Assembly (NCBI RefSeq): GCF_003258365.1
Contig: NZ_QHKM01000009.1
Location: forward strand, 1 to 64,000
Direction of reading: 5' to 3'
DNA from: Hymenobacter edaphi
GTDB taxonomy: Bacteria; Bacteroidota; Bacteroidia; Cytophagales; Hymenobacteraceae
Length of the DNA: 64,000 nt
Part shown: positions 1-64,000 of the stretch, one piece after another
Layout: each line of letters opens with the position of its first letter
Numbering within the stretch: the first letter of the stretch is position 1
Program-made: the position numbers and the translations under genes
Notes under the pieces: model-generated
Told to the model about the DNA's origin: nothing
The model's input: only the letters and a program-made list of their open reading frames with translations
The model's database searches: none

Positions 1-1
1 C

Positions 2-97
2 CTCGACACCTACTTCAACCTCGACCGCCGTCACTCCGCTCTCGGCTACCGCTCGCCCCACCAGTTCGAAACCGACCTCGCCAATCACCTACCTTAG
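2..97 (+). CDS. IS3-family transposase, C-terminal end only
   Basis: The window opens inside a reading frame that ends with TAG at 95-97. The 31 visible residues contain RRHSALGYRSPHQFE, which matches the conserved end of the rve integrase core in IS3-family OrfB transposases (consensus RRHSALGYLSPxxFE). The catalytic DDE residues lie upstream, outside the window, so I cannot tell whether the element is intact. The insertion sequence end should lie shortly after the stop; the stretch ending in CCCCATACA near 134 is a possible terminal repeat, but without the other end it cannot be verified. Confidence 0.75.
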   Translation, partial: LDTYFNLDRRHSALGYRSPHQFETDLANHLP

Positions 98-220
98 CAC
101 TCTGTCCGTTTCGGCTAGACCGCCCCATACAACGTCATTGAATACACAAGCTACTTTGTCCAGCTTTCTTAGATAAAGCCGGCTACACACCAATACACCG
201 CTCCTACTTGGTTTTCAAAC

Positions 221-487
221 TCACCAAGGGTTCGGGTGTAAATCAGCACCACTGAGCTGCTCACGTACATACTGCCGTACCACAACTTGCTGTGCAGGTG
301 TAAGGGATTTGCTGCTGCCAGTGTAAAAGCCCGCTACGATCAACTCCAGCTTACGCAGCAAGAGGCGGAACCGGTCGCGGCTCATGTTCAATTCAAGCGC
401 CATTCGGCTTTTGCGCTTCATCGCTGATGGCAATACTTGCCCGGCCAAATAGTGCTGGGCGTCTCGTCTGTGTGGCCATGCGCTCAT
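221..487 (-). CDS. Small hypothetical protein coupled to the HTH gene
   Basis: An 88-residue protein starting MSAWPHRRDAQHY. Its ATG at 487-485 overlaps the TGA of the upstream HTH gene (ATGA overlap), which argues for translational coupling and for this start rather than longer upstream ones. The central part (MSRDRFRLLLRKLELIVAGF, then LTPAQQVVVRQYV) looks helical. It vaguely recalls small Bacteroidota DNA-binding proteins of mobile elements that end in an LTPxQ segment, such as DUF4248, but I do not recognise it with certainty. By context it is an accessory-element gene. Confidence 0.5.
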   Translation of the reverse strand: MSAWPHRRDAQHYLAGQVLPSAMKRKSRMALELNMSRDRFRLLLRKLELIVAGFYTGSSKSLTPAQQVVVRQYVREQLSGADLHPNPW

Positions 488-780
488 GCAAAACGGGCTT
501 TGGGTTTCTCTAATGAAGCCAGCACCTCGTTGTGCTTGAAGTACAGGCGGCGTCCTTTGCGGTAGAAGGGCAAGCGCCCCGCGCGCATCCACTCGTAGCA
601 CGTCGGGCGGGAAATGGAGAGCAAGGCGCACACGTCCTTCATTTGCAGCAGGGCTCCGGGTTTATCGACGGGTGGGCGCCCTTCGGAGGAAGCAAGCACA
701 CGGGCCAGTGCCCGCGCAAAGCAATCGGTGAGGAATTGTTCGGCCTCCGGCAAACTGAGTTGAAATAGGTAGTGGTTCAT
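484..780 (-). CDS. Excisionase-like helix-turn-helix protein
   Basis: A 98-residue protein. Residues about 44-95 (LLQMKDVCALLSISRPTCYEWMRAGRLPFYRKGRRLYFKHNEVL, shown here only for its layout) form a MerR-like winged helix of the HTH_17/excisionase type: a helix-turn-helix, then the GRLPFYRKGRRLYF wing. Such proteins are common cargo of Bacteroidota mobilizable and conjugative elements, acting as excisionase or regulator. It is followed by the 88-aa gene with an ATGA overlap. Upstream, at 829-861, lies a cluster of GTGCAC motifs that could be its binding site. Confidence 0.75.
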   Translation of the reverse strand: MNHYLFQLSLPEAEQFLTDCFARALARVLASSEGRPPVDKPGALLQMKDVCALLSISRPTCYEWMRAGRLPFYRKGRRLYFKHNEVLASLEKPKARFA

Positions 781-828
781 GGGTTGTTAGATGAATGCCC
801 AAAACAACTACTTCCCTTTTCGCAAAGA

Positions 829-861
829 GTGCACACCATGCACAAGTGCACTATTGTGCAC
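829..861. promoter_or_regulatory. Cluster of GTGCAC motifs, possible operator
   Basis: GTGCAC occurs at 829-834, 846-851 and 856-861, and ATGCAC at 838-843. These are four near-identical half-palindromes in 33 bp. They lie in the 97-bp gap between the 263-aa gene and the excisionase-like gene, upstream of the latter. Clustered short palindromes in front of an HTH gene suggest an autoregulatory or excision site. This is inference from position only. Confidence 0.4.
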
Positions 862-877
862 TCCTCCCAAGGTGCTC

Positions 878-1669
878 CTATGCCTTTGTCGCCCGGCCGC
901 GTGGGGGAAACCACCGCCTAAACTGTTCGACTAGATCGTTGGGGACCAAATCCCAGCGTGCGGCCAACGACCGGGAAAGTGAACACCCGAACCGGGCACT
1001 GAAGGCCCGCGCTAACGCAGTGCGGTTGGTAGTGGCCAAGTACCCGCCTTCCGATAAGGCCATAACCAGCGCGACCAGTTCTCGTTTGCGGCCGCTGATC
1101 CCTGCCCACTGTCCGGCGGCATTCAGCACGTCCCGCGCCTGCAGCGCCTCCACGATATCTGCTCCCTTTACCTCGGGCCGGAACAACTCTTCGAACGCCG
1201 GATCGGTCCGCCGCGGCTTGGGCAGCGCTGTCACCAGCCGGCGCCGCCGTTGTTGCCGCTGCAACCGGCGCTGGGTAGCCGCCACGCCCTCGTGCACGCC
1301 GGGCGGCTCGGGGTAGCCCAGCAAATCCAATTGCAGGCGGCGCAGGTCGCGCAGCACCCGGTGCCATACCTCCAGCAGCAAAAACGCATGGAATTGCGCG
1401 TCGCTGCTGAGCCGAACGGCCGCCTCGCGCACCGCCAAGGGATCAACGGCGTCGAAGTCAGCAAATAGAGGAAGCCGTCGGCAACGCTCGGTTGTGTCCG
1501 CATGCAGGATCCGTAAGACTTCCAATCGGTGCCAATCGGTGGCTAGGTCCCGCACGGGCGCTACCAACTGCTGCAGGGCCTGTTGCGCGAGCTTGGGCGC
1601 ATGTTCGTCCCACTCGCGGTGACGTGCCGTTTGAACAGCGGCGGAAACAGAAGGGTCAGAAGCAGACAT
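878..1669 (-). CDS. Hypothetical protein of accessory element
   Basis: A 263-residue protein with no signal peptide and no membrane segment. It is rich in Arg and Leu and mostly helical. Residues about 140-160 contain a very basic stretch (RRLQRQQRRRRLV). The C-terminal third (about 175-260) has the pattern KRELVALVMALSEGGYL then NRTALARAFSARF, which recalls the C-terminal domain of proteins that accompany Bacteroidota integrative elements (RteC-like in layout). I do not recognise it confidently. It is the first gene of a leftward group with the HTH and 88-aa genes, in a region bounded by an IS3 fragment and a tRNA gene. Confidence 0.5.
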   Translation of the reverse strand: MSASDPSVSAAVQTARHREWDEHAPKLAQQALQQLVAPVRDLATDWHRLEVLRILHADTTERCRRLPLFADFDAVDPLAVREAAVRLSSDAQFHAFLLLEVWHRVLRDLRRLQLDLLGYPEPPGVHEGVAATQRRLQRQQRRRRLVTALPKPRRTDPAFEELFRPEVKGADIVEALQARDVLNAAGQWAGISGRKRELVALVMALSEGGYLATTNRTALARAFSARFGCSLSRSLAARWDLVPNDLVEQFRRWFPPRGRATKA

Positions 1670-1885
1670 ATGTGCGGAATGGCAGTTACAAATCGAAAGC
1701 TACGCCCTAGCCACCCCAATCACCAAAGCATTCTGGGGCCATAAAGCTCAACTAGACGCTATTTGCTAACGGCTGACATGTGCCAACCTGACCGCTTGCT
1801 CTTACTTGACCAATCCTGCTAAACAGCCACCTAAATCAAGCTGGGATGCCTGAGTTTCCATACCCACTTACATACCCAGTAAATA

Positions 1886-1920
1886 AAAAACCCTGTCTGC
1901 AGTTTGCAGACAGGGTTTTT
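1886..1920 (-). terminator. Terminator of tRNA-Lys
   Basis: Perfect 15-bp inverted repeat (1886-1900 and 1906-1920, loop AGTTT) with A-runs on one side and T-runs on the other. It could stop transcription from either side. It lies 2 nt beyond the 3' end of the leftward tRNA-Lys. Confidence 0.85.
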
Positions 1921-1922
1921 AG

Positions 1923-1995
1923 TGATTCCGCTGGGATTCGAACCCAGGACCCGTACATTAAAAGTGTACTGCTCTACCAGCTGAGCTACAGAATC
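1923..1995 (-). tRNA. tRNA-Lys (anticodon TTT)
   Basis: Read on the minus strand the sequence begins GATTCTGTAGCTCAG and ends in CGGAATC plus discriminator A. A 7-bp acceptor stem forms (one G-T pair). The D-arm AGCTCAGCTGGTAGAGC, the anticodon arm GTACA-CTTTTAA-TGTAC and the T-arm with GGTTCGAATCC are all present. The anticodon TTT gives lysine. CCA is not encoded. A terminator follows directly and a good Bacteroidota promoter precedes it. Confidence 0.95.
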
Positions 1996-2037
1996 GTTTT
2001 CTTTGTGGTCGGCGACCTGCTGTCGTCGATTGTGGCA

Positions 2038-2068
2038 CAAAAGTAGCGGGCTACTCATCTAATGCCAA
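2038..2068 (-). promoter_or_regulatory. Promoter of tRNA-Lys
   Basis: On the minus strand TTG (2068-2066), then 20 bp, then TACTTTTG (2045-2038), matching the Bacteroidota housekeeping promoter TTG-N19..21-TAnnTTTG. Predicted start near 2031, about 35 nt before the mature tRNA. The -33 element lies inside the first codons of the rightward gene starting at 2062. Confidence 0.7.
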
Positions 2069-2787
2069 ATTTTCCGGCAAAAAAAATTGCGGCATACGGG
2101 CTGCTTATCGTGCTTTGGGCGCAATGCGCTATTCTTCAGGCTGCTCCCTCGCTCCCATCCACCGCTGACTCGCTGTTTGCCGGCGGCCGGCCGCTGGAGG
2201 CTTACCAGCAATACCGCCAACTGCTGCACCGCCGCCTGGTAAGCCGGCAGCAGTTGCTGCGCATGGCCGCGGTGCAGGAAAGCCACGACCAGTACCCGGC
2301 CGCGCTCTATTACCTGAACCTGTACCAGCAGTATTACCCCAGCCCGGTGGTGTGGCGCAAGACCGCGGAATTGGCCGCGGCGCACCGCCTGACGGGTTAC
2401 CCCGACAACTGGCGGCAGCAGTTGGGCCTGTCGCTGCGGCGCTACTACCCCACGGTGCTGCAGGGCCTGCTGGCCATCGGCGTGGCCGTCGGTACGCTGC
2501 TGTTGGTGCGGCGGCGCGGGCTGGCGCGCGGGTGGTGGCTCACCTACGGCTTTTACCTGCTGTTTGTGGCCGCGTTCCTGAACATCTTCGATACCAGCAC
2601 CGTGGGCCTGGTATGCCGGCCCCGGGCGGCGCTGATGAGTGCGCCCAGCGCCGGCGCGGCCTGGCTGACCACGGCCGCGGCCGGCGACCGGCTGCTGGTA
2701 CGCGGGCAGCAGGACATCTGGTACAAGGTGCTGTGGCGCGGCCGTACTGCCTACATCCGGCAGCACGACCTGCTGCTGGTGCAGTAA
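2062..2787 (+). CDS. BatE-like membrane protein with SH3 domain
   Basis: A 241-residue protein. Residues 9-27 form a signal peptide or first membrane segment. Residues about 30-110 are TPR-like helices (SLFAGGRPLEAYQQYRQLL, then YPAALYYLNLYQQYY). Two further membrane helices lie at about 131-149 and 158-176. The C-terminal part (about 187-241) with DRLLVRGQQDIWYKVLWRGR and AYIRQHDLLL has the layout of a bacterial SH3-like domain. The order TPR, two TM helices, SH3 is that of BatE, from the Bacteroidota aerotolerance operon, but no other bat gene is adjacent. Function is therefore uncertain; it is probably an envelope protein. It stands alone, convergent with the SDR gene 7 bp away. Confidence 0.6.
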   Translation: MPNFPAKKIAAYGLLIVLWAQCAILQAAPSLPSTADSLFAGGRPLEAYQQYRQLLHRRLVSRQQLLRMAAVQESHDQYPAALYYLNLYQQYYPSPVVWRKTAELAAAHRLTGYPDNWRQQLGLSLRRYYPTVLQGLLAIGVAVGTLLLVRRRGLARGWWLTYGFYLLFVAAFLNIFDTSTVGLVCRPRAALMSAPSAGAAWLTTAAAGDRLLVRGQQDIWYKVLWRGRTAYIRQHDLLLVQ

Positions 2788-2794
2788 CGCCCGG

Positions 2795-3604
2795 CTAGCG
2801 CACCGGCGAGTCTTTTTCCTTACGAAACTCGTTGAGCACCAGCCGGTCCATAATGCCGGCGGGCAACCACTTGTTCAGAAACACCGTCAGCTTGCCCTTG
2901 CTGGTAAGCACCAGCGTGGGGCTGCGCTGCTGCACGGCCCGCAGAATGTGCTGGGCCACTTCCTCGCTGCTCATCATGCTGGCCTCGTCGCGGGGCGACT
3001 CGCCTTGCTGCGAGCCGTCGGCGGCCAGGGCGGTGTTGCGGATATTGGAGGCGGTGAAGCCGGGGCAGGCCGTGAGTACGTGCACGCCCTGGGGGGCCAA
3101 CTCCGTGCGCAGGGACTCCAGGAAGCCGTTCATGGCAAACTTGGAGGCCGAATAGCCGGTGCGGCCCGGCAGCCCGCGGTAACCGGCAATGCTGGAAATG
3201 CCCACCACGCTACCGCCGCCGCTGAGCAGGTGCGGCAGGGCGTACTTAGTGGTGTAGACGGTGCCGAAGAAGTTGGTTTGCATCAGCCGGCGGATAACGT
3301 CGAGCGAGGCATCGGCGAAAACGGCGCGCATGGAAATGCCGGCGTTGTTGATCAGCACGTCGAGGCGGCCGAAGGCCTGCACGGTTTCGGCCACGGCGCG
3401 CTGGCAGTCGGCTTCCTCGCCCACGTCGGCGCGGATGGCGCGGGCCTCGATGCCCTGGGCGGTTAGCAGAGCGAGCGTTTGCTCCAGGCGGGCCGCGTCG
3501 CGGCCGGTGAAGGCGACGCGGGCCCCGGCCCGGCCAAACGCCAGGGCGCAGGCCTGCCCGATGCCGGAGGTGCCGCCCGTAATCAGAACTACTTTTTCGT
3601 GCAT
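2795..3604 (-). CDS. SDR-family NAD(P)-dependent oxidoreductase
   Basis: A 269-residue classical short-chain dehydrogenase. Visible are the cofactor motif TGGTSGIG near the N-terminus, NNAGI in the middle, and the catalytic Ser followed by YSASK. The frame is open for 33 codons upstream, but MHEKVVLITGG is the usual SDR beginning and a -7 box lies at 3657-3650, so I chose ATG 3604. The C-terminal basic helical tail (about residues 235-269) is seen in SDRs of the DHRS7/YqjQ-like group. Substrate cannot be told. Transcribed leftward, convergent with the BatE-like gene. Confidence 0.9.
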   Translation of the reverse strand: MHEKVVLITGGTSGIGQACALAFGRAGARVAFTGRDAARLEQTLALLTAQGIEARAIRADVGEEADCQRAVAETVQAFGRLDVLINNAGISMRAVFADASLDVIRRLMQTNFFGTVYTTKYALPHLLSGGGSVVGISSIAGYRGLPGRTGYSASKFAMNGFLESLRTELAPQGVHVLTACPGFTASNIRNTALAADGSQQGESPRDEASMMSSEEVAQHILRAVQQRSPTLVLTSKGKLTVFLNKWLPAGIMDRLVLNEFRKEKDSPVR

Positions 3605-3649
3605 GTGCAAAAGCGAAGTTAGGCCGTGGCTGCGGCCAGGACCAGCGGG

Positions 3650-3657
3650 CAAAACTA
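3650..3657 (-). promoter_or_regulatory. -7 box upstream of the SDR gene
   Basis: TAGTTTTG on the minus strand matches TAnnTTTG and lies 46 bp before the chosen ATG. No clear -33 TTG is seen at the right distance. Confidence 0.4.
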
Positions 3658-3813
3658 CGGGCTTTTTTGGCAGGCCCGGGGCCCGGCCGCCTTTGGTCGA
3701 CAAAACTGCCGGAACTGTCGATTTAGGCGCTTAAAAGTTGGATTGAAGGGAGTAAAGCCTTGGATTTACTCGCTACATTTAAGGCGGTGAATTCCCTCCC
3801 TACCGTCTACTTT

Positions 3814-6045
3814 ATGACGCAGCATCTACGATTTGGGCGCCTGGCGCCGTTGTTTATTGTATTGGCCGGCTGGTTATCAGCCGCATCGGCGGCGGCCCAG
3901 TGCCCGGCCACCACCAGCACCTGCACGCCGGGCTCGGCGCCCTCCTCGTCGTACCCCTTTGCCATGGGTGTTTTCAACGTGACGCTGGGCACCATCAACA
4001 GCACCACCCTGGGCGTGGCCGACGGCTACCGCGACTACTCCTGCACGGTGGGCACCACGCTCAACATCGGGCAGAACTACCCCGTGCAGGTGCGCACCAA
4101 CGCCGCGGCCGACGAGAACGTGCGCGTGTGGATTGACCTCAACAACGACGGTCAGTTCAACAACACGGCCCAGAGCAGCGGCGGCGAGCTGGTGTTCAGC
4201 TCGTCGGGCCGCGGCACGCAGACGGGCACGGTGCGCATCAGCGCCGGGGCCACCACCGGCGTGGCCCTGCGCATGCGCGTGGCCGCCGACTACGTAAACG
4301 CGACCGTGCCTACCCCCTGCTCGACGCCGCAGTACTCGCAGACCGAGGACTACCGCGTGACGCTGCAGGCGGCCACGGCGGCGCCGGTGGCGGCCTTCGT
4401 GGCTGATCAGACCCTGACCTGCTCGGGCTGCGTGCAGTTCACCGACCAGAGCACCAACGGCCCGACCAGCTGGCTGTGGGACTTCGGCGACGGCACGACC
4501 AGCACCCAGCAGAGCCCGCGCAAATGCTACACCACGGCCGGCACCTACACCGTGACGCTGACGGCCACGAACACGACTGGCTCGAACACCAGCACCCGCA
4601 CCGGCTACATCACCTACAACAGCCAGGTGCCGGTGGCGGCCAGCTGTACCCCGGCCACGCTCAACTACTGCTGCAACTACGGCATCACGGCCGTGACGCT
4701 GAGTACGCTCAGCAACACCTCGGCCAGCGGTACGGCCGGCTACCAGGACTTCACCTGCGCCGGTCGGGTGTCGCTGACGGCGGCGACCCGCTACCCGATT
4801 ACCATCATCACCAGCAGCAACCGGCAGGACACGCGCGTGTGGCTGGACATGAACAACGACGGGCAGTTTGCCGGCACCGAGCAGCTGCTGCAGTCGCTCG
4901 ACCAGGCCTCGCCGGTGACGGGCTTTGTGACGATTCCGAACACGGCGGTGACGAACACGCCCCTGCGCCTGCGCATCGTGTCCGACTACGTGGGCTCGAG
5001 CTTTACGGCCTGCGCCGGCGTGCAGCAGGGCCAGGCCGAAGACTACACCGTGACGGTGCTGCCCAACACCCAGCCGCCGGCGGCCGATTTCACCTCCAAC
5101 TACTCCAGCACCTGCACCAACCCGGTGCAGTTCACGGACCAAAGCTCCAACGCCACCAGCTGGGCGTGGACGTTCGGCGACGGCGGCACCTCGACGCAGC
5201 AGAACCCCGTGCACACCTACGCCGCCTCGGGCGTGTACGACGTGGCCCTGACGGCCACCAACGCCTTCGGCAGCCAGACCATGACCAAGCGCGCGTACAT
5301 CGCCGTATCGGTGCCCTGCCTGACGTACTGCGCTTCCTCCGGCACCAACCTCAACTCGTGGATTACCTCGGTGCAGATCAGCGGCGGCTCGCTCGCCACG
5401 CCCTTCGTCAGCACGTCCTCGGCGGATGCCGGCGGCTACGGCAACTACACCACCCGCGTGGCGCAGCTGCGCCAGGGCACCACCTACACGATGAACGTGG
5501 CTACGGCCAACAACTTTCAGCGCACCACCACGGTCTGGATTGACTACAACCGCAACGGCTCGTTTACCGACGCCGGGGAGCAGGTGTTTAACGTGACGGG
5601 CACCACCACCATGTCGGGCCTGCTCAGCGTGCCCACCGCGGCTGCGGCCGCCGGCTTTACTCGCATGCGGGTGCTGATCCGGCTGAATTCCAACGCCCCG
5701 CAGCCCTGCCTGCAGAACCAGGTGAATTCCGAAACGGAGGACTACTCCGTCAACATCTCGCCCGCGCTGGCCACGGCCGGCGCCCGGGAGCTGCCGGGCC
5801 TGGAAGTGTACCCGAACCCCACCGCCGACGGCCACCTGCAGCTGCACCTGGGTGCGACGGCTGCGGGCACCTACGAGGCCACCGTCGAGAACCTGCTCGG
5901 GGCCGTGGTGCTGCGCCAGCCGGTGCGCCTGGGCGCCGCCACCGATGCGGCCCTGAGCCTGAGCCAGCTTCCGCAGGGCGTGTACGTGCTGCGTCTGCGC
6001 GGGGCCAATGGCGAGCAGGCGTCCCGCCGCATCGTGCGCAACTAA
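3814..6045 (+). CDS. Secreted T9SS cargo with GEVED and PKD domains
   Basis: A 743-residue exported protein. The ATG at 3814 gives MTQHLRFGRLAPLFIVLAGW and a typical signal peptide ending AAAQ; a TTG at 3760 in frame is less likely. Three GEVED-type domains are visible, each with a [VT]W[IL]D[LMY]N-NDG/NGSF segment (VWIDLNNDGQF, VWLDMNNDGQF, VWIDYNRNGSF) and ending in EDYxV. Two PKD domains (LWDFGDGTTS, AWTFGDGGTS) separate them. The last about 80 residues (LEVYPNPTADG ... LPQGVYVLRL ... RRIVRN) are a type A T9SS sorting domain. Such proteins are exported through T9SS and anchored at the cell surface or released. Binding target unknown. Confidence 0.9.
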   Translation: MTQHLRFGRLAPLFIVLAGWLSAASAAAQCPATTSTCTPGSAPSSSYPFAMGVFNVTLGTINSTTLGVADGYRDYSCTVGTTLNIGQNYPVQVRTNAAADENVRVWIDLNNDGQFNNTAQSSGGELVFSSSGRGTQTGTVRISAGATTGVALRMRVAADYVNATVPTPCSTPQYSQTEDYRVTLQAATAAPVAAFVADQTLTCSGCVQFTDQSTNGPTSWLWDFGDGTTSTQQSPRKCYTTAGTYTVTLTATNTTGSNTSTRTGYITYNSQVPVAASCTPATLNYCCNYGITAVTLSTLSNTSASGTAGYQDFTCAGRVSLTAATRYPITIITSSNRQDTRVWLDMNNDGQFAGTEQLLQSLDQASPVTGFVTIPNTAVTNTPLRLRIVSDYVGSSFTACAGVQQGQAEDYTVTVLPNTQPPAADFTSNYSSTCTNPVQFTDQSSNATSWAWTFGDGGTSTQQNPVHTYAASGVYDVALTATNAFGSQTMTKRAYIAVSVPCLTYCASSGTNLNSWITSVQISGGSLATPFVSTSSADAGGYGNYTTRVAQLRQGTTYTMNVATANNFQRTTTVWIDYNRNGSFTDAGEQVFNVTGTTTMSGLLSVPTAAAAAGFTRMRVLIRLNSNAPQPCLQNQVNSETEDYSVNISPALATAGARELPGLEVYPNPTADGHLQLHLGATAAGTYEATVENLLGAVVLRQPVRLGAATDAALSLSQLPQGVYVLRLRGANGEQASRRIVRN

Positions 6046-6066
6046 CCCCGCCCCGCGGATTTTTCT

Positions 6067-6094
6067 CCCGGCCGAAACCTTGGTTTCGGCCGGG
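6067..6094 (+). terminator. Hairpin terminator
   Basis: Perfect 13-bp stem (6067-6079 with 6082-6094) in the 78-bp gap between two cargo genes, followed by a pyrimidine-rich stretch. Confidence 0.65.
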
Positions 6095-6123
6095 CTTTCC
6101 GGTCTTTTCTCCCCCCTACTTAT

Positions 6124-9100
6124 ATGACTAAACTTTTCCTCCGCTACGGGCTGCTTCTGCTGCTGCTGCTGGGCCTGGCGGCGCCGCAGGCGCAGGCCTC
6201 CCACTTGCTCGGCGGCGAAATGACCTACACCTACCTCGGGGCCCTGGGCACCGGGACCACCCCGTTTCGCTACCGGGTGACGGTGCTGATCTACGTCAAC
6301 GCCGCGCTCGGGGGCTCGACGCCCTCCAGCGTGCCCGACGGCCGCCCGCAGATTACCGTCAACTTCTACAACAAGTCGCAGAACGGGATACTGATCCGCT
6401 CGCTGAACATGAACCGGCTGAGCAATCCGCTCATCGTGCCGCCGGGCTGCACGTCGGCCGGCACGCCGGTGCCGGTGCGCCTGTGTCGCTACGAAGCGAC
6501 GGTGGATTTGCCCGTTTCGTTTGACGGCTACTACGCCACCTACACCGACGGCACCCGCAACCGGGGCATCACCAACCTGGCCAATCCCTCGGACTCGCAG
6601 CAGCAGACCATCTACATGGAAATGGCCCCGCCGCTGCTGCCCAACACCTCGCCCACGTTTTCGGACACGGCCGTGGTGGTTATCTGCCAGGGCGACACCA
6701 GCCTGTTTCTGAACAACGCCGTGGACCCCGACGGGGACCGGCTCGTGTACTCGCTGGTCACGCCCTACGACCGGCTGGTCAATAACAACCAGTTTACGCC
6801 CCCGCCCATTGCGGTGCAGTACGCGGGGGGCTACGGCCCGACAACCCCGTTCGGCACGAGCCCGGGCAACTTCGCCAGCCTGAACGCCAGCACCGGCCTG
6901 GCCACCTACGCCGTGACCCAGCTGGGCAACTACGTGGTATCGGTGGAAGTCAAGGAGTTCCGGACCATCAACGGGCAGCAGGTGCAGGTGGGCGCCACCC
7001 GCCGCGAAGTGCAGCTGGTGGTGCGAACCTGCCCGCCCAACAACTCGCCGCAGTTTACGGCCAGCTCGGTGGCCCAGCACCTCTTTACGGTGGAGGAAGG
7101 CCAGACCCTGAACTTCACCCTGGGCACCACCGACGCCGACGGTAACACCGTCACCCTGAAAGCCAACAGCGTGCTGCTCGACGGCACCGGGGGCTACAAC
7201 GCGACCTTTGGCGGGCAGGCCGGCACGGTGCTCCCGGGCGCCCTCACCGGCAGCGCCTCGGTGGTGGGTGCGGGCGGCAACGCCAGCGCGGCATTCCGCT
7301 TCACTCCCCGCTGCGGCGACGCGCGCGCCAACCCCTACGACGTGGTGATTACGGCCACGGACCAGGTGAACTGTAATTCCAAGACCATTGCCGACGTATT
7401 CCAGATTCAGGTAACGCGCACGGCGGCGCCCACGGCCCTGAGCGGCGACAGCGTGGTGTGCGACGCCTCGCAGGTGCGCACCTACACCGCCGCCGGCCCC
7501 ACCCCGGCCGGCGGCTACACCTGGCGCGTGCAGGGCGGCACGATTCAGGGCTCGGCCACCGGCCCGGCCATTCAGGTGCGCTGGAACGGCACCGGCCAGG
7601 GCCGCGTGACGGTGCGCAACATCTCGGCCTTCGGCTGCCAGAGCGACTCGCTGAGCCGCACCATCAACATCCGCCCGGCCAGCACGCTGGCCGTGACGGC
7701 TTCCGTTCCCAGCATCTGCGCGGGGCAATCGGTGACGCTGACGGCGACCAACGGCACGACCTACACCTGGACCGGCGGCACCGGCACGCCCACCAGCGGC
7801 AGCAGCATCACCGTCTCGCCAACGCAGACCACCACTTACTCCGTCAGCTCGGGCGACGGTGTGTGCACCACCACGCGCACCATCACGGTGACGGTGAATC
7901 CGCTGCCGCAGGCCAACGTGGGCGCTACGGCCACCCCGACGGTGTGCTCGGGCGAATCCATTACGCTGGGCGCGGCGGCCGTAGCCGGGCAGACCTACCA
8001 GTGGAGCCCGGCCACCGGCCTGAGCAGCGCCACCGTGGCCAACCCGACGCTGACGCTGACCAACGCTACCGCGGCCCCCATCACCCAGACCTACACGCTC
8101 ACGGTTACCACCACCAGCACCGGCTGCACCAGTACGGCGGCCGTGACGGTGACGGTGAACCCCGGCGCGACGGCCAACGCGGGCACGGCCCCAACCTTCT
8201 GCTCCGGCGAATCGGCGCAGCTGGGGACGGCAGCGGTGGCGGGGCTGACTTACCAGTGGAGCCCGGCGACGGGCCTGAGCAGCGCCACCGTGGCCCAGCC
8301 CACCGTCACGCTGACCAACACCACCGCGGCCCCCATCACCCAGACCTACACCGTGACGACCACCACGCTCCTCGGCTGCCAGGCGACCAGCCAAGTGGTA
8401 GTGACGGTGAATCCGCTCATCGTAGCCCAGCCGGGCACCAACGTGGCCATCTGCTCGGGCGCTTCGGCCCAGCTGGGCGCGGCGGCGGTGACGGGGCTGA
8501 CTTACCAGTGGAGCCCGGCGACGGGCCTGAGCAGCGCCACCGCGGCCCAGCCCACCGTCACGCTGACCAACACCACCGCGGCCCCCATCACCCAGACCTA
8601 CACGCTGACCACGACCTCGGCCAGCACCAGCTGCGCCGGCACGGCCACCGTAACGGTGACGGTGAACCCGCGCCCGCAGGTGGCCCCGAACACCCCGCTC
8701 ACGGTGTGCTCGGGCCAGGCCGCGGCGCTGACCGGCACGACGGCCGCCCCGGGCGTCACCTACGCCTGGACCTCGGCCACTATCGGCGACCTGGATAACC
8801 CGGCCTCCCCCACCCCGACGGCCACCGTTACCAACTCGACCAACGCCTCCATCGTGCGCACCTACACCCTGACGGCCACCAACCCGGCCGCCGTGGGCGG
8901 CTGCACCAACACGGCGGTGTTTACGCTGACGGTCAACCCGGCCGTCAACGTCAACGCCGGGAGCAACGTGACGGTGTGCTCGGGTGACACGCCCCCGCAG
9001 CTGGGCGCCGCCCCGCAAGCCGGCTACACCTACCAGTGGAGCCCGGCGACGGGCCTGAGCAGCGCCACTGTGGCCAATCCTACCTTCACCCAGACGCTGG

Positions 9101-11811
9101 CGCCGGGGGCCGGGCCGCAGGTCATTACCTACACCCTCACGGCCACCACGCCCGAGCGCTGCTCGGCCACCGCGCAGGTAGTGGTGACGCTCAACCCGGC
9201 CGCGGAGGCCGTGGCCGGCACCGACCAAACCATCTGCACGGGCCTTACCACGCAGATCGGTGCTCCGGCCGAGGCGGGGCTGACCTACCAGTGGAGCCCG
9301 GCAACGGGCCTGAGCAGCGCCACCGCGGCCCAGCCCACCGTGTCGCTGACCAACGCCAGCACCACCGCCTTGCTCACCCAGCAATACATCCTGACGGTGC
9401 GCAACAGCTTCGGCTGCTCGGACCGCGACACGGTGCTGGTGACGGTGAACCCGACGGTGGTGGTGACGCCCGGCGCCTCGCCCCGCAGCGTGTGCTCGGG
9501 GGAGTCCATCACGCTGGGCGCCCCGGGCCTGCCGGGCTACCGCTACCAGTGGAGCCCGGCCACCGGGCTGAGCAGCGCCACCGTGGCCAACCCGGTATTC
9601 AACCAGACGCTGGCCCCGGGCTCGGCCCCGCTGACCATTACCTATACCCTGACGGCCACCTCGCCCCAGAACTGCCCGGCTACCGCGCAGGTGGTGGTGA
9701 CGCTCAACCCGGCCGTGGACGTGCAGGCCGGCCCGGACGTGGCCATCTGCGCGGGCAAGTCGACGCGCCTGGGCACGCCGGCCCGCACCGGCTACCAGTA
9801 CCTGTGGACGCCGGCTACCAACCTGAGCAGCGCTACGGCGGCCCAGCCCACCTTCAGCACCCCGCTCAACGGCGCGGCCCAGACGCTGCGCTACGTGCTG
9901 CGGGCTACCACGCCGCAGGGCTGCGCGCTGACCGATACGGTGGTGGTGACAGTGAACCCGCGCCCGGCCAACGACAGCATTCAGGGCACGGCTTCGGTGT
10001 GCCCCACGGTGCAGGGCGTGGCCTACAGCATCCGCAACCCGCGCAACACGGCCTACCAGTGGATTGTGAGCGGCGGCACCATTGCCAGCGGGCAGGGCAC
10101 GCCGAACATCACCGTGAACTGGGGCGCGGCCAGCAGCACCGCCAACGTGCGCGCTTTCCAGCTGAACGCCGCCACCGGCTGCTCGTCCGACACGGTGGCC
10201 TTCCCGGTGCGCATCAACTCGATTCTGCTCACGCAGAAGCCCACCGGCCCGTTGCGCGTGTGCCAGGCCGACGGCCCCTACACCTACCAGACGCAGCTGA
10301 CTGCCGGTTCGGTGTACGGCTGGCAGATCATCGGCGGCACGCAGGTTAGCACCAGCGGCGCCGCGGTGGTGGTGAACTGGACGCGCACCGGCATCGGCAA
10401 GATTGTGGTGACGGAATCGAGCAACCCGGCCGGCGGCCGCTGCCTCGGCACCTCCGATACGCTGTTCGTGACGGTGCTGCCCTCGCCGGCCGCCCTGACC
10501 GTCAACGGTCCGGCCCGCGTCTGCACGGGCACCGCGGCCACGTTCACCGTGCCTTCGATTGCCTCCCCAACTTACCAGTGGACCCTGAACGGCACGGTTG
10601 TGCCCGGCGTGGTGACCAACAGCGTCACCTTCCCGACGCTGGCTCCCGGCCCGTACACGCTGTCGGTAGTGGCCACCAGCAGCGGCGGCTGCGCCAGCCC
10701 CGCGGCCACGCGCACCTTCACCGTTGATCCGCTGCCGGTGGCGCCCACCGTTACGGGCCCGCGCTCGGTGTGCCCCGAGGGCCTGACCGGCGTGACGTAC
10801 AGCATCGGCAGCGCCAGCAGCACCAGCACCTATCAGTGGACGGTGGTGGGCGGTACCGTCGCCAGCGGCCAGGGCACCGGCTCGGTGCAGGTGACCTTCT
10901 CCGGCACCGCCCCCACCCGCAGCGTGGCGGTGACGGAAACCTCGCAGTTTGGCTGCGCCGGCCCGGCCACCACCATCATCCTGCCGCTCGACAACGCGAC
11001 GGTGGCCCTGAACGCGGCGTCGGTGGACCAGACCACGGACCGCAAAATCACGCTGACGCTCAGCGTGGCCGACCGCAGCAACAACGCGGGCCAGGTGCGC
11101 ATCCTGCGCCGCAACGCGGGCAGCACCACTGCCTTTAGCCAGGTGGCCACGGTGGCCAACGCGGCCAGCAGCTACGACGACACCAGCGCCGACGCCGATG
11201 CCACCGCCTACGAGTACCGCCTGGAGCTGCTCAACAGCTGCGGCACGGTGCTCAACAGCTCGAACCACACTACCATGCGCCTGGAAGTGACGGGCACCCA
11301 GACCGGCTCGGGCCGCGCCCAGGATGCGGTGAGCCTGCGCTGGAACGCCTACCAGGGCTTCGCGGTGCAGCGCTACGAGGTGTACCGCCAGGCCGATGGC
11401 GGCCCGGCCGAGCTGGTGCAGACCGTGACGCCCACCACGGCCCCGGACTACACCGTGAGCTTTGCCACCAGCGCCGCCGGCTTCGACCAGCACTACCGCG
11501 TGAAAGCCGTGGGCGCTTCGCAGGTTTCGTTCTCCAACGAGGCCGGCCGCGCCTTCACCAACGAGCTGGATTTCTACAACGTGATGACGCCCAACGGCGA
11601 CAACCTGAACGACCAGCTCACCATCAAGAACGTGGCGCTGTACCCGGGCAATACGCTGGCCATTTACAACCGCTGGGGCAAGCAGGTGTACCAGACGCGC
11701 AACTACCAGAACACCTGGACCGGCGACACCCAGCCCGCCGGCACGTACTACTTCATGTTCACCGAAGCCTCCGGCAAGGTGACGAAGGGGTGGTTTGAAA
11801 TCATCCGGTAA
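6124..11811 (+). CDS. Giant T9SS type B cargo with tandem PKD/Ig-like domains
   Basis: An 1895-residue exported protein with a signal peptide (about 1-27, ending QAQA). The N-terminal 430 residues begin SHLLGGEMTYTYLG, a start common to gliding-motility-associated proteins of this phylum. A long run of Ig/PKD-like modules of about 84-88 residues follows, several sharing YQWSPATGLSSAT. Next come further PKD-like modules, then a fibronectin-III-like region. The last about 85 residues (NVMTPNGDNLNDQLTIKN ... YNRWGKQVYQ ... AGTYYFMF) are the CHU_C / gliding-motility C-terminal domain, a type B T9SS signal. A role as a surface adhesin or filament is likely but inferred. No catalytic motif seen. 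Confidence 0.9.
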   Translation: MTKLFLRYGLLLLLLLGLAAPQAQASHLLGGEMTYTYLGALGTGTTPFRYRVTVLIYVNAALGGSTPSSVPDGRPQITVNFYNKSQNGILIRSLNMNRLSNPLIVPPGCTSAGTPVPVRLCRYEATVDLPVSFDGYYATYTDGTRNRGITNLANPSDSQQQTIYMEMAPPLLPNTSPTFSDTAVVVICQGDTSLFLNNAVDPDGDRLVYSLVTPYDRLVNNNQFTPPPIAVQYAGGYGPTTPFGTSPGNFASLNASTGLATYAVTQLGNYVVSVEVKEFRTINGQQVQVGATRREVQLVVRTCPPNNSPQFTASSVAQHLFTVEEGQTLNFTLGTTDADGNTVTLKANSVLLDGTGGYNATFGGQAGTVLPGALTGSASVVGAGGNASAAFRFTPRCGDARANPYDVVITATDQVNCNSKTIADVFQIQVTRTAAPTALSGDSVVCDASQVRTYTAAGPTPAGGYTWRVQGGTIQGSATGPAIQVRWNGTGQGRVTVRNISAFGCQSDSLSRTINIRPASTLAVTASVPSICAGQSVTLTATNGTTYTWTGGTGTPTSGSSITVSPTQTTTYSVSSGDGVCTTTRTITVTVNPLPQANVGATATPTVCSGESITLGAAAVAGQTYQWSPATGLSSATVANPTLTLTNATAAPITQTYTLTVTTTSTGCTSTAAVTVTVNPGATANAGTAPTFCSGESAQLGTAAVAGLTYQWSPATGLSSATVAQPTVTLTNTTAAPITQTYTVTTTTLLGCQATSQVVVTVNPLIVAQPGTNVAICSGASAQLGAAAVTGLTYQWSPATGLSSATAAQPTVTLTNTTAAPITQTYTLTTTSASTSCAGTATVTVTVNPRPQVAPNTPLTVCSGQAAALTGTTAAPGVTYAWTSATIGDLDNPASPTPTATVTNSTNASIVRTYTLTATNPAAVGGCTNTAVFTLTVNPAVNVNAGSNVTVCSGDTPPQLGAAPQAGYTYQWSPATGLSSATVANPTFTQTLAPGAGPQVITYTLTATTPERCSATAQVVVTLNPAAEAVAGTDQTICTGLTTQIGAPAEAGLTYQWSPATGLSSATAAQPTVSLTNASTTALLTQQYILTVRNSFGCSDRDTVLVTVNPTVVVTPGASPRSVCSGESITLGAPGLPGYRYQWSPATGLSSATVANPVFNQTLAPGSAPLTITYTLTATSPQNCPATAQVVVTLNPAVDVQAGPDVAICAGKSTRLGTPARTGYQYLWTPATNLSSATAAQPTFSTPLNGAAQTLRYVLRATTPQGCALTDTVVVTVNPRPANDSIQGTASVCPTVQGVAYSIRNPRNTAYQWIVSGGTIASGQGTPNITVNWGAASSTANVRAFQLNAATGCSSDTVAFPVRINSILLTQKPTGPLRVCQADGPYTYQTQLTAGSVYGWQIIGGTQVSTSGAAVVVNWTRTGIGKIVVTESSNPAGGRCLGTSDTLFVTVLPSPAALTVNGPARVCTGTAATFTVPSIASPTYQWTLNGTVVPGVVTNSVTFPTLAPGPYTLSVVATSSGGCASPAATRTFTVDPLPVAPTVTGPRSVCPEGLTGVTYSIGSASSTSTYQWTVVGGTVASGQGTGSVQVTFSGTAPTRSVAVTETSQFGCAGPATTIILPLDNATVALNAASVDQTTDRKITLTLSVADRSNNAGQVRILRRNAGSTTAFSQVATVANAASSYDDTSADADATAYEYRLELLNSCGTVLNSSNHTTMRLEVTGTQTGSGRAQDAVSLRWNAYQGFAVQRYEVYRQADGGPAELVQTVTPTTAPDYTVSFATSAAGFDQHYRVKAVGASQVSFSNEAGRAFTNELDFYNVMTPNGDNLNDQLTIKNVALYPGNTLAIYNRWGKQVYQTRNYQNTWTGDTQPAGTYYFMFTEASGKVTKGWFEIIR
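7690..9960 (+). repeat. In-gene tandem repeat of about 255 bp
   Basis: The segment encoding QWSPATGLSSAT recurs at 8002, 8257, 8509, 9037, 9292 and 9550 (position of the Trp codon), that is at intervals of 252-264 bp, with more divergent copies near 8767 and 9803. The DNA is nearly identical over about 45 bp in each copy, so recombination between modules is possible. Confidence 0.9.
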
Positions 11812-11829
11812 GCCGGGTACGATTCGCTG

Positions 11830-11866
11830 AAAACGGCCGTTCGGAGCAGATCCGGGCGGCCGTTTT
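11830..11866 (+). terminator. Hairpin terminator
   Basis: 10-bp perfect stem (11830-11839 with 11857-11866) in the gap after the giant cargo gene; the right arm ends in TTTT. Confidence 0.65.
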
Positions 11867-11902
11867 GCGTTACCTTCCGGCCACTTTATTTCCCTTGGTG
11901 TT

Positions 11903-14260
11903 ATGCGTCTTCTATCGATTCTGGCCCTGCTGCTGGCCAGCCTGACGGCCCACGGCCAGGCCATTATCAACCTCGACTTCGAGCCCGAAGCCAACGGCCG
12001 CCGCCCGCTGCTGCTCCGGGGCCGCCGCCAGTACCCCGACGACCTGCTCATCCGCCTCGACACCACCAGCCGGGCCCAGCACGGCCGCGGCAGCCTGCTC
12101 ATCGACGCCTCGCGGGCCGAAGAGGCAGAAGCTACTTTTATTTCGGCGACCATTCCCGTCACGGACTCGCTGCGCGGGCAGATTGTCACCTTCACGGCCT
12201 GGATTCGCACCGAAGACTTCAGGGGCCAGGTCTGGCTGAGCGCCAATTCCGGGGTCATCAATGAAAGCTTATCCAGTGGCAACACCCGCACCGATGCGGT
12301 GTCAGCGACGCCCACGGCCGACTGGCAACAGTTGCGGCTGCAGCTGCCCGTGAGCCGGATGGCAGACCATGTGTGGCTGGCCGTGCACATGAACGGGCGG
12401 GGCCGCATTTGGCTCGACAACTACCAGCTGCACTGGCGGAACCAGCCCTGGGTAGATGCGCCCCTGCCTGGCACCGAGGCTCTGCTGCTGCCGCCCGGCA
12501 CGCCCCTGCCCGACTGGGACTTCGAGCGCCGCGGCCCCGCCGAAGTGCGCGGCCCCCAGGCCTGGCCCCGCCGCTGGCAGCTCGATTCGGCCGTGGTGCA
12601 GCACGGCCGGCGCAGCCTGCGCGTGCCGGCCGCCGAGGCGGGTGCGGCCCCGGTGTACCTGGGCGTGGTGCCCCTCGACTCGCTGCAGGGCAAAACGCTG
12701 ACCATCCGCGGCTACGTGCGCTATGCAACGGCCACCGGTGCGCCGGCCCAGCTACAGTACCGCATCCTCAGCAACAGCGACCGGCGCAGCTTTCCGTACG
12801 ACCGGTTTAAGTGGCCGGGCCAGCTGCTGACGGCGGCGCTGCCGGCCCCCGCTGGCCCACCCGGCTGGCAACCCTTCGAGCTGAAAGTGCCTATTTCGGA
12901 TAGATTCAACCACTCCGAACTGACCCTGCTGCTGCGGCCCGGCGCCGGCCCCGTGTGGCTCGACCACCTGGAGCTGCTCGTCGACGGCCACGGCTTCACC
13001 CCCACAGCCCCGCCCACGCCCGGCCTCCCCAAGCCCGCCGAGCTGGCCTGGCTGCGCAAAGCCGCTGTGCCGCTGCGCACCACCGCCCCCGACGGCGGCG
13101 ACCAGAAGGACCTGGCCGCTTTCGGGCAGCTGGTGGGCACGAGCAAGGTTATCGGGCTGGGCGAAGTCACGCTGGGTTCCCACGAGCAGATGCAGCTCAA
13201 GCACCGCCTGTTTCGCTACCTGGTGGAGCAGAAGGGTGTGCGCCTGCTGGCCCTCGAAGCCGACCTGGGCCCCTGCCTGGCCCTGAACGACTACCTGCAA
13301 ACCGGCCAGGGCGACCCGAAAGCCCTGGTGGCCGAGCTGCCCGCCTGGGACACCGCCGAAATGCTGGCCCTGGTGCAGTGGATGCGCAGCTACAACCAGC
13401 GCGCCCCCGGTGCCAAGCTGCAGCTGCTGGGCCTCGACCTACAAGAAGCCCCCGCAAGCCTGCGCTACCTGCGCCCGCACCTGCCCGCCAGCCCCAATTA
13501 CCGCACCGACAAGCTGGCCGAGCTGCAGGCCCACCTGCGCGAGCTGGAAGCGGCCAACGTCCAGCTGCACCTGCTCCGGCAGCCTGACGCCGCCGCGCCC
13601 CTGCTTGCCGAGGCGCAGCGGCTGCTGGCCGAGCTGCGCACCGCCTACGACCTACCCGCCAAGCTCAGCAGCCGCTACCAGCCCTTCCCCGGCGAAGCCG
13701 TGCTGCTGCCCCAACTGCTGCGCGTGGCCGAGCAATTCAGCCTCTACCACACCCTCGCCGCCAGCCTCCGCCCCTCCTACCGCGCCGCCTGCCTGGCCGA
13801 AAACCTACAGTGGGCACGGGCTCAAACCAGCGGCGGCAAGGCGGTGGTCTGGTCGCACAACGAAAGCCTCGCCACCTACAACCGCGACGACGAAACCCTG
13901 GGTATGCAGCTGCGCCGCCAGTACGGGGCCGACTTCCTGGCCGTGGGCCTGGCCTTCCACGAGGGGACATTCCGCGCCCTGCGCAGCGAAGAGCCGCCCG
14001 CCTTTGTTACCGCCACGGCTGCTGCGTCCGCCGTCGGCAGCTACGAGCACTACTTCCGGGCCGCCGCCCTGCCCGCGGCCCTGCTCGACATCCGCACGCC
14101 CGAGCTGCTGCCCGGCACGCAGTGGCTGTTCGAAAACCTGCAGTTCCGGGAAGGCACCCTGAAAGCCTACACCCAACCCTTCGGCCGCCACAGCCTCCGC
14201 CGCGAGTTCGACGCCTTGCTGTACCTGCCGAAGTCGACCCCGGCGCAGGCGGTGCAGTAG
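11903..14260 (+). CDS. Secreted erythromycin-esterase-like protein
   Basis: A 785-residue protein with a signal peptide (MRLLSILALLLASLTAHGQA). Residues about 20-380 form two carbohydrate-binding-module-like beta domains (repeated RGSLLID / RRSLRVP and VWLDxxxL motifs). Residues about 400-785 belong to the erythromycin esterase (Ere) superfamily: IGLGEVTLGSHE (417-428), KHRLFRYLVE, LALEADLGPCLALNDYL, a loop VVWSHNESLATYN and FLAVGLAFHEGTFRA. The family motif GEATHG is here GEVTLG, so the His is replaced by Leu at 424, and the usual NGH of the later motif is NES. Macrolide hydrolysis is therefore doubtful. The substrate is unknown. No T9SS tail seen. Confidence 0.75.
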   Translation: MRLLSILALLLASLTAHGQAIINLDFEPEANGRRPLLLRGRRQYPDDLLIRLDTTSRAQHGRGSLLIDASRAEEAEATFISATIPVTDSLRGQIVTFTAWIRTEDFRGQVWLSANSGVINESLSSGNTRTDAVSATPTADWQQLRLQLPVSRMADHVWLAVHMNGRGRIWLDNYQLHWRNQPWVDAPLPGTEALLLPPGTPLPDWDFERRGPAEVRGPQAWPRRWQLDSAVVQHGRRSLRVPAAEAGAAPVYLGVVPLDSLQGKTLTIRGYVRYATATGAPAQLQYRILSNSDRRSFPYDRFKWPGQLLTAALPAPAGPPGWQPFELKVPISDRFNHSELTLLLRPGAGPVWLDHLELLVDGHGFTPTAPPTPGLPKPAELAWLRKAAVPLRTTAPDGGDQKDLAAFGQLVGTSKVIGLGEVTLGSHEQMQLKHRLFRYLVEQKGVRLLALEADLGPCLALNDYLQTGQGDPKALVAELPAWDTAEMLALVQWMRSYNQRAPGAKLQLLGLDLQEAPASLRYLRPHLPASPNYRTDKLAELQAHLRELEAANVQLHLLRQPDAAAPLLAEAQRLLAELRTAYDLPAKLSSRYQPFPGEAVLLPQLLRVAEQFSLYHTLAASLRPSYRAACLAENLQWARAQTSGGKAVVWSHNESLATYNRDDETLGMQLRRQYGADFLAVGLAFHEGTFRALRSEEPPAFVTATAAASAVGSYEHYFRAAALPAALLDIRTPELLPGTQWLFENLQFREGTLKAYTQPFGRHSLRREFDALLYLPKSTPAQAVQ

Positions 14261-14285
14261 GTAGTTCCGGCCAAGCCCCACCAAT

Positions 14286-14326
14286 GCCCGTACCCGTTGC
14301 GCTGAAGCAGCGGGCACGGGCGTTTC
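14286..14326 (+). terminator. Possible hairpin terminator
   Basis: 11-bp arms with one mismatch (14286-14296 and 14311-14321) followed by GTTTCC, 26 bp after the Ere-like gene. Confidence 0.45.
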
Positions 14327-14376
14327 CAATCACCGCTGGCCCGGTTGTATCAGCTACCGCCCCCGAACACACCACC

Positions 14377-14586
14377 CGACTTCGCCCCAACGCCTCCCAA
14401 CTTCGCCCCAACGCCCCCTGACTTCGCCCCAACGCCTCCCGACTTCGCTCCGACACCTCCCGACTTCGATCCAACCCCATCAGACTTCGATTCAACGCCT
14501 TCCAACCTCGCTCCAACGCTACTTGACTGCGTCCACACAGGTCTTGACTACGGCAAAACACCTCCCGGCTTCAGCAAAACCTTGCC
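14377..14586. repeat. Degenerate array of ten 21-bp units
   Basis: Ten units of exactly 21 bp. The best-conserved part of the unit is GACTTCGCCCCAACGCCTCC; the first four units are almost identical and the later ones drift. One frame would read (DFAPTPP)n, the other strand GGVGAKS, but neither frame has a credible gene start or a gene-like context. The array lies between the Ere-like gene and rlmD, and fills most of an otherwise gene-free 430-bp gap. Confidence 0.85.
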
Positions 14587-14669
14587 CGCCAGCTACATCA
14601 CGGCACCGCTCCACCCCGCGCCGTCCACAAAATCCGTGTAATCCGAAAAATCCGGAAGAATCCGTGGTC

Positions 14670-14677
14670 TATCTTTG
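14670..14677 (+). promoter_or_regulatory. -7 box of rlmD
   Basis: TATCTTTG matches TAnnTTTG. The expected start of transcription (about 14684) lies after the GTG at 14683, which supports the ATG at 14695 as the translation start. Confidence 0.5.
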
Positions 14678-14694
14678 CACCCGTGAATCCCGTA

Positions 14695-16107
14695 ATGCCT
14701 AACCCGAAGAAAATCCCGGCGGAGGACCTCCGCAACGTGGAGATACAAGACATGGTCGCCGAAGGCAAGTGCCTGGTGCGCCACAACAACCTGGTCATTT
14801 TCGTGTCGGGCGTCGCGCCCGGCGACGTGGTGGACCTGCGCATCACCAAGTCGAAGAAAAGCTACCTGGAGGCCGAGCCGGTGTTCTTCCACAAGTACTC
14901 CGACCTGCGCGTGGAGCCGTTTTGCCAGCACTTCGGCACCTGCGGGGGCTGCAAGTGGCAGCACCTGGCCTACGAGACCCAGCTGATGTACAAGCAGCAG
15001 CAGGTGAACGACACGCTGCAGCGCATCGGCAAGGTGGAGCTGCCCGAAATCCAGCCCATCATGGGCTCCAAGGAGACGACCTACTACCGCAACAAGCTGG
15101 AGTACACTTTCAGCTACCAGGGCTGGCTGACCTCGGAGCAGATCAAGGACGAAACCAAGCAGTACGACCGGCGCGTGCTGGGCTACCACCTGCCCGGCCG
15201 CTTCGACAAGATCATCGACATCGAGCACTGCTGGCTGCAGCCCGACCCGTCCAACCAGATCCGCCTGGCTTTCCGCGACTACGCCCGCGAAAACAACCTG
15301 CGCTTCGGCAACCTCTTCAAGCACACCGGCCTGCTGCGCACCCTCACCATCCGCACCGCCAAGAGCACCGGCGAGCTGATGATTGTGGCCATGTTCTACC
15401 GCCAGCACCAGCTCATCCCGGTCATCCTGGATTACCTGCTGGAGCAGTTCCCCGGCGTCACGTCGATGAACTACGTGCTCAACGACAAGGGCAACGACTC
15501 GCTCGACGGCCTGGAAGTCATCTGCCACCACGGCCTGCCCTACATCCACGAGGAAATGGAAGGGCTGCGCTTCCGCGTCGGGCCGAAGTCGTTCTACCAG
15601 ACCAACTCCGAGCAGGCCTACGAGCTGTACAAAGTGGCCCGCGAGTTTGCCGGCCTCACAGGCACGGAGCTGGTGTACGACCTCTACACCGGCGCCGGCA
15701 CCATTGCCAACTTCGTGGCCCGGCAGGCCCGCGAGGTTATCGGCGTGGAGTACGTGGAACAGGCCATCGAAGACGCCAAGCTGAACTCGGCAATCAACGG
15801 CGTGCAGAATACCAAGTTCTACGCCGGCGACATGAAGGACGTCCTCACCAAGGACTTCACCGACCAGCACGGCCGCCCCGACGTCATCATCACCGACCCG
15901 CCCCGCGCCGGCATGCACGTCGACGTGGTCAACCGCCTCATCGAGCTGCGCGCCCCGCGTGTCGTGTACGTGAGCTGCAACCCCGCCACCCAGGCCCGCG
16001 ACCTGGAGCTACTCGCCGACACCTACCGCGTGACGCGCGTGCAGCCGGTGGATATGTTCCCCCACACCCACCACGTGGAGAACGTGGTGCTGCTGGAGCT
16101 GAAGTAG
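14695..16107 (+). CDS. rlmD: 23S rRNA (uracil-5-)-methyltransferase RlmD/RumA
   Basis: A 470-residue SAM-dependent RNA methyltransferase of the TrmA/RumA family. An N-terminal TRAM-like domain is followed by an iron-sulfur motif with Cys77, Cys83, Cys86 and Cys179. Then come GPKSFYQTNSEQ, the SAM-binding YDLYTGAGTIANF, the DPPRAGM motif, and the catalytic YVSCNPAT with Cys428 as nucleophile. The family methylates U1939 or U747 of 23S rRNA in E. coli; which base here is not determined. It probably has its own promoter. Confidence 0.92.
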   Translation: MPNPKKIPAEDLRNVEIQDMVAEGKCLVRHNNLVIFVSGVAPGDVVDLRITKSKKSYLEAEPVFFHKYSDLRVEPFCQHFGTCGGCKWQHLAYETQLMYKQQQVNDTLQRIGKVELPEIQPIMGSKETTYYRNKLEYTFSYQGWLTSEQIKDETKQYDRRVLGYHLPGRFDKIIDIEHCWLQPDPSNQIRLAFRDYARENNLRFGNLFKHTGLLRTLTIRTAKSTGELMIVAMFYRQHQLIPVILDYLLEQFPGVTSMNYVLNDKGNDSLDGLEVICHHGLPYIHEEMEGLRFRVGPKSFYQTNSEQAYELYKVAREFAGLTGTELVYDLYTGAGTIANFVARQAREVIGVEYVEQAIEDAKLNSAINGVQNTKFYAGDMKDVLTKDFTDQHGRPDVIITDPPRAGMHVDVVNRLIELRAPRVVYVSCNPATQARDLELLADTYRVTRVQPVDMFPHTHHVENVVLLELK

Positions 16108-16123
16108 ACTTTTGAATCACTTC

Positions 16124-16618
16124 ATGCGGCTGGTATTTCTACTCTTTCTGCTTCTGTGCTTCCGTTGCAGCTTTGCTCAAAGCTCATTGCAAGAGAGGCT
16201 GCAGCAGGATATTTCAGCAAGCAGAGAGAAGCCGTATTCACTACACCCCTATTGGTATGCAAAGGATACGACCAATATCAGCGCCAGAGACACAATCACT
16301 TTCCATAACAAGCCCGGCTATTATTTTGACGCGCCAGGAGTTTGCAAGTTCCTGACCTGGTCGTTCGATTCAAGGTCAGTCATCAACCAGCACGCCTACT
16401 TTCCTTGTGTAGGTCATGGATATAGCATTTCGTCAATAAATGGTAGTGACCGATACAGCTTTAAACTCAAAGAAGTATCCGGTAAGACTTACCTGAAACT
16501 TATCAATTACAAGTTTCAGGTAAGCTGGTTTGCCGTTTCCCGGTCATTAGAGTATGATTCCCGTAACGTCGCTTATCCAATAATGACCTTGGTGCGCTTG
16601 AAACACAAGCCTCTTTAA
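16124..16618 (+). CDS. Hypothetical exported protein, low GC
   Basis: A 164-residue protein. The N-terminus (MRLVFLLFLLLCFRCSFAQ) is a signal peptide, with ATG 16124 preferred over TTG 16112. The mature part has no motif I recognise. It contains many Tyr, Ser and Phe residues (PGYYFDAPGVCKFLTWSF, SRSLEYDSRNVAYPIM). The base composition and codon choice are clearly more AT-rich than in the neighbouring genes, which suggests recent acquisition. It begins 16 bp after rlmD and ends 9 bp before the next gene, so it may be cotranscribed with both. Confidence 0.65.
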   Translation: MRLVFLLFLLLCFRCSFAQSSLQERLQQDISASREKPYSLHPYWYAKDTTNISARDTITFHNKPGYYFDAPGVCKFLTWSFDSRSVINQHAYFPCVGHGYSISSINGSDRYSFKLKEVSGKTYLKLINYKFQVSWFAVSRSLEYDSRNVAYPIMTLVRLKHKPL

Positions 16619-16627
16619 AAACCCTAC

Positions 16628-16999
16628 ATGGACTACGCCAACGACCCCGAGCTGAGCGGCAAGTACCTCGGCACCATCACCAAGGACTTCGCCATTGTGG
16701 CCGATACGCTGAAGGAAGCCTCCTATCAGATCCGCCGCAACGACATCAAGTACCCCATTTTCATCTTCTCTCGCGTGCCCGTGCCCTTCGGCTCCCTGCT
16801 CCTCTCCCCCGAAGAGGTAGCCACCGAGTGGTACGTGCTGGCCTCCTACCTCGACGTGTTCGTGCAGCAGGGTCTGGTGGCCGAGGAACTGGTAGAAGAC
16901 TTCCAGCGCGCCTACAAAGACCCCGACGAGTTCTGCTGCCTGTTCGTAGTCGACGGCGAGTTTACCAAGTTCGTCTTCGTGCCCTACCCGGAGGATTAG
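16628..16999 (+). CDS. Conserved hypothetical protein
   Basis: A 123-residue acidic, soluble protein. No signal peptide and no known motif; it is a compact alpha/beta protein by its hydrophobic pattern (DIKYPIFIFSR, DEFCCLFVVDG, FTKFVFVPYPED). Codon usage is normal for the window. The layout is of a conserved Bacteroidota family of unknown function. Lies directly after the low-GC gene and convergent with thiL. Confidence 0.6.
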   Translation: MDYANDPELSGKYLGTITKDFAIVADTLKEASYQIRRNDIKYPIFIFSRVPVPFGSLLLSPEEVATEWYVLASYLDVFVQQGLVAEELVEDFQRAYKDPDEFCCLFVVDGEFTKFVFVPYPED

Positions 17000-17009
17000 C
17001 CGTGCCCGG

Positions 17010-17161
17010 CCGCGGAGCGGCGCCACATCAATAGAATAGGTGCCCCAAGAACAACCAGAGCTCCGTAGGAGCGACACCCGAACCGCGTAGGTAGGTGCCG
17101 CTCCTACGGAGCTCGGCTTTTATCAGCTCGTCCGGGCTATTGACGTGACGCCGCTTCGCGG
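17010..17161. repeat. Nested inverted-repeat element
   Basis: Outer arms 17010-17034 and 17137-17161 pair at 22 of 25 positions. Inside, 17058-17078 and 17094-17114 form a 21-bp stem with one mismatch and a 15-nt loop. The right outer arm itself contains GCCGC-TTC-GCGGC. The element fills the gap between two convergent genes (16628-16999 and thiL). It could be a bidirectional terminator, but the nested outer stem is more than a terminator needs; a REP/MITE-like element is possible. Confidence 0.7.
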
Positions 17162-17196
17162 CTAAAAGCCACCTCGAACGTGTTACCTGTCACCTG

Positions 17197-18234
17197 TTAC
17201 TTTCCGAAGTGTGCCCAGCCCTGGGCCCGCAGCGGCACGGCGTTGCCGCCTTTGGTGGCCAGAATAGCCCCGTCCGCGGCCTCGGTAATTTTGCCGATGA
17301 TGGTCACGTCGGGGTGGTTCTTGAGCTTATCGAAGTCCGAGAGCGGGACGGTGAACAGCAGCTCGTAGTCTTCGCCGCCGTTGAGGATGCACATCACCGG
17401 GTCGAGGCGGAACTCGTCGGCCACCTCGTACACCTGCTGGTCGGCGGGCAGGCGGTCGGAGAAGATGGTGGCGCCCACGCCCGAGGCAGCGCACAGGTGC
17501 ATCACCTCCGAAGCCAGCCCGTCCGATACGTCAATCATGCTGGTGGGCGTCACGCCCAGGTCGCGCAGCATATGGATGACGTCCATGCGGGCCTCGGGGC
17601 GCAGCTGGCGTTGCACCACGTAGTCGTAGGCTTCCAGGTTGGGCTGGGTTTCGGGGTCGGCCAGGTAGGCCTGCTTTTCGCGCTCCAGAATCTGCAAACC
17701 CAGGTAAGCCGCGCCCAGGTCGCCGGTGACGCAGATCAGGTCGTTGACCTGCGCGCCGGAGCGCCGCGCCGCCTGCCCGCGGGCCACCGTGCCCAGGGCC
17801 GTGACGGACACCACCAGCCCGCCGCGCGAAGCCGTGGTGTCGCCGCCCACCACGTCGACGCGGTAAGCCTCCGAGGCCAGGCGCACGCCGTCGTAGAATT
17901 CCTGCACGGCTTCCACCGAAAAGCGGCTCGGCAGGGCCAGGCTCACGGTAATCTGGGTCGGCAGCGCGTTCATGGCGGCAATGTCGGAGACGTTGACGGC
18001 CACGGCCTTGTAGCCCAAATGGCGCAGGGGGCAGAACGCGAGGTCGAAATGCACGCCTTCCACCAGCAGGTCGGTGCTGACCACCATTTCGTGTTCGGCG
18101 GGCGGGGCCAGAATGGCCGCGTCGTCGCCGATGCCGAGCACGGTGCTGGGCTGGTGCAGGGTGATGGTATCCTGAATCAGGCGAATCAGGCCGATTTCGC
18201 CGACTTGATTGAGCGGAGTTACTTGTTCAGACAT
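17197..18234 (-). CDS. thiL: Thiamine-monophosphate kinase
   Basis: A 345-residue protein of the AIR-synthase-like kinase fold that phosphorylates thiamine monophosphate to thiamine diphosphate with ATP. Motifs in order: GEIGLI, GIGDDAAIL, STDLLVEGVHFDL, NVSDIAAM, GGDTTAS, CVTGDLGAAYLG, DVSDGLASE and GGEDYELLF. The acidic residues that bind magnesium (GDD, GGDT) are present. The ATG at 18234 (MSEQVTPLNQVGEIG) fits the family; a -7 box lies 29 bp upstream. No other thiamine gene and no TPP riboswitch is visible nearby. Confidence 0.94.
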   Translation of the reverse strand: MSEQVTPLNQVGEIGLIRLIQDTITLHQPSTVLGIGDDAAILAPPAEHEMVVSTDLLVEGVHFDLAFCPLRHLGYKAVAVNVSDIAAMNALPTQITVSLALPSRFSVEAVQEFYDGVRLASEAYRVDVVGGDTTASRGGLVVSVTALGTVARGQAARRSGAQVNDLICVTGDLGAAYLGLQILEREKQAYLADPETQPNLEAYDYVVQRQLRPEARMDVIHMLRDLGVTPTSMIDVSDGLASEVMHLCAASGVGATIFSDRLPADQQVYEVADEFRLDPVMCILNGGEDYELLFTVPLSDFDKLKNHPDVTIIGKITEAADGAILATKGGNAVPLRAQGWAHFGK

Positions 18235-18262
18235 AGCAGTAGGCACTACGGTGCGCGGGCCG

Positions 18263-18270
18263 CAAAGGTA
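18263..18270 (-). promoter_or_regulatory. -7 box of thiL
   Basis: TACCTTTG on the minus strand, 29 bp before the ATG; no clear -33 TTG. Confidence 0.45.
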
Positions 18271-18292
18271 GCGTTCCGGCCCGCCGAATCCG

Positions 18293-18919
18293 CTATTGCC
18301 CCGCCAGCTGCTCGATGCCGTCGGGGTAAATGGTTTCGATGCGGGCCGAATCAGCGGCGGCCACCAGGTCCAGCACCAGCCGGCCGTTGTCGGGCAGTTG
18401 CACCCGCGCCTGCCACTGCCCCGCGTCGGTTTCGGTGGCCGTAATGCGGCCGGTGGCCAGTGCCGCGGCCACGACCTTTTCGGGCTGCGGCGTGTACAGA
18501 ATCCAGCCAAACCCGAAGCCCGTCGGCGGCCCGTAGGCCTGCCGGGTGCGGCGAAAATCGACGTCGCGGCGCCGAAACTGCTGGGCCTGGTCGCGCATGA
18601 ACTGCGGCGTGAACCAGCCGGCTTTGGTTAGATAGTCGAGGTAGTGCTGCGCCCGAGCAAAGTTCACCTGGTAATGCGCCGTGTCGCCGCGGCCCTGCTT
18701 GCTGACGGTAGCCCGCAGCAGGCGGTCCAGCGCGGGTTAGCGGCCCTGGTACCACCGCAGGAAATGCCGCACGGAGCTTTTCCGGCGCGCTGCTTCCTGC
18801 GGGTTTTCGGCCGCCACTGGCCCCGGCGGTGGCGCCTGCTCCGAAATGGAGGGCGCCTGTTCGCCGCCGCAACTGCTCACCAGGACCAGCAAGGCCCCCA
18901 AACGTTTGCGAAAAACCAT
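18293..18919 (-). pseudogene. Lipoprotein gene interrupted by an in-frame stop
   Basis: The reading frame from ATG 18919 gives a lipoprotein signal (MVFRKRLGALLVLVSSCGGE, lipobox before the Cys). It runs to RHFLRWYQGR and then meets TAA at 18739-18737. In the same frame the coding pattern continues without break: PALDRLLRATVSKQ, HYQVNFARAQHYLDYLTKAGWFTPQFM, and on to the end at 18293. The FLRWY...YL..L.kAGWF pattern resembles DUF3828-like exported proteins, where a Tyr would be usual at the stop position. One base change from TAC or TAT would explain it. It may be a recent pseudogene or a sequencing error. Divergent from the tetR-type gene. Confidence 0.75.
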
Positions 18920-18991
18920 GTGAGAATGAAAAAGATAGTCGTAATATCGACCACCAAACTTCGGCAGCGCGAAAGAAAACCACAACCATTG

Positions 18992-19024
18992 TTTGCTAAC
19001 GAACGTTAGGAACCAGTATATTTG
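18992..19024 (+). promoter_or_regulatory. Promoter with operator of the TetR-family gene
   Basis: TTTG (18992-18995) and TATATTTG (19017-19024) are separated by 21 bp and fit the Bacteroidota promoter. Between them lies the palindrome CTAACG-AA-CGTTAG (18996-19009), a likely operator that would block the polymerase. The regulator starts at ATG 19043. Confidence 0.65.
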
Positions 19025-19042
19025 TTTGCCGTTACGCCCCTT

Positions 19043-19648
19043 ATGGAATCTACGCCGCCCACCCTCTCCCGCAAAGCCCAGATCGACCAGACGGCCACCG
19101 CGCTGTTTCGGCGGCGCGGCTACGCGGCCACCAGCATGCGCGAGCTGGCGGCGGCCCTGGGCATCGAGGCCGGCAGCATTTATTCCCACATCCGCTCCAA
19201 GGAAGAGCTGCTGCACCGCATCTGCTTCCGGGTGGCCGATGAGTTTATGGCCGGTCTGCGCGCCGCCACCGCCGACGACCTGGCCCCCGCCGCCGTGCAC
19301 CTGCGCCTGGCCATCGACAGCCACGTGCGCGTGCTTATCCGCGACACCGACGCCTCGGCCGTGTTTCTACACGAGTGGCGCCACCTGAGCGAGCCGGCCC
19401 TGTCGGAATTCGTGCAGCTGCAGCGCGGCTACGAAGCCGCCTTCCGCGACATGATTGCCCGGGGCGTGGCCGACGGCGCCCTGCGTACCCCTGACCCGGC
19501 GTTTGCCACCCTGACGTTGTTTGCCAGCCTGACCTGGCTGCCCAACTGGTACCGCCCCGACGGCAAGCTGAATCCCGACCAGATAGCCGAGCGCCTTACC
19601 GACCAGCTGCTGGGCGGCCTGGCCACCGACTACAACCCCACAACTTGA
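19043..19648 (+). CDS. TetR/AcrR-family transcriptional regulator
   Basis: A 201-residue protein. The N-terminal HTH is typical: QIDQTATALFRRRGYAATSM, then RELAAALGIEAGSIYSHIRSKEELL. The C-terminal ligand domain (about 75-195) resembles the TetR_C_33/KstR2-like domain of regulators for fatty-acid or aromatic acid degradation (FLHEWRHLSEPAL, FxxLTWLPNWYRPDG). The ATG at 19043 fits the HTH spacing; TTG 19022 in frame falls inside the -7 box and is rejected. A palindrome in its own promoter suggests autoregulation. The divergent gene is the broken lipoprotein, so the regulon probably lies elsewhere. Confidence 0.9.
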   Translation: MESTPPTLSRKAQIDQTATALFRRRGYAATSMRELAAALGIEAGSIYSHIRSKEELLHRICFRVADEFMAGLRAATADDLAPAAVHLRLAIDSHVRVLIRDTDASAVFLHEWRHLSEPALSEFVQLQRGYEAAFRDMIARGVADGALRTPDPAFATLTLFASLTWLPNWYRPDGKLNPDQIAERLTDQLLGGLATDYNPTT

Positions 19649-19744
19649 GCGCAGCGGGGCCCTCGGATGAGCATTCCCCCCTGCTTTTCCCCGTTATCCG
19701 GGTGCCCTGCTGCTGCTCTCGTTTTATTCCCCGTTTCCCGCCCC

Positions 19745-19784
19745 CGTGCCGCCCCGCTCTTTTGCGCGGGGCGGCACGTTTTTT
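19745..19784 (+). terminator. Rho-independent terminator
   Basis: 13-bp perfect GC-rich stem (19745-19757 with 19766-19778) followed by six T residues, after the TetR-family gene. Confidence 0.85.
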
Positions 19785-19902
19785 ACCCGCTTGCTGGTTC
19801 TGCGCGGGCCTTGTGCCACCTTAGCGGCAGCCGGGCCTGAAATTTGTGGTTTTTCGACTACTGCGGGAATATCCCGCGCCGGTCCTGCGTTTGAAGGTTG
19901 TC

Positions 19903-20493
19903 ATGCGAAAACTGCTTTTATACTTCCCGCTGCTGGTCCTGCTGGCCGCGGCTTCCTGCCGTAAAACCGGCGACAATGCCGTCGTTGATCCGACCTCCCC
20001 GGCAGCCGCCCGGGTGCAGCTGGCCATATTGCGCGACACCGTTGACGTGCGCTGGCAGCGGATGATCGACAGCGACAACCAGAAACTGGTGGCCACCACC
20101 GCCGTGCTCCAGACCCTCAAGCAGCTGCCCGGCACCGACAAAACCCAGGCCGACCAGCTGCGCCAGGCCAACGACCAGCTGCTCGGCCTGCGCTACGACC
20201 AGAAAACCATGGGCGAATCGACGAAAATCGACACCTACGACAACGCCCAGACCCAGGTGCTCAACGCCGTGTACGACCTGGCCCGCCCGCAGCTGGAGCG
20301 CAGCCAAGACGTGCAGGCCCTGACGGAAACCATCAAGGAGGCCGACAGCCAGGTTATCGGCTTCCGGGTGCGCTACGACCAGGCCGCCAAGAAATACAAC
20401 CAATACCTGCAACTACACGCCGCAACCCTGAAGCGCGCGGGCCGCAAGTACTCCAATCTGCAGCCCCTACCCCTGTTTGAGCTGCAGCCTTAG
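19903..20493 (+). CDS. LemA-like lipoprotein
   Basis: A 196-residue protein. The start MRKLLLYFPLLVLLAAASC with a lipobox (AAASC) fixes ATG 19903; an upstream GTG would spoil the signal. The rest is helical: VQLAILRDTVDVRWQRMIDS, TTAVLQTLKQLPG and, near the end, VRYDQAAKKYNQYLQLHAATL. The last segment and the overall helix pattern resemble LemA-family proteins (YNxxVxxYN near the C-terminus), but the match is partial. Function unknown; outer-membrane or periplasmic anchoring expected. Confidence 0.6.
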   Translation: MRKLLLYFPLLVLLAAASCRKTGDNAVVDPTSPAAARVQLAILRDTVDVRWQRMIDSDNQKLVATTAVLQTLKQLPGTDKTQADQLRQANDQLLGLRYDQKTMGESTKIDTYDNAQTQVLNAVYDLARPQLERSQDVQALTETIKEADSQVIGFRVRYDQAAKKYNQYLQLHAATLKRAGRKYSNLQPLPLFELQP

Positions 20494-20517
20494 CCCGGAG
20501 CCGCTGCCCTGGTTGCG

Positions 20518-20550
20518 GCGCCCGCGGAGCTTTCCGCGGGCGCTTTTTTT
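20518..20550 (+). terminator. Rho-independent terminator
   Basis: 11-bp perfect stem (20518-20528 with 20533-20543), 4-nt loop, then seven T residues. Ends the LemA-like gene. Confidence 0.9.
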
Positions 20551-20627
20551 CTACCCTCCAGCGCCACTGCCTGCAACCTCCAGCCGCCGTCGGGGCTCTG
20601 CTCTATACACGCTACCCTCGCCCGCCC

Positions 20628-20981
20628 ATGACGCGCCGCCTACTCACGCTGCTTGCCGCCGTGGCCCTGGTGCCGCTGGCCCTCAGCTGCCAGGACTCCC
20701 AAAACGAACCCAATCCCGATTGCAAGACCGTCGCCACCATCCGCAACCTGACGGGCCTGGATGGCTGCGGCTTCGTGCTGGAGCTGGCCGATGGAAAGCG
20801 GCTGGAGCCCCACGGCGAGCTGTGGCAGCACTACGCCAAGCACGACGGCGAGCGGGTGACCATCAGCTACGTGAACGAGCCGGCGGCCAGCATCTGCATG
20901 GTGGGCGAGGGCGTCAAGCTCACCTGCATTCAGATTCAGGTCGGCTGGTGCGGCACGCCAGCTGCCAACCAGGGCCGTTAA
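20628..20981 (+). CDS. Small lipoprotein, copy 1 of a pair
   Basis: A 117-residue lipoprotein (signal MTRRLLTLLAAVALVPLALSC). The mature part has six Cys residues and the stretch LELADGKRLEPHGELWQHY ... RVTISYVNEP, which is shared in layout with the next gene. This suggests a small disulfide-stabilised beta domain. No known function. The next gene begins 24 bp downstream, so the two form an operon. Confidence 0.7.
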   Translation: MTRRLLTLLAAVALVPLALSCQDSQNEPNPDCKTVATIRNLTGLDGCGFVLELADGKRLEPHGELWQHYAKHDGERVTISYVNEPAASICMVGEGVKLTCIQIQVGWCGTPAANQGR

Positions 20982-21004
20982 TCCCGCTGACTTCACTACC
21001 TCCC

Positions 21005-21343
21005 ATGCGTCCATTCCTTCTACTGCTGGCAACTGCTGCCGCCGGCCTGCTGACCGGCTGCTCCCTGTGCAACGACCCCGACGCGCCCGCGCCCGCCTGC
21101 ACCACCCCGGCCGCCGTGCGCTACCCGGTGTGCAACGTGGCCAACTGCCCCGACCACCCCATACTGCTCGTGCTCAACGACGGACGGGAGCTGCGCCCCT
21201 TCGGCCCCGACTGGGATGCTTTCCAAACGGCTAACGCCAGCGCCCTGCCCGAGCAGGTCATGATTTCCTACAAGCCCGAGGCCACCCCGGCCGTGCATAC
21301 CTGGCACAACGCCACCATCACCTGCATCAGCGCCGCGCAATAG
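21005..21343 (+). CDS. Small lipoprotein, copy 2 of a pair
   Basis: A 112-residue lipoprotein (MRPFLLLLATAAAGLLTGCS; lipobox LTGC). The core LVLNDGRELRPFGPDWDAF ... QVMISYKPEA aligns with LELADGKRLEPHGELWQHY ... RVTISYVNEP of the preceding gene, so the two are diverged tandem duplicates. The Cys spacing differs. Function unknown. Confidence 0.7.
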   Translation: MRPFLLLLATAAAGLLTGCSLCNDPDAPAPACTTPAAVRYPVCNVANCPDHPILLVLNDGRELRPFGPDWDAFQTANASALPEQVMISYKPEATPAVHTWHNATITCISAAQ

Positions 21344-21361
21344 GCAGCAGGATGTGCTTTT

Positions 21362-21407
21362 AAACCCGACGGCCCGACTGGTTATTACCAGCCGGGCCGT
21401 CGGGTTT
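21362..21407. terminator. Bidirectional terminator
   Basis: 15-bp perfect outer stem (21362-21376 with 21393-21407) plus an inner CTGG/CCAG pair after one mismatch. A-run at the left and T-run at the right serve both convergent genes. Confidence 0.85.
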
Positions 21408-21422
21408 CAGGGCTTCATCCGT

Positions 21423-23165
21423 TTACAGCTGCGCCATTTCCGTGCGCACGAAGTCGGCGAGGCTGCGCAGATAGTCGGTGCTGAAATCGAAGCGGATGCC
21501 GGCCGCTTCGTAAATCTCGCCGATGGTGGCGGTGTAGCCCAGGGCCAGGGCCCGCTTGTAGGCGTCGAGGCCGGCCTGCGGGTTCTGGCGGAAGTTGCGC
21601 CACACGGCAATGGCGCCGAGCTGGGCCATGGCGTACTCGATGTAGTAGAAGGGCACTTCGTAGAGGTGCAGCTGTTTCTGCCACAGCCAGGGCTTGTAGT
21701 TCTCCAATCCCTGCCAGCTCACGGTGCGCTGGTTGAACTCGTCGAACACCTGCGTCCAGCGCTGCTGCCGCTCGGCCGGGCTATGCTCCGGGTTTTCGTA
21801 CACCCAGTGCTGAAATTTGTCGATGGTGGCCACCCAGGGGAAGGTTTCGAGCACCGACTCCAAGTGGGTTTTCTTGGCCCGGCGCAGCTCGTCGGCGTCC
21901 GCGAAGAACACATCCCAGTAATCCATCGAAATCAGCTCCATCGACATCGAGGCCAGCTCGGCCACCTCGCTCGGCGGGTGCTTGTCGGCGCCCATGGGCA
22001 GGCGGCGCGTCAGGAAGGAGTGCACCGCGTGGCCGCCCTCGTGCAGCATCGTAATGACGTCGCGCAGGGAGGACGTGGCATTCATGAAGATGAACGGCAC
22101 GCCGGTTTCGTCGAGCGGGTAGTTGTAGCCGCCGGGCGCCTTGCCCTTGCGCGACTCCAGGTCCAGGTGGCCCATGTCGCGCATGGTGGTCAGGCAGTCC
22201 CCCAGGAAGGGGTCGAGGCGCTGGAAGACGGTAATGGTCTTGGTCAGCAGCTCCTGGCCGGTTTCGAAGGGCCGCATGGGCGCCTTGCCGGAAGGGTCCA
22301 CGTCGAGGTCCCAGGGGCGCAACTCGGGCAAGGCCAGGTCCTGGCGCCGCTCCAGGTCCAGCTCGTCGATGAGCGGCACCACGGTTTCGCGGATGGCGCG
22401 GTGGAAGGCGAAGCAGTCCTCGGGCGTGTAGTCGAAGCGGCCGAGGGCGGCGAACATGTAGTCGCGGAAGTTGGCGAAATCCGCGTTGCGGGCCATCTGG
22501 TGGCGCAGGCCGATCAGCTGGGTAAACAGCGCGTCGAGCTTGGGCGCGTCCTGCAGGCGGCGGTCCTGAATGGCCTGCCAGGCCTGCTCGCGCTTGGCGC
22601 GGTCGGTGTCCTTGAGGCGGTCGGCGGCGCGCTGCAGGGTCATTTCCTCGCCGTCCAGGGTCACCGTCATGGCGCCCACCGTGGCGGCGTACTCCTGCTG
22701 CTTGGTACTGATTTCCGTTTTGAGCGGAATGTTCTCAGCCCGATAGATTTCCAGGGCCCGGCGCACCGAACGGAGGAAGATGCGGTACTTCTGCTGGTCC
22801 AGCTCACTGGCGTAGGGCGAGGCCACCAGCTTCTCGTTCAGGGCGTGGTCGTGGGGCGCCACCAGGGGCTCAATCTCGCTCACGAAGTACTGAAACGCCT
22901 CGGAGCGCTGCTGGTCCTGGGTGTCGCAGGTCATGCGGATATAGCGCCAGGCCAGGTCTTCGCTGAGCACCGATTCCAGCTCGGAGCGGTCGAGCAGCCA
23001 CTGCTCCAGCTCGGCACCGGAGCCGATGGCCCGGTCGCGCAGCTCGACGAAGTACGGCTCGATTTGCGCCCAATCGGTGACGGTGAAGGCCTCGGGCAGG
23101 TAGTGCCGGGCCGGCCGTTGGGACGACGTCACGTCGGCGGAAATTTCCAGGGGGGAATAAAGCAT
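21423..23165 (-). CDS. M3-family oligoendopeptidase (PepF-like)
   Basis: A 580-residue zinc metallopeptidase. The metal site is TMLHEGGHAVHSF, with His375, Glu376 and His379. The third ligand is in the segment SEVAELASMSMELI, where Glu of SMELI is expected. Length and the tail (FYYIEYAMAQLGAIAVW, YTATIGEIYEAAGI) agree with oligoendopeptidase F of family M3. It degrades short peptides in the cytoplasm, since no signal peptide is seen. Convergent with the lipoprotein pair. Confidence 0.93.
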   Translation of the reverse strand: MLYSPLEISADVTSSQRPARHYLPEAFTVTDWAQIEPYFVELRDRAIGSGAELEQWLLDRSELESVLSEDLAWRYIRMTCDTQDQQRSEAFQYFVSEIEPLVAPHDHALNEKLVASPYASELDQQKYRIFLRSVRRALEIYRAENIPLKTEISTKQQEYAATVGAMTVTLDGEEMTLQRAADRLKDTDRAKREQAWQAIQDRRLQDAPKLDALFTQLIGLRHQMARNADFANFRDYMFAALGRFDYTPEDCFAFHRAIRETVVPLIDELDLERRQDLALPELRPWDLDVDPSGKAPMRPFETGQELLTKTITVFQRLDPFLGDCLTTMRDMGHLDLESRKGKAPGGYNYPLDETGVPFIFMNATSSLRDVITMLHEGGHAVHSFLTRRLPMGADKHPPSEVAELASMSMELISMDYWDVFFADADELRRAKKTHLESVLETFPWVATIDKFQHWVYENPEHSPAERQQRWTQVFDEFNQRTVSWQGLENYKPWLWQKQLHLYEVPFYYIEYAMAQLGAIAVWRNFRQNPQAGLDAYKRALALGYTATIGEIYEAAGIRFDFSTDYLRSLADFVRTEMAQL

Positions 23166-23250
23166 GGACTAGATTGCGGCGGGCGGAAAGGTTGGAACCA
23201 CTATGCTACGCAGCAGCGCGCAGAAAGGCAGCGCGGAGCGGCAAAAAAGG

Positions 23251-24423
23251 CTAATCAATTTCAATGACCACGTCGTCGGTGAGCGGGTGGCCCACGCACA
23301 TGAGCACGTAGCCCTGCTGCAGCTCACGGTCCGAGAGGCCTTCGCGCTCATCCAGGTGCACCTTGCCGGTGAGGCACTTGCCGCGGCAGGCCGTGCAAAG
23401 GCCGGCCTGGCAGCTGTAGGGCAGGTCGATATCCTGGTCGAGGGCCGCTTCCAGCATGGTCTGGTTGGGCTGCACTTCCACTACGTACTCGGTGCCTTCG
23501 TACTGAATGGTGACCTTGCGGGCCGAAATTTCATCCTTGTCGTCGGCCAGCACGGTGCCGTGGCCGTCGGGCTGGGCCGCGGCGGCTTCGGCCGAGTCGG
23601 CGGAGGCCACGAAACTCTCGCGGCGGATGCGGTCGGCGGGTACGCCCAGCAACTCCAGGGCGGCTTTGGCCTCGGCCATCATGCCCTCGGGGCCGCACAT
23701 GAAGTACTCGGCCTGGGCGGCGGGCGCCCGGTGGCGCTGCTCGAGCACGCGCAGCAGCATGGTGCGGTTCAGGCGGCCGGTGTGCTGGTGCTCGGCCGCC
23801 GGCTGCGGGGCCGGCGTGCCGCCCCCGAACAGGCGCGAGAACATGCCGCCGCTGGGTTTGGCGGCCTGCTTGGGCTGGCTGAACACGTGCTCGACCTGGA
23901 ACCGGCCGGCGTACTGCTGCTCCAGCCGCTGCAGCTGCTCGCGGAAAATGGTGGTTTCCTCGTTGCGGTTGCCGTACACCAGCAGCACCTGGCTGCCGGG
24001 CTCCTGCTGCAGCACCGTTTTCAGGATGGACATCAGCGGGGTGATGCCCGAGCCGGCGCCGATGAGCACCAGGGAGCGGGCCGCCTGCGGGTTGGTGTCG
24101 GTGGTGAAGTTGCCCAGCGGGGCCATGGCCTCGATGGTCTGGCCCACGCGCACGGTGTCGAGCAAATGGTTGCTGACCAGGCCGCCGGGCACGCGCTTCA
24201 CCGTCACGGAGAGGCGCGGGGCGTCGGCGGGGGTACTGCTGAGCGAGTAGGAGCGGCGCTCCGGGCGCTTGCCGCTGCCGCAGGGCACAATGAGGGTCAG
24301 GAACTGGCCGGGCTGGCTGGGCACGGGCTGCCGGTCGGCGCGTTCGAGGTGAATGGTGATGGCGTCGGCGGTTTCGCGGGTCAGCTCGACGACGTTCAGC
24401 GTCAGGTAAGGGCTGTTGCTCAT
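23251..24423 (-). CDS. FAD/NAD(P)H-dependent reductase with 2Fe-2S domain
   Basis: A 390-residue protein. FAD domain with RRSYSLSSTP, NAD(P) domain with GAGSGITPLMSIL and YFMCGPEGMM. The C-terminal plant-type ferredoxin has CQAGLCTACRGKC and a later Cys (YVLMC). This is the arrangement of PaaE/Hmp-like electron-transfer reductases for oxygenases. A linker with FSRLFGGGTPAPQPAAE (about 205-225) is an insertion. No oxygenase component is adjacent, so the partner is unknown. ATG 24423 (MSNSPYLTL) is chosen; MRRLRPAEN upstream is less typical. Confidence 0.9.
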   Translation of the reverse strand: MSNSPYLTLNVVELTRETADAITIHLERADRQPVPSQPGQFLTLIVPCGSGKRPERRSYSLSSTPADAPRLSVTVKRVPGGLVSNHLLDTVRVGQTIEAMAPLGNFTTDTNPQAARSLVLIGAGSGITPLMSILKTVLQQEPGSQVLLVYGNRNEETTIFREQLQRLEQQYAGRFQVEHVFSQPKQAAKPSGGMFSRLFGGGTPAPQPAAEHQHTGRLNRTMLLRVLEQRHRAPAAQAEYFMCGPEGMMAEAKAALELLGVPADRIRRESFVASADSAEAAAAQPDGHGTVLADDKDEISARKVTIQYEGTEYVVEVQPNQTMLEAALDQDIDLPYSCQAGLCTACRGKCLTGKVHLDEREGLSDRELQQGYVLMCVGHPLTDDVVIEID

Positions 24424-24565
24424 GCGGTTCTCGGCCGGCCGCAGCCGGCGCACGAAAACTTAAGGTTCGGAGTGGGAAAAACGGGCCCGGCCGCTCAGGC
24501 AGCAACGGGTCTGCAAAATACGGCAAAACCGAGGGAAAGGGTAAATCCGCTGCATCTTCGCGGCT

Positions 24566-24666
24566 GATAGTTGTCAGCTGGGAGGGGCGAGCTGTCAGGC
24601 CGTTGGGCCGCATCTGCCGCCTGCTACCCCCGACTGACAACCGATAACCATACAACTGACAACCAA
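24566..24666. repeat. TTGTCAG / CTGACAA inverted repeat before the M23 gene
   Basis: AGTTGTCAG near 24569-24577 and CTGTCAG near 24592-24598 face CTGACAACCGATAACC (24634-24649) and ACTGACAACC (24655-24664). The repeat ends 4 bp before the start codon at 24670. Same motif family as in the isc operon. Confidence 0.65.
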
Positions 24667-24669
24667 CGA

Positions 24670-25374
24670 ATGTCCGCTTCTTCCCTCGCTGAGCTGCTGC
24701 GCCGTCACGCGGCCGATTTCGGCCCGGTGCTGCCCGTCGACCTGAACGCCGCCGACGTGGCCCGCCTGGACTTCACCGCCGCCAACCCGCGCCTGGCCAC
24801 CGCCGACCTGCGCGACACCGTGGCCTTCGACCAGCTGGTGCAGGAGCTGCTGCGCGCCCGGCACGCCCGCATCGGCGTGGGCGGCTACCTCGAAAACCGG
24901 GTCATCTACCGCCGCAGCCCCGGCCTGTTCGGCGACCCGGCCGTGCCCGCCCGCTCCCTGCACCTGGGCGTGGACGTGTGGCTGCCCGCCGGCACGCCGG
25001 TGCTGGCCCCGCTGCCCGCCACCGTGCACAGCCTCGCCGACAACGACAACTTCGGCGACTACGGCCCCACGGTGATTCTGCAGCACGAGCTGGCGGGCGT
25101 CACGTTCTATTCGCTCTACGGCCACCTGAGCCGCGCCGGCTTTGGCGACCTGCAGGCCGGGCTGCCCTTGGAAAAGGGCCAGGCCTTTGCCACCGTGGGG
25201 CCGTGGCCGGAGAATGGCGACTGGCCGCCGCACCTGCACTTTCAGCTCATGGCCGATCTGCAGGGCCGCCGCGGCGACTTCCCCGGCGTAGCCCTGCCCG
25301 AGGAGCGGGACTATTGGGCCGCCCTGTGCCCCGACCCAAACCTGGTGCTGCAGAGCCGGGTGCTGCAGAAGTAG
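24670..25374 (+). CDS. M23-family metallopeptidase
   Basis: A 234-residue peptidase of the lysostaphin/LytM type. Zinc-site motifs: HLGVD (His98, Asp102), YGHLS, and PPHLHF (His188 and His190). An N-terminal helix-rich part (1-60) precedes the domain. No signal peptide or membrane segment is seen, which is unusual for an enzyme acting on peptidoglycan; either it leaves by another route or its substrate is cytoplasmic. The ATG at 24670 follows immediately on the TTGTCAG repeats. Confidence 0.88.
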   Translation: MSASSLAELLRRHAADFGPVLPVDLNAADVARLDFTAANPRLATADLRDTVAFDQLVQELLRARHARIGVGGYLENRVIYRRSPGLFGDPAVPARSLHLGVDVWLPAGTPVLAPLPATVHSLADNDNFGDYGPTVILQHELAGVTFYSLYGHLSRAGFGDLQAGLPLEKGQAFATVGPWPENGDWPPHLHFQLMADLQGRRGDFPGVALPEERDYWAALCPDPNLVLQSRVLQK

Positions 25375-25504
25375 GAATGCCCTTGTTGCCCGCCGCAGCT
25401 GCTGGGGCGGGCTCCGGCCCGCCTGCTTGCGCGGCACGCTGCCTGGTTAGATTTTAACCCGAGGCGCTGTATCTTTCCTACGCTGACCTCTTTGCCCTTT
25501 TCCG

Positions 25505-27478
25505 TTGCGGCTGCTCTCCCTGCTTTGTGCGCTTCTCTGCGCGGCGCCCGCGGGCGGGGCGGCCGTTGCCGCGCCCGTTGACAGCCTCCGGGCGCAGGTA
25601 GCCGCGGCCCGCCCCGACACCACGCGGGTGCTGCTGCTGGTGGAGCTGTGCCGCCAGCTGGACCGCCGCGACGCCGACGCCGCGGCCCGCTACGGCCAGC
25701 AGGGGCTGCAGCTGGCCCGGCGCATCGGCTTTGGGCGCGGCGAGGCGCTGTGCCTCAACGCCCTGGCGGCCACGGCACTCTGGCAACAGGATTACGTGGT
25801 GGCCAGCCGGTACTACCAGCAGGAGCTGCGGCTGGCGCGCACCCAGCCCTGGGCGGCCCAGGCCACCGCGCTGGCCTGGCTGGGCTTGGGCCGGGTGGCG
25901 GCGCAGGAGCAGGAATTCGAAAAGGCCGATCAGTATTTCCGCCGGGCCCTGGCGGGTATGCGCCAGTACGCCGCCCCGGCCGCCGACGTGGCCATGGGCC
26001 AGAACCACTTGGCCATGCTCTACGCAGGGTGGCTCCGGGCAGGCGTAGCTGCCCCCGACTCGCTGCCGCGGCTGCACGAGCGGTACGCCCGGCTGGCCCT
26101 GGCGGCCGGCCGCCGGCCCGGCGTGCCCCGCCACGCGCGGGCCACGGCCTTCAACGTGCTGGCGCTGGTACATCAGAACGCGGGCCGCTACGACTCGGCC
26201 GCCCACTGCCACCGCGCCGCCTTGCGGCTGCACCGCCTGACCGGCGACCAGTTCAGCGCGGCCCAGACCGAGTTGTCGCTGGGCGAGCTGCTGGGCCTGC
26301 AGAACCGCTGGGCGCAGGCGCTGCCCCTGCTGCGGGCCGGCACCGCCGAAGCGCACCGGCTCCGGGCCGCCGGTGTGGAAGCCGAAGGCTACGGCCTGCT
26401 GGCCAAAGCCGAGGCCGCCGCCGGCCGCGGCATGCAGGCGTACGGCCACGCCCAGCGCCAGCTCCGGCTGCTGGACAGCCTGAACTCGGCCGAGCGGCGC
26501 GAGGCGCTGGCCCGGCTGCAGGTGCAGTTCGACACGGAGCGGCAGCGCAGCCGCGTACGCGCCCTTAGCCAGAAAGCCCGTCAGCAGGCCCAGGAAGCCC
26601 GCAAGCAGCGCCACTACCTGCTGCTGATGGTGGCCCTGCTCAGTGCCACCGCCGCCGGCCTGATCGGGTCGGGCGTGCTGGCGTGGCGGTTGCGGCGCAG
26701 CCGGGCCCTGCTCGCCCGCCAGAACGCCGAACTGACGGCCACCCGCACCGAGCAGGACCGCCTCTACGCCCTGGTAGCTCACGACCTGCGCAGCCCCGTG
26801 GTAGCCTTCAGCGGGCTGGCCGACCTGATGACGCGCTACATCGAGCGGCAGGACATGGCCCGCCTGGCCGGCCTCGGCGGGCGCGTGCGCCAGGCCGCCG
26901 AAAGCCTGCGCGGCCTGCTCGACAGCCTGCTGGGCTGGGCCCTCTCGCAGCGCGGCGAGCTGCAGCCCCTGGTCGAAAGCGTGCCGGTGACCCCGCTGCT
27001 GAGCGAAGTGGCCACGCTCTACCAGCCCGGAGCCGAGGCCGCGGGGGTACGGCTGCTGGTGCAGGCGGGGCCGGCCGGCAGCGTAGCGGCCGATGCCAAC
27101 ATGACGCGCACCATCCTGCGCAACCTGGTCAGCAACGCCCTGCGGGCCACGCCCCCCGGCGGCACCGTGGCGCTGGCGGCCGAGGAGCGGTCCGAGGGCA
27201 TCGAGCTGCGCGTGGCCGACACCGGGGTGGGCCTGGCGCCGGAGCGCATTGCGCAGCTGCTCAGCGGGCAGCTGACCGAGCGCCTGCCGGGCAGCTCTTC
27301 GACGGGCCTGGGGCTACGCCTGAGCGTTATTTTCGCCCGCATTCAGCAGGGGCGCCTCTCGCTCGAAAGCACGCCCGGCCAGGGCACCACGGCCCGGCTG
27401 CTGCTGCCGCCCGCCCCAATTCCGGCCGCTGGCGACGCAATTCCGGCAACTGGCGCCGCCCGGCAAGCACTAGCCTAG
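25505..27478 (+). CDS. Sensor histidine kinase with TPR sensor
   Basis: A 657-residue membrane kinase that starts at TTG 25505 (an in-frame stop lies 19 bp upstream and no ATG follows before the signal peptide). Signal peptide about 1-22; TPR-type repeats about 25-340 (extracytoplasmic); a coiled coil; one membrane helix at about 372-392; HisKA with the phosphorylated His426 in VAHDLRSPVVAFSGL; and HATPase_c with NLVSNALRATPPGG (N box), DTGVGLAPE and STGLGLRLSV. It forms a two-component pair with the LytTR regulator 164 bp downstream. Signal unknown. Confidence 0.9.
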   Translation: MRLLSLLCALLCAAPAGGAAVAAPVDSLRAQVAAARPDTTRVLLLVELCRQLDRRDADAAARYGQQGLQLARRIGFGRGEALCLNALAATALWQQDYVVASRYYQQELRLARTQPWAAQATALAWLGLGRVAAQEQEFEKADQYFRRALAGMRQYAAPAADVAMGQNHLAMLYAGWLRAGVAAPDSLPRLHERYARLALAAGRRPGVPRHARATAFNVLALVHQNAGRYDSAAHCHRAALRLHRLTGDQFSAAQTELSLGELLGLQNRWAQALPLLRAGTAEAHRLRAAGVEAEGYGLLAKAEAAAGRGMQAYGHAQRQLRLLDSLNSAERREALARLQVQFDTERQRSRVRALSQKARQQAQEARKQRHYLLLMVALLSATAAGLIGSGVLAWRLRRSRALLARQNAELTATRTEQDRLYALVAHDLRSPVVAFSGLADLMTRYIERQDMARLAGLGGRVRQAAESLRGLLDSLLGWALSQRGELQPLVESVPVTPLLSEVATLYQPGAEAAGVRLLVQAGPAGSVAADANMTRTILRNLVSNALRATPPGGTVALAAEERSEGIELRVADTGVGLAPERIAQLLSGQLTERLPGSSSTGLGLRLSVIFARIQQGRLSLESTPGQGTTARLLLPPAPIPAAGDAIPATGAARQALA

Positions 27479-27642
27479 CCCAACAGCCATCTTACTGGCC
27501 GCTACCCGGGTAGGGCCGCCTCGCCGTGGAGGCCGCTGCTGCCCGGCCGCTGGTTATGACGCTGTTCCTCCCCTCTGCCCCCACCCCTCCGCCCGCGTGC
27601 GTATCTTCGGCCGCGGCGGGCCTGCTGCCCGTCCGGCAAGTT

Positions 27643-28392
27643 ATGGCCCGGTCCGAAACGACTATTCGCGTGTTGGTGGTGGAAGACGAGCCGCTCTACG
27701 CCGAGCAGCTCGAAGCGGCCCTGGAAGACCTGGGCTACGAGCCCGTGGGCCCGGCCGCCGATGCGCGCATTGCCCTGGCCCTGCACCGCACCGAAACCGT
27801 GGACCTGGCCCTGCTGGACGTGCAGCTGCGCGGCGCTACCGACGGCATTCAGCTGGCCGCGCAGCTGCTGGCGCACCGCCCCATTCCGCTGGTGTTTCTC
27901 ACCTCGCACGCCGATGGCCCGACCTTTGAGCGGGCGCAGGAAGTGGGGCCGGCCGCGTACCTGACCAAGCCCGTCGACCCGGACGCGCTGCAGCGGGCCC
28001 TGGCGCTGGCCGTGCGCAACTTCGGCGCCGCGCCGCCAGCGGCCGCGCCCCCGCCGCCCCCGGCCACGGTGCCCGATGCCTTGTTCGTGAAGGAAAACGG
28101 GCTGCTGGAGAAAATCCGGCTGAGCCTGGTGCAGTCGGTGGCGGCCGAGGACAAGCTGTGCGCCCTCACCCTGGCCGACCGCACCGTGCACGTGCGCATG
28201 CCGCTGCGGGAGCTGGTCATGCACCTGCCCGCCGACCGGTTCGTGCAGATTCAGCGCAGCTACTACGTCAACGTGGAGCACATCGAGCGGCTGGACCCGG
28301 TACGCCACCTGGTGCAGGTGGGCAAGCAGCTGCTGCCCGTCAGCCGCCTGTACCAGGACGAGCTGCTGCGCCGCCTGCGCACCATCGGCTAG
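27643..28392 (+). CDS. LytTR-family response regulator
   Basis: A 249-residue regulator. Receiver domain about 8-125 with VVEDEPLY (acidic pocket), phosphoacceptor Asp59 in LLDVQLRG, and LTKPVDP (conserved Lys). A Pro/Ala-rich linker (about 130-145) precedes the LytTR DNA-binding domain (about 146-245): FVKENGLLEKI, FVQIQRSYYVNVEHIE, QLLPVSRLYQDEL. Chosen start is ATG 27643; the frame is open further upstream. Likely partner of the preceding kinase. LytTR regulators bind direct repeats; no such pair was identified here. Confidence 0.92.
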   Translation: MARSETTIRVLVVEDEPLYAEQLEAALEDLGYEPVGPAADARIALALHRTETVDLALLDVQLRGATDGIQLAAQLLAHRPIPLVFLTSHADGPTFERAQEVGPAAYLTKPVDPDALQRALALAVRNFGAAPPAAAPPPPPATVPDALFVKENGLLEKIRLSLVQSVAAEDKLCALTLADRTVHVRMPLRELVMHLPADRFVQIQRSYYVNVEHIERLDPVRHLVQVGKQLLPVSRLYQDELLRRLRTIG

Positions 28393-28553
28393 CCCGCGCC
28401 GCCGCCCTGGCCGGCGCGGCTGAGCAACTACGCCGCCCGCCGCACCGGCCCGGCTTCCCCTCCTGCTCTGCTTCCGCTTCAGCGGCCGGCTTCTCAGCCG
28501 CAGCCGGCTGATGCGGGCCCTTTTCCGCTTCAACCACTCCCTTTTTCTCTGCT

Positions 28554-31500
28554 ATGCACACACCTGTACTCGTTACGCTCCGGCGGCCGTTGCGGGCCCT
28601 GACCGCGGCCCTGGGCCTGCCGGCGCTGCTGGCCGCGGCTCCCGGCGCCTACGCCCAAACGCCGCTCAGCGGGGCCTACACCATCAACAGCGCCCAGGCC
28701 ACGGGCGGCACCAACTACGCCTCCTTCGCCGACGCGGCCGCGGCCCTGGGCACCAACGGCGTGAGCGGGCCGGTAACTTTTGCCGTGAGCGGCGGGCCCT
28801 ACCTGGAGCAGGTGAGCCTGCCGGTCATTGCGGGCAGCAGCGCCGCCAACCGGGTGACCATCAACGGCAACGGCCGCACGATTCGCTTCGCGCCGGCCAA
28901 CGCCGCCCAGCGGGCCGTGGTGACGCTGAACGGGGCCGACTACGTGACCGTGAACAACCTGGTGGTCGACGCCACCAACGGCGGCATAGCCGGCACGTAC
29001 GGCTGGGGCATTCAGCTGCTGAACGGGGCCGACAACAACGTCATCAGCGGCTGCACCGTGACGGCCAACACGGCCACCGTGGCCAGCGCGGCCCTCACCA
29101 ACTACGCCGGCATCGTGGCCAATGCCTCGGCCACCTCGCTGACCAGCGCGGCCACGGGCATCGTGGGCAATCAGAACCTGACGCTGCAGAACAACACCGT
29201 GACGGGCGGCTACCACGGCATCGTGGTGGTGGGCGCGAGCAATACCGCCCAGGCAGCCGGCACCAGCATCACGGGCAACGTCATCAGCGACTTTTTCAAC
29301 GCCGGCGTGTACGTCAGCGCGCTGAGCGGGCCGCAGATTACGGGCAACGACATGTCGCGCCCCAACCGCACCAACGCCGAAACCTTCTACGGGGTGCAGA
29401 TGAGCACCGGCGTGAGCGGCGCGACGGTGGCCCGCAACCGCATCCACCAGATGTTTCCGGCCAACAACACGCCCACCTCGGGCGCCTACGGCATCTACCT
29501 CTTCACGCTGACGGCCGCCACCGCGACCAGCCCCAACGTCATTGCCAACAACCTGATCTACGACGCGAAGGGCGCGCAGGTGTACGGCATTTTCAACGGC
29601 TCGTCGGACAACGCGCGCTACTACTACAACACCATCGACATCGACGACCAGACGAACACGGCCAACTTCGGCGGCTTTGGCTTCTACCAGACCACCGGTG
29701 TCGGCGTGGAGTTTCGCAACAACGTGGTGCGCGTGCGCCGCACCGGCCCGACCCTGCAGTACAGCATCTTCCTCTCGTCGCCGGTACCCGGCTTCGTGAG
29801 CAACCACAACGACCTGGTGGGCAGCGGCACCAACTACCGCACCGGCTACTACCAGACCTCGCCCTACGCCACGCTGGCCGACTGGAGCACGGCCAACGGC
29901 GGCGCCTTCGACCAGAACAGCCTGAGCGTGGAGCCGCAGTTCAACGGCCCGGCCACCGGCGACCTGCAGCCCACCAACCCGGCCCTGAACGGCGCCGCCG
30001 CCCCGCTGGCGGCCGTGCCCAGCGACTTCAACGGCACCCCGCGCAGCACGACGGCCCCCGATCTGGGCGCCTACGAGTTCAGCCCGCCGGCCGGCACCGC
30101 CAGCGTGGCCCTGCGCAGTATCGATTCGCCGGCGGCGCCCGCCACGGCCGGCAGCCGCCCCGTTACGGTGACCATCGGCAACAACGGCACCACCCCGCTC
30201 ACGACCGTGCAGCTGGAGTACGTGCTCAACGGCGCGGCCCCCGTCGTGCAGGTGCTCACGCCGACCGGCGGCCTGGCCGTGGGCGCCACCCTGAGCTTCT
30301 CGTTTACCACGCCGGCCGTGCTCGTCAGCGGGCGTAACTTCCTGACGGTAACAGCCCGCCAGCCCAACGGCAGCACCAGCAGCAGCAGCCTGACGCGCCA
30401 CTACTACACCCCGCTGGTGGGCACTTATACCATCAATAAGAACGGGCCGGCCAGCGGCACCAACTTCACCGGCTTCGCCGACGCGGCCACCGCCCTCAAC
30501 AACGGCGGCGTAGCCGGGGCGGTGCGCCTGAACGTGCTGAACGGGCCTTACCAGGAGCAGTTTGCCCTGCAGGCCATCAGCGGGGTCTCGGCCACCGACA
30601 CCATTGTGGTGGACGGCGGCGCCGGCAAGCAGCGCCTGACCTACGGCGGCACCCAGGGCCAGCCGGCGGCCGTGCTGCTGAACGGCACCGACTACCTGAC
30701 CCTGCAGAACCTGACCGTGGACGTGGCCGCCTCGCCGCAGTACGGCATTGGGGTGCACCTGGTGGGGCAGACGCTCAATAACCGCATCCGCAACTGCGTG
30801 ATTCTGGCTCCCAGCGCGGCCACCCTCATGAACACCAACGCGGGCATTGCCGGCAGCAGCTCGCTCACCGCCACCACCGGCGGGGCCGACGCCAGCGGCC
30901 TGCGCATCGAAAACGACACCATCCGCGGCGGCTACTACGGCGTGAGCTTGACGGGCCTCTCGGCCGCCAGCCGGAGCACGGGCGTACGCATCACGGGCAA
31001 CCTGATCGAGAATACCTTCAGCACCGCCGTCACGCTGGTCAACCACGCCGGCGCCCGGGTGCTCGACAACAACATCCACCGCGAAACCCGCGTGGCCACC
31101 ACCACTTTCTACGGCCTCTACGTGGCCAGCTGCGTGGGCCTGGCCATCGAGCGCAACCGCATCCACAACCCGAACACGGCCAGCAGCAGCGCCCTGCCGG
31201 TGTACGGCATTTACTTCACCAGCTCGCCGAGCACGGCCGGGACCGAAAACGACGTGGTCAACAACCTGCTCTACAACCTCGACGGCTACGGCACCAACTA
31301 CGGCATCTACAACGCCGGCTCCGGCTTCGCCCGCTACTACCACAACACGGTGCTCATGAACAGCCCGCGCCAGTCGAATTCGACGGTGATGGGCTTCTAC
31401 CAGACCAGCCCGGCCACCGACATCGACTTCCGCAACAACCTGGTGGTGGTGACGCAGCCCGCCGCGACGGGGCGCTACGCGGTGAACTTCAACGCCCCGA

Positions 31501-32801
31501 CCTCGACCATCACCTCGAACTACAACGACCTGTTCGTGGGCGCGGCGGGCCCCGGGGTCTTCACCGGCCGCTACGGCACTACCGACTACGCCCTGCTCAG
31601 CGACTGGCGCACGGCCAACGGCGGCGCTTACGACCAGAACAGCCAGCAGGCCGACCCGCAGCTGCTGACCGCCGGCAGCCTGCAGCCCGGCGCCCCGGCC
31701 CTGAACGGCACCGGCACCCCGGCCACCCTGCCCCGCGTGCCCCGCGACTTCGCCGGCACCACCCGCAGCAACCCGCCCGACCTCGGCGCCTACGAGTTCA
31801 ACCTGAATGCCAACGACGTGGCGCTGGAAAGCATCGACGCCCCGACGGGTACGCTGACCGTGGGCAACAACCCGGTGACGGTGAGCCTGCGCAACTACGG
31901 CACCAGCCCGCTGAATTCCGTGGTGCTGAGCTACACCATCAACAACGGCCCGCCGGTAACGCAAACCTTCACGGGCCTGACGCTGGGCTACAACGCCACC
32001 CAGCCGCTGACCTTCACCCAGGGCCTGACGCTGCCCTTCGGCACCTACACGCTGACGGTAACGGCCAGCCTGCCCAACGGCAGCCCCGACGCCAACCCGG
32101 CCAACAACGTGCAGACCACCATCTTGCAGCAGCTCGTACCCGACAACAACGAGCCCTGCGGGGCCGTGGCCCTCGGTAACAGCGTGAGCGGTACCAACGC
32201 CGGGGCCACGTTCAGCAACCTGCCGGGCAACACCACCGTCGCCTGCTCGGGCGCCCAGGCCCCGCGCGACGTGTGGTACAGCTGGACGCCCACCGCCAGC
32301 ACGGCCACGCTGTACCTGCGCGGCACCAGCGCGGGCCTGGTGCGCGTGTTTACCGCCGCCAGCTGCTCCACCGCGTTCAGCCAGGTGTTCTGCCAGGCCG
32401 CCAGCGGCCCCGGCGTGGGCCTGGGCACGGTGCCGGTAACGGGCCTGACGCCCAACCAGCGGCACTACGTGGCTGTGTCGGGCTACACCAGCAGCGAAGC
32501 GGGCGGCCCGTTCAGCATCGGCCTGGCGCCGCTCAGCACCCGCCTGCAGGCGGCCGCGGCCGCCCTGCAGGTATACCCCAACCCCAGCCCGGCCGGCCGC
32601 CTGACCCTGCGCCTGCTCCGGCCGCTGGGCGCGGGCCAACTCACGCTGCTCAACGGCCTGGGCCAGGCGGTGCGCACCCAGCCGCTGACCACGGCCGCCG
32701 AGCAGCCGCTCTCGACCCAGGGCCTGGCGCCGGGCGTGTACACGCTACGCGTGCAGGCCGACGGGCAGGTGCTTACCCAGAAGCTGCAGCTCGTGCCATA
32801 A
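28554..32801 (+). CDS. Giant beta-helix T9SS cargo protein
   Basis: A 1415-residue exported protein. Signal peptide about 1-35 (ending GAYAQ). Two parallel beta-helix modules are built from repeated segments such as NVISGCTV, NRIHQMFPANN and YGIYLFT. They start with similar sequences, YTINSAQATGGTNYASFADA and YTINKNGPASGTNFTGFADA, so the module was duplicated. Each ends in LGAYEF followed by a CARDB-like domain. A beta domain with VWYSWTPTAS comes next. The last about 75 residues (LQVYPNPSPAGR ... LAPGVYTLRVQ ... QKLQLVP) are a type A T9SS signal. Role unknown; beta-helices of this type often bind or cut polysaccharides, but no catalytic residues can be named. Confidence 0.88.
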   Translation: MHTPVLVTLRRPLRALTAALGLPALLAAAPGAYAQTPLSGAYTINSAQATGGTNYASFADAAAALGTNGVSGPVTFAVSGGPYLEQVSLPVIAGSSAANRVTINGNGRTIRFAPANAAQRAVVTLNGADYVTVNNLVVDATNGGIAGTYGWGIQLLNGADNNVISGCTVTANTATVASAALTNYAGIVANASATSLTSAATGIVGNQNLTLQNNTVTGGYHGIVVVGASNTAQAAGTSITGNVISDFFNAGVYVSALSGPQITGNDMSRPNRTNAETFYGVQMSTGVSGATVARNRIHQMFPANNTPTSGAYGIYLFTLTAATATSPNVIANNLIYDAKGAQVYGIFNGSSDNARYYYNTIDIDDQTNTANFGGFGFYQTTGVGVEFRNNVVRVRRTGPTLQYSIFLSSPVPGFVSNHNDLVGSGTNYRTGYYQTSPYATLADWSTANGGAFDQNSLSVEPQFNGPATGDLQPTNPALNGAAAPLAAVPSDFNGTPRSTTAPDLGAYEFSPPAGTASVALRSIDSPAAPATAGSRPVTVTIGNNGTTPLTTVQLEYVLNGAAPVVQVLTPTGGLAVGATLSFSFTTPAVLVSGRNFLTVTARQPNGSTSSSSLTRHYYTPLVGTYTINKNGPASGTNFTGFADAATALNNGGVAGAVRLNVLNGPYQEQFALQAISGVSATDTIVVDGGAGKQRLTYGGTQGQPAAVLLNGTDYLTLQNLTVDVAASPQYGIGVHLVGQTLNNRIRNCVILAPSAATLMNTNAGIAGSSSLTATTGGADASGLRIENDTIRGGYYGVSLTGLSAASRSTGVRITGNLIENTFSTAVTLVNHAGARVLDNNIHRETRVATTTFYGLYVASCVGLAIERNRIHNPNTASSSALPVYGIYFTSSPSTAGTENDVVNNLLYNLDGYGTNYGIYNAGSGFARYYHNTVLMNSPRQSNSTVMGFYQTSPATDIDFRNNLVVVTQPAATGRYAVNFNAPTSTITSNYNDLFVGAAGPGVFTGRYGTTDYALLSDWRTANGGAYDQNSQQADPQLLTAGSLQPGAPALNGTGTPATLPRVPRDFAGTTRSNPPDLGAYEFNLNANDVALESIDAPTGTLTVGNNPVTVSLRNYGTSPLNSVVLSYTINNGPPVTQTFTGLTLGYNATQPLTFTQGLTLPFGTYTLTVTASLPNGSPDANPANNVQTTILQQLVPDNNEPCGAVALGNSVSGTNAGATFSNLPGNTTVACSGAQAPRDVWYSWTPTASTATLYLRGTSAGLVRVFTAASCSTAFSQVFCQAASGPGVGLGTVPVTGLTPNQRHYVAVSGYTSSEAGGPFSIGLAPLSTRLQAAAAALQVYPNPSPAGRLTLRLLRPLGAGQLTLLNGLGQAVRTQPLTTAAEQPLSTQGLAPGVYTLRVQADGQVLTQKLQLVP

Positions 32802-32822
32802 ATCTACCCGCACCCACCCAGC

Positions 32823-32859
32823 AAAAAGCCCCGGACCAATCTGGTTCGGGGCTTTTTTT
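32823..32859 (+). terminator. Rho-independent terminator
   Basis: AAAAAGCCCCGGACC and GGTTCGGGGCTTTTT pair around a 5-nt loop, followed by more T residues. Ends the beta-helix gene and may also act leftward. Confidence 0.9.
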
Positions 32860-33016
32860 CATGGTCGGAATCCGTGGTACCCGGAGGCAAGTTTCTCGCA
32901 GGGAATACGCCGAGCTATTCGGCCACGTCCTCGGCGCACCTCGGCGAGAAATGACGCCTGAACGCTTGCCAGGGTGTGTGGACAGCAACTGACAATGGGG
33001 TTCTGCTGGTCCCTGG

Positions 33017-33132
33017 GCTGTCATGCTTCGTCGGGTGGCTGCTTGTCGAACCGCAGGAAGGCGCAGCCAAGCAGCCCTGCCGAACCACGAAGCGGTAGAG
33101 ATGCTCCGCGAGGCTCACGGCTCAGCCTGACG
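33017..33132. repeat. Structured intergenic repeat
   Basis: The 300-bp gap between the beta-helix gene and the permease gene has no gene. It holds an imperfect nested inverted repeat: GGCTGCTTG (33037-33045) pairs with CAAGCAGCC (33068-33076), CTTCGT with ACGAAG outside it, and GTCATGCT faces AGCCTGAC. The stretch CGAAGCGGTAGAGATGCT is, from memory, of a kind repeated between genes in Hymenobacter genomes; I could not check. Confidence 0.45.
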
Positions 33133-33158
33133 TTCCTTTTGTCCACGGGCTACCGGCC

Positions 33159-34373
33159 CTAGTCGAACTTGATGGCTACCACCGGCTTGATGCGGGCAAT
33201 CAGGTAGGTGGGGATGAGCACGGCCAGCTGGGAGGTGATGAACACGGCCAGGTTGATGAGCAGGATAACCTGCCAGTCCCAGTGAATCGGCACCCGGTCC
33301 ATGTAGTAGTTCTCGGGGTCGAGGGGGATGGGGTGGAAAAAGTACTGGATGGCGCAGAAGCCCAGGGCCACCACGTTGCCCCAGAGCATGCCTTTCAGAG
33401 TCAGGTTCAGGCCCCGGAAAAAGAACATGCGTCGGATCTGGTTGTCCGTCGCGCCCAGGGCCTTGAGCACCCCGATCATGTTGGTGCGCTCCAGAATCAT
33501 GATGAAAATGGTGGCGACCATGTTGAAGGTGGCCACGAAGATGATCAGGATCAGGAAGATGATGACGTTGCGGTTGAGCAGCTGCAGCCAGTCGAAGAGC
33601 TGGGCGTACTGGTCGGTAATCTTGTCCAGCTTCAGGTCGTAGGGCAGGTTGCCGAGCACGTTGTCGTACACCGGGTCGAGCTGGCGGAAGTCGCGCAGCA
33701 CCACCTCGTAGCCGCCCACCAGGGAGTCGGGCCAGGCGTTCAGCTCCCGGATCTGGCGGATGTCGCCCATCACGTACACGTCATCGAACTCGTCGAGGCC
33801 GGTTTGGTAGATACCGACCACTTGAAAGCGGCGGATACGGGGCGGGTTCTGGATAAAGTAGAACAGCGCTTCCTCGCCCACTTTCAGCCGCAGCTGGTTG
33901 GCCATTTTGCGCGAGATGATGATGTCTTCGGAGGCTGCCGTGTCCGGGTAGCTCAGAAATTTACCCTCTACCAGGTTCTGGCGCATGGGCGAGAGGCCGT
34001 TCTTCTCGTCGATGCCTTTGAGCACCACACCCTTCACCTCATCTTTGGTTTTGATGATGGCCGTTTTGCGGGCGAAGGGCTGCATCCCGGTTACCTGGGG
34101 GTAGCGGCGCAGCTCCTGGGTCAGCTTGGGCCCGTTGATGGGCTCCACTTCCAGGGAGTTGTTGTTGTCGTACTTGCTGACCGTGAGGTGCGCCCCGAAG
34201 GAAAAGATCTTGGCCTGGATTTCGTTACGAAAGCCTTCCAGAATAGCAAACGAGACAACCATCACGGCCAGCCCCAGCGCAATGCTGATGATGGCAATTT
34301 TGGTTACCGACGAGGTAAACGACCCCGAATCGGAGCCTGCAATCTTCTGGGATATGTACCGCGAAACGTTCAC
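33159..34373 (-). CDS. FtsX/LolE-type ABC transporter permease
   Basis: A 404-residue inner-membrane protein. One membrane helix at the N-terminus (about 20-45: ITIA-like segment VTKIAIISIALGLAVMVVS), a large periplasmic MacB-type domain (about 50-265), then three membrane helices (about 275-400) with the motif EERTNMIGVLKALGATDNQIRRMF-like pattern (ERTNMIGVLKALGA). This is the topology of LolC/LolE and MacB permeases. Start: the frame fits GTG 34373 (VNVSRYISQKIA); no suitable ATG lies close by. No ATPase gene is adjacent. A role in lipoprotein release is plausible. Confidence 0.85.
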   Translation of the reverse strand: MNVSRYISQKIAGSDSGSFTSSVTKIAIISIALGLAVMVVSFAILEGFRNEIQAKIFSFGAHLTVSKYDNNNSLEVEPINGPKLTQELRRYPQVTGMQPFARKTAIIKTKDEVKGVVLKGIDEKNGLSPMRQNLVEGKFLSYPDTAASEDIIISRKMANQLRLKVGEEALFYFIQNPPRIRRFQVVGIYQTGLDEFDDVYVMGDIRQIRELNAWPDSLVGGYEVVLRDFRQLDPVYDNVLGNLPYDLKLDKITDQYAQLFDWLQLLNRNVIIFLILIIFVATFNMVATIFIMILERTNMIGVLKALGATDNQIRRMFFFRGLNLTLKGMLWGNVVALGFCAIQYFFHPIPLDPENYYMDRVPIHWDWQVILLINLAVFITSQLAVLIPTYLIARIKPVVAIKFD

Positions 34374-34427
34374 TGGGCGTAAAGCTACGCGAAGCCGGCT
34401 AGTTTTGTGAATCTCCCACCCTCTCGG

Positions 34428-35684
34428 ATGACAACTATGATTTCCCTTGCTCTGCCCGTGCTCGGCACGCTGCTGTTGCTGCAAGATGCGGGCTGTACGC
34501 GCCCGCAGCCGGCAACGTTGCCACCGGCCCCCACCTCGACCGTAACTTCTTCACCGGCCGCACCTTCCAGTTCCCCGGCCGCAGCGGCTCAGCTACAGGT
34601 CGGCGCCGCGCAGTTCGACAAGTATTTGCCGCTGCTCAAGGGCAAGCGCGTGGGCGTGGTGGTCAATCAGACCTCCACCGTGGGCCGCACCCTGCTGCCG
34701 GATACGCTGCTGAGCCGGGGCGTCAACATCACCGCCATCTTCGGGCCCGAGCACGGCTTTCGGGGCGAAGCGGCCGACGGGGCCACCATCAAGGACGGCA
34801 AGGACGCGCGTACCGGCAAGCCGGTGCGCAGCCTCTACGGGGCCACCAAAAAGCCCACCGCCGCCATGCTGCAGGACGTGGACGTGCTCATCTTCGACAT
34901 TCAGGACGTGGGCACGCGCTTCTACACCTACATCAGCACCATGCACTACGTGATGGAGGCCGCCGCCGAGCAGGGCAAGCCCGTCATCGTGCTCGACCGG
35001 CCCAACCCCAACGGCTGGTACGTCGACGGGCCGGTGATGGAGCCGGCGCACAAGTCGTTCGTGGGCATGCACCCCATCCCGGTGGTACACGGCCTGACGG
35101 TGGGCGAGCTGGCGCGGATGATCAACGGCGAGAAGTGGCTGGTCGGCGGCAAGCAGTGCCAGCTCACGGTGATTCCGGCCGCGGGCTACACCCACAGCAC
35201 CCGCTACAACCTGCCGGTGCGCCCCTCCCCCAACCTCCCGAACCCGCACGCCGTGTCGCTCTACGCCACCATGTGCCTGTTCGAGGGCACCGACGTGAGC
35301 GTGGGCCGCGGCACCGATACGCCCTTCGAGGTCATCGGCGCGCCCACCCAGCCCAGCACCCGGCCCTACTCCTTCACGCCCCGCCCCAACGCGGGCTCCA
35401 CTGCCCCGCCGCAGAACGGCAAGCTCTGCTACGGCCAGGACTTGCGCCAGACCGGCAACGACGTGGGCTTCACCCTGAAGTACCTCATCGACTACTACCA
35501 GCAGAGCACGGCCAAGGACAAGTTTTTCGGCAAGTACTTCGAGCAGCTCACCGGCACTTCTTCCGTGCGCGACATGATTGTGGCCGGTAAGTCGGAGCCG
35601 GAAATCCGCGCCGCCTGGGAGCCGAAGCTGGGCCAGTACAAGCTCATGCGCCAGAAGTACCTGCTTTATCCGGATTTCAAGTAA
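34428..35684 (+). CDS. NamZ-like exo-beta-N-acetylmuramidase (DUF1343)
   Basis: A 418-residue lipoprotein-like exported protein (MTTMISLALPVLGTLLLLQDAGC, Cys near residue 23, then a Pro/Ser/Ala-rich linker to about 55). The rest is a DUF1343 domain: VGVVVNQTS, IFGPEHGFRGEAADG, VRSLYG, VDVLIFDIQDVGTRFYTYISTM, DRPNPN, LFEGTDVSVGRGTD and FEVIGAP. Members of this family (NamZ) remove N-acetylmuramic acid from peptidoglycan fragments. It would work in the envelope for cell-wall recycling. Start could also be ATG 34437. Divergent from the permease gene. Confidence 0.88.
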   Translation: MTTMISLALPVLGTLLLLQDAGCTRPQPATLPPAPTSTVTSSPAAPSSSPAAAAQLQVGAAQFDKYLPLLKGKRVGVVVNQTSTVGRTLLPDTLLSRGVNITAIFGPEHGFRGEAADGATIKDGKDARTGKPVRSLYGATKKPTAAMLQDVDVLIFDIQDVGTRFYTYISTMHYVMEAAAEQGKPVIVLDRPNPNGWYVDGPVMEPAHKSFVGMHPIPVVHGLTVGELARMINGEKWLVGGKQCQLTVIPAAGYTHSTRYNLPVRPSPNLPNPHAVSLYATMCLFEGTDVSVGRGTDTPFEVIGAPTQPSTRPYSFTPRPNAGSTAPPQNGKLCYGQDLRQTGNDVGFTLKYLIDYYQQSTAKDKFFGKYFEQLTGTSSVRDMIVAGKSEPEIRAAWEPKLGQYKLMRQKYLLYPDFK

Positions 35685-35689
35685 AACTA

Positions 35690-36031
35690 TTGGTGAGCGA
35701 GGTCCTTAACATCTTAGCCGACCGCCAACTCAGCGCCGTGGTGTTCGTGCAGGATTACTTGCAACTGCAATTCGATGGTGACTGCATGACGCTGTATGTG
35801 TGGCCAACTTTGCTGCTGCCGCAAGGCGTTTGTGACTTCGGCGAAGTTGCCTACCGGAACGAACTATGTTCCTTTATCGCGCGAATGGTGCAGCGCGTTG
35901 AATTGCTGGATCAGCAACACTTGCTGCTGCATTTTCAGAATACCCGCGCCGCCATCCGTATTCCGCTGGATACTGGCCACGAGGCTGTGTATTTTACGGA
36001 GTACGACAAAACTTCCTGGCTCACTCTCTAG
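35690..36031 (+). CDS. Hypothetical protein
   Basis: A 113-residue soluble protein, start TTG 35690 or GTG 35693. The stretch AVVFVQDYLQLQFDGDCMTLYVWP and the end HLLLHFQNTRAAIRIPLD then GHEAVYF follow a pattern I have seen in small proteins of unknown role in many bacteria, including proteins suspected of being immunity factors. I do not recognise a family name. Base composition is less GC-rich than the neighbours. Begins 5 bp after the NamZ gene. Confidence 0.6.
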   Translation: MVSEVLNILADRQLSAVVFVQDYLQLQFDGDCMTLYVWPTLLLPQGVCDFGEVAYRNELCSFIARMVQRVELLDQQHLLLHFQNTRAAIRIPLDTGHEAVYFTEYDKTSWLTL

Positions 36032-36060
36032 TCTAGCCCCACGCAATTGCAGCTTCTAGC

Positions 36061-36068
36061 TAGTTTTG
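36061..36068 (+). promoter_or_regulatory. -7 box of fmt
   Basis: TAGTTTTG matches TAnnTTTG, 20 bp before the fmt ATG. No -33 TTG at proper distance. Confidence 0.35.
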
Positions 36069-36088
36069 CCCGCTCTACGTCGAACCTT

Positions 36089-37045
36089 ATGCCCGAAACC
36101 GTCCCCCTCCGCATCGTCTTCATGGGTACGCCCGAGTTTGCCGTGCCCACCCTGGAAGCCCTGCTGACCTGGCCCGGCTGCCAGGTGGTAGCCGTGGTGA
36201 CGGCGGCCGACAAGCCGGCGGGGCGCGGGCAGAAACTGGCCGAATCGGCGGTGAAGCAGGCGGCGGTGGCCCGTGGCCTGCCCGTGCTGCAGCCGACCAA
36301 CCTGAAGGCGCCGGAGTTTCAGCAGGAGCTGCGCAGCTACGCGGCCGATCTGCAGGTCATTGTGGCGTTTCGGATGCTGCCCGAGGCGGTGTGGAACATG
36401 CCGCGGCTGGGCTCCATCAACATCCACGCCTCCCTGCTGCCCCAGTACCGCGGCGCGGCGCCCATCAACTGGGCCATCATCCACGGCGACCGGGTCACCG
36501 GCGTCACCTCGTTTTTCCTGCAGCACGAAATCGACACCGGCAACCTGATCTTCCAGGACGAGGTGCCCATTGAAGACGAGGACGACTTCGGCGCGGTGTA
36601 CCTGAAGCTGCAGCACGCCGGCGCCGCCCTGGCCCTGCGCACGGTGCAGGCCATTGCCGCCGGCACCGCTCCCAGCATTCCGCAGTCCCCGGGCCGCGGC
36701 GACCTGCGCCCCGCGCCTAAGCTGCAGAAGGAAACCGGCCGCCTCGACTTCCAGCAGCCCGCCGCCGCGCTGGCCAACCTGGTGCGCGGCCTCTCGCCCT
36801 GGCCCACGGCCTTCACCACCCTGCCCGATGGCCGCGGCCTGAAGGTGTTCCGCGCCCGGGCCCTGCCCGGCGCCCCCTCGGCCGACGCGCCCGCCGGCCG
36901 CTGGCTCACCGATGGCCGCAGCTACCTGCGCGTGCAAACCCCGGACGGCCAGTTCGACCTCGTCGACCTTCAGCTCGAAGGCAAGAAGCGCATGCCCGTG
37001 GCCGACTTCCTGCGCGGGTTCAACGCGGCGGTCCTGCAAGGGTAA
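36089..37045 (+). CDS. fmt: Methionyl-tRNA formyltransferase
   Basis: A 318-residue enzyme that formylates initiator Met-tRNA with 10-formyl-tetrahydrofolate. Motifs: VFMGTPEFAVPTLEAL, VTAADKPAGRGQKL, INIHASLLPQYRGAAPINWA (catalytic Asn and His), EIDTGNLI (catalytic Asp) and a C-terminal FMT_C domain (ANLVRGLSPWPTAF). The length fits the family. The ATG at 36089 (MPETVPLRIVFMGTPEF) is the natural start. Its stop codon lies at the edge of the nested palindrome that follows. No peptide deformylase gene is adjacent. Confidence 0.95.
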   Translation: MPETVPLRIVFMGTPEFAVPTLEALLTWPGCQVVAVVTAADKPAGRGQKLAESAVKQAAVARGLPVLQPTNLKAPEFQQELRSYAADLQVIVAFRMLPEAVWNMPRLGSINIHASLLPQYRGAAPINWAIIHGDRVTGVTSFFLQHEIDTGNLIFQDEVPIEDEDDFGAVYLKLQHAGAALALRTVQAIAAGTAPSIPQSPGRGDLRPAPKLQKETGRLDFQQPAAALANLVRGLSPWPTAFTTLPDGRGLKVFRARALPGAPSADAPAGRWLTDGRSYLRVQTPDGQFDLVDLQLEGKKRMPVADFLRGFNAAVLQG

Positions 37046-37046
37046 G

Positions 37047-37222
37047 CTGGCGCCGGTTTAGCTGTCGAAGACGGCGTAACCGGTACCCACCTTCGGGCCG
37101 GCTTTCAGCCGGCGTCCGGCGCCCGGACGAACGGCACGATGTAGCACCGTTCCACGCAGGTTGAAAACCTGCTTTATAGTAGGCACCGGTTACGCCGTCT
37201 TCGATGGCTAAACCGGCGCCAG
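37047..37222. repeat. Large nested palindrome with four inner hairpins
   Basis: Outer arms 37047-37084 and 37185-37222 pair at 36 of 38 positions (two adjacent mismatches). The interior contains four consecutive hairpins: GCCGGC (37097-37102/37108-37113), GTCCGG/CCGGAC (37114-37119/37123-37128), GAACGG/CCGTTC (37129-37134/37147-37152) and GCAGGTT/AACCTGC (37156-37162/37166-37172). It begins 1 bp after the fmt stop codon and ends 36 bp before folA. No reading frame inside. It looks like a MITE/REP-like element or a structured RNA; no target duplication is evident. Confidence 0.85.
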
Positions 37223-37258
37223 TTCTTCCTTCGTTATTTCTCCTGCTCCTTACACCAG

Positions 37259-37744
37259 ATGACTGCCATCGTAGTAGCCCGGGCCGACAACGGCGTTATT
37301 GGGCGCGACAACCAATTGCCCTGGCACCTGCCGGCTGATTTGCGCCATTTCAAGCAGCTCACCAGCGGGCACCCGGTGGTGATGGGCCGCCGCACCTTCG
37401 AAAGCATCGGCCGGCCCTTGCCCAACCGCCGCAACATCGTGGTGACGCGGCAGGCCGGCTGGCAGGCCGCGGGCGTGGAAACTGCCCACTCGGTGCTGGG
37501 CGCGCTGGAAGCCGCCCGCCAGTCGGACGCGGAGGTGTTCGTCATCGGCGGGGCCGAAATCTACCGCGAAGCTCTGCCGGCCGTGGACACGGTGTACCTG
37601 ACCGAAGTGCACCACGCCCCCGCGGGCGACGCCGTGCTACCCGACTTTCCGGCCGAAACCTGGCGCGAGGAAAGCCGGGAGCGGCACGAGCCCGACGACA
37701 AGCACGCCTACGCCTTCAGCTTCGTGACGCTGCGGCGGCGGTAA
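37259..37744 (+). CDS. folA: Dihydrofolate reductase
   Basis: A 161-residue enzyme that reduces dihydrofolate to tetrahydrofolate with NADPH. Motifs: GVIGRDNQLPWHLPADL (with Trp and the catalytic Asp), VVMGRRTFESIG, RRNIVVTR and VFVIGGAEIY. The length is typical. The gene lies just after the nested palindrome and is convergent with the PorU-like gene. The neighbouring fmt also uses folate, so a functional pairing is plausible. Confidence 0.95.
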   Translation: MTAIVVARADNGVIGRDNQLPWHLPADLRHFKQLTSGHPVVMGRRTFESIGRPLPNRRNIVVTRQAGWQAAGVETAHSVLGALEAARQSDAEVFVIGGAEIYREALPAVDTVYLTEVHHAPAGDAVLPDFPAETWREESRERHEPDDKHAYAFSFVTLRRR

Positions 37745-37775
37745 GCACCTTGCCGGCTTGCGTTAGCCCGACAAA

Positions 37776-37805
37776 AAAAGCCCGGTTCGTCTGAACCGGG
37801 CTTTT
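37776..37805. terminator. Bidirectional terminator
   Basis: AGCCCGGTTC / GAACCGGGCT stem (37779-37788 with 37793-37802) with A-run before and TTTTC after. Serves folA and the convergent sortase-like gene. Confidence 0.85.
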
Positions 37806-37824
37806 CTGTTGGAGATAAGCAGCG

Positions 37825-40800
37825 TTAGCGCAGCAGCACCAGCTTGCCCCAGCCTTTCTTGAAGGCCTGGTCGGCGGCGGTGCGGCGGTGCTCATACTGG
37901 CCGTCGGGGTCGTCGAGCACCACGCGGTAGAGGTAGGTGCCATTGGCCAGCCGGTCGCCGTACTCGTCGGTGCCGTCCCAGGCGTAGCTGGTCACGTTGT
38001 TGCCGATGCGCAGCGGGCCCAGCTCGCTCTGCATGATTTCGCGCACCACCTTGCCCGTCACCGTCAGGATCTGAATCTTCATGTTGCGCGGCGGCGTCGA
38101 GCCGGTGAGCGTGAACACGAAGCGGGCCTTGCTGGTGATGGGGTTCGGGTACGGGAAGACGTTGGTGATGCTGGTCTTGTTTACCACCTCGAACGTGACG
38201 CCGTAGCGCTGCGCGGCCACCTGCATGTCGCTCATGTCCTTGGCCTGCACTTCCAGCTTATACACCCCGTCGGGCAGCGTTCCGGGCGTGTAGTACACGC
38301 GGGTGCGGCCGGCCGAGGAGTCGTTCACGAAGCGAATCAGCGAGCTGTTGGTCATCGACACCACTTCCGGGGTGCTGTTGGGCCGGGTCAGCAGCAGCTG
38401 CACCTTGGTCGGGTCGGTGAGCGGGCGCCGCCGGTCTTCGTAGCGCACATCCACGAGCACCTCCGGGTTGGGCGACACGATGTCGCCGTTGAGGATGTGC
38501 GTGCCGTCAAACGCCACGTCGAGCACCGGCGGCACGCTGATGTTGGGCGCGGTGAAGTTCAGGGTCAGCTCGTTGTTGTAGTACACCTGCTCGGGCAGCT
38601 CCTGCGAGTTGGCAATGATGCGGATGGTGGCCGCCCCGCGCACCGCCGCCACGTTCAGGCGGAAGTTGTAGACGGCCGTCGAGTCGCCCCCCGGCCGCAC
38701 GGAAAAGCCCGGCACCCGGCTGGCCCGGATGGACACCGTGTCGGGCCGGCCGCTGCTGGTTTCCGTCACGATGGCCTTGGCGCGCGTCAGGGCCGCAAAG
38801 CTCACCGGCGACACGTTTTCGAAGTACACCGGGATGTTCAGCACGCCGGCGCTGGCGGCGGCCGTGCTCAGCGTGGCCGCGTCGTAGGCGCCGGCCGGGA
38901 TGCTCGGATGGTCGCGGCGCACCACGCCCTCGGGCACGCCCTGGTAAGTCACCAGCCACTGCTTCAGCTGCGGGGCAGTGCGGTTGGTGGTGTCCCGCAG
39001 CACCATTTCCAGCTGCAGGTAGGGATACTGCCGGGCATCGACGCCGGTCAGCGAGTAAGCACCGTTGCGCGGCTGCACGTTGCGGCGCAGCACCACGCGG
39101 GCATTGGTGCGGGTGTAGCCGATCAGGTTCAGCGTGTCGCTGTCGGCCGTGGGCTCGGGCAGCTTCACGGTGTGGTAGAGCGTCTGCCAGCGCTGGGCCG
39201 GCCCGATAAACGTGCTCGTCACCGTGCCCGAGCCTTCGCGGGTGCGGATGGTGTCGTTCAGCGCAATGGCCTGCTCGTTGCGCGGAGTGGGGCTGCTGGG
39301 CGAGAAGGTCACTTCGCGGCGGTCGGCCGGGAAGCCCTTGTGCAGCACCATGGCCAGCGGGTCGCCGTCCTGGGCCGAGCCAATCAGCTGCGAGCCCAGC
39401 GCCTGCAGCTCGGCCTTCAGGGCCGGGCTGAAGCTGCTGTAGTTGACCTTGTTGATGGAGAGCAGGGCCACGTAGGCGCCGTTGGGCACGTTGCGCAGCA
39501 GCTGCAGCAGCTGCCCCTGCCGGCGGGCCGCGTTGATGTTGTCGTTGAGGCTGTCGGCCAGGCCGGGAGTGTTCAGCGCGTAGGTGCTGGCGAAATGGTA
39601 GTACGTAATCGAGCCCACGGCCCCGCAGCGGCTGTAAACGCCGCCCGGCAGGTTATTGAGCTGACGCAGGTTGCGGCCCTCGAACACGGCCACCATGATG
39701 TTGGGCGTGCGCACGGTAATGCCGTTGTAGACGCCGCAGTTGTCCACCCGCACCGGCTGGTTGTCGACGATGATGCCGTTGGAGAGCAGGAAGGTGGGCG
39801 TCGCGTCGGGCGCGCCTTTGGTGGTCAGCTGCAATGAGCGGGTGCGCTCGGTAAACGCCCAGCGCCCGCTCGGCGCCGCCTGCGTCACGCGCTGCTTCTG
39901 GTTGCGGGCCATCTGCCCGTAGTGGCTCTGCGACCAGCCGCCCGGGCTGCCGCTGATAAAGCGGAACGAGCTGTTGGCCCAGCTCACGTCGAGGCCGGCC
40001 GGGGCGGTCGGCGGCGAAAAGCGGAAGCGCCAGTAGTACACCACCGAGTCGCGGCCGGCCGCGGGGGCGGGCAGCGTGGTCGTCCAGCTAGCTATGTCGC
40101 GGCCCGATACCGGCCCCGACAGCCGCCGGAAATTGGAGGTGAACGTGGGAATGGTGTCCAGCTCAAACTCGTAGTTGATGGGCTGCGCCTGCGGCAGGTT
40201 GCTCTGGCCCACCAGGCGCACCGTGGCCCGGTTGACGATGGCAAACTCGGTGGGCTGCAGCAGGGTCACGCCGCCGTTCAGGAAGTTGTAAGTGAAGGTG
40301 GTCGAGTTGTTGGTCTCGTCCAGCTCGTCGATGACGTTCGGGTTATCCAGCCGCACCGTGAAGGTGTTGCTGCCCAGCACCGGGGTGCCGGCCGGGTTGG
40401 TCATGGTGATATACACCGCGGTGTCGCGGCGGAAGTAGCGCAGCGTGTCGACCGTCAGCGGCAAGGTGGTCCCGTTCACGGTGCGCTCCACGGTGATGCG
40501 CAGCTTGTTGGTCACGATTTTGCCGGGGTTGCTCAGTTGCAGCTTCAGCCGGAACGTGGGGGCGTTGGCCAGCACCGGGCCGGCGGCGTCGTCCACCCGG
40601 GCGGCCGTGGCGTTCGGGGTGAACTTGTAGTCGGGCTTTTCGGGGGCAAACAGCGTCAGCGCCGGGTCGCCCTGCCAGGTCAGGTTCATCAGCAGGGAGA
40701 GGTAGTAGCGCCGGGCCTGGTTGTTGGTGGCCGGCGGAATGCTCAGCGACATGCGCCGGGCCACCTCGGCCTGCACCGCGGCCACGGGCTTGCCGTACCA

Positions 40801-43041
40801 GGCCGGCTCGTTGAACAGCGCCGAGTACATCTGGCTGCAGTAGCGGTCCTGGTCGTCTTCCAGGCCGAAGTCCGAATCGGCCAGGAAACCGATGATGCCC
40901 TTGTTGGCAATCAGCAGCCAGTCCTCGGCAATGGAGCCGCCGGTGGTGTAGGTGTTGCCGGCCGCGCAGCCGTTCACGTAAAACACCGGGTACTTGCCGC
41001 CCCCGCTGGGGTAGTTGCTGCCCGGGTCGTTAATGGGCGTGGGCAGCAGGTCGAGGTAGTTGGTCGAGCCGTGGCCGAAGTAGGTAATCAGGCTCAGGCC
41101 CTTGCGCAGCTGCTGCGTGATGTCGACCGACACCACCCCGCCGTTGGTCAGGATGGTGGAGTTGAAGATATTCTCCACGCTGGCCCCGAAGAAGGGCCGC
41201 TCGGCCTTCTGCTGGTAGCCGCGCAGAAACGCCTGGAAGCGCGTAAACTCGCCCGCGTCGTGGCCGCCGGCCATGTGCAGGATGTTTTTGCGCCAGGGCT
41301 CCGGGCCCAGCCCTTCGTACTGCTTGAGCTTGTCGAGGTAGTTGATTACCTGCTCCCCGGTCGCGGCCGGGATGCGGCCGGTGGGAATGCGCGGCACGTA
41401 GGAGCCGTTTTGCCAGTCGGCCGTGAAGAAGATGTCGGAGGCCCCGCGGGTGCTAGTGGGCACCAGGTCGGGCCAGGCCGCGCGGTTGGCCGCGGAGGTC
41501 TGGCGGTAAAAGCCGCCCGCCCACTCGGTGATGAGCACGCCCTTGCCCAGCAGCAGCAGGTAGCGGTTGGCGCGCGGGGTGGCCATCATGTAATCGGCAA
41601 AGCGCTTGAGGGCCAGCGGCGACCGTTCGCCGTAGTGAAACTGGTCGTAGAGCTGATCCGACGTCACCACCAGCGTGTCGTGGCGGCCGCCGGCCGTGGA
41701 GGCGCGGTAGTTGGCGTACTCGCGCACCGGGTTAACCTGGTTAGCGCCGGTTTTGCGCATCAGCGCCGCGTTCGACACGATCAGGAAGTTGTAGCTGGCC
41801 GCGTTCAGGGCCCGGAAGCGCACCGGTTGGGCGGCGCCCGGCACCACCGGCTGGGCGGCGTCGGCCAGCACCAGGGGGCGCATGCGGCCAATGGTGCTCG
41901 GGAAGCTGAAGCCGCGCCGCGTGGCCGAGAGGCTGGTGCTGCTCACGCGCTGCACGTTGTTGGGGTCGGCCACGTTGTAGCCGTACACCGTCGCCGGAAT
42001 GCTGTCCAGCTCGTAGTACGCGCCGCCGCCCTGCGTGGAGTCGTTCCAGAACTGGAAGTACTGCCGGCCGCTTTTCCAGTGGGCCGTCTGCGGATACGTC
42101 ACCCGCAGGTAGCCCACCCGAAACTTGTCGGTGGGCGGGTTGGCCGGGTTTTGCACGGCCGCCCGCACGCTCACGCGGTTGGTGGTGCCAAAGTCGCTGC
42201 GCTGCAGCGGCAGGCGCCCGCGCCGCACGTCGTAGCCGTTGTAGGTCTGCACCGGCAGCTGCCGCTCCGGGCCGGTGCCCCCCGGAAACACCGAGAGCAG
42301 GGTGTTGTGCTGATTGGGGAAGGCCCCGACCAGCACGAAGTCCAGCCAGGCCTGCGCCCCGCCCGGGGCCAGACGGCTGGCCACCATCGGGTTGTAGGTG
42401 AAGCCCGTGATGACGTAGGGCGGGCGGGTTTCGCCGATGGCCCCGCCCAGAAACCCTTCGCCGGTATCGGCCCAGGGCATGAAGGCGACCTGCTGGTCGG
42501 TCTGGCCGTAGCTGTAGTCGCCGTTGTCGAGAATGATGTTCTGCTGCAGCCAGTTGGCGTGCACCGTGCCGGCCGTCGACGTGTTTTCCGCCATGTCGCG
42601 GCCGTTGGCGGTGGCCGAAACGGTCAGGAAGTAGGCGGCCGTGTCGGTGAACATGCTGTAGAGCTGGTGCGGCTGGTGGGCCGCGGCCAGGTACATGTCA
42701 CGGTCGAGCTTGCCGTCGTTGCGCTGCCCAAAAAACTCCACGTAGGTAGTGGCGTCCAGCTGGTTGCGGTTGCCGCCGATAAAGCGCGCCACCTGCTGCC
42801 CGCGCCGCCACAGCTGCAGGCGCTGCGGGTTGGTGCTGGCGCCCAGGCCCGCCCGGGTCAGGTAGGCGTGGTCGAGGCGGTAGATGCCGTCCTGCGTGAT
42901 TTTGATCTTGTAGTAGGTCTGCGAGGGCACAATCCACTCGTTGCCGTACGGCCCCGACTGGGCCTGCACGGCGGTGGCGGCCAGCACGGCCAGCAGCAAA
43001 CCCAGGCAGCGCGTTAATAGCCGGGTATATCGTTGTGTCAT
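37825..43041 (-). CDS. T9SS C25-family sortase-like peptidase (PorU2-like)
   Basis: A 1738-residue exported protein. Signal peptide MTQRYTRLLTRCLGLLLAVL ... VQAQ fixes ATG 43041. Residues about 440-830 form a gingipain-type peptidase C25 domain with catalytic His657 in TYFGHGSTNYL and Cys692 in YVNGCAAGNTY. Ig-like and CARDB-like domains follow (LDNPNVIDELDETNNSTTF). The end (NVFPYPNPITSKARF ... YAWDGTDEYGDRLANGTYLYRV) is an FlgD-Ig-like domain. PorU of Porphyromonas cleaves the C-terminal signals of T9SS cargo. At about 1740 residues this protein is much longer and fits the putative sortase PorU2. The PorV/PorQ-family gene lies just upstream in the same direction. Confidence 0.88.
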   Translation of the reverse strand: MTQRYTRLLTRCLGLLLAVLAATAVQAQSGPYGNEWIVPSQTYYKIKITQDGIYRLDHAYLTRAGLGASTNPQRLQLWRRGQQVARFIGGNRNQLDATTYVEFFGQRNDGKLDRDMYLAAAHQPHQLYSMFTDTAAYFLTVSATANGRDMAENTSTAGTVHANWLQQNIILDNGDYSYGQTDQQVAFMPWADTGEGFLGGAIGETRPPYVITGFTYNPMVASRLAPGGAQAWLDFVLVGAFPNQHNTLLSVFPGGTGPERQLPVQTYNGYDVRRGRLPLQRSDFGTTNRVSVRAAVQNPANPPTDKFRVGYLRVTYPQTAHWKSGRQYFQFWNDSTQGGGAYYELDSIPATVYGYNVADPNNVQRVSSTSLSATRRGFSFPSTIGRMRPLVLADAAQPVVPGAAQPVRFRALNAASYNFLIVSNAALMRKTGANQVNPVREYANYRASTAGGRHDTLVVTSDQLYDQFHYGERSPLALKRFADYMMATPRANRYLLLLGKGVLITEWAGGFYRQTSAANRAAWPDLVPTSTRGASDIFFTADWQNGSYVPRIPTGRIPAATGEQVINYLDKLKQYEGLGPEPWRKNILHMAGGHDAGEFTRFQAFLRGYQQKAERPFFGASVENIFNSTILTNGGVVSVDITQQLRKGLSLITYFGHGSTNYLDLLPTPINDPGSNYPSGGGKYPVFYVNGCAAGNTYTTGGSIAEDWLLIANKGIIGFLADSDFGLEDDQDRYCSQMYSALFNEPAWYGKPVAAVQAEVARRMSLSIPPATNNQARRYYLSLLMNLTWQGDPALTLFAPEKPDYKFTPNATAARVDDAAGPVLANAPTFRLKLQLSNPGKIVTNKLRITVERTVNGTTLPLTVDTLRYFRRDTAVYITMTNPAGTPVLGSNTFTVRLDNPNVIDELDETNNSTTFTYNFLNGGVTLLQPTEFAIVNRATVRLVGQSNLPQAQPINYEFELDTIPTFTSNFRRLSGPVSGRDIASWTTTLPAPAAGRDSVVYYWRFRFSPPTAPAGLDVSWANSSFRFISGSPGGWSQSHYGQMARNQKQRVTQAAPSGRWAFTERTRSLQLTTKGAPDATPTFLLSNGIIVDNQPVRVDNCGVYNGITVRTPNIMVAVFEGRNLRQLNNLPGGVYSRCGAVGSITYYHFASTYALNTPGLADSLNDNINAARRQGQLLQLLRNVPNGAYVALLSINKVNYSSFSPALKAELQALGSQLIGSAQDGDPLAMVLHKGFPADRREVTFSPSSPTPRNEQAIALNDTIRTREGSGTVTSTFIGPAQRWQTLYHTVKLPEPTADSDTLNLIGYTRTNARVVLRRNVQPRNGAYSLTGVDARQYPYLQLEMVLRDTTNRTAPQLKQWLVTYQGVPEGVVRRDHPSIPAGAYDAATLSTAAASAGVLNIPVYFENVSPVSFAALTRAKAIVTETSSGRPDTVSIRASRVPGFSVRPGGDSTAVYNFRLNVAAVRGAATIRIIANSQELPEQVYYNNELTLNFTAPNISVPPVLDVAFDGTHILNGDIVSPNPEVLVDVRYEDRRRPLTDPTKVQLLLTRPNSTPEVVSMTNSSLIRFVNDSSAGRTRVYYTPGTLPDGVYKLEVQAKDMSDMQVAAQRYGVTFEVVNKTSITNVFPYPNPITSKARFVFTLTGSTPPRNMKIQILTVTGKVVREIMQSELGPLRIGNNVTSYAWDGTDEYGDRLANGTYLYRVVLDDPDGQYEHRRTAADQAFKKGWGKLVLLR

Positions 43042-43101
43042 AGTCGAATTACTTAGTGCGAAGCCAGTACGCTCCCGGGGCCGCTTACGTTCCTTGCCCA
43101 C

Positions 43102-44214
43102 TTATTTAAAGCCGTAGCCCAAGGACACCATGATGGAGTTGGCCTGCGAGCTGGCGCCCAGCCGCTCGATGGCCAGGCGCGAGAGGGCCAGGTCGAGGCG
43201 CAGGCCGCTCAGGGCCACGCCCACACCCAGCGTCGGCTGCACCTTCCACTCTTCTTGGCCGTCGAAGGCCTGGATTTTCTGCACGTTGGTGGCCCCGCCG
43301 CGCAAGAACAGCAGGTTCTTGTAGCCCAGTTCGGCCCCCACGTGCGGGGCAATGCTCACAAAGTCACTCGACACCGGGGTGTTGCGTTTGCCGTCGGTGG
43401 TCATTTCCAGGTCGATGGCGGCCACGGCGGTCAGATCGGCGGGCAGCTTAAACGAGCGGCTTACCCCGAGCACGAAGCGCGGCAGGGTAATTTCGGTGCT
43501 GTTCTTGGGAATGAAGTCCAGCGTGTCCTGGGTGGGCTTGAACTTCTCGGTGTTCATCGACCACGCGTTGAAGGTGGTGGTGATGTCGCGCGCCATCAAC
43601 GCCAGGCGCCAGTTGCCGCGCTGGTACTGCGCGCCCGCGTCGATGCCGAAGCCCCAGGCGTTGGCGTAGTCGCCCACGTTGCGGTACACGATTTTGGCGT
43701 TGGCGCCCACGTTCAGGCCTTCCACCGCTTCCAGCTTGCGGGCGTAGGAGAGCAGCAGGCCGTAGTCGGCCACCGAGAAGTAGGTAATCCGGTCGTAGCT
43801 GATCTGGTTGTACTCGTTGACCAGCGCCCGCGTGTCGGGAATGTCGTCTACCCCCACGCGGATCAGGCTGGCCCCGATGGCGCTGCGCTCATCCAGCGGC
43901 ATGGAAAAGGCGGCGTAGTCGTTTTTCACGATGCCCGAAAACAGCTCGGAGTGCATCAGCACCGCGTCGTACTTGGTTTTCTGCCCGATCAGGCCGGCCG
44001 GGTTCCAGTAGCCGGCGGTGGCGTCCTGCGCCAGGCTCACCTGCGTGCCGCCCATGGCTAGGGCGCGCCCCCCCACCCCGATGGAGAGGAAGTCGTTGCT
44101 GTACTTGGGGGTGTTGTCCGTGGTGGGCGGGGTGGTCTGGGCCAACGCGGCGCCGGTCCCTACCAGCGAAACCGTCGAGAAGGCCAGGATACTGCGGCGG
44201 AAAAAGTGAGGCAT
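43102..44214 (-). CDS. PorV/PorQ-family T9SS outer-membrane protein
   Basis: A 370-residue outer-membrane beta-barrel. Signal peptide MPHFFRRSILAFSTVSLVGT ... ALA. The start of the mature protein has DFLSIGVGGRALAMGGTQVSLAQDATAGYWNPAGL, the hallmark of the PorV/PorQ group (UPF0164, related to FadL). Strand patterns continue to an aromatic-containing end (VSLGYGFK). PorV carries cargo from the T9SS translocon to the sortase complex, so its position 60 bp upstream of the PorU2-like gene makes functional sense. Whether it is PorV itself or PorQ cannot be told from motifs alone. ATG 44214 is chosen. Confidence 0.85.
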   Translation of the reverse strand: MPHFFRRSILAFSTVSLVGTGAALAQTTPPTTDNTPKYSNDFLSIGVGGRALAMGGTQVSLAQDATAGYWNPAGLIGQKTKYDAVLMHSELFSGIVKNDYAAFSMPLDERSAIGASLIRVGVDDIPDTRALVNEYNQISYDRITYFSVADYGLLLSYARKLEAVEGLNVGANAKIVYRNVGDYANAWGFGIDAGAQYQRGNWRLALMARDITTTFNAWSMNTEKFKPTQDTLDFIPKNSTEITLPRFVLGVSRSFKLPADLTAVAAIDLEMTTDGKRNTPVSSDFVSIAPHVGAELGYKNLLFLRGGATNVQKIQAFDGQEEWKVQPTLGVGVALSGLRLDLALSRLAIERLGASSQANSIMVSLGYGFK

Positions 44215-44506
44215 AGCGTAATGGGTAAAAGCCAGGCATTGCGAGCAGGCTTCACAACGCAAGTTACTTATTAATAGTGCGGCGCCCGACGGCGAATTCC
44301 ACCGCGAACATAATGCCAGACCGGCAATCGGTGCGTCGGGTTGTGAGGCCGCCCAAATCTTTGGGCTAGTTGCCGCACGCGCGGCCCGCGGCCTCACATC
44401 ATTGGGGGAGGGGCGAAAAACTCGCTTCAACTGCCGTGCTGACAATCAACTACTTGCCGGCTTCAACTTTCCGGGAGTATTTCGCAACCAAAATTATTCT
44501 GACCAA

Positions 44507-44542
44507 GTACCTTGCTTTACAAAGTACCTGCTTTTATATTTG
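44507..44542 (+). promoter_or_regulatory. Promoter and probable PadR operator
   Basis: TTG (44512-44514), 20 bp, then TATATTTG (44535-44542) is a very good Bacteroidota promoter. Overlapping the -33 box is an inverted repeat GTACCTTG (44507-44514) - CTTTA - CAAAGTAC (44520-44527), 7 of 8 positions matching. A repressor on it would block polymerase. Start of the PadR gene at 44576. Confidence 0.65.
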
Positions 44543-44575
44543 TACCATTCTTCACCGACTACCGCCCGCAAGCCC

Positions 44576-44983
44576 ATGAAAGTCGAAAACACCCAAGTGC
44601 AGATGCGGAAAGGCATCCTGGAGTTCTGCATTCTGGAAATCATTGCGCGGGGCGAGGTGTATGCCTCCGACATGCTGGAGGAGCTAACCCAAGCCCGCAT
44701 GATCGTGGTCGAGGGGACGCTGTACCCCCTCCTCACCCGCCTCAAGAATGCCGGATTACTCGATTACACCTGGAAGGAATCGAGCAGCGGACCGCCCCGC
44801 AAGTACTACACCCTCACCGCCGTGGGGCAGGATTTCCTGCACGAGCTGCGCCTGACCTGGGAGGAAATCGAAGATTCCCTGCAGATCATCCGCAACAAAC
44901 CCCAGGGCCCGGCGCCGGTCGCCCCGGCCGCCTACCCGCCGCCCGCGCCCGCTCCGTCGGCCGACGAAGACGCGCTTATCTAG
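44576..44983 (+). CDS. PadR-family transcriptional regulator
   Basis: A 135-residue regulator: VQMRKGILEFCILEIIARG, then EVYASDMLEELTQARMIVVEGTLYPLLTRLKNAGLL and the wing YTWKESSSGPPRKYYTLTAVG. A Pro/Ala-rich tail (about 108-135) follows. The ATG at 44576 is preferred to upstream codons since it matches the family start and lies after the promoter. The PspC gene follows after 25 bp. In many Bacteroidota, PadR and PspC-domain genes form such a pair, responding to envelope stress. Confidence 0.92.
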   Translation: MKVENTQVQMRKGILEFCILEIIARGEVYASDMLEELTQARMIVVEGTLYPLLTRLKNAGLLDYTWKESSSGPPRKYYTLTAVGQDFLHELRLTWEEIEDSLQIIRNKPQGPAPVAPAAYPPPAPAPSADEDALI

Positions 44984-45008
44984 CCACCGCTTTAGTTGCA
45001 GCACTGCG

Positions 45009-47678
45009 ATGAAAAAGAATATCAGCATCAACCTGCAGGGCCTCATCTTCCACATCGAGGAAGACGGCTATGAAGTCCTCCAACGCTACCTGCAGGACGT
45101 AAAGGCGCACTTCAGCTCCTTCCGCGGGCACGAAGAAATCGTGGCCGACATCGAGGGGCGCATTGCCGAAATCTTCGCCGCCCGCACCTCCGCCCTCAAG
45201 CAGGTCATCACCTACGAGGACGTGGAGGCCATGATGAGCAAGATGGGCCGGGTGCAGGACTTCCAGAACGACGGCGCCCTCGACGAGGACGACGACGCGG
45301 CCGACCTCGGCAGCTACGGCAGCCAGCCCCAGGGCGGCATCGGCTCGGCCAACGGTCCGTTCGGCCCCGAAGGGGCATTCGGCAAACGGGGACCGTTCGG
45401 CCCGGAAGGCCCGTTTGGTCCCAAAGGCCCGTTCGGCAAGGAAACGGCGGCCGACGCGGAAGCTGGTGCGCCCCGTCGCCTCTACCGCGACATGAGCAAC
45501 CGCCGGATGGCCGGCGTGGCCGCCGGCCTGGCCCGCTACTTCAACGTGAACCCGCTCTGGATTCGCCTGGCCTTCGTGCTCACGCTGCTCTCGCCCATCG
45601 TCGGCGACTTTGTGGGCGCCCTGCCGGCCGTAAGCTTCCTGACCTACCTGATACTCTGGATTTCGCTGCCCAAGCGCTACGACAACGACAGCCCGATGCC
45701 CGACGACGACGTGACGCGTAAGCTCTACCGCGACACCGACAACGGCTCGGTGGGCGGCGTGGCCAGCGGCCTGGCCCACTACCTGGGCATCGAGGTAGCC
45801 ATCGTGCGCATCGTGTTCGTGCTGCTGGTGCTCTTCGGCGGCAGCGGCCTGCTGCTCTACCTCATTCTTTGGATGGTGGTGCCCCCGGCCCTCACGCTCA
45901 GCCAGAAAGCGCAGATGCGCGGCGAGGCCGTGACGCTGTCGGGCCTGGAAAACAGCCTGCGCAACCCCTCGCAGCCCGCCAACCGCCCCGTGGGCGCCTT
46001 TCTGGAGGAAGTAGCCCGCGCCGTGCGCCCTATCGCAAAGGCGGTGGGCACGGTGGCACGCATCTTCGTGGGCCTGATGTTCCTGCTGACGGGCTTCGCG
46101 CTGCTGATGGGCCTGCTCGTGCTGGTCGGCGTAGCTTTGGGTTTGCTGCCTGAGTCGCAAAACATTCACCTGGGCGACGCGCCGGCCTACACCGTGCTGG
46201 CCGGGGTACCGTGGTGGTTCGTGGTGAGCGGCTTCCTCGCCGCCGGCGTGCCGGTGCTGCTGCTGCTCTTCTCGGGCGTGGGCCTCATCGTGCGCCGCTG
46301 GCTGCTGGGCCGCACCCTTACGCTGGTGCTGCTGGGCCTCTGGATGCTGGGCATCGTGGGCTCCATCATGGGCGGGGTGCGTTACTCGCAGGAATTCCAG
46401 GAGGAAGGCTACTTCACCGCCACCCGCAACCTAGGCGCCGTAGCCAACCCCGTCGTCACCCTCGACGTGCGCACCTTCGACTACGACGGCTGGGACATGC
46501 GCCCCGACCTGAGCCTGGCCGCCGCCGACAGCGGCAACACTGTCACGCTCGTGGAAGACTACTCGGCCCACGGCCGCACCGAAGCCGCCGGCGCCGCCCT
46601 GGCCCGCACCAGCATGAACTACCGCGCCGTGGTGCGCGACTCCACCGTGCTCCTCGATGACCGCTTCACCTTCAAGCCCGGCGCCGTGTTCCGCGGCCAG
46701 GGCCTGGACCTGACGCTGCGCCTGCCCCGCAACAAGCGCATCCGCCTTTCCCGCGACTTTGAGCGCCTGCTCGACGACGACGACTTCGTGAACGAGCAGC
46801 GCCCCAACGACCCGGAAAAGCACACCTACGAGCTGGTGGGCCGCCAGCTGCGCTGCCTCGACTGCACCCCCGCCGACCTACCCGAAAGCGACGACGAAGA
46901 CTACAGCGGCGACGACGTGCAGATCGGCGACATGAAGGTGCACGTCGACACGGACAACGACGACGAAGTGCGCGTATCGGTCGACTACGACGGCGACGTA
47001 AACTTCTCCACCGAGCCCGCCGACTACGGCTCCGGCTCCCGCGAGTTCCGCTACGTCGACTTCGACGACGTGGCCGTGTCGGGCGCCTACCGCGTGCTCA
47101 TTCGCCACGCCGAGGGCTACAGCGTGAAGGCTTACGGCGAGGAGCGCGCCCTGCGCGAGCTGGACGCCGAAAGCCCCGGCGACGAGCTGCACCTGCGCCC
47201 CAACCGCCGCGGCTTCTTCAACTTCGGCACCCGCGACGACGCCCGCAACCGCGTGCTCATCGTGGTGGAAACGCCCGACCTGAAGCAGCTCAACCTGAGC
47301 GGGGCCGTGCAGGCCAAAGTCACCGGCTTCAACGACCTCGACGACCTGACCGTGGACCAGTCGGGCGCCAGCCACCTCTCTTTCGAGGGCACCTGCCGTA
47401 GCTTCGCCGTGGACATGAGCGGGGCCTGCCGCACCAACCTCAAAGGCCGCGCCGACCGCCTCGAAATCGACGGCTCGGGCGTGTGCCAGGTGCAGGGCGC
47501 CGACTTCGCCGTGCAGAGCGCCGACGTGGAACTCAGCGGCGCCAGCAAGGCCCGCCTGAACGTGGAGAACCAGCTGCGCACCGACATTTCGGGCGCCAGC
47601 CAGGTCGACTACAGCGGCAGCCCCAGCAACGTGCGCAACCAGAAATCGGGCGCGTCCCGCGTACGGCGCGTGGAATAG
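45009..47678 (+). CDS. PspC-domain membrane protein with GIN (DUF2807) domain
   Basis: An 889-residue membrane protein. N-terminal domain about 1-80 (MKKNISINLQGLIFHIEEDG). A linker with a GPFG repeat follows (about 115-142: GPFGPEGAFGKRGPFGPEG and on). Then come PspC domain 1 (about 157-225, RLYRDMSNRRMAGVAAGLA), PspC domain 2 (about 238-298, KLYRDTDNGSVGGVASGLA) and four further membrane helices to about 465. A long extracytoplasmic part is followed by a C-terminal GIN/DUF2807 beta-helix (about 745-885) with SGASHL, SGACR, SGVCQ, SGASK and SGASQ at roughly 20-residue spacing. Cotranscribed with padR. A role in envelope stress is inferred from PspC. Confidence 0.88.
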   Translation: MKKNISINLQGLIFHIEEDGYEVLQRYLQDVKAHFSSFRGHEEIVADIEGRIAEIFAARTSALKQVITYEDVEAMMSKMGRVQDFQNDGALDEDDDAADLGSYGSQPQGGIGSANGPFGPEGAFGKRGPFGPEGPFGPKGPFGKETAADAEAGAPRRLYRDMSNRRMAGVAAGLARYFNVNPLWIRLAFVLTLLSPIVGDFVGALPAVSFLTYLILWISLPKRYDNDSPMPDDDVTRKLYRDTDNGSVGGVASGLAHYLGIEVAIVRIVFVLLVLFGGSGLLLYLILWMVVPPALTLSQKAQMRGEAVTLSGLENSLRNPSQPANRPVGAFLEEVARAVRPIAKAVGTVARIFVGLMFLLTGFALLMGLLVLVGVALGLLPESQNIHLGDAPAYTVLAGVPWWFVVSGFLAAGVPVLLLLFSGVGLIVRRWLLGRTLTLVLLGLWMLGIVGSIMGGVRYSQEFQEEGYFTATRNLGAVANPVVTLDVRTFDYDGWDMRPDLSLAAADSGNTVTLVEDYSAHGRTEAAGAALARTSMNYRAVVRDSTVLLDDRFTFKPGAVFRGQGLDLTLRLPRNKRIRLSRDFERLLDDDDFVNEQRPNDPEKHTYELVGRQLRCLDCTPADLPESDDEDYSGDDVQIGDMKVHVDTDNDDEVRVSVDYDGDVNFSTEPADYGSGSREFRYVDFDDVAVSGAYRVLIRHAEGYSVKAYGEERALRELDAESPGDELHLRPNRRGFFNFGTRDDARNRVLIVVETPDLKQLNLSGAVQAKVTGFNDLDDLTVDQSGASHLSFEGTCRSFAVDMSGACRTNLKGRADRLEIDGSGVCQVQGADFAVQSADVELSGASKARLNVENQLRTDISGASQVDYSGSPSNVRNQKSGASRVRRVE

Positions 47679-47935
47679 GCTTCTGCGATAAAAAGCTGCC
47701 ATTCCACGTCTTACCAAGCGAACTTATCCCTATATTGGGATGCATCCTTACTCGGTTGCCTGCGTAAGCACCTCCAGTACGGCTTGTTCGCATCTACCTC
47801 TGACTGCTACGAGATTAGGGGCCCTTGGTGAGTGAATGGTTGCCCCCGAGGGAACCCGCGCTTTTCCGAGCTGCAACAGGAAGGCAACGGTTTCCTCGAA
47901 CTCGCAGTGACGGGCGTAGTTCGACCCCGCCTAAC
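47679..47935. other. Gene-free stretch
   Basis: About 260 bp between the PspC gene and the terminator. No reading frame with gene-like codon use, no clear repeat and no RNA gene recognised. Slightly more AT-rich than the surroundings near 47700-47760. Confidence 0.6.
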
Positions 47936-47974
47936 GACAAAGCCGGTCTGCTCAGAGAGCAGGCCGGCTTTGTC
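47936..47974. terminator. Bidirectional terminator
   Basis: GACAAAGCCGG pairs with CCGGCTTTGTC, and an inner CTGCTC/GAGCAG pair extends the stem. Lies between the convergent PspC and cca genes. Confidence 0.8.
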
Positions 47975-48013
47975 TGTTTATAGCTGAGCCGTCGAGCAGC
48001 TGATTAGTCGCTG

Positions 48014-49459
48014 TTACTCGCTCGGTTGGGGCGCGGGAACCTCGGTTTTCACCTCCAGCCCCTTGCGCCGGCCCAGGGCCAGCAGAAAGGCATACGCTTC
48101 GGGGTATTCGTTGCGCACCTGCCCGTCGAGGATGGCTTCGAGCACGGCCTCCTTCAGCTCACCCACCGCTTTGGAGGGCGCGAGGCCGAAGGTCTGCATG
48201 ATGACTTCGCCGGTGATGACGGGTTTGAAGTTGCGCAGGTGGTCCTTCTCCTCCACTTCCTTCAGCTTCTGCTCCACCCGCTCGAAGTTGCGCAGGTAGC
48301 GGGCCACGCGCTGGTGGTCCTTGCTGGTAATATCGGCCCGGCACAGCTTCATCAGCAGGTCGATTTCGTCGCCGGCCTCGAACAGCAGCCGGCGCACGGC
48401 CGAGTCGGTCACGGTTTCCTTCACCAGCGCGATGGGGCGCAGGTGAAGCTTCACCAGCTTCTGCACCATGCGCATTTCCTCGCCCAGCGGCAACTTCAGG
48501 TCGGCGAAGATGCCGGGCGTCCACCGGGCGCCCTTGTCCTCGTGGCCGTGGAAGGTCCAGCCCACTTTCGGGTCGAAGCGCTTGGTGGCGGGCTTGGCAA
48601 TGTCGTGCAGGATGGCGGCCCAGCGCAGCCACAGGTCGGCGCCGGCCTCCACCACGTTGTCAAGCACTTGCAGCGTGTGGTAGAAGTTGTCCTTGTGCGC
48701 GTGCTGCCCGCGCTTTTCCACGCCCTGCAGCAAGGCCATCTTGGGGAAGATGAGCGGCAGCAACCCCGAAGCAAACAGCAGCTTGAAGCCGTAGCTGGGC
48801 TTCGGACTCATGATAATCTTGTTCAGCTCGGTGGTAATGCGCTCCTGCGACACGATGCGAATCCGCTCCTTGTTCCGGCTGATGGCATCGAAGGTGTCCG
48901 GATCAATGTCGAAGTTGAGCTGGGTGGCGAACCGAATGGCCCGCATCATGCGCAGCGGGTCGTCCGAAAAGGTGATGTCCGGATCGAGCGGGGTGCGAAT
49001 AATGCGGTCCTGCAGGTCACGGATGCCGTTGTAGCGGTCCACCAGCGTGCCGAAGTCCGCCGCGTTCAAGCTCAGGCCTAGGGCGTTGATGGTGAAGTCG
49101 CGGCGGGCCAGGTCTTCCTCCAGCGTGCCGGCTTCCACTTCGGGCTTGCGGCTTTCGGCCCGGTAGCTTTCCTTGCGCGCCCCCACAAACTCCAGCTCGA
49201 TGTCGGGCGTGGGCAGCATGGCGGTGCCGAAGTTCTTGAACACCGTCACTCGCGGGCGGTTCGGCAGCCGCCGGCCCACGGCCTGGGCCAGCTGAATTCC
49301 GTCGCCCACGCACACCACGTCCACGTCCTTGCTGGGCCGTTGCAGCGCCAAATCCCGCACGTAGCCGCCGATGACGTAGGCCGGGTAGCCCAGCTCCTGG
49401 GCGGCATCGGCAATGGTACGAAACAGGGGCAGGTCGGGCAGCTGGGGCAGCAGGTTCAT
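48014..49459 (-). CDS. cca: CCA tRNA nucleotidyltransferase with HD domain
   Basis: A 481-residue class II nucleotidyltransferase that adds or repairs the 3' CCA of tRNA. The catalytic head has YVIGGYVRDLAL and KDVDVV (Asp45 and Asp47), followed by RRDFTINAL and DPLRMMRAIRFA. An HD domain follows with ILHDIAKP (His285, Asp286), as in many CCA enzymes with repair phosphatase activity. ATG 49459 gives MNLLPQLPDLPLF, and a -7 box lies 25 bp upstream. It is needed because the tRNA-Lys gene in this window does not encode CCA. Confidence 0.93.
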   Translation of the reverse strand: MNLLPQLPDLPLFRTIADAAQELGYPAYVIGGYVRDLALQRPSKDVDVVCVGDGIQLAQAVGRRLPNRPRVTVFKNFGTAMLPTPDIELEFVGARKESYRAESRKPEVEAGTLEEDLARRDFTINALGLSLNAADFGTLVDRYNGIRDLQDRIIRTPLDPDITFSDDPLRMMRAIRFATQLNFDIDPDTFDAISRNKERIRIVSQERITTELNKIIMSPKPSYGFKLLFASGLLPLIFPKMALLQGVEKRGQHAHKDNFYHTLQVLDNVVEAGADLWLRWAAILHDIAKPATKRFDPKVGWTFHGHEDKGARWTPGIFADLKLPLGEEMRMVQKLVKLHLRPIALVKETVTDSAVRRLLFEAGDEIDLLMKLCRADITSKDHQRVARYLRNFERVEQKLKEVEEKDHLRNFKPVITGEVIMQTFGLAPSKAVGELKEAVLEAILDGQVRNEYPEAYAFLLALGRRKGLEVKTEVPAPQPSE

Positions 49460-49483
49460 GCGAAAACGGGGTCAATGAGCCGG

Positions 49484-49491
49484 CAAAGGTA
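49484..49491 (-). promoter_or_regulatory. -7 box of cca
   Basis: TACCTTTG on the minus strand, 25 bp before the cca ATG; no clear -33 element. Confidence 0.45.
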
Positions 49492-49535
49492 CGGCAGAAG
49501 CGCGGGGCCGGCCGTACCCGGCTCCCACTCCGGCC

Positions 49536-50111
49536 TCAATCGCGCAGCACTTCCAGCCCGCCATCGGGCAGCACCCGCACCACCCGCGAGGGCGCGTGGC
49601 GCGTTTCGTCGTCCTGCCGCCAGCTCACCACGTAATCGGCGCCGCGCACGATGGCCGGCGTCACTTCCTTATAGATAGCCGGTGCCGGCTCCCCGCTGAT
49701 GTTGGCCGAGGTCGACACCAGCCCGTGGCCCAGGCGGCGCAGTACTTTGTGGGTAAACTCGTCGCCCCGCGCCACGCGCAGCCCGATGGTGCCGTCGGCG
49801 GCCAGCAGGTTGGGCGCCAGCAGGCGGCTGCCTTGCACCACGTAGGTGGTCGGCTTCTGCTGCCCGGCCAGCAGCTCGGGCAGGTTGGCGGGCACCTGCT
49901 CGGCGTAGCGGGCAAACATGGCCTCATCGGCCACCAGCACGATGCAGGCCTTTTCGGCCGGGCGCTGCTTGAGCTGGTAGAGCTTCTCCACGGCCCGCGG
50001 CACCTCGGCGTCGCAGCCCAGGCCCCAAACCGTGTCGGTGGGGTACAGAATTACCTGCTGCAGCAGCAGCGCGTCCACGGCGGCGTCGACTTCCTGAAGG
50101 AAAAATTTCAT
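49536..50111 (-). CDS. L-threonylcarbamoyladenylate synthase (YrdC/Sua5 family)
   Basis: A 191-residue YrdC-like protein. Motifs: ILYPTDTVWGLGCDA, LKQRPAEKACIVLV (KxR substrate-binding signature), TIGLRVARGDEF and LVSTSANISGEP. It forms threonylcarbamoyl-AMP for t6A37 modification of tRNAs that read ANN codons. The length fits the short YrdC form without the Sua5 C-terminal domain. Located 76 bp upstream of cca on the same strand, another tRNA-maturation gene, so the two may be cotranscribed. Confidence 0.9.
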   Translation of the reverse strand: MKFFLQEVDAAVDALLLQQVILYPTDTVWGLGCDAEVPRAVEKLYQLKQRPAEKACIVLVADEAMFARYAEQVPANLPELLAGQQKPTTYVVQGSRLLAPNLLAADGTIGLRVARGDEFTHKVLRRLGHGLVSTSANISGEPAPAIYKEVTPAIVRGADYVVSWRQDDETRHAPSRVVRVLPDGGLEVLRD

Positions 50112-50230
50112 GCGGATTCTACGTTACGGCGGCCCAATTCGGTGCCGGGCCGGCGAAGCTACGGCAAAGCCTGGCCCTGACAACCGCGCCGGCCGCATTC
50201 CGTTCAATCCGAAGCCCGAACGCCATTTTT

Positions 50231-51112
50231 ATGCCCGCTACGCACACCGTCGATACCGAAGTACTCCGTATTGCCTACGAGCGGCAGGGCCCCGCCGACG
50301 CCCCTGCGGTCCTGCTCCTGCACGGCTTCCCCGACGACCTGCGCACCTGGGATGCCGTTATTCCGGGCCTGCTGGCTGCCGGCTACCAAACCATTGCCCC
50401 GGCCATGCGCGGTTGCGGCGGCACCGTCTTCCCCGACCCCGATACCATGCGCAGCGGCCAGACCACGGCCCAGGCCCAGGACGCCATCGATTTGCTCGAC
50501 CACCTCGGCATCCGCAAAGCCGTGGTGGTGGGCCACGACTGGGGCGCCCGCGCCGGCTACCTGCTGGCCGCCCTCTGGCCCGAGCGGGTGGAGCGCCTGG
50601 TAGTGGCCTCCGTGGGCTACGAAACCGGCATCAAATCCGGCGACCAGCTGAAACCCGAGCAGATTCACGCCTACTGGTACCAGTGGTTTTTTCACTCCGA
50701 ACGGGGCCGCGAAGCCCTGCAAGACAACCGCCGCGCGTTCTGCCGCTACATCTGGCACGCCTGGTCGCCCACTTGGCCGTTCGACGACGCCACCTTCGAG
50801 CGCACGGCCAAATCCTGGGACAACCCCGACTGGGTCGCGGTGGTGCTGCACGCCTACTGCGTCCGCTGGGGCGCGGCGCCGCCCGATCCGCGCTACGAGG
50901 CGCTGGAAAAGCAGCTGGAGCCGCAACCCAACATCAGCGTGCCGACTACGCTGCTGCACGGCGAGCTGGACGGCGCCAGCCTGGCCGCGTCCTCCGAAGG
51001 CAAGGAAACGTTCTTCACCGGCCCCTACGAGCGGCGCGTGTTGCCCGGTATCGGCCACTACGTGCCCCGCGAAGCGTCCGAGGCCATTGTGCAGGCGGTA
51101 GTGCAGAAATAA
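50231..51112 (+). CDS. Alpha/beta hydrolase, epoxide-hydrolase-like
   Basis: A 293-residue alpha/beta hydrolase. HGFPDDLRTW contains the oxyanion motif. The nucleophile is Asp103 in VVGHDWGARAGY, as in epoxide hydrolases and haloalkane dehalogenases. His276 in GIGHYVPRE completes the site, with the acid probably in HGELDGASL. A cap domain lies between about 130 and 220 (YWYQWFFHSERG, with conserved Trp and Tyr that could polarise an epoxide). Cytoplasmic. Substrate unknown. It stands alone, divergent from the YrdC-type gene. Confidence 0.85.
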   Translation: MPATHTVDTEVLRIAYERQGPADAPAVLLLHGFPDDLRTWDAVIPGLLAAGYQTIAPAMRGCGGTVFPDPDTMRSGQTTAQAQDAIDLLDHLGIRKAVVVGHDWGARAGYLLAALWPERVERLVVASVGYETGIKSGDQLKPEQIHAYWYQWFFHSERGREALQDNRRAFCRYIWHAWSPTWPFDDATFERTAKSWDNPDWVAVVLHAYCVRWGAAPPDPRYEALEKQLEPQPNISVPTTLLHGELDGASLAASSEGKETFFTGPYERRVLPGIGHYVPREASEAIVQAVVQK

Positions 51113-51209
51113 GCAGAACTCGTTGCTGACGCTCAGCGCCGCTGCGCCTTCTGCGCAAACTTCCGCGCCCTCCGCGGACTAAAAACGCCTGAACAGCCCA
51201 AGCTGCGCG

Positions 51210-51617
51210 CTACTCCTTAATAGACTGGCACAGCTCCACCAGCACGCCGTGGGCCGATTTCGGGTGCACGAAGCACACCAGCTTGTTGTCGGCGCCGCGC
51301 TTGGGCTCCTCGTTCAGCAGCACGAAGCCCTCGGCGCGCAGCCGCTGCATCTCCGCCCGGATGTCGTCCACTTCGAAGGCCACGTGGTGGATGCCCTCCC
51401 CCTTCTTGGCCACGAACTTGGTAATGGCGCTGTCGGGCGTGGTGCCGCCCAGCAGCTCGATCTTCGAGCCGCCGACCTGGAAAAACACGGTATCGACGCC
51501 CTCACTATCCACCGTTTCGCGCTTGTACGGCGCCATGCCCAACAGCGTGGTGTAGAGCGTGGTAGCGGCTTCCAGGTCCTGCACGGCCAGGCCGAGGTGT
51601 TCGAGGTTGGTGAACAT
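51210..51617 (-). CDS. mce: Methylmalonyl-CoA epimerase
   Basis: A 135-residue glyoxalase-fold protein. LEHLGLAVQDLEAA (metal His7), TVFFQVGGSKIELLGG, GEGIHHVAFEVDDI (second His) and HGVLVELCQ (Glu) are the usual motifs and metal ligands of methylmalonyl-CoA epimerase. It interconverts the (R) and (S) epimers in propionate metabolism. No mutase gene is in the window. Divergent from iscS, with a 22-bp palindrome between the two. Confidence 0.9.
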   Translation of the reverse strand: MFTNLEHLGLAVQDLEAATTLYTTLLGMAPYKRETVDSEGVDTVFFQVGGSKIELLGGTTPDSAITKFVAKKGEGIHHVAFEVDDIRAEMQRLRAEGFVLLNEEPKRGADNKLVCFVHPKSAHGVLVELCQSIKE

Positions 51618-51675
51618 ATAATAAGGAGTGCAACAACGTCCGGGACGGCGGCGCCCGCGTTATTTGGATTGTGTC

Positions 51676-51697
51676 TACTTTTGTGCGCACAAAAGTA
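51676..51697. promoter_or_regulatory. Perfect 22-bp palindrome with -7 boxes on both strands
   Basis: TACTTTTGTGC (51676-51686) is followed directly by its exact reverse complement (51687-51697). Each arm reads TACTTTTG, a TAnnTTTG -7 box, one on each strand, in the gap between mce (leftward) and iscS (rightward). The same 11 bases occur in the tRNA-Lys promoter on the minus strand. -33 TTG boxes are not clear on either side. Confidence 0.7.
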
Positions 51698-51775
51698 AAC
51701 CTCCAGCCTCGTTTCGCTGTTCTACCCGCGAATCATTCTCCGCTGGATTCCTCGTGGTATCCGCGGCCCAGTGGT

Positions 51776-51783
51776 TACCTTTG
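51776..51783 (+). promoter_or_regulatory. Second -7 box before iscS
   Basis: TACCTTTG, 21 bp before the iscS ATG; an alternative or additional start to the one in the palindrome. Confidence 0.4.
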
Positions 51784-51804
51784 CCCGCGACAATACTAAG
51801 CACC

Positions 51805-53019
51805 ATGCTCAAGCTGCCCATTTACCTCGACAACAACGCCACCACGCCGATGGACCCGCGCGTGCTCGAGGCTATGTTGCCCTATTTCACCGAGCAATTC
51901 GGTAACGCCGCCTCGCGCAACCACCCGTTTGGCTGGCAGGCCGAAGAGGCCGTGGACTACGCCCGCGAGCAGATTGCGCAGCTGATCAACTGCGACCCGA
52001 AGGAAATCATCTTCACCTCGGGCGCTACTGAGTCGGACAACCTCGCTATCAAGGGCGTGTATGAGATGTACGCCCAGAAGGGCAACCACATCATCACCGC
52101 CACCACCGAGCACAAAGCCGTGCTTGATACCTGCAAGCACCTCGAAAAGCAGGGCGCCCGCGTAACCTACCTGCAAGTGAACGAGGAAGGCCTCATCAAC
52201 CTCGAGGAGCTGGAAGCCGCCATGACGCCGCAGACCATCCTGGTCGCCATCATGTACGGCAACAATGAAATCGGCGTGCTGCAGAACATGCGCGCCATTT
52301 CGGCCATTGCCAAGAAGCACGGCGCCCTCTTCTTCTCCGACGCTACCCAGGCCGTGGGCAAAGTGCCCGTCGACGTTATTGCCGATGGCATCGACCTGAT
52401 GGCCTTCACCGGCCACAAGATGTACGGCCCGAAAGGCATTGGGGCGCTGTACGTGCGCCGCAAGAACCCGCGGGTGAAAGTAACCGCCCAGATGGACGGT
52501 GGCGGCCACGAGCGCGGCATGCGCTCCGGCACCCTGAACGTGCCCGGCATCGTGGGCCTGGGCAAGGCCTGCGAGCTGGCCCGCCTGGAAATGGAGTCGG
52601 ACACGGCCCGCATTTCGGCCATGCGCGACCGGCTGGAGCGCGAGCTGCTGACCCTGGAGGAAAGCTACGTGAACGGCTCCCGGGAGCACCGCCTGCCGCA
52701 CGTGACCAACATTTCCTTTAAGTACGTGGAGGGCGAAGGCCTGATGATGGGCGTAAAGGACCTCGCGGTATCGTCGGGTTCGGCCTGTACCTCGGCTTCG
52801 CTGGAGCCTTCGTACGTGCTCAAGGCCCTGGGTTTGAGCGACGACCTGGCGCACAGCTCCCTGCGCTTCGGCCTTTCCCGCTTCACCACCGACGAGCAGA
52901 TCGACTACGCCATCAATCACGTCAAAGAAGCCGTGACCAAGCTCCGCGAAATGTCTCCGCTGTGGGAGATGTTCAAGGAAGGCATCGACCTGAACTCCAT
53001 CGAGTGGGCCGAACACTAA
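51805..53019 (+). CDS. iscS: Cysteine desulfurase
   Basis: A 404-residue PLP enzyme of the NifS/IscS group I type that takes sulfur from cysteine for iron-sulfur cluster assembly. Motifs: [36 protein letters not shown], and Lys205 (PLP-binding) in [12 protein letters not shown]. The persulfide Cys328 is in [17 protein letters not shown]. The ATG at 51805 gives the normal start [11 protein letters not shown]. First gene of the isc operon with iscU, an unknown gene and iscA; no iscR is seen. Confidence 0.95.
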
Positions 53020-53039
53020 AATTTAGGGTTGTCAGCTGC

Positions 53040-53117
53040 GAGTTGTCAGTTGTCAGATACTGACTTCAAACTGCAGCTCATTCAGACTGATAACTCGCAA
53101 CTGACAACTGACAACTC
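53040..53117. repeat. Inverted TTGTCAG repeats between iscS and iscU
   Basis: GAGTTGTCAGTTGTCAG (53040-53056) is perfectly complementary to CTGACAACTGACAACTC (53101-53117). An additional TTGTCAG stands just before (53029-53035 region). The right arm ends 10 bp before the iscU start codon, so a long hairpin would sit in the leader of iscU. Confidence 0.9.
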
Positions 53118-53127
53118 ATCAAAAGCC

Positions 53128-53544
53128 ATGGCTTACTCCGATAAAGTAATCGACCACTACAGCAACCCGCGCAACGTGGGCACGCTGGACAAGAGCAAGA
53201 AAAACGTGGGCACCGGCCTGGTCGGCGCCCCCGAGTGCGGCGACGTGATGCGCCTGCAGATCGAGGTGGACGAAGCCACCAACGTCATCACCGACGCCAA
53301 GTTCAAGACCTTCGGCTGCGGCTCGGCCATTGCTTCCTCGTCCTTGGCGACGGAGTGGCTGAAGGGCAAGTCGGTGGACGAGGCGCTGAACATCGACAAC
53401 ATGGAGATTGTGGAAGAGCTGGCCCTGCCGCCGGTGAAAATTCACTGCTCGGTGCTGGCCGAAGACGCCATCAAGGCCGCCATCAACGACTACCGCGTGA
53501 AAAACGGCCTGCCCGAGCTGGAAGCCGCCAAGTCGCACCACTAA
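53128..53544 (+). CDS. iscU: Iron-sulfur cluster scaffold protein
   Basis: A 138-residue scaffold. The family motif pattern is intact: Cys37 and Asp39 in APECGDVM, Cys64 in TFGCGSAIASSS, and His106-Cys107 in KIHCSVLAEDAI. The protein receives sulfur from the desulfurase and builds 2Fe-2S clusters. ATG 53128 (MAYSDKVIDHYSNPRNVG) is the family start. Between iscS and iscU lies a 108-bp gap with a long inverted repeat. Confidence 0.95.
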   Translation: MAYSDKVIDHYSNPRNVGTLDKSKKNVGTGLVGAPECGDVMRLQIEVDEATNVITDAKFKTFGCGSAIASSSLATEWLKGKSVDEALNIDNMEIVEELALPPVKIHCSVLAEDAIKAAINDYRVKNGLPELEAAKSHH

Positions 53545-53554
53545 TCTGAGTTGT

Positions 53555-53617
53555 CAGTTGCGAGTTGTTAGTTGTCAGGGACGTTTTGCGCCTTGATGCA
53601 CTGACAACTCGCAACTG
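53555..53617. repeat. Inverted TTGTCAG repeats after iscU
   Basis: CAGTTGCGAGTTGTTAG (53555-53571) pairs with CTGACAACTCGCAACTG (53601-53617) with one mismatch. Further copies of the motif lie at 53572-53578 and 53622-53630. The array ends 7 bp before the start codon at 53637. Confidence 0.85.
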
Positions 53618-53636
53618 TTACCTGACAACCGACTAC

Positions 53637-54044
53637 ATGGAAGTCTCCCCCGATGTGCACGTAGAGAGTGCGCGCCTGCAGCGGCAGATTGCGGAAGCCC
53701 TGGGGTTGCCGGCCGATCAGCTGGTGTTTGATTTCCGCCAGATCGACGGGCAGACGCGGCTGGACCTGATTACCGTCAACCCGCGCCACCAGCAGAGCTT
53801 TCTGTTTCGCTACGAGCTGGGCCACGACAAGCTGGACGCGCTGCGCAAGATGCTCGGCTACGTGCAGACCTCGCGCGACGCGGAAGCCTCTTACACCATT
53901 CAGTGGCGGGCCCGCGGCGACAAGGAGCTGCAAACCTCCTACTTCCGCGCCCACAACGCCTACGAAGCCCTCGACAAACTTTACTACGGCCGCGACCTGA
54001 ACACCATCACCGTGTTCAGCGTGGTGCTGAATCCTTCTTCGTAG
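53637..54044 (+). CDS. Hypothetical protein in the isc operon
   Basis: A 135-residue soluble protein (MEVSPDVHVESARLQRQIAEALGL). No Cys and no motif of a known Fe-S protein (not HscB, ferredoxin or IscX). The sequence suggests an alpha/beta fold (VFDFRQIDGQTRLDLITVNP, RYELGHDKLDALRKMLGYV, SYTIQWRARGDKELQTSYF). Its position between iscU and iscA, with the same type of repeat on both sides, suggests a role in cluster assembly, but this is inference only. Confidence 0.65.
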   Translation: MEVSPDVHVESARLQRQIAEALGLPADQLVFDFRQIDGQTRLDLITVNPRHQQSFLFRYELGHDKLDALRKMLGYVQTSRDAEASYTIQWRARGDKELQTSYFRAHNAYEALDKLYYGRDLNTITVFSVVLNPSS

Positions 54045-54125
54045 TTGTTTGTTATCAGCCCGGGCGTGCCGCTTCGGTGCTGACGCCTCCGCCTGACAAC
54101 CTGCAACCGACAACTGACAACCCAC
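54045..54125. repeat. CTGACAAC repeats before iscA
   Basis: Contains CTGACAACC, CCGACAAC and ACTGACAACCC just before the ATG at 54126, facing a weak TTATCAG on the left. Member of the same repeat family as upstream of iscU and the unknown gene, but its palindrome is poor. Confidence 0.6.
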
Positions 54126-54452
54126 ATGATTACCGTTTCTGACAAGGCTCAAGAGAAAGTAGCCGCCCTGCGCGCCGACGCGGGCCTGACCGACGCTTTT
54201 CGCCTGCGCGCCTCGGTGGCCGGCGGCGGCTGCTCGGGCCTGAGCTACAAGCTCGACTTCGACGACGAGGTAAAGCCCATGGACCAGGAATTTGAGGACA
54301 AGGGCGTGCGCGTGGTGGTCGACATGAAGAGCTTCCTCTACCTGGCCGGCACCGAGCTGGACTTCTCGGACGGGCTGAACGGCAAGGGCTTCTTCTTCAA
54401 CAACCCCAACGCCTCCCGCACCTGCGGCTGCGGCGAGAGTTTCTCGGTGTAG
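54126..54452 (+). CDS. iscA: A-type iron-sulfur carrier protein
   Basis: A 108-residue protein of the HesB/IscA family. The three cluster-binding cysteines are Cys36 (GGGCSGLSY), Cys100 and Cys102 (SRTCGCGESF). FDFSDGL-like segment LDFSDGLNGKGFFFNNP is typical. It delivers clusters to apoproteins. Last gene of the isc operon. ATG 54126 (MITVSDKAQEKV) follows directly on the CTGACAAC repeats. The symbol is tentative; ErpA or SufA types look similar. Confidence 0.92.
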   Translation: MITVSDKAQEKVAALRADAGLTDAFRLRASVAGGGCSGLSYKLDFDDEVKPMDQEFEDKGVRVVVDMKSFLYLAGTELDFSDGLNGKGFFFNNPNASRTCGCGESFSV

Positions 54453-54530
54453 CCCCGCTCCCACCGTGCTTCGATACCAAACCCCTTCTGCCCCGCGGCG
54501 GAAGGGGTTTTTCGTGTGCGGGCTGCGGCG

Positions 54531-54820
54531 TGCGTGACAACGCCCGGTTCGGACTACAACGGCCGGTTGGGCCCTGCAACGGCCGGTGCGGGTGACAAGG
54601 GCCAGGCCACGGCTGACAACGCGGCGCGCACGGCCTCCAATGCAACGGGTACGGCTGACAACGCGCCGTCCACGCCTTGCAATGCGGCGGCGAAGGCTCA
54701 CCATGCCTGCGGCCCGCGGGGCAATGCGCCGGGCAGGGCTGACAACGCGGCAGGTACCGGTGACAACGCGCCGCCCACGGCTTACCAGGAGGCGCCAATA
54801 ACTGACAACGACAGGATTGG
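54531..54820. repeat. Degenerate array of 21-bp units
   Basis: The anchor pentamer (ACAAC, CCAAT, GCAAT, ACCAT or similar) occurs at 54616, 54637, 54658, 54679, 54700, 54721, 54742, 54763, 54784 and 54805, exactly 21 bp apart. The best units read CTGACAACGCGGC and the like. Before 54616 the spacing is looser (19-21 bp). No credible gene; one frame reads (ADNAPST)n. Located between iscA and the gene at 54894. Confidence 0.85.
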
Positions 54821-54893
54821 CCCCGGCCACGCGGGCTGACCATGCGTTTTGGCTACCTTCACGCCCTTTCTCACTCCCTATGCTATCCGTAGT

Positions 54894-55574
54894 ATGAAAA
54901 ACGACCTGATTGAGGCCCGCCTGCGCCGCGACGAAGCCTTGAACACCTTTCTCAGCGCTGACAAAAGTGCCTACGCCGACATCGAAGCTGACGTGGCCCC
55001 GCTGCGGCAGCAGCTCACCGGCGCGCTGACGCAGGCCCAGGCCACGGCCCAGGACGTGCTGACGGCCGACAACGACGGCAACTCCGGCCGCAAAAAAGGC
55101 CAACGCAACCAGCTGACGCAGCTGCTGCGCCGCCTCATCGTGGGGCTGCAGGCCGTGGCTACCAGCACCAACGATGCCCGCCTGCTGGCCCTGTCGGGGC
55201 AGGTGAGCCGCCTCTCGCGCCTGCCCGAAACGGCCTTTATCGACGAAGCCCGCCGCCTGCTGAGCCTGGCTCCCGAGCGCAGCGAAGCCCTGACCAAGCG
55301 CCGCTTCACCCCCGAGCACTACCGCGAAGCCACCGCGCTGACCGCCGAGCTGCGCCGCAGCATCAACGACGGCCGCCTGAACGACGCGGAGGGCAGCACC
55401 GGCCGTCAGAGCCTGGAGCGCCTTATCAAGCAGAACGCCCGCGCCATCGAGCAGCTGCGCACCTACTTCCGCGTGTACGAGCTGGACGAGCCCGACCTGT
55501 GGGCCCGCTTCGAAGCGGCAGCGCGCGTGGTGAACCGCGGCGGCAACCCCGGCAGCGCCGCCGACGCGAAGTAG
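54894..55574 (+). CDS. Hypothetical helical protein
   Basis: A 226-residue soluble protein, nearly all helical and highly charged (MKNDLIEARLRRDEALNTFL, ALTQAQATAQDVLTADNDG, RQLIRR-type helices such as NQLTQLLRRLIVGLQAVAT). No signal peptide and no known motif. It could be a coiled-coil or bundle protein. I do not recognise a family. Start at ATG 54894 since translation from upstream codons would give an unlikely tail. Ends at a very strong terminator. Confidence 0.6.
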   Translation: MKNDLIEARLRRDEALNTFLSADKSAYADIEADVAPLRQQLTGALTQAQATAQDVLTADNDGNSGRKKGQRNQLTQLLRRLIVGLQAVATSTNDARLLALSGQVSRLSRLPETAFIDEARRLLSLAPERSEALTKRRFTPEHYREATALTAELRRSINDGRLNDAEGSTGRQSLERLIKQNARAIEQLRTYFRVYELDEPDLWARFEAAARVVNRGGNPGSAADAK

Positions 55575-55581
55575 CCCGTTG

Positions 55582-55642
55582 CCCCTTCAGCAGCACAAAG
55601 CCCCGCCGGCAGTACCGGCGGGGCTTTGTGCTGCTGAAGGGG
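55582..55642. terminator. Very long perfect bidirectional terminator
   Basis: 28-bp perfect stem (55582-55609 with 55615-55642), 5-nt loop. Between two convergent genes. T-runs are short, so the stem itself is the notable feature. Confidence 0.8.
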
Positions 55643-55657
55643 TAGCAGAGGCGGGCC

Positions 55658-56350
55658 TCACTCGCCGGGGGCGTATTTCAGGAAGGTGCGCGTGGCGCGC
55701 AGCGTGCCCGTGCGTAGCTCCAGGGTGTGGTTGCCGTTGCGCAGGCGGCGCACATCGATGCGCTGCCCGGCCACGAGGCGGCCGGTGAGGACGGTGCGGC
55801 CGGCCGCATCCGTGATGCGGTAGTCGCCGCTGGCCGGGCCGCAGCTCAGCCAATCGGTGGCGGGGTTGGGGCTGGGCTGCCAGGCGCTGTTGTCGGGGGT
55901 GTAGGTGAGTACCGCCGAGGTGCCGCTGCCCCCCGCCACGGGCTGCCGCAGGCGGTAGTACACCGTGCTGGCCCCGGCCCCGGCATCGAGGAAGCGGTAC
56001 CCGGCCGCTTCGGCCGCCAGCACCACTCCTACCGAGCGAAACGTCACCCCATCGGAGGAGCGTTCCACCTCGAAGCGCAGGGGCGTTTTGGCAGTCGGCG
56101 CGGTCCACGTCAGCACCACGCCCTGGGGCGTAGCTGCGGCGGCCAGGCCTACCGCCGCTACCGGGCTGGCCGTGCGGGCGGCACCGGGCGCGGCAGTAGG
56201 CGCGGTACCGGCGGGTGGGTTGTTGGCCGCCACGTCGCGCAGCGCCGGCTGCTGGGCCAAGCCGAGAAAGGGCACAAACCACAGGGCCCAGAGGCCCCGC
56301 GCCGCGCCCCGGAGGGCCAGGCTGCGGCTATGGGTAAGCAAGGGGTGCAT
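55658..56350 (-). CDS. Small T9SS cargo protein
   Basis: A 230-residue exported protein. Signal peptide to about 33 (ending GLAQQ). One fibronectin-III-like domain (VVLTWTAPTAKTPLRFEVERS, then STVYYRLRQPVA) of the type often placed before a sorting signal. The last about 75 residues (WQPSPNPATDWLSCG ... GNHTLELRTG ... RTFLKYAPGE) are a type A T9SS sorting domain. No catalytic domain, so it is close to a sorting domain with a minimal passenger. An AT-rich tract lies upstream (56400-56450). Confidence 0.82.
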   Translation of the reverse strand: MHPLLTHSRSLALRGAARGLWALWFVPFLGLAQQPALRDVAANNPPAGTAPTAAPGAARTASPVAAVGLAAAATPQGVVLTWTAPTAKTPLRFEVERSSDGVTFRSVGVVLAAEAAGYRFLDAGAGASTVYYRLRQPVAGGSGTSAVLTYTPDNSAWQPSPNPATDWLSCGPASGDYRITDAAGRTVLTGRLVAGQRIDVRRLRNGNHTLELRTGTLRATRTFLKYAPGE

Positions 56351-56457
56351 GGCTAAGGCAGTAAGAAGGAGTAGCAGATCAAGAGCATCAAGCAGGAAGG
56401 CAATATACTATTTATTATATCTTTATTTATATAAAAATCTGCTTTAGATACAAAAAA

Positions 56458-56485
56458 CGGCCACTGCCCTGGGGCAGTGGCCGTC
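56458..56485 (-). terminator. Terminator of the 903-aa cargo gene
   Basis: Perfect 13-bp stem (56458-56470 with 56473-56485), 2-nt loop, with an A-run on the left that is a T-run in the leftward transcript. Confidence 0.85.
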
Positions 56486-56511
56486 GCAACGGGCCGGGGC
56501 GGTAGTCGCGG

Positions 56512-59223
56512 CTAGTTGGTTTTGATCAGAGAGCGAATCACGCGCTGGGTGCCGCTGCGTACCTCCAGCTGGTAGCTGCCGGCGGGCAGCGTGCGCAGGT
56601 CGAGGGTGGTCTGGCCGAGGGCTTTGCCCTGGCGCAGGGGCTGGCCCAGCAGGCTCAGCACCCGCCACTGCACCGGGCCTTCGCCCAGCTGCAGGTGCAG
56701 CTCGTGCTGCACCGGGTTGGGGTAAGCGGCTACCAGCAGTTCGCTGGTGCCGCCCAGCACCACGATGCGCGAGTCGGAGGCCGTGCCGTCGCGGTCGACC
56801 TGGTGCAGGCGGTAGTACACCGGGCCGGCCGCACCCTTGTCCAGGAAGCTGTAGCTGCTGGCCCGGGTGCTGGTGCCCTGCGCCTGCACCCGGCCCACCG
56901 CGCGGAACTCGCGCCCGTCCAGGCTGCGCTGCACTTCGAAGTACGCGCTGTTCTTCTCCTGCGCCGTGGTCCAGCGCAGCAGGGCATCGGCGCCGCGACG
57001 CTCGGCCGTAAAGCTGCTCAGCTCCACCGGCAGCGGGTTGTTGCCGGGCGCATTGTCGAAGCTGGTGGTAGCCAGCGCGAAGTCGCCCAGCGAGGTCAGG
57101 CCGGCGTTGCTGGTGATGGTGCCCGACAGGAAGGTGGTACCGTCGGCCTGCGGGGGCGTCACGGTGCCGCCGAGGTTCAGCCAGCTGCCGTTGACGCCCT
57201 GGGCCACGCGCAGCGTGCTGGGGGCGTCCACTTGGTCGATGGCGACAAAGCCCATGGCGACCTGGCCGTTGGTAAAGGCGACGCTGTTGTACAGGTTGTA
57301 GTAGCGCACGCCCGATACGCGCTTCAAATCGTTCGGCGCCAGGGTGTAGGCCGGGGCGTAGCTCTTGTAGGGCGTCACGAAATAGGTACCGCCCGTCGTG
57401 CCCGTCTGGGTCAGGCCGATGCTGATCGGGCCGTAGCCGGCGGCAACGCCCACGGGGAAGAACAGCCCCGTGCTGGTGGAGAGGGCGTAGGTGCCGGCCC
57501 CGGGCGAATTGCGCATCATCGGGCCTTCCACGTAGCTGTCGTTATCGGCGCCGGTTATCGGGGCGGTGGTCGGCAGGCTCAGGTAATTGCTGGAAGAGGT
57601 GATGAGGTGGCCGCTCTGCGCCCCGAAGGTCAGCGCTTTGGGCACATCCAGGATTTTTTGCAGCTCTACGCCCTGCGGGTTGTTCAGCACCAGCGTGGTG
57701 TTGACGCCGAGCGAGAGGGTGCTGATGCCTTTGATGAACTGCTTGCCGCCGGTGCCGTTCAGGGTGAGGCTGGCGGCCGAGGCCGGATCGAAGTACAGGC
57801 CGGCGCCGTACTGGGTGGCGCCGTTTACTTCGATGTTGCCCCCGACGCTAACGCCGCCGGTGTTGTTCAGGCTCACGTTTACCGACGTAGCCGGGCTGGC
57901 GGGCGGGTAGTTTACCGTCAGGCTGTTCAGCACGGTGGTAGCAAAGGCCCCCGTGGTGGAGTAGCTGGCCTGAAAGTCCCAGTTGGGATACGTGCGGGCC
58001 GCGGCCGAAATGGTGCCGCCGAGGTAGCGGTAGGTGCTGCCGCTCAGGAACGAAGTGACGGCCGTGGCGCCGTTGCCGAACGGGTCCAGACCGCTGCTCT
58101 GAATAAACGTGGCGCCGGCTTCGAACACGACCGAGCCGGCCCCGGCCTTGCCGGATGCTTCGTTGACGTTGTTGTTGCCCGTCAGCGTTTCGGTACCCGT
58201 CGTGCCGAAGGGGTGGCCCACTACTTCGGTCGAGTTGAAGACGGAGCCGCTCTTGAAGCGCAGAGCCCCGGCATCGGCGGCCACGAGACGCTGCGGAATG
58301 TTGAGGCTGGTGCCGAGTACGTTCTGGATGGTACCGCTGAGGCTGGCCGTGGTGCCGGTGGGCATGGCCAGGACGATGTAGCGGTTGTCGGTATTCGAGC
58401 CGGTGGTCATGGTCAGCGTCGCGCCGGCTTCTTCCACGAAGTCGTCGCCCGTGGTGGTGGCGTTGCCGATCTGCAGCGTGCCGGCGGTGTTGGCCGTGCT
58501 GGGCGCGTAGAACGAGGCGCTAACGTTGTTGACCAGGTAGAGCTGACCGAAAATCTGCTCCTGCGTTTGGTTGCCGCCGAAGCCGCGGGAAATCTGCACG
58601 GCCGGATTGGCCGTGGTAGCTCCGTTGAAGACCAGGACGTGGTTGGCGTTGGCCCCGTTGGTGTTGGACAGCGTGCGCGCCGGCGTCCAGTTGGAAGCGG
58701 TACCAAAGTCCTGGGCGATGGTCGCGTTGGTGTTGTTCCAGGTGTAGGTGGGCAGGGCCAGGAAGGCCACCGTGGCCGGGTTGGTCAGCAGGTAGTCGGT
58801 GCCCCCGGCATCCTGGTTGTAGGCGTACACGTCCACCACGTAGTTGGAGCCGGCAGCCAGACCGGTGACGGTGATTTTATTGAACACCGCAGCCGTGGGC
58901 GGCACGTCGGCATACACCACGTAGTTACCGGCACCGGTGGTGCGGTTGGTACCGGTGTTGTTGCCGTAGGCCAGGTTGGGAGTGTAAACAACCCCGTCGG
59001 TCGGGGCTACGCGCGTGGCGGCGGCCAGGCGCACAATCACCAGATAACGCCCTCCGTCGCCCGCGGTCAGCTTCAGCGCGGCCGACGGCGTGTTGGCCGT
59101 GGCGCCGCTGGCCGGGTGGTAGCCTACGACCGGCTGGACGGTAGGCTCCGTTGCCGCCTGAGCCGCATAGCCAAGCCCCATTCCTAGCGTAACCAGGAAG
59201 AGCTTCGTAAAATTGTTGATCAT
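56512..59223 (-). CDS. Large T9SS cargo protein
   Basis: A 903-residue exported protein with signal peptide MINNFTKLFLVTLGMGLGYA. Residues about 180-650 are low-complexity beta repeats (YTWNNTNATIAQDFGTASNW, GGNQTQEQIFGQLYLVNNV, SGTIQNVLGTS, LTVNYPPASPATSVNVSL) like those of autotransporter-type beta-helices. Then comes a domain with LPVELSSFTAERRGADALLRW and YYRLHQVDRDGTASDSR, a fibronectin-III-like module. The end (AAYPNPVQHELHLQLG ... LPAGSYQLEVRSG) is a type A sorting signal. The fibronectin segment is almost identical in DNA to that of the next gene (59486). Confidence 0.85.
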   Translation of the reverse strand: MINNFTKLFLVTLGMGLGYAAQAATEPTVQPVVGYHPASGATANTPSAALKLTAGDGGRYLVIVRLAAATRVAPTDGVVYTPNLAYGNNTGTNRTTGAGNYVVYADVPPTAAVFNKITVTGLAAGSNYVVDVYAYNQDAGGTDYLLTNPATVAFLALPTYTWNNTNATIAQDFGTASNWTPARTLSNTNGANANHVLVFNGATTANPAVQISRGFGGNQTQEQIFGQLYLVNNVSASFYAPSTANTAGTLQIGNATTTGDDFVEEAGATLTMTTGSNTDNRYIVLAMPTGTTASLSGTIQNVLGTSLNIPQRLVAADAGALRFKSGSVFNSTEVVGHPFGTTGTETLTGNNNVNEASGKAGAGSVVFEAGATFIQSSGLDPFGNGATAVTSFLSGSTYRYLGGTISAAARTYPNWDFQASYSTTGAFATTVLNSLTVNYPPASPATSVNVSLNNTGGVSVGGNIEVNGATQYGAGLYFDPASAASLTLNGTGGKQFIKGISTLSLGVNTTLVLNNPQGVELQKILDVPKALTFGAQSGHLITSSSNYLSLPTTAPITGADNDSYVEGPMMRNSPGAGTYALSTSTGLFFPVGVAAGYGPISIGLTQTGTTGGTYFVTPYKSYAPAYTLAPNDLKRVSGVRYYNLYNSVAFTNGQVAMGFVAIDQVDAPSTLRVAQGVNGSWLNLGGTVTPPQADGTTFLSGTITSNAGLTSLGDFALATTSFDNAPGNNPLPVELSSFTAERRGADALLRWTTAQEKNSAYFEVQRSLDGREFRAVGRVQAQGTSTRASSYSFLDKGAAGPVYYRLHQVDRDGTASDSRIVVLGGTSELLVAAYPNPVQHELHLQLGEGPVQWRVLSLLGQPLRQGKALGQTTLDLRTLPAGSYQLEVRSGTQRVIRSLIKTN
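56749..57040 (-). repeat. Near-identical 292-bp copy shared with 59720-60011
   Basis: The fibronectin-III-like part of the 903-aa gene differs from that of the 740-aa gene at only a handful of positions over 292 bp, while the flanking sequence is quite different. Confidence 0.85.
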
Positions 59224-59428
59224 GCAAATGGAGTTGGAATGGAAAAACGCGCAAAAGTGGGCGAGCTACGCGTCTAGTCTCATTGCCATCGACAAGACAC
59301 AGTTCGTCACACAACCCGAAATTATATTATTTTTTTAATAATTGTGTGTATACACCAGACAAATATTTCCAGAATCGGTAAAAATCAGGCTTTTGTTTCC
59401 CATTCAGGGACATTGTCGTATTGCACTG

Positions 59429-59466
59429 AAAAAAGGCCCCCGGCTCCAACTGAGCCGAGGGCCTTT
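59429..59466 (-). terminator. Terminator of the 740-aa cargo gene
   Basis: AAAGGCCC-C-CGGCTC pairs with GAGCCG-A-GGGCCTTT around a 5-nt loop, with an A-run on the left that is a T-run in the leftward transcript. Confidence 0.85.
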
Positions 59467-59485
59467 GACAAAGGTAAGCCGAATG

Positions 59486-61708
59486 CTACTGCCTTACAAA
59501 GCGCAGTAGGTGCCGGCCGTTGCCGCCGGTAGTCAGCTCCAGCAGATACACGCCGGGGTTCAGGCTGCTCACCGGCACCCGGTCGGGCTGGCCAGTGCCG
59601 CGCAGCAGCGGTGGGCCCACCGGGCTCAGCACCCGCCAGGCCCGCACCGGTGCCGAGGTGCTCACGCGCAGCAGGTCGGTGGCCGGATTCGGGAAGGCGG
59701 TGGCGGTGAAGGCCATCGTGCCGCCCAGCACCACAATGCGCGAGTCGGAGGCCGTGCCGTCGCGGTCGACCTGGTGCAGGCGGTAGTACACCGGGCCGGC
59801 CGCACCCTTGTCCAGGAAGCTGTAGCTGCTGGCCCGGGTGCTGGTGCCCTGCGCCTGCACCCGGGCCAATGCGCGGAACTCGCGCCCGTCCAGGCTGCGC
59901 TGCACCTCAAAGTACGCGCTGTTCTTCTCCTGCGCCGTGGTCCAGCGCAGCAGGGCATCGGCGCCGCGACGCTCGGCCGTGAAGCTGCTCAGCTCCACCG
60001 GCAGCGGGTTGGCAGAGAGGTCGGCCGTGCTGGTGGCCAGCACAAACTCCGTCAGGGCTGTAAAGGCCGTGGTGGAGGTAATGGTGCCCGTTGGCACGGC
60101 CGTGACGGTGCCGCCGAGGTTGTTCCAGGCGCTGCCCACGCGCTGGGCCACCCGCAGCGTGCTGGCATTGTCCGCCTGGTCGTCGGAGCCGAAGCTGAGG
60201 GTAATGGCGCCGTTGGTAAACGTGGTGCCGGCGCTGCTCAGGGTGAAGTACCGCAGGCCCGACACGCGCTGAATGCCCGTCCCCGGCGCCAGATTGGCAG
60301 CTCGTCCTTCCGTCTGCACGGCGGTATAGGAGCCGGCAGTGCTGCTCTGCGTGGCCGTCAGCGTCACGGGCCGGTACACGTTGGTGGTGCCGTTGCGCAG
60401 CGCGCCGATTGGGAAAGTAAAGGTTTTGGCGCCGGTGGCGGAAGTCGTAATGTTCAGCGGCCCGTTGACGAAGCTGGTGGCGCTGCCGCCGCTGATGAAG
60501 CTGGCTGAGTTGGCTTGGTTGGCAATGGCAATGGTTAATGGGCTGCTAACGGACGTGTTCAGCAAGCCATTGGTCAGCACCAGTCCTTCGAAGGTCAGCG
60601 GCTTTTGCAGCGTGACGCCGCCGGGGTTGTCGATGGCCAGCCGCACGGTGGTAGGCGAAATGCTGAAGGTGCCGTCGCCCTGAATGTGTTGGATTGTTGC
60701 TCCGTTCAAGGTCAGGTTCACGTCGGAGCCGGGATTGAGCTGCAGCGTCCCGCCGTCGACGATGATATTGCCCCCCACCGCAATGCCCGTCGTGGCACTG
60801 GTGCCGGTCAGGTTCAGGGTAAGCGTGGCCGTATTGGCCGCGGTCAGCTGCAGGTTGTTGAGGATGTTGAGCCGGGTGGTCCCGGTGTACGTGGGCAACG
60901 CGGCGGAAGTGGCAAACACCAGGTTGCCGTACGTGCGGCCCGCCAGGTTGGAGCCGCCCGGGGCGGTGCCCCCGCTGAAGGTATAGGTGCTGCCCGCCTG
61001 AAAGGCAGCCGGGCCGTACGGGTCGTCACCCGCCTGTTGAATGAAGCCAGCTCCGCTTTGAAAAACGGCCAGCCCGGTGGTCGTCCCGAAGGGCGTGTCG
61101 GTGGGGTCCAGCGTAGCGCCTTGGGTGGTGAGGGAGCCGCCCGCTTGAAAGACCACCGAGCCGGCCGCGCCCAGAAACTTATGCACGCTGGCCGCATTGG
61201 CATTACCCCCGACTCCGCTGAACACCACACTGCCCGCAATGCGAGCCGTAGCCCCGGGATTCAACGACGCCACGAAGTTGCTGGCGCTGCTCGAGCCGGT
61301 GGAACCGTTACCAACGACCGTAAGCGTGCTTCCGGCATCCACGATAAAGTCATCGTCGGCCGCGGTGGCCTGGATGGTTAGCGTGCGGGTAGTAGTCAGG
61401 TTATTGGACGTGCTGATGGAAAACGTGGCATCGGTGTTGTTGCGAAACCGAATGCGCCCGATTGTCTGCGTTGCGCCTGCATCCAGGGTTGCCGAGGGCG
61501 TGCCGCCGTTGAACTCCAGGATGTCCGTGGTGGTCGGAGTATTTCGGGGGGGCGTCCAACTGTCAGCAGCACTGAAATTGGCCCCGCTGGCCCCATTCCA
61601 AGTGTACGTCGTCTGCGCCAGGGCAGCAGAAGCCGAACAACTCAGCCATATACCGACAAGTACAGGAAGCCTACTGCTTAAGCGGGGGTAGGGTGCTAGC
61701 TTTTTCAT
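59486..61708 (-). CDS. Large T9SS cargo protein
   Basis: A 740-residue exported protein (signal peptide about 1-31, ending ALAQ). The repeats YTWNGASGANFSAADSWTP, GRIRFRNNTDATFSI, GGNIIVDGGTLQLNPG suggest a parallel beta-helix of the passenger type, similar in style to its neighbours. A fibronectin-III-like module (LPVELSSFTAERRGADALLRW) precedes the type A T9SS signal (ATAFPNPATDLLRVST ... LNPGVYLLELTTG ... RHLLRFVRQ). No catalytic motif. Same direction and layout as the neighbouring cargo genes, so the group probably arose by duplication. Confidence 0.85.
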   Translation of the reverse strand: MKKLAPYPRLSSRLPVLVGIWLSCSASAALAQTTYTWNGASGANFSAADSWTPPRNTPTTTDILEFNGGTPSATLDAGATQTIGRIRFRNNTDATFSISTSNNLTTTRTLTIQATAADDDFIVDAGSTLTVVGNGSTGSSSASNFVASLNPGATARIAGSVVFSGVGGNANAASVHKFLGAAGSVVFQAGGSLTTQGATLDPTDTPFGTTTGLAVFQSGAGFIQQAGDDPYGPAAFQAGSTYTFSGGTAPGGSNLAGRTYGNLVFATSAALPTYTGTTRLNILNNLQLTAANTATLTLNLTGTSATTGIAVGGNIIVDGGTLQLNPGSDVNLTLNGATIQHIQGDGTFSISPTTVRLAIDNPGGVTLQKPLTFEGLVLTNGLLNTSVSSPLTIAIANQANSASFISGGSATSFVNGPLNITTSATGAKTFTFPIGALRNGTTNVYRPVTLTATQSSTAGSYTAVQTEGRAANLAPGTGIQRVSGLRYFTLSSAGTTFTNGAITLSFGSDDQADNASTLRVAQRVGSAWNNLGGTVTAVPTGTITSTTAFTALTEFVLATSTADLSANPLPVELSSFTAERRGADALLRWTTAQEKNSAYFEVQRSLDGREFRALARVQAQGTSTRASSYSFLDKGAAGPVYYRLHQVDRDGTASDSRIVVLGGTMAFTATAFPNPATDLLRVSTSAPVRAWRVLSPVGPPLLRGTGQPDRVPVSSLNPGVYLLELTTGGNGRHLLRFVRQ
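59720..60011 (-). repeat. Near-identical 292-bp copy shared with 56749-57040
   Basis: Second copy, same length, in the 740-aa cargo gene. The equivalent part of the third gene (about 62120-62412) is related but clearly diverged. Confidence 0.85.
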
Positions 61709-61810
61709 GTCGCAATGAGGTGTTTGTGTTGGATATTTTTTTCAATTTATATAACATTATTAACATATTAAAAACTACTCCCATTTTCCCCTCCAGGGCG
61801 TAGCTTATAC
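61709..61810. promoter_or_regulatory. AT-rich leader upstream of the 740-aa gene
   Basis: About 100 bp upstream of the leftward gene. 61729-61783 is very AT-rich in a GC-rich genome, and includes a TAGTTTTT on the minus strand (a near match to TAnnTTTG). Probably holds the promoter of the 740-aa gene. Confidence 0.4.
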
Positions 61811-61881
61811 CGAGGGCCGCTAAAATGGCAACACCCCTGCACGACGCGCGTGCAGGGGTGTTGCCATTTTAGCGGCCCTCG
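61811..61881. terminator. Very long perfect hairpin
   Basis: 33-bp perfect stem (61811-61843 with 61849-61881), 5-nt loop ACGCG. Follows the end of the leftward cargo gene. It includes AAAATGGCAACACCCC and its complement. Without a clear T-run it is unusual for a simple terminator. Confidence 0.8.
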
Positions 61882-61888
61882 AAACGAC

Positions 61889-64000
61889 TTACTGCTTCAC
61901 AAACCGTTTGGTGAGCTGAATGCCGCCATTCGTGGTAAGTTCGAGCAGGTAGCTGCCAGCGGCCAGCGGCGTCACGTCGATACCCGCTTCGGCACCCGAG
62001 CCGGTCCGCAGCACCTGGCCGGCCAGGCTCAAGATGCGCCAGCCTTTAACCGGCGCCGCCGCCTCGATGCGCAGCAGGTCGGTGGCCGGATTCGGGAATA
62101 CGGTAGCCGTGAAAACGGCCGATCCGCTCAGCACCCGCACTTCCGAAAGCGTGGCCGTGCCGTCGCGGTCAACCTGGCGCAGGCGGTAGTACACCGGGCC
62201 AACGGGGCGGCGCGCATCCTGGAAGGCGTATTGACGGCCGGTGCTGCTGTGCCCGGCGGCCTGCACCTGGCCAATGGCTTCAAACTCCTGGCCACCGTTG
62301 GTAGAGCGCTGCACCTCGAAGTAGGCGCTGTTTTTCTCCTGGGCGGTGGTCCACTTCAGCAGGGCGCCTTCGCCCTGGCGCTGGGCCGTAAACCCGGTCA
62401 GCGTGACGGGCAGCGGGTTGGTGCCGGCCGCGGTGGCATTCGTAGCCAGGCTGAAGTCGCCGAGGGCGGTGATGCTGGCCGCAACGGTGCCGCTGAGGAA
62501 GCTGGGCCCGGTGGCGGTGATGGTGACGGTGGGCGTGCCCAGGTCGGTGTAGGCGGTGCTGCCGTTGGGCGAGCTGGCCAGGCGCAGGGTGGCCGCGTCG
62601 TTCACGCCGTCGTCTTCACCAAAGGCCAGCTCCACGCTGCCGCCGGTGAGGGTGGCGCCGCCGGCTTCCTGGCTGAGGGCCACGTAGCGCACGGCCGACA
62701 CGTTGGTCAGCGGCGCCGTGACGCCGCGGCTGTTGCCGGTCAGCTCCTGCAGGCGGGCGGTGTAGCCGCTGGCCGGGCCGTTGCTGGCCTGGGCCACCGT
62801 CAGCGTCGCGGGGCGGTAAAAGCCCAGGCTGCCGCCCAGCGGGAAGGTCAGCGTGGCGGCCGTGGCGTTGGCGGCCGTGGGCAGCGTCAGGGCGTTGACG
62901 TAGCTATTGGCGTTGCCCCCGGTAAGGGTGCCCGTCACCACCAAGCGCGTCGAGGGGGTAAACTGCAGCACGCCGCGGGTCAGCGTCACGTTGGCCACGG
63001 TGAGGGTGTTGGTCAGTTCAATGGTCACGTTAGCGGTCCGGTTCAGCACCAGTGAGGCCAGCATGCGCGCCGCCGTCGAGTTGACGAAAGCCAGCGTGCC
63101 GACGCTGCCCGTGCCGGTAAAGGCGAGGGCGCTGGTTGCGGAGCCCCGCAGCTGGCCGGCCACCGAGACAATGGGGCCGTCACTGGTGAGCGTACGACCG
63201 TTCAGCACCAGAATGCCGGAGGTAAGATTGAGGTTGGTGACGGTCAGGTCGGCTCCCAGGAACAGCTCGTCGGTGGCGTCGGCCAGGTTGAGGGTGAGCG
63301 TGCCCAGGGTTTCGCCCGCGCCCAGGTACAGGGTGCCGGGGGCCGAGGTACCGGCCGGCTTGGTCACATCCACGGTGGCGGCGGCGGCGGCCGTCAGCAC
63401 GCCGCTGCCCACGAAGGTGCCGTTACCGGTCAGCGCCAGCGTGTTGCCGTTCAGGGCCAGCGAGGTGCCGGTGTTCTGCGTCAGGCCGCCGCTGGTGACG
63501 GTGCCCAGGTTCAGGTTGGTGCTGCCGCCGGTGGCAGCCAGCACGCCGCCGGCCGTGTTGTTATTGGTCAGGCGGAACAGGTTGATGGCGTTGCCGTTGC
63601 CGGTCAGCGTCTGCGGGGTGGTACCGTCGAGCACCAGGGTGTAGGAGTTGTCGGCGGTGCCGTAGGTCACGGTGCCGAGCAGGGTGAAGTTGCCCAGCAG
63701 GCTCAGGGTGGTAAAGGTCGGGCTGCTGCTGCCGGCAAAGCCGTTGTAGCCCGTCACGTTGTCCACCGTGAAGTTGCCGCGGATAACGGTGGTGCCGGTG
63801 GGTAGGGTCTTGGTACCGCTGGTGAGCTTGAGGTTGCCGTAGCCGCCGCTGGGGGTGCGGCTGGCCGGCACGGCGTAGGTACCGGCCTGGGCGTAGTCGA
63901 CGGTGCTGCTGGCGGCCACCGCGCCGAAGGTGAAGCTGGGCGCCGTATTGAGCACCGTCAGGGTGCTGTTGGCGCTCAGGTCGAGGGTGCCGGTCAGGTT
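61889..64000 (-). CDS. T9SS cargo protein, N-terminus beyond the window
   Basis: The frame is open to the window end, so the gene starts upstream. At least 703 residues are visible. The visible part is a beta-helix-like passenger (TLSLLGNFTLLGTVTYGTADNS, TVTSGGLTQNTGTSLALNGN, LTVTNLNLTSGILVLNGRTL). A fibronectin-III-like domain (LPVTLTGFTAQRQGEGALLKW, YYRLRQVDRDGTATLSEVRV) and the type A sorting signal (ATVFPNPATDLLRIEA ... LAAGSYLLELTTN ... KRFVKQ) follow. Third member of the duplicated cargo group. Confidence 0.85.
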   Translation of the reverse strand, partial: NLTGTLDLSANSTLTVLNTAPSFTFGAVAASSTVDYAQAGTYAVPASRTPSGGYGNLKLTSGTKTLPTGTTVIRGNFTVDNVTGYNGFAGSSSPTFTTLSLLGNFTLLGTVTYGTADNSYTLVLDGTTPQTLTGNGNAINLFRLTNNNTAGGVLAATGGSTNLNLGTVTSGGLTQNTGTSLALNGNTLALTGNGTFVGSGVLTAAAAATVDVTKPAGTSAPGTLYLGAGETLGTLTLNLADATDELFLGADLTVTNLNLTSGILVLNGRTLTSDGPIVSVAGQLRGSATSALAFTGTGSVGTLAFVNSTAARMLASLVLNRTANVTIELTNTLTVANVTLTRGVLQFTPSTRLVVTGTLTGGNANSYVNALTLPTAANATAATLTFPLGGSLGFYRPATLTVAQASNGPASGYTARLQELTGNSRGVTAPLTNVSAVRYVALSQEAGGATLTGGSVELAFGEDDGVNDAATLRLASSPNGSTAYTDLGTPTVTITATGPSFLSGTVAASITALGDFSLATNATAAGTNPLPVTLTGFTAQRQGEGALLKWTTAQEKNSAYFEVQRSTNGGQEFEAIGQVQAAGHSSTGRQYAFQDARRPVGPVYYRLRQVDRDGTATLSEVRVLSGSAVFTATVFPNPATDLLRIEAAAPVKGWRILSLAGQVLRTGSGAEAGIDVTPLAAGSYLLELTTNGGIQLTKRFVKQ

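Follow-up and report, generated by a model that had tools for sequence, protein, structure and literature searches.

The palindrome between fmt and folA in the window (the whole 64,000-nucleotide stretch of Hymenobacter edaphi DNA analyzed here) is very probably a REPIN-like non-autonomous mobile repeat that a RAYT would move or copy into intergenic sites as single-stranded hairpins. A REP-type element was among the readings offered in the initial annotation, and that reading, more exactly a REPIN/RAYT system, is supported by the presence of copies, by their organization in inverted pairs, by their intergenic placement and by a RAYT gene lying between two of them. In the proposed mechanism, two REP-like units in inverted orientation would form the element, the RAYT, an HUH/Y1 enzyme, would recognize the units as hairpins in single-stranded DNA, and it would then move or copy the element to sites between genes. 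On sequence grounds we conclude that the element would belong with RAYT subclass 2.6.

Anatomy of the element

The palindrome had been described as 180 bp long. Its sequence and location hold, and it measures 176 bp, with CTGG at its left end (37047) and CCAG at its right end (37222). It lies directly after the fmt stop, as had been stated: the upstream ORF ends at 37045, the element begins at 37047, and a further 36 nt separate it from the downstream ORF start at 37259. The gene names fmt and folA come from the initial annotation and were accepted on inspection by eye. Folded as RNA, 37040–37230 gives the four hairpins closed by a long outer stem that had been proposed, at –130.6 kcal/mol; 200 dinucleotide shuffles give –71.3 ± 4.7 kcal/mol (z = –12.6), and not one of them reaches so low an energy. 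The features are as follows.

36047–37045, + strand: fmt ORF (ORF list); stop codon 1 nt before the element
37047–37222, – strand (polarity by core and hairpin-2 type): whole REPIN-like element, 176 bp; bounds from 30 copies and arm model R1
37047–37115, + strand: left arm, a 69-nt unit of hairpin 1, spacer and hairpin 2; R1 80.6 bits
37049–37087, + strand: left hairpin 1, GGCGCCGGTTTAGC...GCGTAACCGGTACC, with a variable self-complementary tip; covariation across copies and cousins
37097–37113, + strand: left hairpin 2, GCCGGCTTTCAGCCGGC (C-type); covariation, helix 2
37116–37153, no strand: core, 38 nt, the two middle hairpins of the four-hairpin head; from the fold, with ends common to other copies and a variable middle
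37154–37222, – strand: right arm, the 69-nt unit inverted; R1 90.7 bits
37156–37172, – strand: right hairpin 2, GCAGGTTGAAAACCTGC on the + strand (T-type); fold and covariation
37182–37220, – strand: right hairpin 1; covariation and R1
37259–37744, + strand: folA ORF, downstream (ORF list); homologue in 8/8 genus genomes, own included
49498–49534, no strand: element-free site in the window; BLAST gap and alignment, with a copy in H. gummosus (L160:1102–1279) and in Hymenobacter sp. CRA2 (L095)

The scores of R1, a structure model of the arm, include the window copy itself in the model. In this copy, the first middle hairpin overlaps the left arm by about 2 nt. Across the family, the element consists of two 69-nt arms, inverted, around a core of about 40 nt. 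In each arm, hairpin 1 (GGCGCCGGTTTAGC...GCGTAACCGGTGCC) spans about 39 nt and hairpin 2 is GCAGGYTTTCARCCTGC. Hairpin 1 contains a conserved internal mismatch (GTTTAGC/GCGTAAC), and its tip is variable, changing freely yet staying self-complementary. Since the ends of the core are conserved, the element has polarity. The foot reads (G)CTGG, with C in arm column 1 in 46/46 rows and G as the outer base in 57/75; the GT[AG]G that marks the foot of canonical REPs does not occur in the flank table. The fetched copies include 81 inverted pairs, the doublet arrangement of REPINs, and lone or partial arms occur too, for example at L177 and, in the own genome, at L025 and L035. Longer cores, giving whole elements of 228–303 bp, are seen at L090, L133, L140, L149, L152, and L173; the L173 core includes a strong hairpin with a T-run behind it, which may be a captured terminator.

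Copies and covariation

A copy search shows that the palindrome is multi-copy. The 29 rows returned from the own genome collapse to 15 sites because the element is palindromic, namely the window copy and 14 others. Matches occur in three of the eight genus genomes, the own genome included. A strict-pattern contig scan, which may omit records close to the window's own genome, returned 67 stretches, all from Hymenobacter: 54 from H. gummosus, 11 from H. jeollabukensis (G002) and 2 from Hymenobacter sp. CRA2 (G005). When R1 was run on 150 family genomes, 38 gave matches at E ≤ 1e-5; many matches were found only in the own genome (26), G002 (25), and G005 (13), and the remaining genomes have 1 to 4 each, with best E values among them of 5.6e-10 (G048) and 6.2e-9 (G006, two matches). 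A 14-nt end pattern allowing one mismatch proved too loose for counting copies, as it gave 18 + 18 matches in the own genome compared to 10 + 4 for the reversed control.

Covariation among copies supports the hairpins inside each arm, indicating that the REP hairpins are maintained. In 46 arms, the set remaining after 8 of 54 listed arms were dropped by hand as rearranged, end-degenerate or weak (two of these scored >53 bits), standard pairs make up 91.5% of the cells of the within-arm hairpins compared to 85.2% after shuffling, and there are 59 double-change cells compared to 22.3, a number reached in 0 of 500 shuffles. In an alignment of 53 matches from 21 of 44 RAYT-related sources, which was fitted to the structure and in which two rows are opposite-strand readings of the L194 arms, 95.3% of cells are paired compared to 75.8%, with 202 double-change cells compared to 60.8 and double changes in 21 of the 23 pairs. 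The initial annotation had held that its reading would fall if the palindrome were conserved at this one site only, without other copies and without covariation, and on none of the three counts is this the case.

The 38-bp outer stem described earlier is present in the fold of the window copy but does not hold up as a conserved structure, as the arms of one element pair with each other about as well as arms of different copies. Among 18 elements, tip pairing between arms is 68.1% compared to 62.8 ± 4.2% when the arms are shuffled, with 208 of 2000 shuffles at least reaching the observed value, whereas inside the arm it is 75.8% compared to 50.7%. For H. gummosus (45/55 elements parsed), pairing between arms equals that of arms from different elements, both being 0.742, and identical tips are found in both arms of 4 elements, with 3.90 expected. 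A smaller set (13/26 elements parsed) gives 0.831 compared to 0.688 ± 0.080, a mild excess that goes against a within-arm-only reading. Tips fully complementary between the arms are found in 3 of the 18 elements, including the window copy. With between-arm tip pairing near the shuffled level and within-arm pairing well above it, we rejected the outer stem as a conserved structure, and the constrained unit is thus the double-hairpin arm. The initial annotation had named a structured RNA as another candidate reading; the covariation fits single-stranded DNA and RNA equally well.

Insertion sites and RAYT genes

The fmt–folA gene pair is kept in 8/8 genus genomes (folA by search, the fmt end by eye), and the element is found there only in the own genome. 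The site is therefore without the element in 7/7 relatives, all of them genus genomes, with H. gummosus not among them. Because of this absence, and because its arms are the best-scoring pair in the genome, the fmt–folA copy looks like a late insertion as judged from sequence. The fmt–folA gap of G002 (L102) contains a different, A+T-richer palindrome-like stretch with a repeated ATGGCTAAATGG motif. At the element-free site at 49498–49534 of the window, about 38 nt of other G+C-rich sequence, possibly a scar, stand in place of the element.

Copies are mostly intergenic and often lie directly behind a stop codon, as expected of dispersed multi-copy extragenic repeats. With gene calls from a home-made hexamer gene caller, 72 copies could be classified and 9/81 could not; raw counts are 52 in tandem gene pairs, 12 in convergent and 8 in divergent ones, and 8/72 overlap a called ORF. 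The median distance to a neighboring 3′ gene end is 11 nt (n = 76) and to a 5′ end 49 nt (n = 68). The outer flanks are biased, with G or A on the left in 70/75 and C or T on the right in 69/75. Direct flank repeats in 80 elements do not exceed chance (0 of at least 5 nt, 1 of 4 nt), and thus no target-site duplication is seen.

These observations bear on three other explanations. A structured RNA fixed at this site, or a regulatory leader of folA, would account for a strong fold adjoining folA, but the absence of the element from this position in all seven relatives, together with the dispersed copies, which place the same element at many other sites, makes such a leader scarcely credible. 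Nor does any Rfam family match the element at the gathering score. A relaxed Rfam search gave three sub-threshold matches, which we took as chance, the best of them scoring 26.5 bits with a microRNA model whose threshold is 105; the sole gathering match in the window is a tRNA gene at 1923–1995 on the – strand. It is highly improbable that the element serves the host primarily as RNA, with hairpin 2 and a short T-rich stretch acting as a two-way terminator or mRNA stabilizer between genes. The predominance of tandem gene pairs, the TTTAT-like sequence often found outward of hairpin 2 in either arm and the covariation of the hairpins would all suit this role; however, the T-run is short, presence at orthologous sites is patchy, and insertion between genes would give the same placement. 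As a side effect, such a role is compatible with the REPIN explanation.

The initial annotation had also considered a MITE with long terminal repeats. A DDE-type MITE of this kind would have long terminal inverted repeats, and the transposase of an insertion sequence would mobilize it in trans as double-stranded DNA; the inverted arms, the length of about 180 bp and the numerous copies agree with this. The lack of target-site duplication in the 80 elements speaks against this proposal, as do the constraint on hairpins within each arm rather than on identity between arms and the RAYT gene between two copies, and we regard a DDE-type MITE as highly improbable. The REPIN-like explanation, by comparison, includes such a RAYT as the enzyme that would mobilize the element.

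At locus L194 of H. gummosus, an intact RAYT ORF of 182 aa (3506–4054) lies between copies at 3306–3488 and 4067–4250, 17 nt behind one and 12 nt ahead of the other. The ORF scores 84.9 bits, above the 80-bit cut-off of the NCBIfam model for REP-associated tyrosine transposases, and also passes the Pfam Y1_Tnp cut-off. The exact-family link to a RAYT is this one locus, in a species covered by fetched stretches and not as a whole genome; in the window genome the only RAYT found is not flanked by the same repeats. Because papers describe TnpAREP in this way, we infer that the L194 RAYT would move the element by acting on single strands.

Relatives of the arm accompany RAYT genes more widely. Homologues of the L194 RAYT (E ≤ 1e-20) are present in 94/150 family genomes, and none was found at this threshold in G002, G004, G005, or G006. 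Among the best 30 RAYT loci, 25 have R1 matches (E ≤ 0.1) within 260 bp of the gene, and 61 of the 66 R1 matches at these loci fall within that distance. The five without an R1 match are L209, L211, L216, L227, and L228; other palindromes adjoin the RAYT genes at L209 and L211. Seven folA control loci, a smaller sample of 24 kb, gave no R1 match. A sequence-profile search of 13 RAYT-type loci in the genus detected no arm (best 5.3 bits); with the structure model, cousins of the arm were detected at 4 of them (L030, L109, L115, and L117) and none at the remaining 9. Presence of a RAYT was rejected as a predictor of the family within the genus, since RAYT-type matches occur in 6/8 genomes and do not correspond to the three with the element.

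The one RAYT detected in the window genome shares 52% identity with the L194 RAYT and has one cousin arm per side (about 36 bits each), forming 78-nt inverted repeats; this cousin repeat has 9 matches on five contigs. Because the only RAYT found there is so divergent and has its own cousin repeats, the window family seems orphaned, without its matching enzyme in the genome. The RAYT (L030:1270–2058, contig C41) lies between two single arms (78 nt, 97% inverted) as if it filled the core of an element, and gene and flanking arms together are a possible autonomous form. G002 keeps well-preserved copies although it has no RAYT homologue at E ≤ 1e-20, and G005 likewise has no homologue; RAYT presence and copy preservation therefore do not track each other. 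Strict-pattern arms in the fetched loci number 3 in the own genome, 16 in G002, 2 in G005, and 81 in H. gummosus, but these counts are no basis for a claim of decay because the H. gummosus stretches were chosen by the same pattern and the G002 copies are preserved with no RAYT found. Loss of the RAYT as the cause of repeat decay was rejected in view of the same G002 copies.

Known systems and shared sites

Hymenobacter belongs to the Bacteroidetes. A canonical REP consists of one short hairpin and carries a tag of the GTAG type; the Hymenobacter unit differs from those of Pseudomonas REPINs in combining two hairpins, in lacking this tag and in having tips that match only inside their own arm. 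REPINs and RAYTs as such are already described in parts of earlier papers (PMC3116915, PMC8049555, PMC3733652, PMC6006769). The Hymenobacter element shares the features reported for Pseudomonas REPINs in the relevant passages: a pair of inverted REPs separated by a variable spacer, location outside genes, hairpin formation, association with RAYTs and compensatory changes (PMC3116915). The GTAG and CGTC REP superfamilies are likewise described as palindromic, extragenic and often arranged as head-to-head dimers, with GTAG-type REPs flanking RAYT genes (PMC3733652); compared to these accounts, the Hymenobacter foot has no GTAG or CGTC tag and the unit is longer, at 69 nt. A literature search found no paper joining Hymenobacter with extragenic palindromes or with repetitive palindromic intergenic sequence.

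The closest description is that of RAYT/TnpAREP subclass 2.6 (Bertels group 5) of Bacteroidetes, whose flanking structures are called “atypical” and “weaker” in the passages concerned (PMC6006769); the main text of that paper does not name Hymenobacter. RAYTs of this subclass are given there as 179 aa with the motifs NH[LIV]H, WQ, and YIH[QN]NP, a median HuH–Y distance of 82 aa and SS. The L194 RAYT is similar, with 182 aa, NHVH, WQ, an HuH–Y distance of 84 aa and a C-terminal SS, and differs in its Y-motif, YVHRNP. As in the subclass 2.6 account (PMC6006769), repeats without GT[AG]G stand on both sides of the gene and also occur at other places. The passages on subclass 2.6 give no architecture, whereas the Hymenobacter repeats have double-hairpin arms, inverted pairs and a polar core; the structure is strong rather than weaker, and its tips vary independently in the two arms. 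The Hymenobacter element thus fits the description of subclass 2.6 in these passages and adds an architecture to it.

Eight site pairs among the fetched loci connect the own genome with G002 or G005, and further pairs connect H. gummosus with others; L169/L084 was left out because its match is confined to the element itself. Some sites are common to three of the four copy-rich species. Unexpectedly, two copies at a shared site are barely more similar to each other than copies picked at random. In comparisons at 15 shared sites, some other copy in the second genome always outranked the partner, which ranked 2 to 8 among 4 to 11 copies and whose similarity exceeded the random mean at 10 of the 15. 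Alignment of the cores clearly singles out the partner only for L018/L094 (rank 1 both ways); partner ranks are 1 and 3 for L003/L087, 2 and 7 for L166/L084, 8 and 5 for L165/L086, and 38 and 1 of 80 for L143/L091. Polarity and core alignment together indicate inversion at the same site for L003/L087, L165/L086, and L166/L084, and in the last of these a rare long tip also switches side. Polarity is opposite without good core support in L179/L081 and L153/L010, and in L018/L094 the polarity calls are opposite while the cores align in the same direction.

One tentative and rather doubtful explanation is that resident copies are rewritten in place: the shared sites would be old, and core, tips and orientation would be exchanged or flipped by RAYT-driven replacement or conversion between copies, while the site itself is retained. 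Independent insertions at favored spots could also explain dissimilar copies at shared sites, as could fast divergence.

Our analysis supplies the anatomy and a covariation-backed structure for one family of the subclass 2.6 type, where the passages of the earlier paper noted only atypical structures (PMC6006769). It also provides a contrast between genomes with and without the matching enzyme. If in-place rewriting is true, the RAYT would be an enzyme that maintains copies and not only a transposase. Whether RAYTs maintain and homogenize resident repeats can be tested directly at the shared sites with differing content.
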